The position numbers and the translations under genes are program-made. A DNA stretch of 37,750 nucleotides from a virus, in the IMG/VR virus record IMGVR_UViG_3300009495_001941, positions 1 to 37,750 of that record; one strand, written 5' to 3'. The notes beneath the pieces were generated by a model, which had not been told where the DNA came from, did not search any database, and saw nothing but the letters and a program-made list of their open reading frames with translations. Below, in pieces: positions 1-37,750 of this stretch. Every line of letters starts with the position of its first letter. Within the stretch, counting starts at the first letter, position 1.

Positions 1-79
1 AAACTGTGGTTAGCCAGCAAAGAACCTTAGGGGTGAAAATTCGGCTAGAGGGACAGGATCCCCGTATTGAGGAGAAAAG
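1..79 (+). other. Leader before the first fibre gene; possible 3' end of an upstream gene
   Basis: Two readings of an upstream gene tail are possible. Frame 1 reads KLWLASKEP and stops at 28-30. Frame 3 is open from the window edge to a TAA at 111-113, which would overlap the fibre gene by 34 nt. The stretch is more G+C-rich than the genes that follow. I cannot identify the upstream gene. A GAGGAG Shine-Dalgarno at 69-74 serves the ATG at 80. Confidence 0.35.
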
Positions 80-3000
80 ATGGCTGTTGGTCGCATATCC
101 GGTCCGCTCTTAAAGTCGAATCTTATCCGTAATGGAGTAGATTTAGCATTTGAGACCGACCTATTATACCTAGATGTAAACAATCAGCGTATCGGCGTCA
201 ATAATTCAACTCCTGGATACGAGGTAGACGTTACCGGAACCACACAAACTACAGATTTAAGAGTTACTAATAGAGCAGATTTAGCAGATATTACTGTTGA
301 AGGCAATACAATTAGTACTACACAACCTTACCTTAATCTTGCAACACTTGATAGTGTTGTAGCACTTAATAAAATTAGAATTGACAGCATTGACATTGAA
401 GGTAATGCTATTACAACCAATGACTCAAATGCTAACTTAGAGTTACGTCCAAACGGAACTGGCTCAGTAGATGTACATTCTGATATGAATGTTACAGGTA
501 ATATTTACGCTTCAGGTAATATTACAGCAGATGGCGACATTACAATTGGTGATGCAGATACAGATAATGTAATCTTTAATGCTGAAATTGCTAGTGATCT
601 TATTCCAGACGCTGACAGAGTACACAATCTAGGAAGTAATCCAGCCACAGGCGGCAAAGAATGGCAAGATATATACGTTAATCAAATCTTTGCATCAAGT
701 TTAGATTCTGACGATGCTGTTGTTAATGGCATTGATCTTACATTACAATTTGGTAATACAATCTTTGTTGCTGAAAACGGAGACGATACAGCTCAAGGCA
801 ATCATATATTAGACCCTTATGCATCTGTAAAATATGCACTAAGCCAAGCTACAGCTGGTGACACAGTACACATTTATCCAGGAGATTACACAGAAGTATT
901 TCCACTTACTGTTCCAACAGGTGTAACAGTAAAAGGTCAAGGTATTAGAAGCGTAACTATTAGACCTACAACTGAAACACGCTACAATGATTGTTTCTTA
1001 CTAAACGGTCAAACAACTGTAGAAGATATGACCATTACTGGATTTTACAGTGGCGGAAACTTTTTTGAAGTTACAGCAGCAAGTGCAGGTTCAACTACAG
1101 TAAACGTAGGAATTACAGATCAAGCACACGCATATGTAAGCGGTGGTACAATTAATATTGCTGGCGCTGATTATAATATAACTAATGCTGTTTACAATGA
1201 AGCTACTGGTGTACTACAAGTTACACACGCAGGCGGAACTGCTACATTAGGTAATGATGTATTCTTAAAGAATATTACATTTAGTTGTAGCGGAGATAAC
1301 AGAGTATTTCCAGACAACGGTTATGCATTCCGCTATGCAACAGACTATGAAGCACTAAGCCGTTCACCGTATATTAGAAATATTACAGTAATTACAACTG
1401 GGTCAACAGTAAGTTCACTAGATCCAAGAGGATTTGATACAGGTGATGCAGGTAAAGGCGCATATATTGATGGAGCATACGGTACAGCATCAACTGTAAA
1501 CACAGCATTCTTATTTCACTCAGCTACATTTATTACGCCAGGTGTTGATGCAATTACAATGACTAACGGTGCTAGAGTAGAGTGGCTGAACAGTTTCACA
1601 TACTTTGCTAACCGTTCAATGTTTGCATATGACAGCAATGCTGGTCGCAGATATGATGGTAAAACAAAGCTAACACTAGCAGGTGTATCAGGAACGTTCC
1701 AAGCGAGCAATACACTTACTATCACTAGCAGTGACGCTTCTACAGTGCTTACAGGCACCATTAGTAGCGTGGATGGCAATGATGTTTATGTTAGCGGATA
1801 TTTAGATTTAGACGGTTTTGATTTAACACCACAAACTATTACAGACGGTACAGCAACAGCAACTAGTATTACAAGTTTTGATTTAAGAGAGTTTGGTGCA
1901 GAAGTTAGACTTATTGCAAGTGCAAGTGTCTACGGTAACTTTGGATTAGTTGGTGACGGTCCAGGTGTTATTATGTATGCAATTGGACAAAACCTAGCAT
2001 ACATAGGCAATGGTAAAGAAGCAACAAACGAAACAGAATCAGTTATACAAGCAAACGAAGTTGTTGAAACTAACGGTGCTAAGATACGTTATAACTCAGT
2101 TGACCACAAAGGTGATTTTAGAGTTGGTGATTTATTTTACGTCAACCAAGACACAGGAAGTGTAACATTTGCTGTAAGTGATTTTGAAATCAATACAGAT
2201 AACGGAGTTACATTCACAACTGGATCAGATAACACATTTGTAGATGGAACAAAGGTTGAAACAGGCGATTGGCGTATAAGCGGAAATACTGTTGAAACAC
2301 TAACTCAAGATGCTAACTTTGCAGGCGGAAGTGGAATTATTAATCTTGATTCGGACGTAAATGTTACAGGTAGCTTAGACGTAACAGGTAATGTTACTAT
2401 CGGCGGCAATATAACAATTGGTGACGAAGCAACTGATACTATTCAAATTATTGCAGGTATAGATTCTGATATTATTCCTAAGGTTGATCGTACTTATGAT
2501 TTAGGTACTCCTACAAAAAAATGGAACAATCTCTATGTAAACAATGTATTTTTAGATGGTCTTACAACAACTAGTGCTGCACAATTTGAAGAAATACTAA
2601 TAGATGATAACTTTATTACTACTACAACTTCTAACACAGATTTAGAATTACGTGCAAATGGTACTGGTAAGATTCTTATACCAAACAATGATGTTCAAAT
2701 TGTAAATGACTTAATTGTTGATAATGACATTAATGCAAATAACTTAACTATTTCTGGATTAATTACTTCTAATAGTTTTAGTACAGGTAATATATTAATT
2801 GACGATAACTTCATAGAAACAACACAATCAAATAGTGATTTAACATTACGTGCTAACGGTACTGGTAGTGTTAGAATTCCTAGTAATAATGTTGATTTTG
2901 ATAATGATTTTGATATTGCAGGAACCTCTACACTAACAAATGTTACTATACAAGGTAATGTTACACAAACAGGAAATACTGTACAAACAGGAAATATAAA

Positions 3001-4585
3001 TTTAACAGGTGATTTTGGAATTACTGGAAACGTTACTATTTCAGATACAGCACAATTTGAAAATATTAAAATTGAAGACAATGTTATTACTACAACTGAC
3101 AGTAATAGTGATTTAGATTTACGTGCTACTGAATACGGTGATATTGTAATACCAGAAAATGATTTTGTTATTAGTAACGACCTTTATGTTACTGGTACAA
3201 TAAGTGTTGGCGATATTAATAGTGCAGGAACAATTACCGCTAATAGATTTAGTACAGGCGACATATTAATTGACGACAATGTTATTAAAACTACGCTGTC
3301 AAATTCAAATTTAGAACTTCGTGCAAATGGAACAGGTAATATAATTGTTCCAAGTAACAATGTTACATTCTCGCAACAACTAACAGTAGACGGAACAACT
3401 ACACTATCTGATACTAATATAAATGGTACAATTACACACGTAGGCGATGTTAATCAAGTTGGTGACATAAATCTAACTGGTAACTTAGATGTTACTGGTG
3501 AAGTAATTATTAGTGCTAGTGTTATAGAATTTGAAGAGATACAACTAAGTGGCAATTCAATCACTACAACTGATAGTAATGCAGATCTAGAATTACGTGC
3601 TAACGGAACAGGAAGAATTTTTATTCCTAATAATGATGTTGAAATTACAAATAACCTAAGAGTTAATAATTCAATTATAGTATCAGATGTTACAAGTACC
3701 GGTGATATTACAGCAAATAGTTTTAGTACAGGCAATATTTTAATTGATGATAATTTTATTACTACGTCAATATCAAATAGTAATTTAGAATTAAGAACAT
3801 CGGGTACAGGGTCTGTTATTATTGACACGTTTGCATTTAACGGTTCGACAGTTACTACAACTAGTGACTTAAATATTAATCCAGGTAGCGGACTTGTTAA
3901 CATTAATGCTACAGGTGGATTAAAATTACCAGCAGGAACTACAGCAGAACGTCCATCAGCTTTACCAGGATACGTTCGCTTTAATACAGACTTAAATAGA
4001 TTTGAAGGATACAACGGCACAAACTGGGTTAATTTAAAAGGTGTAGAAGACCTAGATGGCGACACAAAAATTACAGCTGAATTAACTGAGGGATTAAATG
4101 ACAATAGAATTAGATTCGATATACAAGGAAGTACTATTGTTATTGTTGACGGAACTAAATTAGAAGCACCTAGAATTGATGTTGATGATATTAGAATTGA
4201 CGGAAACGTTATTACTACAACTAACGGAAACAAAAACTTATCTTTAACAGCTAATGGAACAGGTTCTGTAAAATTTGATAACTTTGCATTTAATGGTAAT
4301 ACTATTACTAATACTGTTGCAGATAGTGTTACAGAATTTGTAAGTAGTGGAGACGGATATATTAAATTTGGCGGCACATACGGAGTAGTAATACCAATAG
4401 GCTCTAGTGGAGATAGACCACCAATTAATTTTAGTGACTTAGGCCAAATGAGATTTAACACTGACGATAGTCGTGTTGAAATTTGGGATGGAACAAACTG
4501 GGTATCTGTTGCAGGAAGTGCATCAGGTATTACAAGAAACGATGCAGAGGAAATTGCACTATCAACAGTGCTAGTATTAGGATAA
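80..4585 (+). CDS. Tail-fibre-like structural protein with pectate-lyase-like beta-helix and tandem repeats (1501 aa)
   Basis: Predicted virion fibre or adhesin. The N-terminus (residues 1-45, 'PLLKSNLIRNGVDLAFETD') is a signature I associate with marine T4-like phages. Residues about 155-215 and 780-835 hold paired blocks with the 'DLG...KWxxLYVN' fibre motif. Residues about 223-650 look like a right-handed beta-helix: 'NTIFVAENGDD', then 'IYPGDYTEVFPLTVPTGVTV', as in pectate-lyase-fold tail proteins. Around 676-687 is 'HKGDFRVGDLF', a motif shared with the C-termini of both giant proteins downstream. The second half contains at least seven further copies of 'ITTTxSNxxLELRANGTG'. The C-terminus has two 'GxxxRFNTDxxRxExxxGTNWV' blocks. 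No catalytic depolymerase site can be assigned by eye. The start is supported by GAGGAG five bases upstream. The next gene begins 4 nt after the stop. Structural role is confident; receptor specificity is unknown. Confidence 0.93.
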   Translation: MAVGRISGPLLKSNLIRNGVDLAFETDLLYLDVNNQRIGVNNSTPGYEVDVTGTTQTTDLRVTNRADLADITVEGNTISTTQPYLNLATLDSVVALNKIRIDSIDIEGNAITTNDSNANLELRPNGTGSVDVHSDMNVTGNIYASGNITADGDITIGDADTDNVIFNAEIASDLIPDADRVHNLGSNPATGGKEWQDIYVNQIFASSLDSDDAVVNGIDLTLQFGNTIFVAENGDDTAQGNHILDPYASVKYALSQATAGDTVHIYPGDYTEVFPLTVPTGVTVKGQGIRSVTIRPTTETRYNDCFLLNGQTTVEDMTITGFYSGGNFFEVTAASAGSTTVNVGITDQAHAYVSGGTINIAGADYNITNAVYNEATGVLQVTHAGGTATLGNDVFLKNITFSCSGDNRVFPDNGYAFRYATDYEALSRSPYIRNITVITTGSTVSSLDPRGFDTGDAGKGAYIDGAYGTASTVNTAFLFHSATFITPGVDAITMTNGARVEWLNSFTYFANRSMFAYDSNAGRRYDGKTKLTLAGVSGTFQASNTLTITSSDASTVLTGTISSVDGNDVYVSGYLDLDGFDLTPQTITDGTATATSITSFDLREFGAEVRLIASASVYGNFGLVGDGPGVIMYAIGQNLAYIGNGKEATNETESVIQANEVVETNGAKIRYNSVDHKGDFRVGDLFYVNQDTGSVTFAVSDFEINTDNGVTFTTGSDNTFVDGTKVETGDWRISGNTVETLTQDANFAGGSGIINLDSDVNVTGSLDVTGNVTIGGNITIGDEATDTIQIIAGIDSDIIPKVDRTYDLGTPTKKWNNLYVNNVFLDGLTTTSAAQFEEILIDDNFITTTTSNTDLELRANGTGKILIPNNDVQIVNDLIVDNDINANNLTISGLITSNSFSTGNILIDDNFIETTQSNSDLTLRANGTGSVRIPSNNVDFDNDFDIAGTSTLTNVTIQGNVTQTGNTVQTGNINLTGDFGITGNVTISDTAQFENIKIEDNVITTTDSNSDLDLRATEYGDIVIPENDFVISNDLYVTGTISVGDINSAGTITANRFSTGDILIDDNVIKTTLSNSNLELRANGTGNIIVPSNNVTFSQQLTVDGTTTLSDTNINGTITHVGDVNQVGDINLTGNLDVTGEVIISASVIEFEEIQLSGNSITTTDSNADLELRANGTGRIFIPNNDVEITNNLRVNNSIIVSDVTSTGDITANSFSTGNILIDDNFITTSISNSNLELRTSGTGSVIIDTFAFNGSTVTTTSDLNINPGSGLVNINATGGLKLPAGTTAERPSALPGYVRFNTDLNRFEGYNGTNWVNLKGVEDLDGDTKITAELTEGLNDNRIRFDIQGSTIVIVDGTKLEAPRIDVDDIRIDGNVITTTNGNKNLSLTANGTGSVKFDNFAFNGNTITNTVADSVTEFVSSGDGYIKFGGTYGVVIPIGSSGDRPPINFSDLGQMRFNTDDSRVEIWDGTNWVSVAGSASGITRNDAEEIALSTVLVLG
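2780..3760 (+). repeat. Tandem coding super-repeat, period about 471-474 bp
   Basis: The sequence 'agtacagg', encoding the start of STG(N/D)ILIDDN, recurs at 2780, 3251 and 3725. The spacings of 471 and 474 bp give a 157-158 aa period. Each period holds two half-units built around 'TTxSNxxLELRANGTG'. Earlier and later degenerate half-units lie near 400, 2600 and 4210. Confidence 0.8.
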
Positions 4586-4589
4586 CGAC

Positions 4590-4919
4590 ATGGCAACTAC
4601 ATTTAAAAATAAAGTGGTAACACAAGTAGGAACAGTAACTCAAGAAGTGCTTGCTACTGACGACAACAAACGTATTACTGTTGTAGGCTTCAGTTTAGCA
4701 AATCTAACTGACGGTGTAGTTCTAATTGATGTTACATTGCGCGATGAAGACAGTGCAACAGGATATTATGCAAAGGAAATGATTTTACCACCAAACACAA
4801 GTTTACGTGTTTTGAACGGCGGCGAAAAACTAATTTTAACACCAAACAATAATCTGTATGTAAGGTCAAATGTTGATAACAGCATTGATGTTATTATGAG
4901 TACAGTAGAAATTGTTTAA
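4590..4919 (+). CDS. Small conserved structural protein (109 aa), beta-rich
   Basis: No enzyme motif is recognised. The chain is beta-strand-rich, with 'ITVVGFSLANLTDGVVLIDV' followed by 'MILPPNTSLRVLNGGEKLIL', a layout consistent with a small beta-sandwich. It aligns by eye with the 106-aa product at 26511-26831: both have SLxN, a central 'xxLPPNxxxx' or 'xxIPNGxxxx' turn and a closing hydrophobic strand. It starts 4 nt after the long fibre gene and ends 11 nt before the next gene, so it is probably co-translated with virion proteins. It may be an accessory, cap or connector subunit of the fibres. That role is inferred from position only. Confidence 0.85.
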   Translation: MATTFKNKVVTQVGTVTQEVLATDDNKRITVVGFSLANLTDGVVLIDVTLRDEDSATGYYAKEMILPPNTSLRVLNGGEKLILTPNNNLYVRSNVDNSIDVIMSTVEIV

Positions 4920-4923
4920 GGAG
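4918..4923 (+). promoter_or_regulatory. Strong ribosome binding site (AAGGAG)
   Basis: AAGGAG overlaps the TAA stop of the 109-aa gene and lies 7 nt before the ATG at 4931. This fixes the start of the 135-aa gene. Confidence 0.75.
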
Positions 4924-4930
4924 ATATAAG

Positions 4931-5338
4931 ATGGCATCAACACATTATGTAGGACAAACACCAGGTATTTCAGAACTACTCGGAGAGGGACAACCTAGAT
5001 ATTTTTATGCATTAAAAAGAACCGAAGACGGTACTTTATTTTTTGCTAAAATTGATCAGTTAAAAGATACTGATACAATTACTGTAAACAATCCTGGCGC
5101 ATCAACTGATGACTTTACTGAATTTGAATATGGTGTAGATTTTTTTGATGGTAGATTAGAAAGCGATCATAGTCGTCCATACGATAATTTAGAATGGGAT
5201 CAATATCGCTGGGACAATAAAAATGCATATTATTATGTTAATGAAAACGGAGAACTAGTAGTTAGAATCAATCAAGCATATGTATACGATGCTACACAAA
5301 TTGTTTCCGGCGGAAGTGGAAGCGGCGGCGGCTACTAA
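4931..5338 (+). CDS. Small conserved structural protein (135 aa) with Gly/Ser tail
   Basis: I recognise no named domain. The protein is acidic and aromatic-rich, with 'FEYGVDFFDGRLESDHSRPY' followed by 'WDQYRWDNKNAYYYVN'. It ends in a flexible 'SGGSGSGGGY' tail. The strong Shine-Dalgarno overlapping the previous stop suggests translational coupling. It lies between the 1501-aa fibre and the 3009-aa giant, in a run containing only virion-type genes, so a virion or assembly role is the best inference. There is no signal peptide or membrane segment. Confidence 0.83.
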   Translation: MASTHYVGQTPGISELLGEGQPRYFYALKRTEDGTLFFAKIDQLKDTDTITVNNPGASTDDFTEFEYGVDFFDGRLESDHSRPYDNLEWDQYRWDNKNAYYYVNENGELVVRINQAYVYDATQIVSGGSGSGGGY

Positions 5339-5397
5339 TGACAACTGAAATAATAATAGTGGTGATGAATACTAATAAATACGTAAAAGAAATATAG
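5338..5397 (+). other. Possible 19-codon micro-ORF coupled by TAATG
   Basis: An ATG overlaps the TAA of the 135-aa gene (TAATG, 5336-5340). It opens a short frame, MTTEIIIVVMNTNKYVKEI, that stops at 5395-5397, twelve nt before the giant gene. It could carry ribosomes across the 71-nt gap, or it may be chance. Confidence 0.2.
5374..5381 (+). promoter_or_regulatory. Candidate T4-type late promoter (AATAAATA)
   Basis: This matches the T4 late -10 element TATAAATA at seven of eight positions. It sits 28 nt before the ATG at 5410, in one of the few non-coding gaps. The comparable gap before the second giant gene has a similar element. Confidence 0.4.
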
Positions 5398-5409
5398 GAA
5401 CCGCAAGAA

Positions 5410-8400
5410 ATGGCTGAATTTAAAATAAGTAGACTACGTTTTTCCTGGGTAGGAGAATGGGTAGATCAAAAAGCATTTAATAAAGACGAAATAGTACAAT
5501 ATGAGGGTAAAGCATATGTATGCTTAGTACCGCATACGTCTAATGGATTTTATCCTGATCTAAACAACATTGAACCTAAATGGGAACTAATGATGACTGG
5601 ACAAACATGGAAAGGTCCATGGCAACAGTTTGCAACATATAGTTTAGATAACATTGTAATTTTTGGTGGTATTGTTTATAAATGTAACACAGCACATCTA
5701 GCAGGAGCGGTTCTTGATACAGATATTGAAAAGTGGGACGTTTATGCAGAGTCAAAAACTTGGCAAAGTGAATGGACATCAGAAACTTCATATGGTGTAG
5801 GTGATATTGTTCAGTACGGTGGTTCAACTTATGAATGTATTATTTCACATATATCTGCAGAAACAGACTTAGAAGGTCTAGAAGCAGATTATGTTGGTTT
5901 AGATAGTACTCTAGTTAAATGGAAATTACTTAAAGAAGGCGTACAATGGAGAAGCGAATACGATGTATCTTCAGAAGATAGTACACAAGTTAGATATAAA
6001 CTAGGAGATCTTGTTAAGTACGGGCCGAGTGTATATAAATGTATTGAAGGACATGCACCAGAAAAAAGTGAAGCAACTAATTACGGAGTATACACTAGTA
6101 CAGCAATAACAAATCTTACTGGTAACGGGAGTAACTTTTTTAAGAGAGAATTAACAGCATATGGAGTTAGACTTGTAGTAGCAGGCGATGTCGGCGGCCA
6201 AGCAGCAGTTCCAGATGCATTTACTGAAAAAGTAGCTCAAACATTTAAACTACTTTTAAATAAAGATGGTGCTAATATTAATAGTGCAGCGCAAATACAA
6301 GCAATTAATACACTTGGCGGAGCAGTTGGCACATATCACGCAGGCTTCCCAACACTACAAAGAGTAGCAAGAGGCGCAGGATCAGATTACTCAACAAATT
6401 TCTTAGACGACGACGGTATTACATTCTGGGGCTTACAAGATCTTTTTGATACAACTGTTCAAAATGATATGGTTTGGTATTTAAACTCAACTGGAGAAGC
6501 ATTAGGAACCGGCGACACTGATGCTCAAGAAGTATTAGAACACGTAATGCATACATTGCATATGCACGGTCTTGATGCAAGAGGGTTAAAATTATATCCA
6601 CAGCTAGACGCAGACTGGGCAACTGGTGATTTATACAACGCAATGGTAGAAGCATATGACGGCGGATTTTGGGACAGTTCAGGCTACGGTGGCGATACTT
6701 GGAAGACAGACGGCGATGCATTTGAAGTAGCAGCAAAAGAATACTTGTACTTACTAAACTTCTGTATGTTCGATTATTCATCGTTATGGACCGGCGGAAG
6801 TCTTGCTCCTGAATGGGCAGACAGTGTCAACACATCAGCAGGCATTACATTAAATCTTCCATTAGGACTTGCATTATATAATACATATATTGCACCAGTT
6901 ATTAGTAAACCATCACTTGCTACTATCAGAAGCATTTATCAAGATGGTGACATTGGTGATCCTACAATAGCAGGAACATCAGGATATGCTGTTGAAACAA
7001 ATGCATCAGAAGGTACAATACAAGATACGTTTAATTCTTCATACTGGAGTTTATGGGTACCAGGTTTAGATTTTGATGGAGTATATAGTGCTAACTCAAT
7101 TTATCAACCAGGCGATATTGTACTGTATGGTGGTTACTTGTACCAAAGTTTAGTCATTAATAATATTAATAATACACCATCATTTAACTCTGGCGATTCA
7201 ACAGAACAATGGGAATTAGTAAGTCAAGCATGGGACGTTACTGGAGATTGGTCCAGTGCTACTCCTTATAAAGTTGGTAACGTTGTAACATATGGCGGCG
7301 ACCTTTATGTTGCTGTTACTGACAGTAGTAACAAAGTACCAGGTAATTTTGAAATTGATGCACCGTATCAAACTGAAGGATCTACTGGAACTACTATTAA
7401 ATTACAAACACAAGATTCTGCAAATCCATTAGCTATTACAGTAGGCATGTCTGTTATTGGAGAAGGATTTGCACAAGGTCAAACAGTACAAACAGTCGTT
7501 ACTGATGGTGATATAACTACAGTAACATTAAGTGCAGAACCAGATGGAACCATTACAGATAATGCTATACTGACCTTTGTTGGTACTAACTATGTTTATT
7601 GGGAACTAATGATCCCAGGCTTCCAGTGGGAAGGCAAATGGGCTATTGAAAGATTATATAATCAAGACGACATTGCATATTATGGTAATGCAACATACCA
7701 GTGTACTAGAGAACATACATCAGCATTAGTTAATAGACCAGACTATGATTTACAAAATAGCTATTGGACACTATACTTACAACACGATAAAACTAACTCA
7801 CTTACACAAAAAGGTGAAATAATTATTCAATCAGGTGGTGATAAAACCGCCCTAACAATTGGTGAACAAGCAAACGTATTAAAAGTTGTTTCTGATTTGC
7901 CAACCTGGACAGAAACTGACTTTACTCCAAATGTGTATTATGTTGCTACTAATGGTATTGATGCAACTGGAAGAGGAACAACAGCAGATACAGCCTGGAA
8001 GACAGTTAAGTATGCATGTGAAGTTGTAGCAAGAGGAACACGCAAAGCAAACGAAAGAGAGTTGCTTTTACAAAATAAACAATGGGTAATTGACGAAACA
8101 TACTACTGGTTCTTGTATCAACAAAATGCAGGTATAGAGCCTTTCGGAGCGTCAGTAAACTTTAGCGAATATTCAACAAGACGAGATTTAGAATATATAT
8201 TTGATGGAATAGTTACTGATTTATCAAGAGGCCAAAATGCAAGTACTGTTCAAAATGCTCTGTCATATTTTGATTTAGAAAGCACTAACCAATTTGCAAA
8301 TATAACCGTTGCTACTCAAGCTGAATATTACTCAGTAACAATAGCACAACTATTTAATAATATTGAATTTGCACTAACTAATGTTGCTCCAAGTACAAAC

Positions 8401-11400
8401 TATCAGCAATTAGAAACAGATAGACTAGGATATCCTTTACCATATGGCATATCGACTCAGTATTTCAATAGTGGTTTAACTATTGAAGCTGATACTATTA
8501 CAACACTAGGCGGCCTAGAAAAAATTATTAGAGAACCTCTTGAAGCAGAATCACCTGATTCAATACCTCCAGCTAATCAAGGTGCGTACACTACTATTAA
8601 TCTTAAATCTGGTACATATGAAGAGATACTTCCAATCGTACTTCCAGCAAAATGTGCGTTAAATGGAGACGAATTGCGTGGCGCACAGATTAAACCAGCA
8701 AATCCAATTAATACACTTTGTACAAGGACATTTGGTTTTATTAATCAATTTGTTGTAGGTACAACACGTAATATGGAAAATAATACTAAAGTACAATTTG
8801 TATCATTAAATCCAGTAGATGAAATTAGTACAATTATTGGTGACGTAGAGCAAGGAACAACTTATTATGTTATTGGAAGTAGTATTACTGATACAACATT
8901 TAGTGTTTCAGCAACTCCAGATGGTGAACCAGTAGAACTAACAACTAATATTGGTTACATGTATGTATACGGCGGAAATTCGTTAAATGATATGATTTAC
9001 GTACAAAACGCAACAGGTGTTCGTAATATGACATTAACTGGATTATTAGGAACATTAACTCCTCAAAATGAATATGAAACAAGACGCCCAACCGGCGGAG
9101 CATATGTAAGTCTTGATCCTGGTACAGGAGTAGACGATACTACAGCTTGGATTCAATATAAATCACCTTATATTCAAAACGTAACTAACTTTGGTAAAGG
9201 ATGTACAGGACTTAAAATTGATAGTACGTTACATAACGGAGGTAACCACTCGATTGTTTGTAACGACTTTACGCAAATTATATCAGATGGTATTGGCGTT
9301 TGGTGTACAGGCGGAGATGCATTAGTTGAATGTGTTTCTGTGTTCTCTTACTATAACTATGCCGGATACTTTGCAGAGGATGGCGGACGCATACGTGCTA
9401 CAAATGGTAACAGTTCATACGGTCAATATGGTTGTATTGCAGAAGGATTTGATGAAGCAGAGATTCCAGCTACAGGTATTGTAAACAACAGAGACAATCA
9501 AGCATTTGGTGAAGTAGGTCCTGTGGGTCCAAATGCAGAAATACTAAAATTAGAATTAGGTCATGCTGGCGAAGAATACTTTACAAAAACAACAAACTTA
9601 GTACGTCAAAGTAATAATCTAGTAGATACAACTTATTGGAGTACAGACGGCAATCTTAATATTACTAGAGCAAATACTACACCTTTTGAAAATGAAGTTG
9701 CTTGGAGAGTTGAAGGAATTACTAGTTTATCAGATTCTAGTTATTTTTGGCAAGATGTTCCAGTATCGCCGCAAGGTAAAACATATACAAATGTACCAGG
9801 CGAAAACGTTGACGGTTCAGGTATTGATGCAACATTTGATGTAACAGTGTTTAGTGATAGATATGTTGTTGCTGTTAATAATGGCGGTAGTGGTTATGTT
9901 GTTGGAAACGAAATTACTATTCCAGGATCTAACTTTGGTGCTCAACCAGGTGCAAATGATATTACAATAACAGTTACTGGACTTTCTATTACAGCAATTT
10001 TAACAATATCACATATAGGAACTGTTCCTGTAGGAAGTGCATTAGAATATACAGCAAGTATATATGCTAAGAAGCAAGATGCACCATATTTTGATTTTCA
10101 TGCAGTATTTTCAGGATATGAACAAAGAACTTCAATAATGAGATATAATTTTGATACAGATTTAATTACTCCCATAGAAGATGAAGATACAGGCATTCAA
10201 TCAACAGTCTTTAAAGCACAATTTGTGTCAGATGGTTGGTATAGAATATCATATACATTCTGGGACGAAACAGCACAAAACACATCTCTAAGATTTAAAA
10301 TATATCCTAGAGGCATTGACGGTATTGCTGGTACTACAAACTTTTACGGAGCACAGTTACAGCAAGGTGATCTTACATTCTTTATGGAATCAGTAGGTGA
10401 TAGACCATCAGGCTATGCTAACGTACACATTGACGGATCAGGAAATTCTGCACAGATTGTTGCAGACGAACAACGAAGTGGATCAATATTCCAGACACGC
10501 ATACTCGAAAGTAGAGCATTTACACAAGGTGGATTAGGATACAAGTTCCAATCAAATAACGCACAATCAGGCGATGATGAGTTGATAACACTTGCAGGAT
10601 CTGAAGTTGCTACATCAGCACAATATGAAAATATGCGTGTATTTGTTAACAGTGGTCTAGGAGCAGGTCAATATGGTGTTATATCAAGATATGATGATAC
10701 TCTTAAAAGAGCTTATGTATTAAAAGAATCCTTTAATAGTCTAGAAATAACTGAAACTAATAATGTTACTAACAGATTTAAATTAAATCCGGATGCCGAC
10801 TTTCATACTGTTTATACTGGACAGCGTATTAGATTTACACCAACGTATTTTAATATCCAAGTTGACTCAACAGCACAGGATGACATACAAGTACTTGGAA
10901 CACTAGGTGACTTGAATAACTATATGTATGTTTCTAGTACAGCAAAATTAAGAGTTAATCAAAAAATTAACTTTACTGGAACAACATTTGGCGGAGTTGT
11001 TACAAACTTTGATTACTATATCATAACCATTGTTGATGAAACTACTATACAAATTTCTACAACACAAGGCGGCGGAGTATGGCCGTTGTCAAATATTAAC
11101 ATTGAAGATCCGCAAGGAGCTCCAATCGTGTTAACAACAGAAGTAGATCCGTTTACATTAAACTTTCCATCAAATACTAGTTACTTAAAAGGTACTAGTA
11201 CAGAAGATATGGAAATAGCATATCCAATACAGTTTACTGGAACTAGCTTAGGTGATATTACATTAGGTCAAGTATATTACATACATGACATTTATAATGG
11301 CACACAGTTTTCAATATCAGCAAATAAAAACGAATTTGATGCAACAGATACTACTACTGGCACAAATGCAATTACAATAGCTGATACTTCAACACTTGTT

Positions 11401-14400
11401 CCGCTAAACCCTGTATTATTTAAATCAGGTGTAATGGGTGGTCTAATAGAGAAAAAACAATACTGGATTAATAGTATAATTGACGGGACTAACTTTACTA
11501 TATCTGATACAATAGCTACAACAAATGCAACAGCAACGGAAGCAATATCAAATCTTATTACAGTAACAAGTACATCAGGGTTTGTTGCAGGATCTCCTAT
11601 AATATTATCAGGAACTACATTTGGTGGAGTTGTTAATGACAAAGTTTATTATATTCAGGTTGTAAACAATGCAACATCATTTACTATTAGTGAAAGCCCA
11701 TCTGGTGCAGCTGTTCCGTTATTAACAGCAACAGGAGATGTTATTGTTAGAACACTTACTAATACAGTTGCATTATCAACAGCAACTGGTACAATGAGTA
11801 GTGTGTCTCCTGGAGTAAAAGAAACTGTTACATCAGGCGGCGGTGCAACAATGGAAACACAATTCTATACAGAAACATATGGCGGCGTTACTAATAATTC
11901 TTATTATGTACTTGAAAAGTTTGAAACAACACCAACAGTAAGTTATAATAGAGGAACTAATTGGTTGCAAGCTACTACAAATTGGAATAACGAAACATTA
12001 ACTATTGAAACCGGAGCAAGTGATACTCCTTTCCTACAGCGTTTGCAAGACGTTGGATCTGGAACTGTACTTACTATTACTGATGCTACACTAGGAGTTG
12101 TTACTGTAACGCTCGCTAGCGACTGGGATATTATTCCTGGTGTTAGTACTAGTGTGTCAGCAACAACAGTTGAAACAGCTCCAGGATTAGGAGCACAAGA
12201 TATTACAGGTATAACTGTAAATGTAGATGACTCAACAATAGTTAAAGAGTTTACAGTTGAAGCTGTAAAAGACAGCGGTACTCCATATAGTATTAGTTCA
12301 GATACAGGATCAATGCAAATTGGTTCAGTTGGTTGGGATCATGTAAACCCTGGAACACCTACAGCAGCTGGGTTTGATTCTACATCAATATACAACATTG
12401 AACCAAGAATGCTATACTCTGAACCAGTGTTCAGTCAAACAGATTGGGAAGGCGGTATTGGAGCAGGGTATTCAATAATTGTATCAAGTGATGCTAAAAC
12501 AATAGCGTTTCCGTCCTCAGGGGCAGCGGCTGTAAGTTCAACAGACTTTAATAGCTGGGATGTTAGTATTACACTTCCTGTAACAGTAGATGATGATCCG
12601 AACACAGTTATATGGGCAGATGCAGCATACGGAAATAATACTTGGATATTAGTATCAACTTCAGGCAGAGTTTTATACTCAGTAACTGAAGGAGCAACTT
12701 GGTTAACATCTAACTTGCCTGCACTAGGAGCAGGTGAAGAATGGTCATCAATTGCATACGGCGACGGTGCATTTACAGTAGTAGCAAGAGGAAGTAGTAT
12801 TTCTGCATACACAACAAATGGTGGATCTACTTGGACATCAGTTAATACAAGCATTGGCGACAACGATTGGGTTGATGTTGCATACGGAGATCATACATAT
12901 GTTGCAATATCAGGTTCAAGTGATACAGTAAAATATAGTACTGATTCAGGAGCAACATGGTCAGAATCAACAGTTGACACTTCAGTAGATTCTACTGTTA
13001 ACAACTGGTCTAAATTAACATACGGTAATGGTAGATTTGTTGCTATATCTTCTGAAGAATCATACTCAGTATATAGTTTTGATGGAATAACATGGTACCA
13101 ATCAAATCTTCAAGTTTCAGGAGGATACCTACAATATGGCAACGGATTATTTGTAGTAGTAAATACTGAAGACGGAGTTTGTTGTCAAAGTGAAGATGGG
13201 TTTAATTGGAAAAGATTAAATGCAGCTGTTGCAAGTTATATGGGATTAGGATATGGAGTAAATCCAGCTAACAAGATTGGTTACTTTATAACTGTTGATG
13301 ACTCTTCTAATACAACTAGCATATCAACTGGGTCAAGAGCATTTGCAAGAGCTACAATAGAAAATACTGTAATGACAGGAATATCAATGGTTAATCCAGG
13401 GTCAGGTTACACAGGTACACCAACTCTTGAAATTATTGATCCAAATAATTCACAAGATGCACTTACACAAGTACGTATTGGTAACGGAGTATTAGGTCCA
13501 CCGAGTATATTAAATCAAGGTACTGGATATAATGCTACTTCTACAACAATTACAATTAATGGTAGCGGATTTTCAGATGCATTCCAAACTGGACTAGTAA
13601 TTATTCTTAAGGATTTAACAAGACTACCACAACCAGGTGATAATATTGAATTTGCAGGCGATTCTACAATATACAGAGTTGCTAAAGCAACGATTTTACG
13701 AGGAACTAAAGTTCCAAACTTAGAAGCCGAAGTTCAAATTTCGCCAGGAATGAGTCAAGAATTATCGCCGGTACACGAAGCAGCGTTTACAATGCGTAGT
13801 AGATTTAGTCAGGTACGTTTAACAAACCATGACTTCCTAAATATTGGTTATGGTAACCAGATACAGTCTAACTATCCGTTCTTACCAGAGAACACAAACT
13901 TAGAACCACAAAACGAAGTACAAGAAACAAATAACGGGCGTGTGTTTTATAGTTCGACAGACCAAGACGGTAACTTTAGAGTTGGTGACTTGTTTGCTGT
14001 TGAACAGGCAACAGGTATTGTTACACTAAGTGCTGATGAGTTTGGATTAGATGGATTGAGCGAATTGAGTATTGGTGGTGTTGCACTTGGTGGATCACCA
14101 GTTGTTGTTACAGCGTTCTCAACAGATGGTACATTTGTTGCTAACTCGAATAACTTAGTACCTACACAAAAAGCAATTAGAACATACTTGACAAGTAGGT
14201 TAAGTCAAGGTGGTTCAGATACATTTACAGGCTTGTTACAAGCTGGTACTGTAAAAGTAGGTGGACCAGATATAATTACTTCTTCAGTTGAAGAAGGCCA
14301 AGAGGGTTGGCAAATTAAAATTGGAACAAAAATGAACCAGAGTGGGGCATTTGGTAACAGTGGTTGGGCAGGAGATGGAGTAGCAATGTCATATTTCTTT

Positions 14401-14439
14401 AAGACGTTATTCGATCCAACACGCTCAGGACAGCAATAA
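5410..14439 (+). CDS. Giant modular virion protein / adhesin, paralogue A (3009 aa)
   Basis: Predicted giant tail-associated adhesin. Approximate residue order: (11-790) seven CBM5/12-like repeats with pattern W-x-x-x-W...Y-x-x-G-D-(I/V)-V...Y-G-G-x-x-Y; (220-540) a His-rich domain inserted in repeat 4; (655-728) a beta insert in repeat 6; (797-835) a 'GExxxxxxGDxTAL' linker; (841-1370) a pectate-lyase-like beta-helix with one helical module around 875-1055; (1397-1670) a jelly-roll-like carbohydrate-binding region; (1824-2117) four small beta modules; (2341-2640) a BNR/Ycf48-like propeller; (2658-2717) GSGYT motifs; (2718-3009) a C-terminal block with 'STDQDGNFRVGDLF' and 'VPTQKAIRTYL'. It shares this plan with the 4008-aa neighbour. 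No signal peptide or membrane segment is seen. Virion location is strongly suggested by family and context; ligand specificity is unknown. Confidence 0.93.
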   Translation: MAEFKISRLRFSWVGEWVDQKAFNKDEIVQYEGKAYVCLVPHTSNGFYPDLNNIEPKWELMMTGQTWKGPWQQFATYSLDNIVIFGGIVYKCNTAHLAGAVLDTDIEKWDVYAESKTWQSEWTSETSYGVGDIVQYGGSTYECIISHISAETDLEGLEADYVGLDSTLVKWKLLKEGVQWRSEYDVSSEDSTQVRYKLGDLVKYGPSVYKCIEGHAPEKSEATNYGVYTSTAITNLTGNGSNFFKRELTAYGVRLVVAGDVGGQAAVPDAFTEKVAQTFKLLLNKDGANINSAAQIQAINTLGGAVGTYHAGFPTLQRVARGAGSDYSTNFLDDDGITFWGLQDLFDTTVQNDMVWYLNSTGEALGTGDTDAQEVLEHVMHTLHMHGLDARGLKLYPQLDADWATGDLYNAMVEAYDGGFWDSSGYGGDTWKTDGDAFEVAAKEYLYLLNFCMFDYSSLWTGGSLAPEWADSVNTSAGITLNLPLGLALYNTYIAPVISKPSLATIRSIYQDGDIGDPTIAGTSGYAVETNASEGTIQDTFNSSYWSLWVPGLDFDGVYSANSIYQPGDIVLYGGYLYQSLVINNINNTPSFNSGDSTEQWELVSQAWDVTGDWSSATPYKVGNVVTYGGDLYVAVTDSSNKVPGNFEIDAPYQTEGSTGTTIKLQTQDSANPLAITVGMSVIGEGFAQGQTVQTVVTDGDITTVTLSAEPDGTITDNAILTFVGTNYVYWELMIPGFQWEGKWAIERLYNQDDIAYYGNATYQCTREHTSALVNRPDYDLQNSYWTLYLQHDKTNSLTQKGEIIIQSGGDKTALTIGEQANVLKVVSDLPTWTETDFTPNVYYVATNGIDATGRGTTADTAWKTVKYACEVVARGTRKANERELLLQNKQWVIDETYYWFLYQQNAGIEPFGASVNFSEYSTRRDLEYIFDGIVTDLSRGQNASTVQNALSYFDLESTNQFANITVATQAEYYSVTIAQLFNNIEFALTNVAPSTNYQQLETDRLGYPLPYGISTQYFNSGLTIEADTITTLGGLEKIIREPLEAESPDSIPPANQGAYTTINLKSGTYEEILPIVLPAKCALNGDELRGAQIKPANPINTLCTRTFGFINQFVVGTTRNMENNTKVQFVSLNPVDEISTIIGDVEQGTTYYVIGSSITDTTFSVSATPDGEPVELTTNIGYMYVYGGNSLNDMIYVQNATGVRNMTLTGLLGTLTPQNEYETRRPTGGAYVSLDPGTGVDDTTAWIQYKSPYIQNVTNFGKGCTGLKIDSTLHNGGNHSIVCNDFTQIISDGIGVWCTGGDALVECVSVFSYYNYAGYFAEDGGRIRATNGNSSYGQYGCIAEGFDEAEIPATGIVNNRDNQAFGEVGPVGPNAEILKLELGHAGEEYFTKTTNLVRQSNNLVDTTYWSTDGNLNITRANTTPFENEVAWRVEGITSLSDSSYFWQDVPVSPQGKTYTNVPGENVDGSGIDATFDVTVFSDRYVVAVNNGGSGYVVGNEITIPGSNFGAQPGANDITITVTGLSITAILTISHIGTVPVGSALEYTASIYAKKQDAPYFDFHAVFSGYEQRTSIMRYNFDTDLITPIEDEDTGIQSTVFKAQFVSDGWYRISYTFWDETAQNTSLRFKIYPRGIDGIAGTTNFYGAQLQQGDLTFFMESVGDRPSGYANVHIDGSGNSAQIVADEQRSGSIFQTRILESRAFTQGGLGYKFQSNNAQSGDDELITLAGSEVATSAQYENMRVFVNSGLGAGQYGVISRYDDTLKRAYVLKESFNSLEITETNNVTNRFKLNPDADFHTVYTGQRIRFTPTYFNIQVDSTAQDDIQVLGTLGDLNNYMYVSSTAKLRVNQKINFTGTTFGGVVTNFDYYIITIVDETTIQISTTQGGGVWPLSNINIEDPQGAPIVLTTEVDPFTLNFPSNTSYLKGTSTEDMEIAYPIQFTGTSLGDITLGQVYYIHDIYNGTQFSISANKNEFDATDTTTGTNAITIADTSTLVPLNPVLFKSGVMGGLIEKKQYWINSIIDGTNFTISDTIATTNATATEAISNLITVTSTSGFVAGSPIILSGTTFGGVVNDKVYYIQVVNNATSFTISESPSGAAVPLLTATGDVIVRTLTNTVALSTATGTMSSVSPGVKETVTSGGGATMETQFYTETYGGVTNNSYYVLEKFETTPTVSYNRGTNWLQATTNWNNETLTIETGASDTPFLQRLQDVGSGTVLTITDATLGVVTVTLASDWDIIPGVSTSVSATTVETAPGLGAQDITGITVNVDDSTIVKEFTVEAVKDSGTPYSISSDTGSMQIGSVGWDHVNPGTPTAAGFDSTSIYNIEPRMLYSEPVFSQTDWEGGIGAGYSIIVSSDAKTIAFPSSGAAAVSSTDFNSWDVSITLPVTVDDDPNTVIWADAAYGNNTWILVSTSGRVLYSVTEGATWLTSNLPALGAGEEWSSIAYGDGAFTVVARGSSISAYTTNGGSTWTSVNTSIGDNDWVDVAYGDHTYVAISGSSDTVKYSTDSGATWSESTVDTSVDSTVNNWSKLTYGNGRFVAISSEESYSVYSFDGITWYQSNLQVSGGYLQYGNGLFVVVNTEDGVCCQSEDGFNWKRLNAAVASYMGLGYGVNPANKIGYFITVDDSSNTTSISTGSRAFARATIENTVMTGISMVNPGSGYTGTPTLEIIDPNNSQDALTQVRIGNGVLGPPSILNQGTGYNATSTTITINGSGFSDAFQTGLVIILKDLTRLPQPGDNIEFAGDSTIYRVAKATILRGTKVPNLEAEVQISPGMSQELSPVHEAAFTMRSRFSQVRLTNHDFLNIGYGNQIQSNYPFLPENTNLEPQNEVQETNNGRVFYSSTDQDGNFRVGDLFAVEQATGIVTLSADEFGLDGLSELSIGGVALGGSPVVVTAFSTDGTFVANSNNLVPTQKAIRTYLTSRLSQGGSDTFTGLLQAGTVKVGGPDIITSSVEEGQEGWQIKIGTKMNQSGAFGNSGWAGDGVAMSYFFKTLFDPTRSGQQ
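5440..7790 (+). repeat. Seven CBM5/12-like coding repeats, two interrupted
   Basis: Units begin near 5440, 5600, 5758, 5941, 7066, 7228 and 7621. Each encodes an aromatic strand, 'Y..GDIV.YGG..Y.C', an H-(T/S) turn and a closing W. Unit 4 is split by about 960 bp and unit 6 by about 220 bp of foreign domain sequence. The chitin-binding-like fold is assigned from the motif only. Confidence 0.75.
6060..7030 (+). other. Inserted His-rich domain, possibly zincin-like (about residues 220-540)
   Basis: This domain lies between the 'CIEGH' and 'YWSLW' halves of repeat 4. It has an alpha-helical look unlike its beta-rich surroundings. Residues 374-387 read EVLEHVMHTLHMHG, with histidines at 378, 381, 384 and 386. 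A second helix, FEVAAKEYLYLL, starts at 438 with glutamates at 439 and 444. Two helices of this kind resemble a zincin core, but canonical HExxH is absent (EHxxH instead). I recall similar sequences in secreted bacterial proteins but can give no family name. Activity is unproven. Confidence 0.5.
12430..13330 (+). other. BNR/Ycf48-like beta-propeller region of paralogue A
   Basis: Roughly six repeats encode 'W..(I/V)AYG(D/N)G.(F/Y).......YS.(D/N)G..TW', for example 'WSSIAYGDGAFTVV', 'WVDVAYGDHTYVAI' and 'WSKLTYGNGRFVAI'. The pattern matches Asp-box or Ycf48-like propeller blades. It corresponds to 23830-25230 in the second giant gene. Such propellers often bind glycans or proteins. No sialidase catalytic residues can be assigned by eye. 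Confidence 0.6.
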
Positions 14440-14447
14440 GATAAATA
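14440..14447 (+). promoter_or_regulatory. Candidate T4-type late promoter (GATAAATA)
   Basis: Seven of eight positions match TATAAATA. The element directly follows the TAA stop of the first giant gene and lies 21 nt before the ATG at 14469. A GGAG Shine-Dalgarno follows at 14457-14460. Confidence 0.4.
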
Positions 14448-14468
14448 CATGAACACGGAGTTAATTAA

Positions 14469-17400
14469 ATGGCAGAATTTAAGTTAGGTAGAATACGTTT
14501 TGTTTGGCAAGGCGATTGGACCACAGGTACAGTATACGTAGCAGATGACGTTGTAAGTTTTGGTGGTAAGTCATACATATGTATTAAAAACCACACAGCG
14601 TCAAGCGAGTTTAACACAGACTTTGCTAGTGAAATACCAAAATGGAATATTGTATCAGATGGTACTAGTTGGAAAGCAGAATGGTCGCCTGAGGTTGAAT
14701 ACGCTCCAGGTGATGTTGTCAAGTACGGTGCAAATGTTTACATTGCCGAAACTGGACACACATCAGCAACATTTGCTGCACCAGACTTTTTAGGTCTAGA
14801 AGCTGACTTAGAAAAATGGACACCGTTTGCTACATCTTTTGATTGGAAAAGTTCATGGACAATATCAACAAGATACAAAATTAACGACTTAGTACGCTAT
14901 GGCGGTTATGTTTATGTTTGTAACACAGCACATGTTTCATCTGCCACATCTACATTAGGTTTAGAGAATGATCAATCTAAATGGACACTGTTTAGTGACG
15001 GTTTAGTATACACAGGTACTTGGGTAACAAATACAAGATATCGTGTTAATGACTTAGTTAAGTATGGTGGCAATATTTGGATTGCTACAGCTGCACATAC
15101 CTCAAACGACTTTGAACTTGATGAATCAAATTGGGAATCATTTATTGAAGGCTTCCAATTTGAAGATTCTTGGAACACAAACTCTAATTACCAAACAGGC
15201 GATACTGTAACATACGGCGGCTATGTATATGTTGCTAGAACAAATAACACAGGATCTAAGCCTACAGAAAATGATGCAGATTGGGACGTATTTACAACAG
15301 GATTTAAATTCCAAGGCGATTGGTCTGCACTAACAGATTACAAAGTAGGAGATGTTGTTCGATTAGGCGGCAATACTTTTGTTGCGTTATCAGATAATGT
15401 TGGATCAGCTGATATAGCAACTGATGCAGACTGGAGTCAATTAAATAGTGGTATTAACTGGACTATTAGTACTGAAACATTTTTACAAGTTAGTTCAACC
15501 AACTCCGAAGGAGTTTCAGGTTCAGGCGCACGTTTTGACGTTGTAAAATCTAATACAATTTATACCGTAACAGTATCTACAGGATTTACTGGTACAGGAT
15601 ATACTGACAATGATGTAGTTACAATCTCAGGAGCAGATGTAGGCGGCACAACTCCTGCAAACGATATTTCAGTAACAGTTACTGGACAAACAGGCGGTGC
15701 CATTGATACTATTACAACAACAGGTGTTTCGTCTACTTGGAAAGCTACAACAATATACAACAAAGGCGATGTAGTATTTTATGGCGCAAGTAGTTTTATT
15801 GCTGTACAAAAACATACAGCAGAAACATCTAACAGACCAGACAATGATTTAGCTGCCGCTTACTGGAACTTACTAACATTAGGTAGTGAGGCACTATCAT
15901 TAAGTGCAGAAGGTGACTTAGTTTATTATGGCGACAATGGACCTACAAGATTGCCAATTGGTATTGACGGTCAGATTTTACGTGTTAATGACGGAGCACC
16001 AAGTTGGGCAAACTATGGTCTAATTGATAACGTAGTTTATGTTGGTCCTTTAGGAGCTAACGAACCAGCTCCGGCATCAGGACTTACAGTTGATAAGCCT
16101 TGGAAAAGTGTACGTTACGCAATGGAACAAGTGCGTGACGGATATTTAAATCCACAAGCAAAATTCATACTTAAGAACAACAAAGAATTCTTAATGAAGG
16201 AACTTACTAATTGGATTTCAGTTAACTATAGAGTCATTGTAACAGCAACAACAACAGGTACACAAAGACTTACTACAGCTGACACATCTAAATTAGATGT
16301 TGGCATGCCAATTAGTTTTGACGGTACATTAGGCGGCGTAACAGCAGGAACAATTTACTTTGTTGAATCTATAACTTCAAGTACTACATTTAGAATTAGT
16401 ACTGTACAAAATAGTGGTATTCCATTAGTATTAACAACTACATCCGGAAGTATGGAAGGTAACCTTGCATATGACAAAGTTAAGTGTGAAAGAGATACTG
16501 GATTAATTATTGATGCATTAATATATGATATTTCAAGAGGCGGCACATTAAAAACAGTTACAGCTGCTAAATCGTATTATACAACTGCAGGCAATGCATA
16601 TATTACTGGCGACAGTGGATATGGTAGTTTGTTTGGTTCGCAAGCTAAACAAACTGTTTCAGCATATACACAATTAAAAAGTATAGTAAACGATGTGTTA
16701 TCAAATGAACAACCAGTTAACTTCCAAAGAATAAACCATGTTGATTTTGAAGATAGAGCTTCGCAAATAATTGACTTATCTTTAACAGCAGAATCAGATG
16801 CTATTACTAAAGCAGCAGCTATGTTAGATATTATTATTGTTGGTATCGATGCAGGATCTGCTACAGCAATTCCAACACCGACAAATCCAAATACAACAAT
16901 GTTTGTTAAGACAGGTACATACAACGAGATACTTCCGATTATTGTTCCAGAATATACAGCAATTGTAGGTGACGAGCTACGTACATCAGTAATACAACCA
17001 GCTCCGTTTAATCCAATATTAGGAACTGATAAAAATAAAACAACAAGTGCATTAAACAGAATTAAAGATATTATTCCTGAATTGATGAACAATACAGAAG
17101 TTAAAAAGACAACTGGTAATACAGAAAAACAACAATTCATTAATGGCTATGGCGGCACAACTACAGCAACTGATAGAACAAATAATAGTACTAAAGTTAT
17201 TACTGATATCCTAACAGAAGGTTTAGGTGTAGTTCCAAACTTACCAGCGATTGGCGACACACCAACTGGAGGATCAAATAACGCATTTACAGCAGGTTAT
17301 GCAGATGCTGTTGCACAAATTGAAGCTAATAGAGACTTTATTGTTGCAGAACAAACAGCTTGGATTCAAGCACAAGTAGATGGTGTAATTGCACCATTTG

Positions 17401-20400
17401 CTGCTGACTTTACTTTTGACACAGCTAATTGTGAAAGAGACACAAGATTTATTTTAGATGCATTACGTTATGATTTAACATACGGTGGTAACTTAGAAAC
17501 TACTGTAGCAGCTAGAAGCTATTTTGTAAACGGTAGCCCTGTATACGGTACTGGTAAAAAAGATGAAACACTTGCAACTTATGCACGTTTAAAATCAGTT
17601 ATCGGTGACGTAATTACAGAAGTGTCAGTTACAACATCAGCAGGCAATACAGTAGCACAGGATACTAGTGGTACAGCAGGATCAGCAGCAGCTGAAACAT
17701 TTGCAGATACTCGTATACAAGAAATCTATGATACTATTGATACTGACGGAACACTACCAACACCAATACTTCCTGATACAACTTGGGTTGCTTCAACACT
17801 ATTAAAAGCAAATACAGATATTACAACAGCTACTCCAACAATAAAAGAATCAGTAATTGATTATGTTAACAGTAACTTTGGTAGTTTTAAATATGATAGT
17901 GCAAAATGTCGTAGAGATTCTAAATTATTACAAACTGGTGCAGCTTATGATATTGCAACAGGTAGTAACTATAATGCTGTAAGAGATGGTTCAGCATACA
18001 GAAGAAGTTTAGGCAAAGAAGTTCTTGATAATCAGTTAACAGAAACAGTTGGTGCAATTACGCAACAAAGAGATTTAGTAGCAGCACTTCTTTCAGATAG
18101 TACAGCAATTACAAGAAATACTGCATACTGGAATGAAGTAATTGATATTATTCAAAACGGAACAGCAAACGCTGACGCAATAGTGTTTACAGACCCAGGA
18201 GGCGTTGGAGCAAAGACAACAGCACGTCAAGAGCTTCAAACTAATAGAGCTGATATTATTACAGACACAACTACTTGGATTGGAACAACGTATCCAGATT
18301 TTGCATACGATGCAGCTGTTTGTGAAAGAGACACAGGACTTATTGTTGATGCTCTAAGTTATGATATACAGTATGGCGGCAACAGCGCAACATACGAAGC
18401 TACACAAGCCTACTTTAAAGGTTGGGCTGTTAATTTACCAGTAGCACAGCGCCAAGTTGAAGTTGCAGCAATGCGTCAACTTAAAACAATTATTAACAGT
18501 TATCTAACTAACACAGCTGAAGAAACTCAAGCAGCTGGATTATTAGATATACTTATTGACGCACTTGATGCAGGTAGTTTAAGTGCAATACCGGCAAAAA
18601 CATTCCCAGATTATAGTTGGGCAACAGCAGCAATTGAATCAGATGCTGATGACGTAGTAGCAGATACAACTGTAGTACCAGCGGTACTACAATACATTAC
18701 AAACACTTATAGTGAATTTGTATACGATCATGCTAAATGTTCAAGAGACGTTGGATTTATACTTGATGGTTTACGTTTTGATATTTTATTTAATAGTACA
18801 TTCCGTTCAACAAAATCAGGAATGTCATATCGTAGAGCAATTAGTTCTGCAGAATTAGTTATTGATAATCAGTTAGTTGCAACGGTTGCAACTGTTAATC
18901 ATGTTAGAGATAAAGTTAAAGAAATAACAACTGGAACTAATGCTGTTAAATCAAATGCTGAATTAATAAGAGATATTATGATAACAGAGGTTGCTCCAAC
19001 AACCTTTACTATTACTGATCCAACAAGCTATGACACAGGATTCTTTAATGCAAGAAGATTAATTGTTGCTAACAAGCAATTCTTAATTGACGAAATTGAA
19101 GCATACATGGATGATAACTATGATGCACTTTGGCAATCATTAAGCGTAGCTGATAAAGCAAAATGCTTGCGTGACATAGGATATATTATAGATGCATTAC
19201 GTTATGACTTAACATATCGTGGCAACTTAGAAACTATTGTTGCAGCAAGATCATATTATGTTGACGGAGTATTCCAAGAGCCAAGCGCACAGAAAGTAGC
19301 AGCACTAGCTGTTCAAGGACGTTTAGCAGATATCATTGATAACATTGCAATTGGTAATACAGCAGGATGGACAAAGTCTACAAGTAACACAAGTACACAA
19401 GACGTCACTGGCACAGCAGGTAGTGCAGGTGCAGCAGCGTTTGCACAAGATCGTATTAACGAAATTTACAATACAATTGATACTGGTGATTCACCAGCAG
19501 AAATTACTCCAAGTGTTGCTTGGACAGATAGTGCATTCCAAGATCTTAAAGGTGTTATTGATAGTAGAAAAGCAATTATTCAAGGCGCAACAATTGACTT
19601 TATTAACTATACATTCCCAGACTTAACATATGATCAAGAAAAATGTTCACGTGATGTTGGATATATGATTGATGCAATAGCATTTGATACAATATTTGGT
19701 AGTGACTTCCGTAGTGCAAAAGCAGGCATGTCGTATCTTAGAGGTGTAACAAGTGCAGGAGTAGTACTTGCTAATCAATTAGAGCCAACAATAAAAACTA
19801 TTAACTTTATTGAGTACGAATTAACACAAATTACAACTGGTGTACTAAGTGAAGTTGGCGATCATGAAACATCAGACGTAGTTGCTAAACGTGCAGACGA
19901 TATTAAAAATATTCTTAATAACGGTACTTCAGCAATGCCAGGCATAACACTTCCAAAACCAATAAATGTTGTTAATGATCCTGCGTTTGTTACATCAACA
20001 AATACTGTTGGTACATATGATGGATACACTGATGCTGCAGAACAAGTTATTACTAACACAGCATTTATTCAATTCGAAATACGCAAATGGTTAGAAGATT
20101 CTACAAATACTTACGATACTTTCTGGGCAACATTAAGTGTTACAGAACAAGACTCGTTTATACAAGATGTAGGTTATATTGTTGATGCTGTACGTTATGA
20201 TTTAACATACGGCGGCAATACTCAATCGTTGATTGCAGGTAGTACATACTATTCAAACTTTGCATTAACTGTTAGTCAAACAGAACTTCCTGTAAGACTA
20301 GCTGCGTATGCTAGATTAAAAGTAGTTATTGCAGAAGTTATTGCAGAAACTGCTGTAACTAAATCACCAGGAAATAACTTAACACAAGATACTACAGGTA

Positions 20401-23400
20401 CACCTGGTAGTGCAGCTTCAGTAGAATTTGCTGAAGATCGTGTAGATGATGTTATTGATTGGATTAATAATGCTGAAGCAAACGATACAATTGATATTTC
20501 AACAGATTGGGCTGATAAAGATTACCAACATGCTTATAGTTCCATAGTTTCTAAAAGAAGTGAAATTGTTGAAGATGTTGTATTTTGGGTAGAAAAGTTT
20601 AATCAAGACCTTGCATACAATCAAACAACATGCCGCAGAGATGCAGGCTTAATGACTGATGCAATTGCACGTGATATGTTAACAGGTTCAAACTTTGCTT
20701 CAATCAAAGCAGGAATGAGTTATCATAGAGGTTTAGAGTCAACTAATGAAGTTCTTAATAATGAATTAAAAGCAACAATTGGTTCAATTAACTTCTTAAA
20801 ACATAAACTTAGACATTCTGTTGTAAAAACAGCATCAGCACATGCAGAACTAATTATTGAAGATATTACATCAACAATAAATGGTGGTGCAAGACCTTCA
20901 TACAAATGGAGAACTAATGGATATACTGATGCTAATGATATAGCAGGTGCATCTATTGTTTGGGAAAATAAAGAGTTTATACAAACTGAAGCAAATGAAT
21001 ACATTGCACAAGAGTATCCAGGATCAGGATATGATAAAGAAGACTTTACAACAAGAGTAGGATATCTTGTTGATGCACTACGTTATGATTTAACATACGG
21101 AGGAAGTTCAGCTACACAAGATTTTGCAGATGCTTACTTCTTAGATGGTGTAACAACATTTGATAGCGGTGATCAAGAAGCTATATTAAATGCATACGAG
21201 CATACAATATTCTTAGCAGGCGATCTAGCACAAAATACATTAGGTAGTCCGGGTGCTTTACAAACTGTTATAGAGCCAAAATATAGAGATACTGATATAC
21301 AAACTATCGGTAATGCTGGAACAGCAACAAGAATAGATGAGCTAATAAGAAATATTATTACAATAATTGAAGTAGGCGGAGTTTCTTCAAATGCTTCAAC
21401 ATTTACAGTTACTGATATCACTTCGAATGTAATTACAACTGATGTTGCACACGGACTTAAAGTAGGCGACACTGTAACTCCAAATGGTACATTTAATAAC
21501 TTTCAAGACATTACTTACTTTGTAAAATCAGTTCCGGCGACAACAACCCTTACAGTATCAAGTTTCTTTAACGGAACAACACTAGTATTAACAGACGATG
21601 CAGCACCAGTAGGAATGCTTCAAGTTGTAAAAATTAATCCTAGTATCAGTGCGCTAAACTCAACTTTGTTACAGCAAGCATCAAACTTGTCGGGTTCGGT
21701 AGGAAATATAAAAACAAGCATAGCAGAATATCTTGCAAAAAATTATCCAACACTAAATTATGACGAAACTGAAACTAACTTAGCAATTGAACTTATTGTT
21801 GATGCTGTACTTTGGGATTTATTACTTGATAGTAACTATCGTACTATTCATGCAACACTGGCGTACTTCGGCGGAGACCAAAGCTTCTTACTAAAAGATG
21901 CACGAAAAACTGCTACAATACAATCATACAGAGAATTGAAAAATGTTATTGCTAGTTTCTTAGTAAATACTCAAATTGGTTCAGGTAGTTATATTGTTCG
22001 TCCTAAGTCGCGCACAAACTTATTAATGGATATTGTTATTAATATGTTAGATAAAGGCGCAGGCGATACGCCAGAGATTAATGGTACAATTTATTATAAT
22101 AATGATGTACAAAAAATTAATGGTGTTGATATCCTTAAAGCAAATAAAGAGTTCCTTGCTAACGAAGCAACAGCTTGGATCACACAACAATTTGGTGATA
22201 CAGTAACAGCTATTAGTAGTGATACAATTACTACAGCTAATGCTCATAATCTTATAATTAACGACCAAGTTAAGTTTGGAGCAGCTGTCGGTGATTTAGT
22301 TGCAGGTACAGTGTATTATGTTGTTGAAGTAGTTGATGACACTAATATTAAAATATCAGCAACAAAGGGCGGAACAATTATAACAATAGGAGGAACACTA
22401 TCAGGAACTCCAACTATTACTTATAACTTTGAAACTACATATGCTAGTAAAGATATAGAGCGTTATATTGATGCTATTGTTTACGACTTACAATATCCAG
22501 GCAACTTTAAATCATGGAGAGCTACAGAAATTTACTTAAATGCAATAAACGGTTCAGAACGTTCAGACATGTACCGTGTACGTAATTCAACAGGTGTACG
22601 TAACCAAACATTAAACGGTCTACGAGGCAACTTAACAGAGCAAAACGATTTCGGTACAAGACGTCCAACAGCAGGAGCATATGTTGCACTTGACCCAGGA
22701 TTTGGTCCAAATGACACAGAAGCATGGGTTACTAACAAATCACCATACATACAAAACGTAACTACGTTTGGTGTTGGATGTGTTGGTAATAAAATCGACG
22801 GCGGACTACACGCAGGCGGTAACCGTTCAATGGTATCAAATGACTTTACACAAGTACTATCAGATGGTATTGGTGTATGGTGTAGCGGTAACAACTCATT
22901 AACAGAACTTGTGTCTGTGTTCGCATACTATAACTATTCAGGTTATATTGCAGACTTTGGCGCAAGAATACGTGCTACAAACGGTAACAGTTCATATGGT
23001 ACTTACGGAGTTATTGCTGAAGGTACTGATGTTGGCGAGATTCCATTGTTTACTAAGGTTGACAATCTTTCAAATGATGCGTTTGCAGGTGATGTTCTTA
23101 CAGACGGCGAAACAGTATTAAGAATTGAATATGATAATGCAGGTGTAAATTATACTAATGCAGCATATGCAATCAGTGGAGACGGATTTAATGCAACAGT
23201 AGTTGCTGATGAATTTAGAGACGGTGCTATATTTGAAACACGTTTGATTGACCTTGATAACGGTAACGGTACAGGCGGCGAAGATTATGTCACAGCTAAA
23301 AACGTTGCACAGGGTGGATCAGAAATAACAGCACAATTAGCTGCAACTGACACAGCACTAGCAAATGCATATAACGGAATGCATATTCAAATTACAGCTG

Positions 23401-26400
23401 GTACAGGTGTAGGACAATATGCTAAAGTACTATCATTTAGTAATGGTACTAAAGTTGCAAGAGTGTATAAAGATAGTTTTGAAAACCTAACTGTAACAGC
23501 TGCAAGTGCAACTGGTAATGTACTAACTGTAGCTGATACATATTCATTATATAATGACATGCCAATTTACCTAAGCGGTGCAATTGGCGGATTATCAGCA
23601 AATACAGCATATTATGTAACTGTAGTAAATAGTACTACATTTACTGTAAGTACAAGCGAAGGTGGTGCAACAGCAACATTAACAAATGAAACTACTAATG
23701 TAACATTATATGCTGCAGGATGGGATCATGTTGTTGCAGGAACACCAATTGCAGAAGCACTGGACTTAACAACAGGCTATACAGTTGAGCCAAGTATTAC
23801 ATATAGTAAACCAGGAACAACTATTACAAGCAAAGCAGAGTCATTTGGTTATGCTGTTCAGGCAGCAGATAGTATAAGTGGTAGATTTATTGGACTACAA
23901 AACGGAGGAGTAGGAACAGTATACTCAACAGACGGTAGTACATGGACTACTGGTGGTGCAATTGCAAATGCTAACTGGATTGACACAGCATTTGGTGGCG
24001 GAACAGGCGCAACAGCTAGAGCAATAGTTGGAGGCCTTGGCGGAACAAAAGGTACACTCACAGCAGAGCTAGGAGAACTAAACAGTATCGGCTTGCCAGG
24101 ACCAACACAGGTTAATAAAATTAATATTACTAATGGCGGACAAGGTTATACTTCACCACCAACAATTTCAATTACAGGCGGCGGCGGAAACGGCGCAACA
24201 GCAGTATGTACTGTATTAGACGGTGTAATAACAGAAATTATTGTAACTAGTACCGGAGCAGGTTATACTAGTGCTCCTACTGTTACAGTTGAAACTGATA
24301 AAGTAACTCAATTAATTGTTGATTCTTTTGGTTCTGGATATTTAACAACACCAACAGTAACTATAACTGGCGGCGGTGCAAGTACACAAGCATCAGCAAT
24401 AGCAACTATGAATAATAACGGTGTTGCTTCATTATCGTTTGCACTAGATGGCGACGATGATCCGATTACTGGCGCTGGTTATACAAGTAATCCAACAGTA
24501 ACTATTACAGATGCTAATGCTAAACTTGTAGCAATTGCCAATGGATCAACAGACAATGCTACGTTAGCAGCAACAGCGGCAGTAACGGATAATTGGTCTG
24601 CAGGTACAGCATTACCAAACAGTAACTTTACAAGCGTAACTTACGGAAACGGTACTTATGTTGCTGTAGGCGGCGCAGGCGGATCAGGAAGTGCTGCAAC
24701 ATCAACAGATGGTGCATCATGGGTATCACGTACAACTCCAACACTTGGTGCAGGAACACTAACAAGCGTTGCATACGGAGCAGGAGTTTATGTTGCAATT
24801 AACGGCGGCGGCAACGAATCAATTACATCAGCCAATGGTATTGTTTGGGCAGCAGGCGGCAACTTGCCAGCAACAACAGTATGGTCAAGTGTAGCTTACG
24901 GTAACGGACGTTTTGTTGCAGTAGCTAACGCAAGTGACGAAGTAGCAATTAGTAACGATAAAGGTGTTACTTGGGTTGCGGCACCAGCTGGATTACCAAG
25001 TAGTTCAAATTGGTCAACAGTAAAATACTCACAGGGATTATTTGTTGCAGTAGCAGAAGGCGCAAATCATATAGCTATAAGTCAAGACGGATTAACATGG
25101 GAAAAACAAACTATTGATAGTCAGCCTTGGCATGCAATAGCATTTGCAAGTATTGATAAAACACCAACTTGGATAGCATTAACAGATGATGCTACACCAC
25201 ACAGTGCGTTAATTAATACTGGTGCTAAAACAATAGGTAGATTAACTGAAGCAGATGGTGCAATTAATCAAATAAGAATAATTGAACCAGGTTCAAACTA
25301 TCCAAAAGGTAGTGTAACAAGTACTACAGCAGATAATACAATTACAGTTGATTCAACAGTTAATATGATAGTCGGACAACAAATTAAATTTACTGGAGTT
25401 AGTACTTCTGGATTAGAAAATAATTCTTTATATTACATTAACACAATACCAAATGGTACAACACTAACAGTAAGTTTAATTGCTAATAGTGGAACACCAG
25501 TAGTTATTGAAACAGCAACATTTACAGATGCTACATTTAAGACAGGACCAATAGTAACAATTACAGATCCTAACTCAACAGTAGATGCACCAGTAGATGC
25601 AAGACAAGGCAATGGAGTATTGGCTAACCCAAGCTTCACTAACAGAGGAAGTGGTTATCAAACAGCTACTACTGAACTTAGTGGTGACGGCGCAGCTGAC
25701 TTATTCCAAGCAAGTACATTTATTGCTGTTAAAGGATTGTTTGATTTACCAGAACCAGGATCAAACGTTGAATTTAGTGATCGAATTGGAACATTCTATA
25801 AGCTAGTTGCTATTAGTAATGTACTAGGAGACAAAGGCGATTACAAAGCAACATTCCAATTAAGTCCTGGATTAACAACATTAGTTGCTCCGTTAGATGG
25901 CACAAAAATTACTATTACTAATAAGTATTCACAAGTGCGACTAACAGGACACGACTTCTTGTATATTGGTACTGGTAACCAGGCTGATACTAACTATCCA
26001 TTTGTGGATATTACAACAGCATTACAAGAAAGACAACAATTAGCAAGTAACGGCGGTAGAGTGTTCTTTACAAGTACTGACCAAGATGGTAACTTTAACG
26101 TTGGCGGATTGTTTGGAGTACAGCAAAGTACTGGTACAGCGACATTGGATGCTGATGCATTTAACTTAGCTGGACTACAATCATTGCAACTTAACGGTAT
26201 TGGACTTGGAATTGGTTCAGCTATTATTACACAGTTTAGTACAGATCCATTCTTTACAGCTAACAGTGATAGTGTTGTTCCAACACAACGTGCAATTAAG
26301 AGTTACATTACAGCACAAATTGGTGGTGGTCAAAGTAGCTTGAACGTTAACACATTAACAGCTGGTACTGTGTTTATTGCTAATGATGAAATTACAACAA

Positions 26401-26495
26401 CCAGTGGCGGACAGCTAAATATTACAGCAAAGATGAACTTTACAGGCGGAATTGATGGTGCACCAGTAGCATTAGGATTCTTCTTAGCAAGATAA
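14469..26495 (+). CDS. Giant modular virion protein / adhesin, paralogue B (4008 aa)
   Basis: Longer paralogue of the preceding giant. Approximate residue order: (11-471) seven CBM5/12-like repeats, the seventh split by a GTGYT-type insert; (476-515) a 'GDLVYYGDNGPTRLPIG' linker; (520-555) the opening of a pectate-lyase-like beta-helix; (568-2690) about twelve helical modules built on 'YDxxKCxRDxGxIxDALRYD', with one beta-helix strand block near 810-848; (2701-2875) the beta-helix resumes ('NSTGVRNQTLNGLRGNL'); (3011-3081 and 3614-3690) small beta modules; (3121-3588) a propeller interrupted by a GxGYT array; (about 3740-4008) a C-terminal block with 'STDQDGNFNVGGLF' and 'VPTQRAIKSYI'. The start is supported by GGAG eight nt upstream. 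No secretion signal is seen. At 12,027 bp it is nearly a third of the window. A fibre or adhesin role is inferred from family and context. Confidence 0.93.
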   Translation: MAEFKLGRIRFVWQGDWTTGTVYVADDVVSFGGKSYICIKNHTASSEFNTDFASEIPKWNIVSDGTSWKAEWSPEVEYAPGDVVKYGANVYIAETGHTSATFAAPDFLGLEADLEKWTPFATSFDWKSSWTISTRYKINDLVRYGGYVYVCNTAHVSSATSTLGLENDQSKWTLFSDGLVYTGTWVTNTRYRVNDLVKYGGNIWIATAAHTSNDFELDESNWESFIEGFQFEDSWNTNSNYQTGDTVTYGGYVYVARTNNTGSKPTENDADWDVFTTGFKFQGDWSALTDYKVGDVVRLGGNTFVALSDNVGSADIATDADWSQLNSGINWTISTETFLQVSSTNSEGVSGSGARFDVVKSNTIYTVTVSTGFTGTGYTDNDVVTISGADVGGTTPANDISVTVTGQTGGAIDTITTTGVSSTWKATTIYNKGDVVFYGASSFIAVQKHTAETSNRPDNDLAAAYWNLLTLGSEALSLSAEGDLVYYGDNGPTRLPIGIDGQILRVNDGAPSWANYGLIDNVVYVGPLGANEPAPASGLTVDKPWKSVRYAMEQVRDGYLNPQAKFILKNNKEFLMKELTNWISVNYRVIVTATTTGTQRLTTADTSKLDVGMPISFDGTLGGVTAGTIYFVESITSSTTFRISTVQNSGIPLVLTTTSGSMEGNLAYDKVKCERDTGLIIDALIYDISRGGTLKTVTAAKSYYTTAGNAYITGDSGYGSLFGSQAKQTVSAYTQLKSIVNDVLSNEQPVNFQRINHVDFEDRASQIIDLSLTAESDAITKAAAMLDIIIVGIDAGSATAIPTPTNPNTTMFVKTGTYNEILPIIVPEYTAIVGDELRTSVIQPAPFNPILGTDKNKTTSALNRIKDIIPELMNNTEVKKTTGNTEKQQFINGYGGTTTATDRTNNSTKVITDILTEGLGVVPNLPAIGDTPTGGSNNAFTAGYADAVAQIEANRDFIVAEQTAWIQAQVDGVIAPFAADFTFDTANCERDTRFILDALRYDLTYGGNLETTVAARSYFVNGSPVYGTGKKDETLATYARLKSVIGDVITEVSVTTSAGNTVAQDTSGTAGSAAAETFADTRIQEIYDTIDTDGTLPTPILPDTTWVASTLLKANTDITTATPTIKESVIDYVNSNFGSFKYDSAKCRRDSKLLQTGAAYDIATGSNYNAVRDGSAYRRSLGKEVLDNQLTETVGAITQQRDLVAALLSDSTAITRNTAYWNEVIDIIQNGTANADAIVFTDPGGVGAKTTARQELQTNRADIITDTTTWIGTTYPDFAYDAAVCERDTGLIVDALSYDIQYGGNSATYEATQAYFKGWAVNLPVAQRQVEVAAMRQLKTIINSYLTNTAEETQAAGLLDILIDALDAGSLSAIPAKTFPDYSWATAAIESDADDVVADTTVVPAVLQYITNTYSEFVYDHAKCSRDVGFILDGLRFDILFNSTFRSTKSGMSYRRAISSAELVIDNQLVATVATVNHVRDKVKEITTGTNAVKSNAELIRDIMITEVAPTTFTITDPTSYDTGFFNARRLIVANKQFLIDEIEAYMDDNYDALWQSLSVADKAKCLRDIGYIIDALRYDLTYRGNLETIVAARSYYVDGVFQEPSAQKVAALAVQGRLADIIDNIAIGNTAGWTKSTSNTSTQDVTGTAGSAGAAAFAQDRINEIYNTIDTGDSPAEITPSVAWTDSAFQDLKGVIDSRKAIIQGATIDFINYTFPDLTYDQEKCSRDVGYMIDAIAFDTIFGSDFRSAKAGMSYLRGVTSAGVVLANQLEPTIKTINFIEYELTQITTGVLSEVGDHETSDVVAKRADDIKNILNNGTSAMPGITLPKPINVVNDPAFVTSTNTVGTYDGYTDAAEQVITNTAFIQFEIRKWLEDSTNTYDTFWATLSVTEQDSFIQDVGYIVDAVRYDLTYGGNTQSLIAGSTYYSNFALTVSQTELPVRLAAYARLKVVIAEVIAETAVTKSPGNNLTQDTTGTPGSAASVEFAEDRVDDVIDWINNAEANDTIDISTDWADKDYQHAYSSIVSKRSEIVEDVVFWVEKFNQDLAYNQTTCRRDAGLMTDAIARDMLTGSNFASIKAGMSYHRGLESTNEVLNNELKATIGSINFLKHKLRHSVVKTASAHAELIIEDITSTINGGARPSYKWRTNGYTDANDIAGASIVWENKEFIQTEANEYIAQEYPGSGYDKEDFTTRVGYLVDALRYDLTYGGSSATQDFADAYFLDGVTTFDSGDQEAILNAYEHTIFLAGDLAQNTLGSPGALQTVIEPKYRDTDIQTIGNAGTATRIDELIRNIITIIEVGGVSSNASTFTVTDITSNVITTDVAHGLKVGDTVTPNGTFNNFQDITYFVKSVPATTTLTVSSFFNGTTLVLTDDAAPVGMLQVVKINPSISALNSTLLQQASNLSGSVGNIKTSIAEYLAKNYPTLNYDETETNLAIELIVDAVLWDLLLDSNYRTIHATLAYFGGDQSFLLKDARKTATIQSYRELKNVIASFLVNTQIGSGSYIVRPKSRTNLLMDIVINMLDKGAGDTPEINGTIYYNNDVQKINGVDILKANKEFLANEATAWITQQFGDTVTAISSDTITTANAHNLIINDQVKFGAAVGDLVAGTVYYVVEVVDDTNIKISATKGGTIITIGGTLSGTPTITYNFETTYASKDIERYIDAIVYDLQYPGNFKSWRATEIYLNAINGSERSDMYRVRNSTGVRNQTLNGLRGNLTEQNDFGTRRPTAGAYVALDPGFGPNDTEAWVTNKSPYIQNVTTFGVGCVGNKIDGGLHAGGNRSMVSNDFTQVLSDGIGVWCSGNNSLTELVSVFAYYNYSGYIADFGARIRATNGNSSYGTYGVIAEGTDVGEIPLFTKVDNLSNDAFAGDVLTDGETVLRIEYDNAGVNYTNAAYAISGDGFNATVVADEFRDGAIFETRLIDLDNGNGTGGEDYVTAKNVAQGGSEITAQLAATDTALANAYNGMHIQITAGTGVGQYAKVLSFSNGTKVARVYKDSFENLTVTAASATGNVLTVADTYSLYNDMPIYLSGAIGGLSANTAYYVTVVNSTTFTVSTSEGGATATLTNETTNVTLYAAGWDHVVAGTPIAEALDLTTGYTVEPSITYSKPGTTITSKAESFGYAVQAADSISGRFIGLQNGGVGTVYSTDGSTWTTGGAIANANWIDTAFGGGTGATARAIVGGLGGTKGTLTAELGELNSIGLPGPTQVNKINITNGGQGYTSPPTISITGGGGNGATAVCTVLDGVITEIIVTSTGAGYTSAPTVTVETDKVTQLIVDSFGSGYLTTPTVTITGGGASTQASAIATMNNNGVASLSFALDGDDDPITGAGYTSNPTVTITDANAKLVAIANGSTDNATLAATAAVTDNWSAGTALPNSNFTSVTYGNGTYVAVGGAGGSGSAATSTDGASWVSRTTPTLGAGTLTSVAYGAGVYVAINGGGNESITSANGIVWAAGGNLPATTVWSSVAYGNGRFVAVANASDEVAISNDKGVTWVAAPAGLPSSSNWSTVKYSQGLFVAVAEGANHIAISQDGLTWEKQTIDSQPWHAIAFASIDKTPTWIALTDDATPHSALINTGAKTIGRLTEADGAINQIRIIEPGSNYPKGSVTSTTADNTITVDSTVNMIVGQQIKFTGVSTSGLENNSLYYINTIPNGTTLTVSLIANSGTPVVIETATFTDATFKTGPIVTITDPNSTVDAPVDARQGNGVLANPSFTNRGSGYQTATTELSGDGAADLFQASTFIAVKGLFDLPEPGSNVEFSDRIGTFYKLVAISNVLGDKGDYKATFQLSPGLTTLVAPLDGTKITITNKYSQVRLTGHDFLYIGTGNQADTNYPFVDITTALQERQQLASNGGRVFFTSTDQDGNFNVGGLFGVQQSTGTATLDADAFNLAGLQSLQLNGIGLGIGSAIITQFSTDPFFTANSDSVVPTQRAIKSYITAQIGGGQSSLNVNTLTAGTVFIANDEITTTSGGQLNITAKMNFTGGIDGAPVALGFFLAR
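14499..15885 (+). repeat. Seven CBM5/12-like coding repeats of paralogue B
   Basis: Units start near 14499, 14664, 14839, 15004, 15151, 15304 and 15452. They share 'GDVVxYGGxxYVC...HTS......W'. Unit 7 is split at about 15475-15735 by sequence containing 'GFTGTGYTDNDVVTISG', and closes with 'WKATTIYNKGDVVFYG'. The copy number equals that of paralogue A. Confidence 0.75.
16170..22540 (+). repeat. Array of about twelve helical modules (spacing about 414-726 bp)
   Basis: The 'C-x-R-D-x-G-x-x-x-D-A-x-x-Y-D' core lies near 16488, 17430, 17907, 18321, 18738, 19166, 19643, 20162, 20632, 21049, 21775 and 22451. Each is preceded by an 'aNkeFixxExxxWI' helix. Type A ('YGGNxxTxxAxxSYF') alternates with type B ('GSxFRSxKAGMSYxRG'), giving A-B pairs of about 845-1000 bp between 17430 and 21049. 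Later copies lose the Cys. One degenerate copy sits at the matching place in paralogue A (about 8030-8570). Confidence 0.8.
23830..25230 (+). other. Propeller of paralogue B, interrupted by GxGYT array
   Basis: Blades include 'VYSTDGSTWTTGG', 'FTSVTYGNGTYVAVGG', 'WSSVAYGNGRFVAVAN' and 'WSTVKYSQGLFVAVAE'. Between the first and second blade, about 24100-24540 encodes four GxGYTxxPTVTIT-type repeats (GQGYTSPPT, GAGYTSAPT, GSGYLTTPT, GAGYTSNPT), which are absent at this place in paralogue A. Confidence 0.6.
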
Positions 26496-26510
26496 CAACG
26501 GAGAAAAGAA

Positions 26511-26831
26511 ATGGCAACAGGAAGACTAGGAAACGTAGATATTCCAGCAACAACGAATACAACAGCATATACATGTCCGGTAGGATCGTATGCTATTGCA
26601 AATATATCACTAACTAACAGGAACCCAACATCAATTAATTTGCGTGTGGCAATGGCAACAACAGCTACACCAGCAGATTCTGAATGGATCGAGTACGATA
26701 CAGTGCTTATTCCAAATGGCGTGTTTGAAAGAACTGGCTTAGTGTTACAAGGTGGACTAAATATAGTAGTATACACAAACTTAGCAAATGTTGGTTGTAC
26801 AGTCTACGGTATAGAAACATCGACAACATAA
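26511..26831 (+). CDS. Small structural protein (106 aa), related to the 109-aa protein
   Basis: The chain is beta-strand-rich with no catalytic motif. The layout 'YAIANISLTNRNP', then 'EYDTVLIPNGVFERTGLVLQ', then 'VYTNLANVGCTVYGIE' parallels the 109-aa protein at 4590-4919, suggesting a common fold. It starts 15 nt after the second giant gene, with GGAG at 26500-26503, and precedes an S74-terminated fibre gene. A small virion or fibre-connector protein is the most likely role, inferred from context. Confidence 0.85.
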   Translation: MATGRLGNVDIPATTNTTAYTCPVGSYAIANISLTNRNPTSINLRVAMATTATPADSEWIEYDTVLIPNGVFERTGLVLQGGLNIVVYTNLANVGCTVYGIETSTT

Positions 26832-26855
26832 AGAGATTAAAGGGAAAAATTAGAT

Positions 26856-29063
26856 ATGGCACGTTATAATACAGCACCCCAGACATTAGTCGTTACCGGA
26901 GAGCAAACATTTACCTACGCATTTACCGGAGGCATTATATCCTTAACTGGTACTACAGGGTACACTGTTACAATGGTAAGCCCAGTGTTCTTCCCCGGTA
27001 GTAGACAAACTTTTTATAATGCTACTGACGGTATGGTTACGTTAGCAACAGCAGCAGGACAAATTACTGGTAACGGTGTAACACTTGGAACATCAGTAAT
27101 GATTCCAACAAACTCAACATACCAATTAACATCAGATGGTACAAACTACGTACTAACAAGTGCGTTAGCTGGTACTACAATATTTGAATTACCGTTAACT
27201 ACAAAAGACGTATTAAATGCAGACGGTAAAGTAGAACTTAATCCGTTAGACGAAAACGTAGAAATTAGTCCAACTGGTTCAGGACTAGTTATTATGAGTC
27301 CTCAAAGTTCAGTAGCAATTCAACCAGGAGCAACAGCAACTATTCGACCTACAGGCGACTTAGTATTAGCTTCAGCATCGGGTTCAGTATCATTAGGCGA
27401 AGCAGGAAAACCAACAGCATTTCCAGGAAACTTAGACTTTACAGCAGCTAACCAAACTATTAACATGTCACCAACAGGAGCAGCATCAGCTGTTACTATT
27501 GACCCAGGTGGTGATGTTACTATTGGTTCAGGCGGAACGCTAACTGTTAGTTCTGATGTACTAGGTGGATTAGACAACGTTGCAGTTGGTCTAATAACAC
27601 CAGCAGCAGGAAGATTTACAGCATTTACTAGTACAGGAACAGGTAACTTTACAGCAGGTGGAACATCAACTAGTACTACATCAGGTAGTATTGTTGTAAC
27701 AGGTGGAGCAGGTATTAGCGGAGCGTTATATGCAGGGTCACTTGAAGGACCAATAGGTGGTGCGGCACCAGCTGCAAGCGCATTTACTACACTAACAGCA
27801 AGCGGTGTTACTACAATTACAAACACTACAGCAGCAACAAATGTTAATTCAGGAGCGTTACAAGTAGACGGTGGTGTTGGTATTAACGGAGCATTGTTTG
27901 CAGGAAGTATACAAAATACAGCAATTGGTACATCGACTAGAGCAACAGCGAGCTTTACAACATTAAATGCAAACTCAACAGTTGATATTACAGGAACAAC
28001 TGAAGCAACTAACGCAACTGGTGATACTGGTATTTTAAGAGTAGAAGGCGGCGCAAGTATTGCTAAACGTGTTTACGCTGGAGGAGGCTTTCAAGGAGCA
28101 ATTGGTAATGTATCAAGAGGCTCAGGACAATTTACATCACTAGATGCTAACAGTACAGTTACACTTAGCCCAGGTGCAAACGTAACAATTAGTCCAAGCG
28201 GATCTGGATCAGTTACAATGTCACCGGCAGGCGGCGGATCAATTAATAATATGAGTATTGGTGCTACTACAAGAAGTACTGCACAATTTACAACACTAGA
28301 TGTAAGTAGTAACTTAGATGTTGCACGTTATATTAGACACACTGGCGATACAAACACATATATTGATTTTGAAACCGATACGCTTTCGTTCTACACAGGT
28401 GGTAGTCGTGAAATGACAATTAACGGCTCAGGTGTTAGACTTGGTGATACAGGTAACGGATATTTCCGTCCAGTAAGTGGTAACTACGGTTCTATTGAAA
28501 TTGACGGTGGCGCACATGGTGGCTGGGAAGGTTACTCAGTTGGCGGACGTTTTGTAATGATGCACGATAATTCAAGTACAATGGGTCTTTACAATGATGT
28601 AGATAACCACTGGATTTTAGAACACATTCGTAACGGCGAAACAAGACTATATTATGATGCTGGCGAAAAGATGAACACTTTTAGTAGTGGTATAGAAATT
28701 AACGGACAAGTAAGAGCTACTAACCAAGTTATTGCTTACTACTCAGATGAACGCTTAAAGGACTTTGAAGGTAATATTGAAAGTGCATTAGATAAAGTAA
28801 TGCAATTAAATGGTTACTACTATACAGGTAACGAAAGAGCCAAAGAGCTAGGCTTTGAAGGCGATCATAGACAAGTTGGTGTTAGCGCACAAGAAGTAAT
28901 GTCAGTTATGCCTGAAGTAGTTCAAGATGCACCGATAAATAGTAAGTCAGAAGAAGAAAACTTAGATTATAAAACAGTACAATATGAACGACTTGTTCCT
29001 TTACTTATTGAAGCAATCAAAGAGTTGAAACAAGAAATAAATAGTTTAAAGGGAGATAATTAA
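26856..29063 (+). CDS. Tail fibre protein with C-terminal S74 intramolecular chaperone (735 aa)
   Basis: Predicted trimeric fibre or spike. Residues 1-250 are beta-rich, with serial 'TGSG', 'SPxG' and 'IxPxG' units. Residues about 245-430 contain three repeats of a fibre motif ('GAGISGALYAGS', 'GVGINGALFAGS', 'GASIAKRVYAGG'), spaced about 165-195 bp. Residues about 480-620 form a probable receptor-facing region ('YSVGGRFVMMHD', 'HWILEHIRNGETRLYYD'). The C-terminus is a peptidase S74-type chaperone: 'SDERLK' places the conserved Ser at 630 and Lys at 635, followed by 'GVSAQEVMSVMPEVV', 'YERLVPLLIEAIKELKQEI' and a short coiled coil. In endosialidase-type family members this domain guides trimer folding and then cleaves itself off near the Ser. 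Cleavage here would release about 105 residues. Confidence 0.93.
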   Translation: MARYNTAPQTLVVTGEQTFTYAFTGGIISLTGTTGYTVTMVSPVFFPGSRQTFYNATDGMVTLATAAGQITGNGVTLGTSVMIPTNSTYQLTSDGTNYVLTSALAGTTIFELPLTTKDVLNADGKVELNPLDENVEISPTGSGLVIMSPQSSVAIQPGATATIRPTGDLVLASASGSVSLGEAGKPTAFPGNLDFTAANQTINMSPTGAASAVTIDPGGDVTIGSGGTLTVSSDVLGGLDNVAVGLITPAAGRFTAFTSTGTGNFTAGGTSTSTTSGSIVVTGGAGISGALYAGSLEGPIGGAAPAASAFTTLTASGVTTITNTTAATNVNSGALQVDGGVGINGALFAGSIQNTAIGTSTRATASFTTLNANSTVDITGTTEATNATGDTGILRVEGGASIAKRVYAGGGFQGAIGNVSRGSGQFTSLDANSTVTLSPGANVTISPSGSGSVTMSPAGGGSINNMSIGATTRSTAQFTTLDVSSNLDVARYIRHTGDTNTYIDFETDTLSFYTGGSREMTINGSGVRLGDTGNGYFRPVSGNYGSIEIDGGAHGGWEGYSVGGRFVMMHDNSSTMGLYNDVDNHWILEHIRNGETRLYYDAGEKMNTFSSGIEINGQVRATNQVIAYYSDERLKDFEGNIESALDKVMQLNGYYYTGNERAKELGFEGDHRQVGVSAQEVMSVMPEVVQDAPINSKSEEENLDYKTVQYERLVPLLIEAIKELKQEINSLKGDN

Positions 29064-29065
29064 AA

Positions 29066-29896
29066 ATGGCAACCGAAATTAATAACTCAGGAGTCAAATT
29101 TCCGAACAACACAACAGCGGAAACACTTCAACAGTATAACGAGATTTGGGTATACAGCGGTAGTCACTGGAGTGTAACAAACGGCGGACGTTGTTGCTAC
29201 TGGACTATCCCAACTTATACTACTTCTGTTAAATTTGAAATAGTATCCGGGGGAGGACCAGGCGGTGCTTCAGGCGGAGACTACGATGTTGGTGTAGGCG
29301 GCTCAGGCGGAAACTATACATCAAAAGTAATGAGAAAATCAGCAGGTTGTTTTAACAACGGATGCGGATATAGAATGTGTGCAGCTGGTACATCAAGTTG
29401 TAGTTGTTGTTGCAGATGCGGAGTTAACTGTAGACATGGATGTAAATCATATGTCCAAGGACGAGGATTAAGCAACTTCTGTGCGCAAGGCGGCATGGGC
29501 GGATCAACACCATATGATGTTATGAGTGGTTGTTATAACTGTTTTATCGGTAATACACAATGTAACAAAGGTCAATACAACGCAGGTTGGATGAACTGTT
29601 ATTGTAACTCAGCTACATTCGGCGGAGATGTTGAATTTAGAGGCACGTCAGGATCAATGAAGAAAAGTGTTAGCTGTTGTCAACATACATACACTACTCC
29701 GGGTGTTCCTACAGGCCCACTTGGCGGCGGCCATTATGGCTCAAGTGGTAAAGATCCGTGCGTAGGTAACATGGCATGTTGTAATACACATTCAAATTGG
29801 CCAGGCGGCGGCGGACAAGGCCACGTAACAGCATCACGTAATGCTTGTTGGGGAAGCTGGGGCGCAGGCGGATTAGTTAAGTTAACATACACCTAA
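29066..29896 (+). CDS. Cysteine- and glycine-rich virion-associated protein (276 aa, 24 Cys)
   Basis: Function is unknown. The protein opens with a fibre-like 'INNSGVKFPNNTTAETL', then a 'GGRCCYWTIPTYTTSVKFE' strand and a glycine-rich core. Twenty-four cysteines occur between residues 43 and 270, often paired or clustered ('CSCCCRC', 'CYNC', 'CYC', 'SCC', 'ACC'). The end, 'WGAGGLVKLTYT', resembles glycine-rich phage fibre-tip proteins. It starts 2 nt after the S74 fibre stop, so it is almost certainly expressed with it. Disulfide cross-linking or metal binding are both possible. I recall comparable Cys-rich proteins in marine T4-like phages but no assigned role. There is no signal peptide, so any disulfides would form after lysis or by assisted oxidation. 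Confidence 0.9.
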   Translation: MATEINNSGVKFPNNTTAETLQQYNEIWVYSGSHWSVTNGGRCCYWTIPTYTTSVKFEIVSGGGPGGASGGDYDVGVGGSGGNYTSKVMRKSAGCFNNGCGYRMCAAGTSSCSCCCRCGVNCRHGCKSYVQGRGLSNFCAQGGMGGSTPYDVMSGCYNCFIGNTQCNKGQYNAGWMNCYCNSATFGGDVEFRGTSGSMKKSVSCCQHTYTTPGVPTGPLGGGHYGSSGKDPCVGNMACCNTHSNWPGGGGQGHVTASRNACWGSWGAGGLVKLTYT

Positions 29897-29913
29897 GAAA
29901 AGAGAGAGATATT

Positions 29914-30630
29914 ATGACAACACCAAGAATACTTACATATCCGATACCAGATGAATTATATTCTGCTACTAGGACAATGGGTAAAACAAGTACACAAACT
30001 TATATTGGACCTGATAGTTTATTCCTCTATCTTAATGAAGACGGCAGAATTATAAACTCATTTGCACCAGATGAGTTGCCACCCCCTGAAAGTGTAGCTG
30101 TAGACGAAACAGTAGTTGAATTTGTCCCAGAGACTGATGAAGATTATATTAAAATTATGATTTTGTATAGTCACTGGTTACCAAAAGAATACGAATGTTC
30201 AGTTGGTCCAGATGATGACCCTAATATTGTTGTTAGTGATCCAACTGATATTATTATGGTTTTTGACGAAGTATCAATTGTAGAGGATTATACTGCACCT
30301 CTTGAATTTTTAGTTTATACTAGACATAAAGTTAGAGACGATGCCTGGCTAAGACGTGTTAGAGATGGCATGCTATTAGAAAGTGACGGTCGTTTATCTT
30401 CTGATATGCCAGCTGCATTAAGAACTCAATGGGAAACATATAGACAAAAACTTCGTGATATTCCAGAAACTTATGCAGACGTACCTAATTGGTTAATTAG
30501 ATTTCCTTTGTCACCAGATGAGCAAATAGATCGAGACTTTAACGATGACGATGTAGATATAATAATGATCGCAGATAGAACAGCTGAAGATCAAGCAGCT
30601 ATTGATCAATTACCAAATGGATTAAGTTAA
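29914..30630 (+). CDS. Protein with tail-assembly-chaperone-like C-terminal region (238 aa)
   Basis: Residues 141-200 contain 'RDDAWLRRVRDGMLLESDGR', then 'WETYRQKLRDIPETYADV' and 'NWLIRFPLSPDE'. This matches the pattern of phage tail assembly chaperone (Phage_tail_APC type), R-(N/D)-x-L-L-x-(E/S)-(S/T)-D...W..YRQ.LRDIP.TY. Residues 1-130 are acidic and unfamiliar; 75-120 look beta-rich. The last 35 residues are very acidic. It is the last gene of the structural operon, immediately before the terminator and after the fibre genes, a usual place for fibre-assembly factors. A chaperone or accessory protein for the upstream fibres is likely but unproven. Confidence 0.87.
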   Translation: MTTPRILTYPIPDELYSATRTMGKTSTQTYIGPDSLFLYLNEDGRIINSFAPDELPPPESVAVDETVVEFVPETDEDYIKIMILYSHWLPKEYECSVGPDDDPNIVVSDPTDIIMVFDEVSIVEDYTAPLEFLVYTRHKVRDDAWLRRVRDGMLLESDGRLSSDMPAALRTQWETYRQKLRDIPETYADVPNWLIRFPLSPDEQIDRDFNDDDVDIIMIADRTAEDQAAIDQLPNGLS

Positions 30631-30652
30631 CCAAAAAATTAACAGAAAAATT

Positions 30653-30681
30653 AAAAAGGGCTTGGCAACAAGCCTTTTTTT
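30653..30681 (+). terminator. Rho-independent terminator of the structural operon
   Basis: A 12-bp stem pairs 30653-30664 with 30669-30680, including one G-T pair. It is closed by a GCAA (GNRA-type) tetraloop and runs into a T tract. It lies 22 nt after the stop of the 238-aa gene. Confidence 0.9.
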
Positions 30682-30726
30682 ACGACTTGATACAAGCCAG
30701 TTAATGCCTCATCAAAAAAACTTCAT

Positions 30727-30734
30727 TATAAATA
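30727..30734 (+). promoter_or_regulatory. T4-type late promoter (TATAAATA)
   Basis: A perfect match to the T4 late -10 consensus, in the 135-nt gap between the terminator and the glycosyltransferase ATG at 30766. Its position restarts transcription after the terminator. In T4 such elements need the phage sigma gp55 and the sliding clamp. Confidence 0.65.
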
Positions 30735-30765
30735 TTATAAATTAGCAAAGAGGATTTATATTTTA

Positions 30766-31686
30766 ATGAAAAAAGCATTTTATATTAATGGCGGCGCCGG
30801 CAGGGTATTATGTGCTATCCCTGCATTAGAACATCATATTAAACATATCGATCCAACTGTAATAATTATTGTAGAAGGTTGGCTAGAAATATGTTTATTA
30901 AACAAAGCAATAATGCATAATGTATATCCACATGATCATCCAGATTTAATAGAAAAATTAAGAGATAGAGAAGTTATTAGCCCTGAACCTTATAGACTAA
31001 ATGCATACTTTAATCAAAAATGTAACCTTGTTCAAGCATTTGATATGTTGATTAATTATGATGTTCCACCAACAGATATTCCAGAAGTTAAAGAATATAA
31101 TATGTTTATTAGTAAGGCTGATGCAATAGTAGCACAAAATTTAATTAGTGAAGTAAAAGCACATACAAAGAAAGAAAAATTTGTAGTATTCCAACCTTTC
31201 GGCTCAACAGCAAAGGCAGAAGGTCAATATATAATAGATGAAAGTGGAAGATCATTTGAAACTGAAGATATTTTTCAAATAGTTGAAGAACTAAACAAAG
31301 ACTATGGTGTTATTATTATGGGAGAAATTAAAATTCCTAATTTGCCAAAAGGAGTTATTGTTCCAGAAGAAATATCATTATTACAGTGGACAGCAATTAT
31401 ACATGCATCAGATTATTTTATAGGTTGTGATAGTGTAGGTCAACATATTGCACACGCACTTGAAAAGCCCGGCACTGTTGTAATTGGTAGCACCTATCCA
31501 GAAAATACATCTTACACTAGCAATTCTACAATAGAAATTATCGATAATGGCAAAGATAGGAAAATGTATTCTCCGATTCGAATGACATACGATATTAGAA
31601 TTGAAAAAAATAACGAGTACCTAATGAAACTTGATGAAAATACCATTAAAGGTATTGTAAAAACTGTTAAGAAAAAATTATCTTAA
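30766..31686 (+). CDS. GT9-like glycosyltransferase (heptosyltransferase-like), 306 aa
   Basis: Predicted to transfer a sugar, possibly heptose from ADP-heptose. The N-terminus 'GGAGRVLCAIPALEHH' (Gly 9, 10, 12) follows the GT9 pattern GGxGDxLxxxPAL. The C-terminal half has 'KFVVFQPFGS' and 'YFIGCDSVGQHIAHALEKPG' (Cys 221, Asp 222, Ser 223), corresponding to the nucleotide-sugar binding region of the heptosyltransferase GT-B fold. The usual basic residues around the donor phosphate are hard to place, and the N-terminal domain is short. It opens a separate transcription unit behind a late promoter, and ends 9 nt before the carbamoyltransferase. ADP-heptose enzymes lie on the opposite strand nearby, making an ADP-heptose donor plausible. 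A different NDP-sugar cannot be excluded. Confidence 0.78.
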   Translation: MKKAFYINGGAGRVLCAIPALEHHIKHIDPTVIIIVEGWLEICLLNKAIMHNVYPHDHPDLIEKLRDREVISPEPYRLNAYFNQKCNLVQAFDMLINYDVPPTDIPEVKEYNMFISKADAIVAQNLISEVKAHTKKEKFVVFQPFGSTAKAEGQYIIDESGRSFETEDIFQIVEELNKDYGVIIMGEIKIPNLPKGVIVPEEISLLQWTAIIHASDYFIGCDSVGQHIAHALEKPGTVVIGSTYPENTSYTSNSTIEIIDNGKDRKMYSPIRMTYDIRIEKNNEYLMKLDENTIKGIVKTVKKKLS

Positions 31687-31695
31687 GGATTATAT

Positions 31696-33516
31696 ATGTC
31701 AAAAAAAACAGGATACATAGCAGGAATTGCAAGAGGTCATAATGCTGGAGTTTGTCTTCTCAAAGACGGTGAAATTGTTTTTAGTATTGAAGAAGAAAGA
31801 CTTACTAGAGCAAAGTATGACGGGACACCATTTGCAAGTATAATTAAAATATTAGACTACACTGATAAAATAGATTATTTGGTTATATCTCATACACATG
31901 CAGACGAGAATGTTACAGACTATACAGCAGAAGATCCTTACACTTCTTTAGCTAGGAAAATAGGATTAATAGAAGGAGGACACCCTTCTAAAAATCATCC
32001 ACAAGTAGTTGAGTATTGGGAGCAACATCACAGAAGTCATGCAGCTTGTTCATTTTATAGGAGCGGTTTTGAAACAGCAAATATTATAATTGTTGACGGA
32101 GCAGGTACATATGCCACACGGCACGATGGTCAAACAATGTGGGAAGTTGAAAGCATATATCACGCATCTTATCCAAATAACTTTAACGAAGTATATAAAC
32201 ACTTTGGAGGTAATGGACCTTGGCCAACTGAACATTATAACGAAGGCGTCGAAGTTTTAGTTGACGACAAAGCTGGCATAGTTAAAGCATATGAAGCTGT
32301 AACGCAATTTTGTGGATGGCATTCAATCGAGGCTGGCAAAACTATGGGATTATTTCCGTATGGATCTCCTAACCAAGCACCAAAAATATATGACGAAGTT
32401 AGTGCAAATAGAAATGTTATAATGCCTACATATCCAAATGGAGCAAAAGTTAATGATGCATTATACCCTGAACTACTTGACAGAGTACAAGATCCTAAAG
32501 AACTTTGGTCAAATTTAAATGAAGATAGCAGTGAAGAAGAAATAAACAAAGTTGAACAATTACTTGCATCTGAAGATTTAACGCTATTAAATTCAAGAAG
32601 AAATATGGCATACAATGTACAAACAGAATCTCAACAACTAGTACTTGATTTAATTTTAAAGTCAATTGAAAAGACTGGAAATAAAAACATTGTAGTAAGC
32701 GGCGGATATGGATTAAATTGTGTAGCAAACTACTTTTACTTAAAGCACTTACCAGCAGATGTTAAATTATATGTTGAACCAATTTCAACTGATGCAGGCA
32801 CAGCAATAGGATCTGCATTATATCATTATCATAAAATTACACAAGATAATAAAGTTAGACCTAAAAATGAAAACCTATATCTTGGACCTATTCAGAACAT
32901 CACTAAAGATGAAATTATAGAATGTGCAAATAGATATAATGGTATTGTAGAACATAATGTTGATTATAAGAGTGTTATTAACACTATACGTGAAAAAAAT
33001 ATTGTAGCATTATATCAAGAACGTTGTGAAAACGGTCCTAGAGCATTAGGTAATAGAAGTTTAATGTTTGATGCTACTGTACCTGATGGTAAAGACTTTG
33101 TTAATTTAATTAAAAAACGAGAATATTTTAGACCGTTTGCTGCATCAGTATTACAAGAAGATGTACATGATTGGTTTGATCTAAGAGGTATGGAAGACTC
33201 TCCTAGTATGATGTATGCTGTAAACTGTCAACCAGGAGTTCAAGAAAAGATACCTGCAGTTATTCATGTTGACGGTACTTGTAGAATACAAACTGTTACT
33301 AAAGAACAGAATGAACATTGGTATAATTTAATTAACGAATTTAAATCACAAACCGGAGTACCTGCATTATTTAATACCAGTTTTAATTTAGGAGGCGAAC
33401 CGTTAGTTGAAACTATTGATGATGCAATGCGTACACTATACAACTCAGGAATTAATTATATATATTTTCCTACAACACAAACATTAGTAAAGATAGAACA
33501 TAATGCTAGAGCCTAA
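31696..33516 (+). CDS. Carbamoyltransferase, NodU/TobZ (CmcH) family, 606 aa
   Basis: Predicted to transfer a carbamoyl group from carbamoyl phosphate, via carbamoyl-adenylate, to a hydroxyl on a sugar or small molecule. The N-terminal Kae1-like domain begins 'GIARGHNAGVCLLKDG' and has the signature 'HHRSHA' at 111-116, 'IIVDGAG' and 'GKTMGLFPYG'. The adenylate-site region includes 'SGGYGLNCVAN' and 'EPISTDAGTAIGSALY'. The C-terminal domain has 'GPRALGNRS' at 447-455, 'REYFRPFAASVL' and 'TSFNLGGEPLV'. Length is normal for the family and all major motifs are intact, so it is probably active. AAGGA lies just upstream. The oxygenase start overlaps its stop by 14 nt. The acceptor could be a cell-surface glycan, virion glycan or modified nucleotide. 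Confidence 0.93.
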   Translation: MSKKTGYIAGIARGHNAGVCLLKDGEIVFSIEEERLTRAKYDGTPFASIIKILDYTDKIDYLVISHTHADENVTDYTAEDPYTSLARKIGLIEGGHPSKNHPQVVEYWEQHHRSHAACSFYRSGFETANIIIVDGAGTYATRHDGQTMWEVESIYHASYPNNFNEVYKHFGGNGPWPTEHYNEGVEVLVDDKAGIVKAYEAVTQFCGWHSIEAGKTMGLFPYGSPNQAPKIYDEVSANRNVIMPTYPNGAKVNDALYPELLDRVQDPKELWSNLNEDSSEEEINKVEQLLASEDLTLLNSRRNMAYNVQTESQQLVLDLILKSIEKTGNKNIVVSGGYGLNCVANYFYLKHLPADVKLYVEPISTDAGTAIGSALYHYHKITQDNKVRPKNENLYLGPIQNITKDEIIECANRYNGIVEHNVDYKSVINTIREKNIVALYQERCENGPRALGNRSLMFDATVPDGKDFVNLIKKREYFRPFAASVLQEDVHDWFDLRGMEDSPSMMYAVNCQPGVQEKIPAVIHVDGTCRIQTVTKEQNEHWYNLINEFKSQTGVPALFNTSFNLGGEPLVETIDDAMRTLYNSGINYIYFPTTQTLVKIEHNARA

Positions 33517-34135
33517 ATTAGAAGGGCAAATATTACCTTTATTTGCTACACCTTTATACACACATAAACTAGAACACACCGAATTAGAACATGCACAATA
33601 CGATGTTCGAACTGTGGTTAAAAAATTATATGACGAAGATAGATGGGGACAGAATCAACGATGGAGTTCAGGAACACATCAATTATCTAATAAAGGAAAT
33701 TTTGAAGATTGCATAATAACTTCAGAAAAAATGTCAAACATCAAACGTTCTATTATGCACCATGCTGGTAATTATATGTCACATATGAATGTTAGACCTG
33801 ATTATAAAAGTGCAATTTCGTCGTCTTGGTTAACATTAACTAATACCGGTCTACATGCACACATACACGATCACGGAACTTCTCATATTAGTGGAGTATA
33901 TTGGTATAAAACAAACGGAAATGACGGCAATATAGTTTTTCGAAATGCGTTAAAAGCATTAAAATGTAATCCAATTGGAGCATCATTTGCACATGAAAAT
34001 GAATTTGTTCCTGAAGAAGGAAGAATAGTTATGTGGCCTAGTTTCTTAGATCATTCTGTTAATGAAAACAAAACTGATAATGACCGTATTAGTTTATCGT
34101 TTAATATAATATTAGAAACAGGTATTACTACTTAG
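33503..34135 (+). CDS. 2OG-Fe(II) oxygenase, TIGR02466-like (210 aa)
   Basis: Predicted 2-oxoglutarate and Fe(II)-dependent dioxygenase of the group common in marine myophages. 'LHAHIHDHG' at 117-125 contains candidate metal ligands His 120, His 122 and Asp 123 or His 124. 'SGVYWYKTN' follows, as in the family pattern. 'GRIVMWPSFLDHSVNEN' supplies the distal His 184. 'DRISLSFNI' supplies Arg 195, a likely 2-oxoglutarate carboxylate ligand. The start overlaps the carbamoyltransferase by 14 nt, implying coupling. The stop overlaps that of the convergent phosphatase gene by 8 nt. Substrate is unknown. With a glycosyltransferase and carbamoyltransferase upstream, a surface-modification substrate is possible, but family members in phages have no single known target. 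Confidence 0.88.
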   Translation: MLEPKLEGQILPLFATPLYTHKLEHTELEHAQYDVRTVVKKLYDEDRWGQNQRWSSGTHQLSNKGNFEDCIITSEKMSNIKRSIMHHAGNYMSHMNVRPDYKSAISSSWLTLTNTGLHAHIHDHGTSHISGVYWYKTNGNDGNIVFRNALKALKCNPIGASFAHENEFVPEEGRIVMWPSFLDHSVNENKTDNDRISLSFNIILETGITT

Positions 34136-34778
34136 ATTCGATCCAATTAGCAAAAGATAAAAGATCATCAAATATAATAGTCTTTTTCTTTATCTTTTGA
34201 TTAGTAAATTTATTAAGTTCTTTAATAGTTTGTTCGCCGTAACCTGTGCGCACTAGTACAGGTCTTGCACCCATTTTAAATGCTGCTTTAAGATCAGATA
34301 TTTTATCACCAACATAATATCCTTGTTTAAATTTAATATGCTTAACTTCGTTCTCACATCTTTTAAACATACCAGTATTGGGCTTTGCATACATGTCGCT
34401 ACGCATACTACTTTCACTATAAAATAATGCATCAATACTAGGACATCCTGATTGAGCTAACAAATCAAACATATGGTTGTGTACAGCTTCGACATCTTGT
34501 GAAGTATATAAACCTTTTGAAATACCACCTTGATTTGTAATTATAACAATCTTATGTCCTAAATAACGGAGTTTTGTAATAGCATGTAGACTACCTTCAA
34601 TAGGTTCAAAGTCTTGTGGACGGTATGTATAAGTTCCGCGATCTACATTTATTACTCCGTCCCGATCTAAACCAATAACACATTTTGGTGCAATGTTAAC
34701 ATTGTCATACAACGGAACTGTTTTTGTTTCTTCTACAGGCTCGTGGCTATCAGTCCATTTAATTTTATAATCACTCAT
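34128..34778 (-). CDS. gmhB: D,D-heptose 1,7-bisphosphate phosphatase-like HAD protein (GmhB-like), 216 aa
   Basis: Predicted to remove the C7 phosphate of heptose 1,7-bisphosphate in ADP-heptose synthesis. HAD motifs, numbered from the ATG at 34778: 'GLDRDGVINVD' with Asp 38 and Asp 40; 'IITNQGGISKG' at 79-89; 'KPNTGMF' with Lys 132; 'VGDKISDLKAA' with Asp 158 and Asp 162. The Cys/His zinc loop of E. coli GmhB is replaced by a stretch without Cys or His ('SESSMRSDMY'). Extra N-terminal residues 1-32 have no clear role. An in-frame GTG at 34829 would add 17 residues but lies deeper in the cupin gene. The ATG overlaps the cupin stop by only 8 nt, so I prefer it. A related histidinol-phosphate phosphatase is possible, but the neighbours favour GmhB. 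Confidence 0.85.
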   Translation of the reverse strand: MSDYKIKWTDSHEPVEETKTVPLYDNVNIAPKCVIGLDRDGVINVDRGTYTYRPQDFEPIEGSLHAITKLRYLGHKIVIITNQGGISKGLYTSQDVEAVHNHMFDLLAQSGCPSIDALFYSESSMRSDMYAKPNTGMFKRCENEVKHIKFKQGYYVGDKISDLKAAFKMGARPVLVRTGYGEQTIKELNKFTNQKIKKKTIIFDDLLSFANWIESK

Positions 34779-35166
34779 TGGACGGTACTTGACTATCTCC
34801 AGGACCAATTCGATAATTGTCTTCAACACTATCTGGAGTACTTACTTCAGTAATACTAGATTCATCAGTAGTAGCTACTAATTGATGTGGCATTAATGGA
34901 GGGTTGTGCCATACATCGCCTTCTTTAAGTTCTTTTTCATATAACATTGAGTCCTTAGTATCAATGTATCGAACTTTAAAGGTGCCACTATTGACAAACC
35001 ATGTTTCGTCTTTTTCTTTGTGGAAGTGCATACTTGTTTTATTTCCGGCTTTATTAAAAAACATAATTTTACCACAATAGTCATCTGTTGTGGCCCAAAT
35101 GAGTTCGTATCCCCATCCTTTTTGTACCGCTCCACTTAGTCGAGTAGGTGTAGTTTTATCTTCCAT
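34771..35166 (-). CDS. Cupin-fold protein, sugar-isomerase-like (131 aa)
   Basis: A single cupin-2 domain. Motif 1, 'SMHFHKEKDETWFVNSG', supplies candidate metal ligands His 47, His 49 and Glu 54. Motif 2, 'EGDVWHNPPLMPHQL', supplies His 94. The opening 'KGWGYELIWATTDDYCGKIM' resembles the C-terminal cupin of type II mannose-6-phosphate isomerases. The C-terminal 25 residues are polar and acidic. The start has the best Shine-Dalgarno of the minus-strand cluster. It overlaps the HldD-like gene upstream by 11 nt and the phosphatase gene downstream by 8 nt, so it belongs to the heptose operon. It may be a sugar isomerase or epimerase acting on the same sugar, or a sensor. The substrate cannot be read from sequence. 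Confidence 0.85.
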   Translation of the reverse strand: MEDKTTPTRLSGAVQKGWGYELIWATTDDYCGKIMFFNKAGNKTSMHFHKEKDETWFVNSGTFKVRYIDTKDSMLYEKELKEGDVWHNPPLMPHQLVATTDESSITEVSTPDSVEDNYRIGPGDSQVPSNE

Positions 35167-35962
35167 TTATAAATTCCTCCGGGGTTGTAAAGTTAATGTT
35201 TAGTACACTACTTAATTTTTTTATGTCTGCACAAGTGTATTCTTGATATTGATCTTTAAGTTCTTTAGGCATAGGTATATATTCAATTTTAGCTTTAAAT
35301 CTTTTAGCTACTAGATCTGCAATAGTTTGAAAACTAGTAGCAACACCTGTACCAATGTTAAATATTCCAGACTCTTTTGATGTTAGCATGTACCGATGTA
35401 TATTACAACAGTCACCTACATATATAAAATCTCGTTTGTATAGTTCACTATTTTCAAATAACTTAATTGTACCAGACTTTGCTTGCTTAAAAAACTTAGT
35501 TATAGGACTTGCTTGGTCACCTTTATGATCTTCCATAGCGCCATAAACATTAAAGTATCTAAATCCTTGAACAATAATATTTTGTTTTTGTTGCATTACC
35601 CAACGATCAAATAAGTACTTACTTGTTGCATAATAACTTTGCGGTTGTTTAGGTGCATCTTCATTAAAATCTAAATTGCAACCATACACACTAGCACTAC
35701 TAGCATACTGTAAATTTACACCATTAGTATTACATTGATTAAATAACCATTTTGAAAATTCATAATTTTGTAACATTACTTTATCTACATCACGTTCAGT
35801 AGTTGAACTAATTGCACCAAGATGTATTACCCAGTCGTATCCAGAAACATCTGGTAATGAATTAGGGTTCCATTCGTAACCAAATAACTCGTTGTCTTTG
35901 TCAAGAAACGGAGCTAAATTTTTACCAACAAATCCTTCATGTCCTGTTATTAATATTTTCAT
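35156..35962 (-). CDS. hldD: ADP-heptose 6-epimerase-like SDR protein (HldD-like), 268 aa
   Basis: Extended short-chain dehydrogenase/reductase predicted to invert C6 of ADP-D-glycero-heptose. The Rossmann motif 'GHEGFVG' is at 7-13. 'YASSASVYG' supplies the active-site Ser region at 86-94. Catalytic 'YATSK' has Tyr 111 and Lys 115. 'GFRYFNVYG' at 133-141, 'HKGDQASPI' and 'FENSELYKRDFIYVGD' match the substrate domain of HldD/RfaD rather than generic NDP-sugar epimerases. At 268 aa it is shorter than the bacterial enzyme (about 310 aa), missing part of the C-terminal substrate domain. It overlaps the kinase/adenylyltransferase gene by 26 nt and the cupin gene by 11 nt. A neighbouring HldE-type gene makes the assignment more secure. 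Confidence 0.88.
   Translation of the reverse strand: MKILITGHEGFVGKNLAPFLDKDNELFGYEWNPNSLPDVSGYDWVIHLGAISSTTERDVDKVMLQNYEFSKWLFNQCNTNGVNLQYASSASVYGCNLDFNEDAPKQPQSYYATSKYLFDRWVMQQKQNIIVQGFRYFNVYGAMEDHKGDQASPITKFFKQAKSGTIKLFENSELYKRDFIYVGDCCNIHRYMLTSKESGIFNIGTGVATSFQTIADLVAKRFKAKIEYIPMPKELKDQYQEYTCADIKKLSSVLNINFTTPEEFINGR
35174..35180 (-). promoter_or_regulatory. Strong ribosome binding site for the cupin gene (GGAGGAA)
   Basis: On the minus strand GGAGGAA lies 7 nt before the cupin ATG (35166), inside the end of the HldD-like gene. It fixes the cupin start and suggests strong translation. Confidence 0.7.
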
Positions 35963-37100
35963 TATTCGCTTCTATAATATCAGTTGTGCTATGACCTTCA
36001 ACTGTAGGTATAATATGTACTGGTGCTAAGTCGTGTCCTACAATTTCAGGTACAGTATAATCGCCACCTTTAACAATAAGATCAGGTTTTAATGACTGTA
36101 TCAATTCATATGGAGTGTCTTCTTCAAAAATAATAACTTCGTCAACATATGGTATAAGTTCTAATTGCTCTTGACGCACATTAACATCGTTAATGGGTCT
36201 AGTTTTACCTTTTAAGCGTGACACGCTGGCATCGCTGTTAAGCCCTACAATAAGTCTATCACCTAGTGTACGGGCTTCTTTAAGCAACGTAAGGTGTCCT
36301 TTATGTAGTATATCAAAACATCCGTTAGTAAAGATTATTTTCTTATTTAGATCTCTTTCTGTAAGTAAGTACGTACCTGAATGCTTAACAGATTCAGTTG
36401 ATCCTCTAACAGCAATTTCTAGACAACGCTGATAATCATATCCTTTAGTAAGTGCATATACAAATCCTGCTATGAAACAATCACCTGCTCCTGTAACATC
36501 TGATACTTCTACAGTATCTACAGGAATATTAAATTTTTGATTATCTATTACAGCAACTACATCATTGCCAGCATTAGTTGTAATAATATTACCAAGCCAT
36601 CTATTAAAATTAAATTGACCAAACTCACTATTATTAGGTTTTACTAACCACGCACCTTTAAAGTCGTCGGCTTGTCGTTTTGGATCTACTATAATCTTAC
36701 ATTTGGATGTATTGTTAATGTGATCAATTATTTGATTTGCTACATTCATCATACCTTTATTATAATCACTTAGTATAGCATAATCATACTGAGTGAAGTC
36801 GGTATCTTTTATTAAGCCAATTATGTCTTCGCCTTCTATAAACTTATCATCGTCAACTCTTGTAACATAATGACCGTCACACATAATACGAGTTTTTATA
36901 CTTTTAGCATGAGGATATTCGAGTAGATCTACTTTAACATTTAAATTAGCAAGGTTATTATAAACTAGTCCTGCGCCACCATATGTTTCTACAACGCTTT
37001 CTTGATTAACTACAGGCACTGGTGCTTCAGGACTTAGTCGAGTTGAAGTCCCATATATGTATTTGTCAATTATTATGTCGCCTATAACTATAATTTTCAT
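35937..37100 (-). CDS. hldE: Bifunctional heptose kinase/adenylyltransferase (HldE-like), 387 aa
   Basis: Predicted to phosphorylate heptose 7-phosphate at C1 and later adenylylate heptose 1-phosphate. The N-terminal PfkB/ribokinase domain (1 to about 250) has 'GDIIIDKYIYG', 'RLSPEAPVPVV', 'GGAG' at 41-44 and the catalytic 'DVTGAGDCFIAG' (Asp 207). The C-terminal cytidylyltransferase-fold domain (about 253-387) has 'FTNGCFDILHKGH' (His 266, His 269), 'LNSDASVSRLKG', 'RPIND', 'LIVKGGDY' and 'HSTTDII'. E. coli HldE has about 477 residues; the shortfall lies in the kinase half, where loops after the GGAG motif and after 'KPNNSEF' are trimmed. Both active-site signatures survive. The ATG at 37100 is preferred over a GTG at 37115. 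No clear Shine-Dalgarno is seen. It ends 26 nt inside the HldD-like gene. Confidence 0.92.
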   Translation of the reverse strand: MKIIVIGDIIIDKYIYGTSTRLSPEAPVPVVNQESVVETYGGAGLVYNNLANLNVKVDLLEYPHAKSIKTRIMCDGHYVTRVDDDKFIEGEDIIGLIKDTDFTQYDYAILSDYNKGMMNVANQIIDHINNTSKCKIIVDPKRQADDFKGAWLVKPNNSEFGQFNFNRWLGNIITTNAGNDVVAVIDNQKFNIPVDTVEVSDVTGAGDCFIAGFVYALTKGYDYQRCLEIAVRGSTESVKHSGTYLLTERDLNKKIIFTNGCFDILHKGHLTLLKEARTLGDRLIVGLNSDASVSRLKGKTRPINDVNVRQEQLELIPYVDEVIIFEEDTPYELIQSLKPDLIVKGGDYTVPEIVGHDLAPVHIIPTVEGHSTTDIIEANNENINNRT

Positions 37101-37127
37101 ATTACTATTATACACTAAAACTCTATA

Positions 37128-37562
37128 TTAGTCAAGCAAATTAATAACTTCAAATACAGTTTCTAGTTTTTTTAAATTAACTTTCTTGTTTAGTGTGTTT
37201 TGTAATCCGTAGTGTAAAGGCTTTGGCCATTTGCTAAAACTACACCATGCATAACCGTCATGTTCTTTGTTTAATTGCGGAAGGAATTCTTTATCTACTA
37301 AGCATAGATATGTATGGAATTTAAATTTTGTATCATTAGATACAAATGTTTCTAATGGAATAGTTTTCTTTATGTTAACTTCACCAATCTCTTCGGATAT
37401 TTCTCTACTAAGACCTTCCCAAGGAGTTTCAGCACCTTCATTTGTGCCACCAACAAGACCCCATACGGCATTACTACGTTTTCCGTTTGATCGATGTAAA
37501 AATAAAAATCTTTGGGTACTTAAACTATAGAATAACGCACCACTGCACACAATATTGTTCAT
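37128..37562 (-). CDS. NUDIX hydrolase (144 aa)
   Basis: Predicted to hydrolyse a nucleoside diphosphate linked to another moiety, releasing the nucleotide. The NUDIX box is complete: Gly 39, five residues, Glu 45, seven residues, then Arg 53, Glu 54, Ile 55, Ser 56, Glu 57, Glu 58, Ile 59 and Gly 60. It is preceded by 'ALFYSLSTQRFLFLHR' and 'WGLVGG'. The ATG at 37562 follows the stop of the upstream ORF. An ATG at 37601 (157 aa, weak AAGG upstream) and a TTG at 37619 are alternatives that overlap the upstream ORF. The gene lies 27 nt upstream of the HldE-like gene. Substrates could include NDP-sugars such as ADP-heptose, or oxidised nucleotides; the box does not discriminate. Similar small NUDIX proteins are common in marine phages. 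Confidence 0.86.
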   Translation of the reverse strand: MNNIVCSGALFYSLSTQRFLFLHRSNGKRSNAVWGLVGGTNEGAETPWEGLSREISEEIGEVNIKKTIPLETFVSNDTKFKFHTYLCLVDKEFLPQLNKEHDGYAWCSFSKWPKPLHYGLQNTLNKKVNLKKLETVFEVINLLD

Positions 37563-37583
37563 ACTAATATTTACATTAGTATG
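37560..37583 (-). promoter_or_regulatory. 9-bp perfect inverted repeat over the NUDIX start
   Basis: CATACTAAT and ATTAGTATG flank a 6-nt spacer (arms 37560-37568 and 37575-37583). The element spans the upstream TAA (37576-37578) and the preferred NUDIX ATG. It might form a weak hairpin at the start codon or bind a dimeric regulator, or be chance in AT-rich DNA. Confidence 0.3.
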
Positions 37584-37750
37584 CAAGTCTCCAAGTGCCA
37601 TCTGGATATTCACCTTCAAACGAAAGTATCCATTCTGTTCCGGTCCATTTATATTGTTTTCTAGTAGTTAAATTGGTAACAAAAATTTCAGCTTTTTGTT
37701 CATTTGCTTTAACTATTCTTGACCAGTTAGACCCATCCCATTCAACAATA
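37576..37750 (-). CDS. C-terminal fragment of an unidentified protein (runs off the window)
   Basis: An open frame enters from the right edge and stops with TAA at 37576-37578. About 57 residues are visible, including 'VEWDGSNWSRIVKANEQKAE' and 'YKWTGTEWILSFEGEYPDG', and it ends 'TWRLAY'. The two W-x-G-(S/T)-x-W motifs resemble repeats in phage fibre or surface proteins. The fragment is too short for a family call. It reads in the same direction as the NUDIX gene, so it probably belongs to the same transcript. Confidence 0.6.
   Translation of the reverse strand, partial: IVEWDGSNWSRIVKANEQKAEIFVTNLTTRKQYKWTGTEWILSFEGEYPDGTWRLAY

Follow-up and report, generated by a model that had tools for sequence, protein, structure and literature searches.

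A mobile cyanophage virion domain with a predicted zincin-like fold and an E-H-x-x-H motif, found inserted in a tail fibre repeat

The Pro-Pro endopeptidases PPEP-1, PPEP-2 and PPEP-3 are secreted enzymes of the zincin fold that have cell-surface proteins as their substrates. In PPEP-3 the N-domain is alpha/beta and has an edge strand; the HEXXH helix comes next, and then a helical C-domain that carries Glu197 and the catalytic Tyr190 (PMC12828418). HExxH is also the defining motif of the gluzincins (collagenase, M1, M30 and thermolysin-like enzymes). The window analysed here, a stretch of 37,750 nucleotides covering positions 1 to 37,750 of the IMG/VR virus record IMGVR_UViG_3300009495_001941, encodes a tail fibre protein with an inserted domain that is predicted to resemble these enzymes in architecture and that carries a different motif.

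The tail fibre gene (P0001; positions 5410..14439, on the + strand as are all features of this gene given below) is a single open frame for 3009 aa with N-terminal CBM5/12-like repeats, and its product matches phrog_9851 tail fiber protein in PHROGs (E 8e-136). Pfam recognises CBM_5_12 repeats in seven stretches over the whole protein (E 1.3e-35), and within residues 1-597 they flank the insert on both sides above the gathering score (E 5.9e-33, five stretches), with no Pfam match within the insert. Residues 178-215 (5941..6054), the opening part of CBM-like repeat 4, run to KCIEGH, after which the repeat is broken by about 320 residues (overall insert bounds approximately 225-530, inserted domain core 228-530 at 6091..6999); the C flank resumes at W546-SLWVPGLDFDGVY... 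with the end of repeat 4 and the start of repeat 5 (7045..7100; 58-75% identical in relatives from W546). In nine empty-site homologues (L098 and others; N side 73-87% identical) repeat 4 is unbroken and about 33 residues stand where the window has about 340, and P0001 has therefore received a true insertion, which upholds the split of repeat 4 described in the first-pass annotation of this DNA. Four further homologues have a filled site, with inserts just 41-66% identical to that of the window between flanks that are 60-83% identical. The homologous tail fibre is encoded as two adjacent ORFs in L002 (2951-4981 and 4992-10925) and L003 (2960-4996 and 5007-10949), of which the first ends with Ig-like repeats that follow CBM repeats and a cupredoxin-like stretch, and the zincin-like domain opens the second; assembly of both chains may be required there.

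The window virus is related to T4-like Synechococcus phages. The N-terminal repeats of the fibre protein match those of S-SSM7 and other tail fibres at about 30%, and the carbamoyltransferase of the virus matches its S-SSM7 counterpart at 55%. Elsewhere in the window, a PfkB and cytidylyltransferase fusion (35937-37115, - strand), an NAD-dependent epimerase (35156-35962, -), a HAD phosphatase (34128-34829, -) and a family 9 (heptosyltransferase) glycosyltransferase (30766-31686, +), surrounded by cupin, NUDIX, carbamoyltransferase and 2OG-Fe(II) oxygenase genes, look like a phage-borne ADP-heptose-type sugar pathway. Between tail genes lies a very Cys/Gly-rich protein of 276 aa (29066-29896, +; runs such as CSCCCRCG) with no Pfam match.

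A scan of IMG/VR with the window domain as query returned 134 related stretches, and scans with two divergent alleles returned 50 and 189, the sets overlapping. The loci analysed contain 123 distinct viral copies that are nearly complete; grouping these by flank similarity gives about 28 host-protein contexts, a rough number obtained by single-linkage clustering; the domain tree calls for at least 45 context changes, with at least three at the window's own site on well-supported (starred) branches. The domain, which the first-pass annotation had described in one tail adhesin, is no oddity of that adhesin but a mobile family, present in GenBank only as unnamed portions of cyanophage proteins. 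Subtilases, themselves hydrolases, are its frequent partner: three subtilase clusters, whose tested members match Peptidase_S8, account for 60 of the 123 copies. Among these marine viral subtilases (phrog_9158, phrog_3677) the domain interrupts the S8 catalytic domain of L010:4521-7010 and L004:951-3917 at a point between its Asp and His regions, lies further along the catalytic domain in L033:3171-6506, and comes behind S8 in L005:2370-6707 and L016:3393-5912. Non-subtilase carriers include tail fibre and baseplate wedge proteins. All 85 GenBank phage records with the domain are Synechococcus phages or cyanophages with one place each, and all 12 viral genomes or contigs checked (up to 300 kb) have a single copy. 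Jumbo-sized viral contigs of 270-300 kb (L164, L167, L181) also contain it, and in a related cluster (L162 and others) it stands between long Thr/Pro-rich (TPTPSIT) linkers.

An insertion of this domain, at 63-66% identity, is also present in the baseplate wedge protein T4-GC 1018 (Prochlorococcus phage Syn33, S-RIM2/S-RIM12; GenBank), a carrier that differs from that of the window and lacks its CBM repeats; the protein is annotated only as a baseplate wedge subunit or as hypothetical, with the domain unnamed. Within the species Brizovirus syn33 the insert is found in T4-GC 1018 of Syn33 (1721 aa) and of its close relative S-RIM12 W1_08_0910 (1723 aa) and is missing from that of S-RIM12 RW_28_1109 (1404 aa), with 148/150 residues identical on each side. 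The RW_28_1109 genome has no copy of the domain elsewhere, and growth in culture therefore does not require it. No target-site duplication is seen at the junction in T4-GC 1018. Classification as an intein or homing element was rejected, the borders varying between contexts, with no conserved splice residues and no nuclease match in Pfam.

Conservation was counted over the 123 viral and 18 bacterial copies (141). None of H310, E377, H378, H381, H384 and E444 varies among the viral copies (123/123 each), which is beyond what chance would give; E377, H381 and E444 are also kept in all 18 bacterial ones, and selection on the domain is purifying (dN/dS 0.09-0.24). His310 (6337..6339, in GTYHAG) is retained in 16/18 bacterial copies. 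An edge-strand-like strand (residues 350-357, the QNDMVWY region; 6457..6480; E126-133 by DSSP on the model), in which D353 and M354 are present in 123/123 viral copies, directly precedes the active-site-like helix (residues 368-386; 6511..6567; DSSP H144-162) that contains EVLEHVMHTLHMH. This helix bears the motif E377-H378-x-x-H381 in an HExxH-like position (6538..6552; E377 and H381 in 141/141 copies, H378 in 140/141) and His384 (6559..6561; 14/18 bacterial copies), and helix geometry would place E377, H381 and H384 on one face and H386 on the opposite one. In the second conserved helix (residues 435-453; 6712..6768; DSSP H211-229), Glu444 (6739-6741) lies mid-helix in the model and is a candidate third ligand, kept in 141/141 copies and invariant in the remote set. 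The histidines at 378, 381, 384 and 386 sit where the first-pass annotation put them. Of the residues that it singled out, which include the glutamates at 439 and 444, all are fixed in the viral copies except H386 (81/123, elsewhere F, Y or M) and E439 (89/123), which were dropped as functional residues because they are poorly kept. Tyr426 (6685..6687) is kept across the superfamily (140/140; invariant column Y202, with Y215 at least 90% in the remote set) and is a candidate for the catalytic tyrosine role. Just four positions stay fixed throughout the widest remote set (n=12), namely E377, H381, E444 and a Pro. The lack of HExxH, already remarked on for the window copy, extends to every member found, the most remote included: viral copies have E-H-x-x-H, which is spaced like HExxH but has His and Glu swapped at positions 1 and 2, and the relatives have E-[E/H]-x-x-H.

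The AF2 model of the window domain, from 43 aligned sequences, is confident (pLDDT 90.9, pTM 0.90), as is that of the L108 allele (about 41% identical, different alignment; pLDDT 92.3, pTM 0.91). Both are alpha/beta, with a strand hairpin, two helices, a strand, a second strand, the motif helix and a helical C-part containing the second conserved helix; the helices proposed for the insert are therefore there, but it is not purely helical. Foldseek searches of PDB and BFVD gave no significant match, and the program's own ranking for the L108 model placed unrelated proteins at the top. When the weak Foldseek candidates were realigned with VIA-align, PPEPs were the best structural match of both models: the best Z was 6.8 for the window model (9g5j_D, rmsd 4.6, 176 aligned), with zincins in 46 of the 50 best rows listed and the best unrelated row at Z 3.4, and 7.0 for the L108 model (6fpc_D, rmsd 4.3, 150 aligned), with zincins in all of the 50 best rows listed out of 998 chains aligned, values of Z below 8 which may reflect a mere common arrangement and are not proof. 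The best rows span several unrelated zincin families (PPEP, collagenases, M1, M30 and thermolysin-like), and identity to the matched chains is only 4-13%. In these models the E/H helix and the E444 helix appear to occupy the places of HExxH and of the third glutamate ligand in zincins. Rather than an unrelated confident fold with the histidines scattered over the surface, the outcome that the first-pass annotation had named as speaking against its zincin-like core, the prediction and structural search yielded confident models for which zincins rank first by VIA; with Foldseek insignificant, Z below 8 and a motif of the form E-[H/E]-x-x-H, a zincin fold is predicted and not established, and because such Z values are no proof we keep 'zincin-like' as a label.

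Sequence profiles, which had likewise been suggested as a check, assign the domain to no family. Searches of Pfam, PHROGs, NCBIfam and PDB sequences with the domain and its remote relatives returned no covering family. For a PPEP/lethal-factor-like affiliation (Pfam ATLF), no Pfam family reached E <=1 for the domain and the family profile had no match among PDB sequences; hhalign of Peptidase_Mx1 (PF15890) against three members gave chance segments only. Remote homologues (hhalign E 4e-5) were found among secreted proteins of Flavobacteriaceae and Opitutales, with E-E-x-x-H or E-H-x-x-H, and a profile without viral members recovers the viral-type bacterial members at 2.7e-12 and 1.7e-8. The EExxH proteins (L129-L138 and the N-terminal half of L092) share the invariant E, H and E and differ from the phage domain in being stand-alone, with lipoprotein-like N-termini, and in having Glu as the second motif residue; they belong to no family in Pfam or NCBIfam. 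In one Flavobacteriaceae genome, adjacent genes (L130:1-1161 and L130:1222-2160) encode paralogous secreted proteins, one EExxH and one EHxxH, without a Pfam family. No member with canonical HExxH, which would have proved the register and linked the family to known zincins, turned up in about 1,080 genomes in the neighbourhood of the bacterial relatives, and the viral contigs, phages and plasmids searched contained no relatives of the L092 EExxH domain.

We propose that the insert folds autonomously and belongs to an undescribed zincin-like superfamily, and that cyanophages shift it among virion proteins by in-frame insertion in surface loops or by fusion at chain ends. In the window, its position in a loop of CBM-like repeat 4 would display it on the tail, and the adjoining repeats would keep it near the host surface. 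The putative pocket would be formed by E377-H378-x-x-H381 from one helix together with E444 from another, Y426, H310 and H384 being conserved as well. It would correspond in position to the gluzincin HExxH + Glu site and would most probably bind a metal. We favour an extracellular, particle-borne activity whose target would be a conserved constituent of the Synechococcus envelope, as this fits the purifying selection, the invariant pocket, the single copy, the apparent indifference to the carrier, the secretion of the bacterial relatives and the frequent fusion to subtilases. The receptor-binding parts of fibres usually diversify, and for this reason hydrolysis appears slightly likelier than binding alone. 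We give about an even chance to this reading as a whole, that of a mobile virion-displayed domain with a probably metal-binding functional site that acts on the envelope. The data show the boundaries, the mobility, the single copy, the purifying selection and the invariant residues; the fold is a prediction, and the register with HExxH, the metal, catalysis and the target are inferred. Speaking against the reading are the insignificant Foldseek searches, Z below 8, the absence of HExxH and of any linking canonical member, the chance-level comparison with Peptidase_Mx1 and the viability of phages that lack the domain.

A serious rival, which we consider a real but minority possibility, is that the fold has been retained and catalysis lost, leaving a pseudo-enzyme adhesin that would bind a conserved host or virion ligand and might or might not hold a structural metal. 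HExxH is missing throughout, position 2, where HExxH has its catalytic Glu, is His in all viral copies, and its carriers include tail fibres and baseplate proteins in which CBM-like and Ig-like repeats adjoin it, all of which suits such a module. However, a dead pocket would be expected to drift, whereas no pocket residue varies among the 123 viral copies, spread over some 28 contexts; the EExxH relatives keep Glu at position 2; and the domain is under purifying selection, whereas receptor-binding parts usually diversify. It is improbable, in our judgement, that the zincin resemblance is one of shared arrangement only, in a novel alpha/beta fold with other chemistry (for instance a non-peptidase metal or glycan site): the insignificant Foldseek searches, Z of at most 7 and low identity would agree with this, but the best rows of two models all belong to one structural class drawn from several unrelated families, and the conserved E/H and Glu helices are in the expected places. 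A passive spacer or selfish, intein-like or homing-like insertion, tolerated in loops and without a function of its own, would account for the many contexts and for presence and absence within one species between near-identical flanks, but is made very unlikely by the purifying selection, the unvarying pocket and the single copy in each genome, by bacterial relatives that are secreted as stand-alone proteins with lipoprotein-like signals, and by borders without conserved splice residues, a junction without target-site duplication and the lack of a nuclease match in Pfam.

Returning to the proposed particle-borne activity, a more specific form of it can be put forward tentatively, at clearly less than even confidence: the family may constitute an undescribed class of hydrolases, dependent on a metal and with a site of the form E-[H/E]-x-x-H + E on a zincin fold, a carboxylate replacing the first His ligand, which would serve Synechococcus phages as an interchangeable virion plug-in, one per genome, that acts on the host envelope during adsorption. 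To our knowledge, few phage tail enzymes are known besides polysaccharide depolymerases, and how marine Synechococcus phages pass through the cell surface is, as far as we know, largely open. That one domain is swapped among fibres, baseplate proteins and subtilases while remaining single-copy points to an activity worth displaying whatever the carrier. Its effect is directly testable, as cultured phages of the same species with the domain (Syn33, S-RIM12 W1_08_0910) and without it (S-RIM12 RW_28_1109) exist. If the domain is catalytic, the zincin fold gains a non-HExxH active site.

Compared with PPEP-3, the modelled phage domain has its parts in matching order, and both would work outside the cell, PPEP as a secreted enzyme and the phage domain, as proposed, displayed on the particle. 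They differ in the motif, E-H-x-x-H instead of HExxH, and in the distance from the last motif His to the third-ligand Glu, which is 63 residues in the phage domain and 40 in PPEP-3 (His157-Glu197, PMC12828418); there is no detectable sequence similarity between them, and the phage domain is inserted in virion proteins. The gluzincins share the predicted core topology and the positions of the conserved helices, but their defining HExxH is absent from all members of the phage-domain family, at 4-13% identity. We found no paper in the open literature on the domain in cyanophages. As far as that literature goes, its motif and its mobility are undescribed, while its predicted fold and proposed display on the tail are of known kinds.
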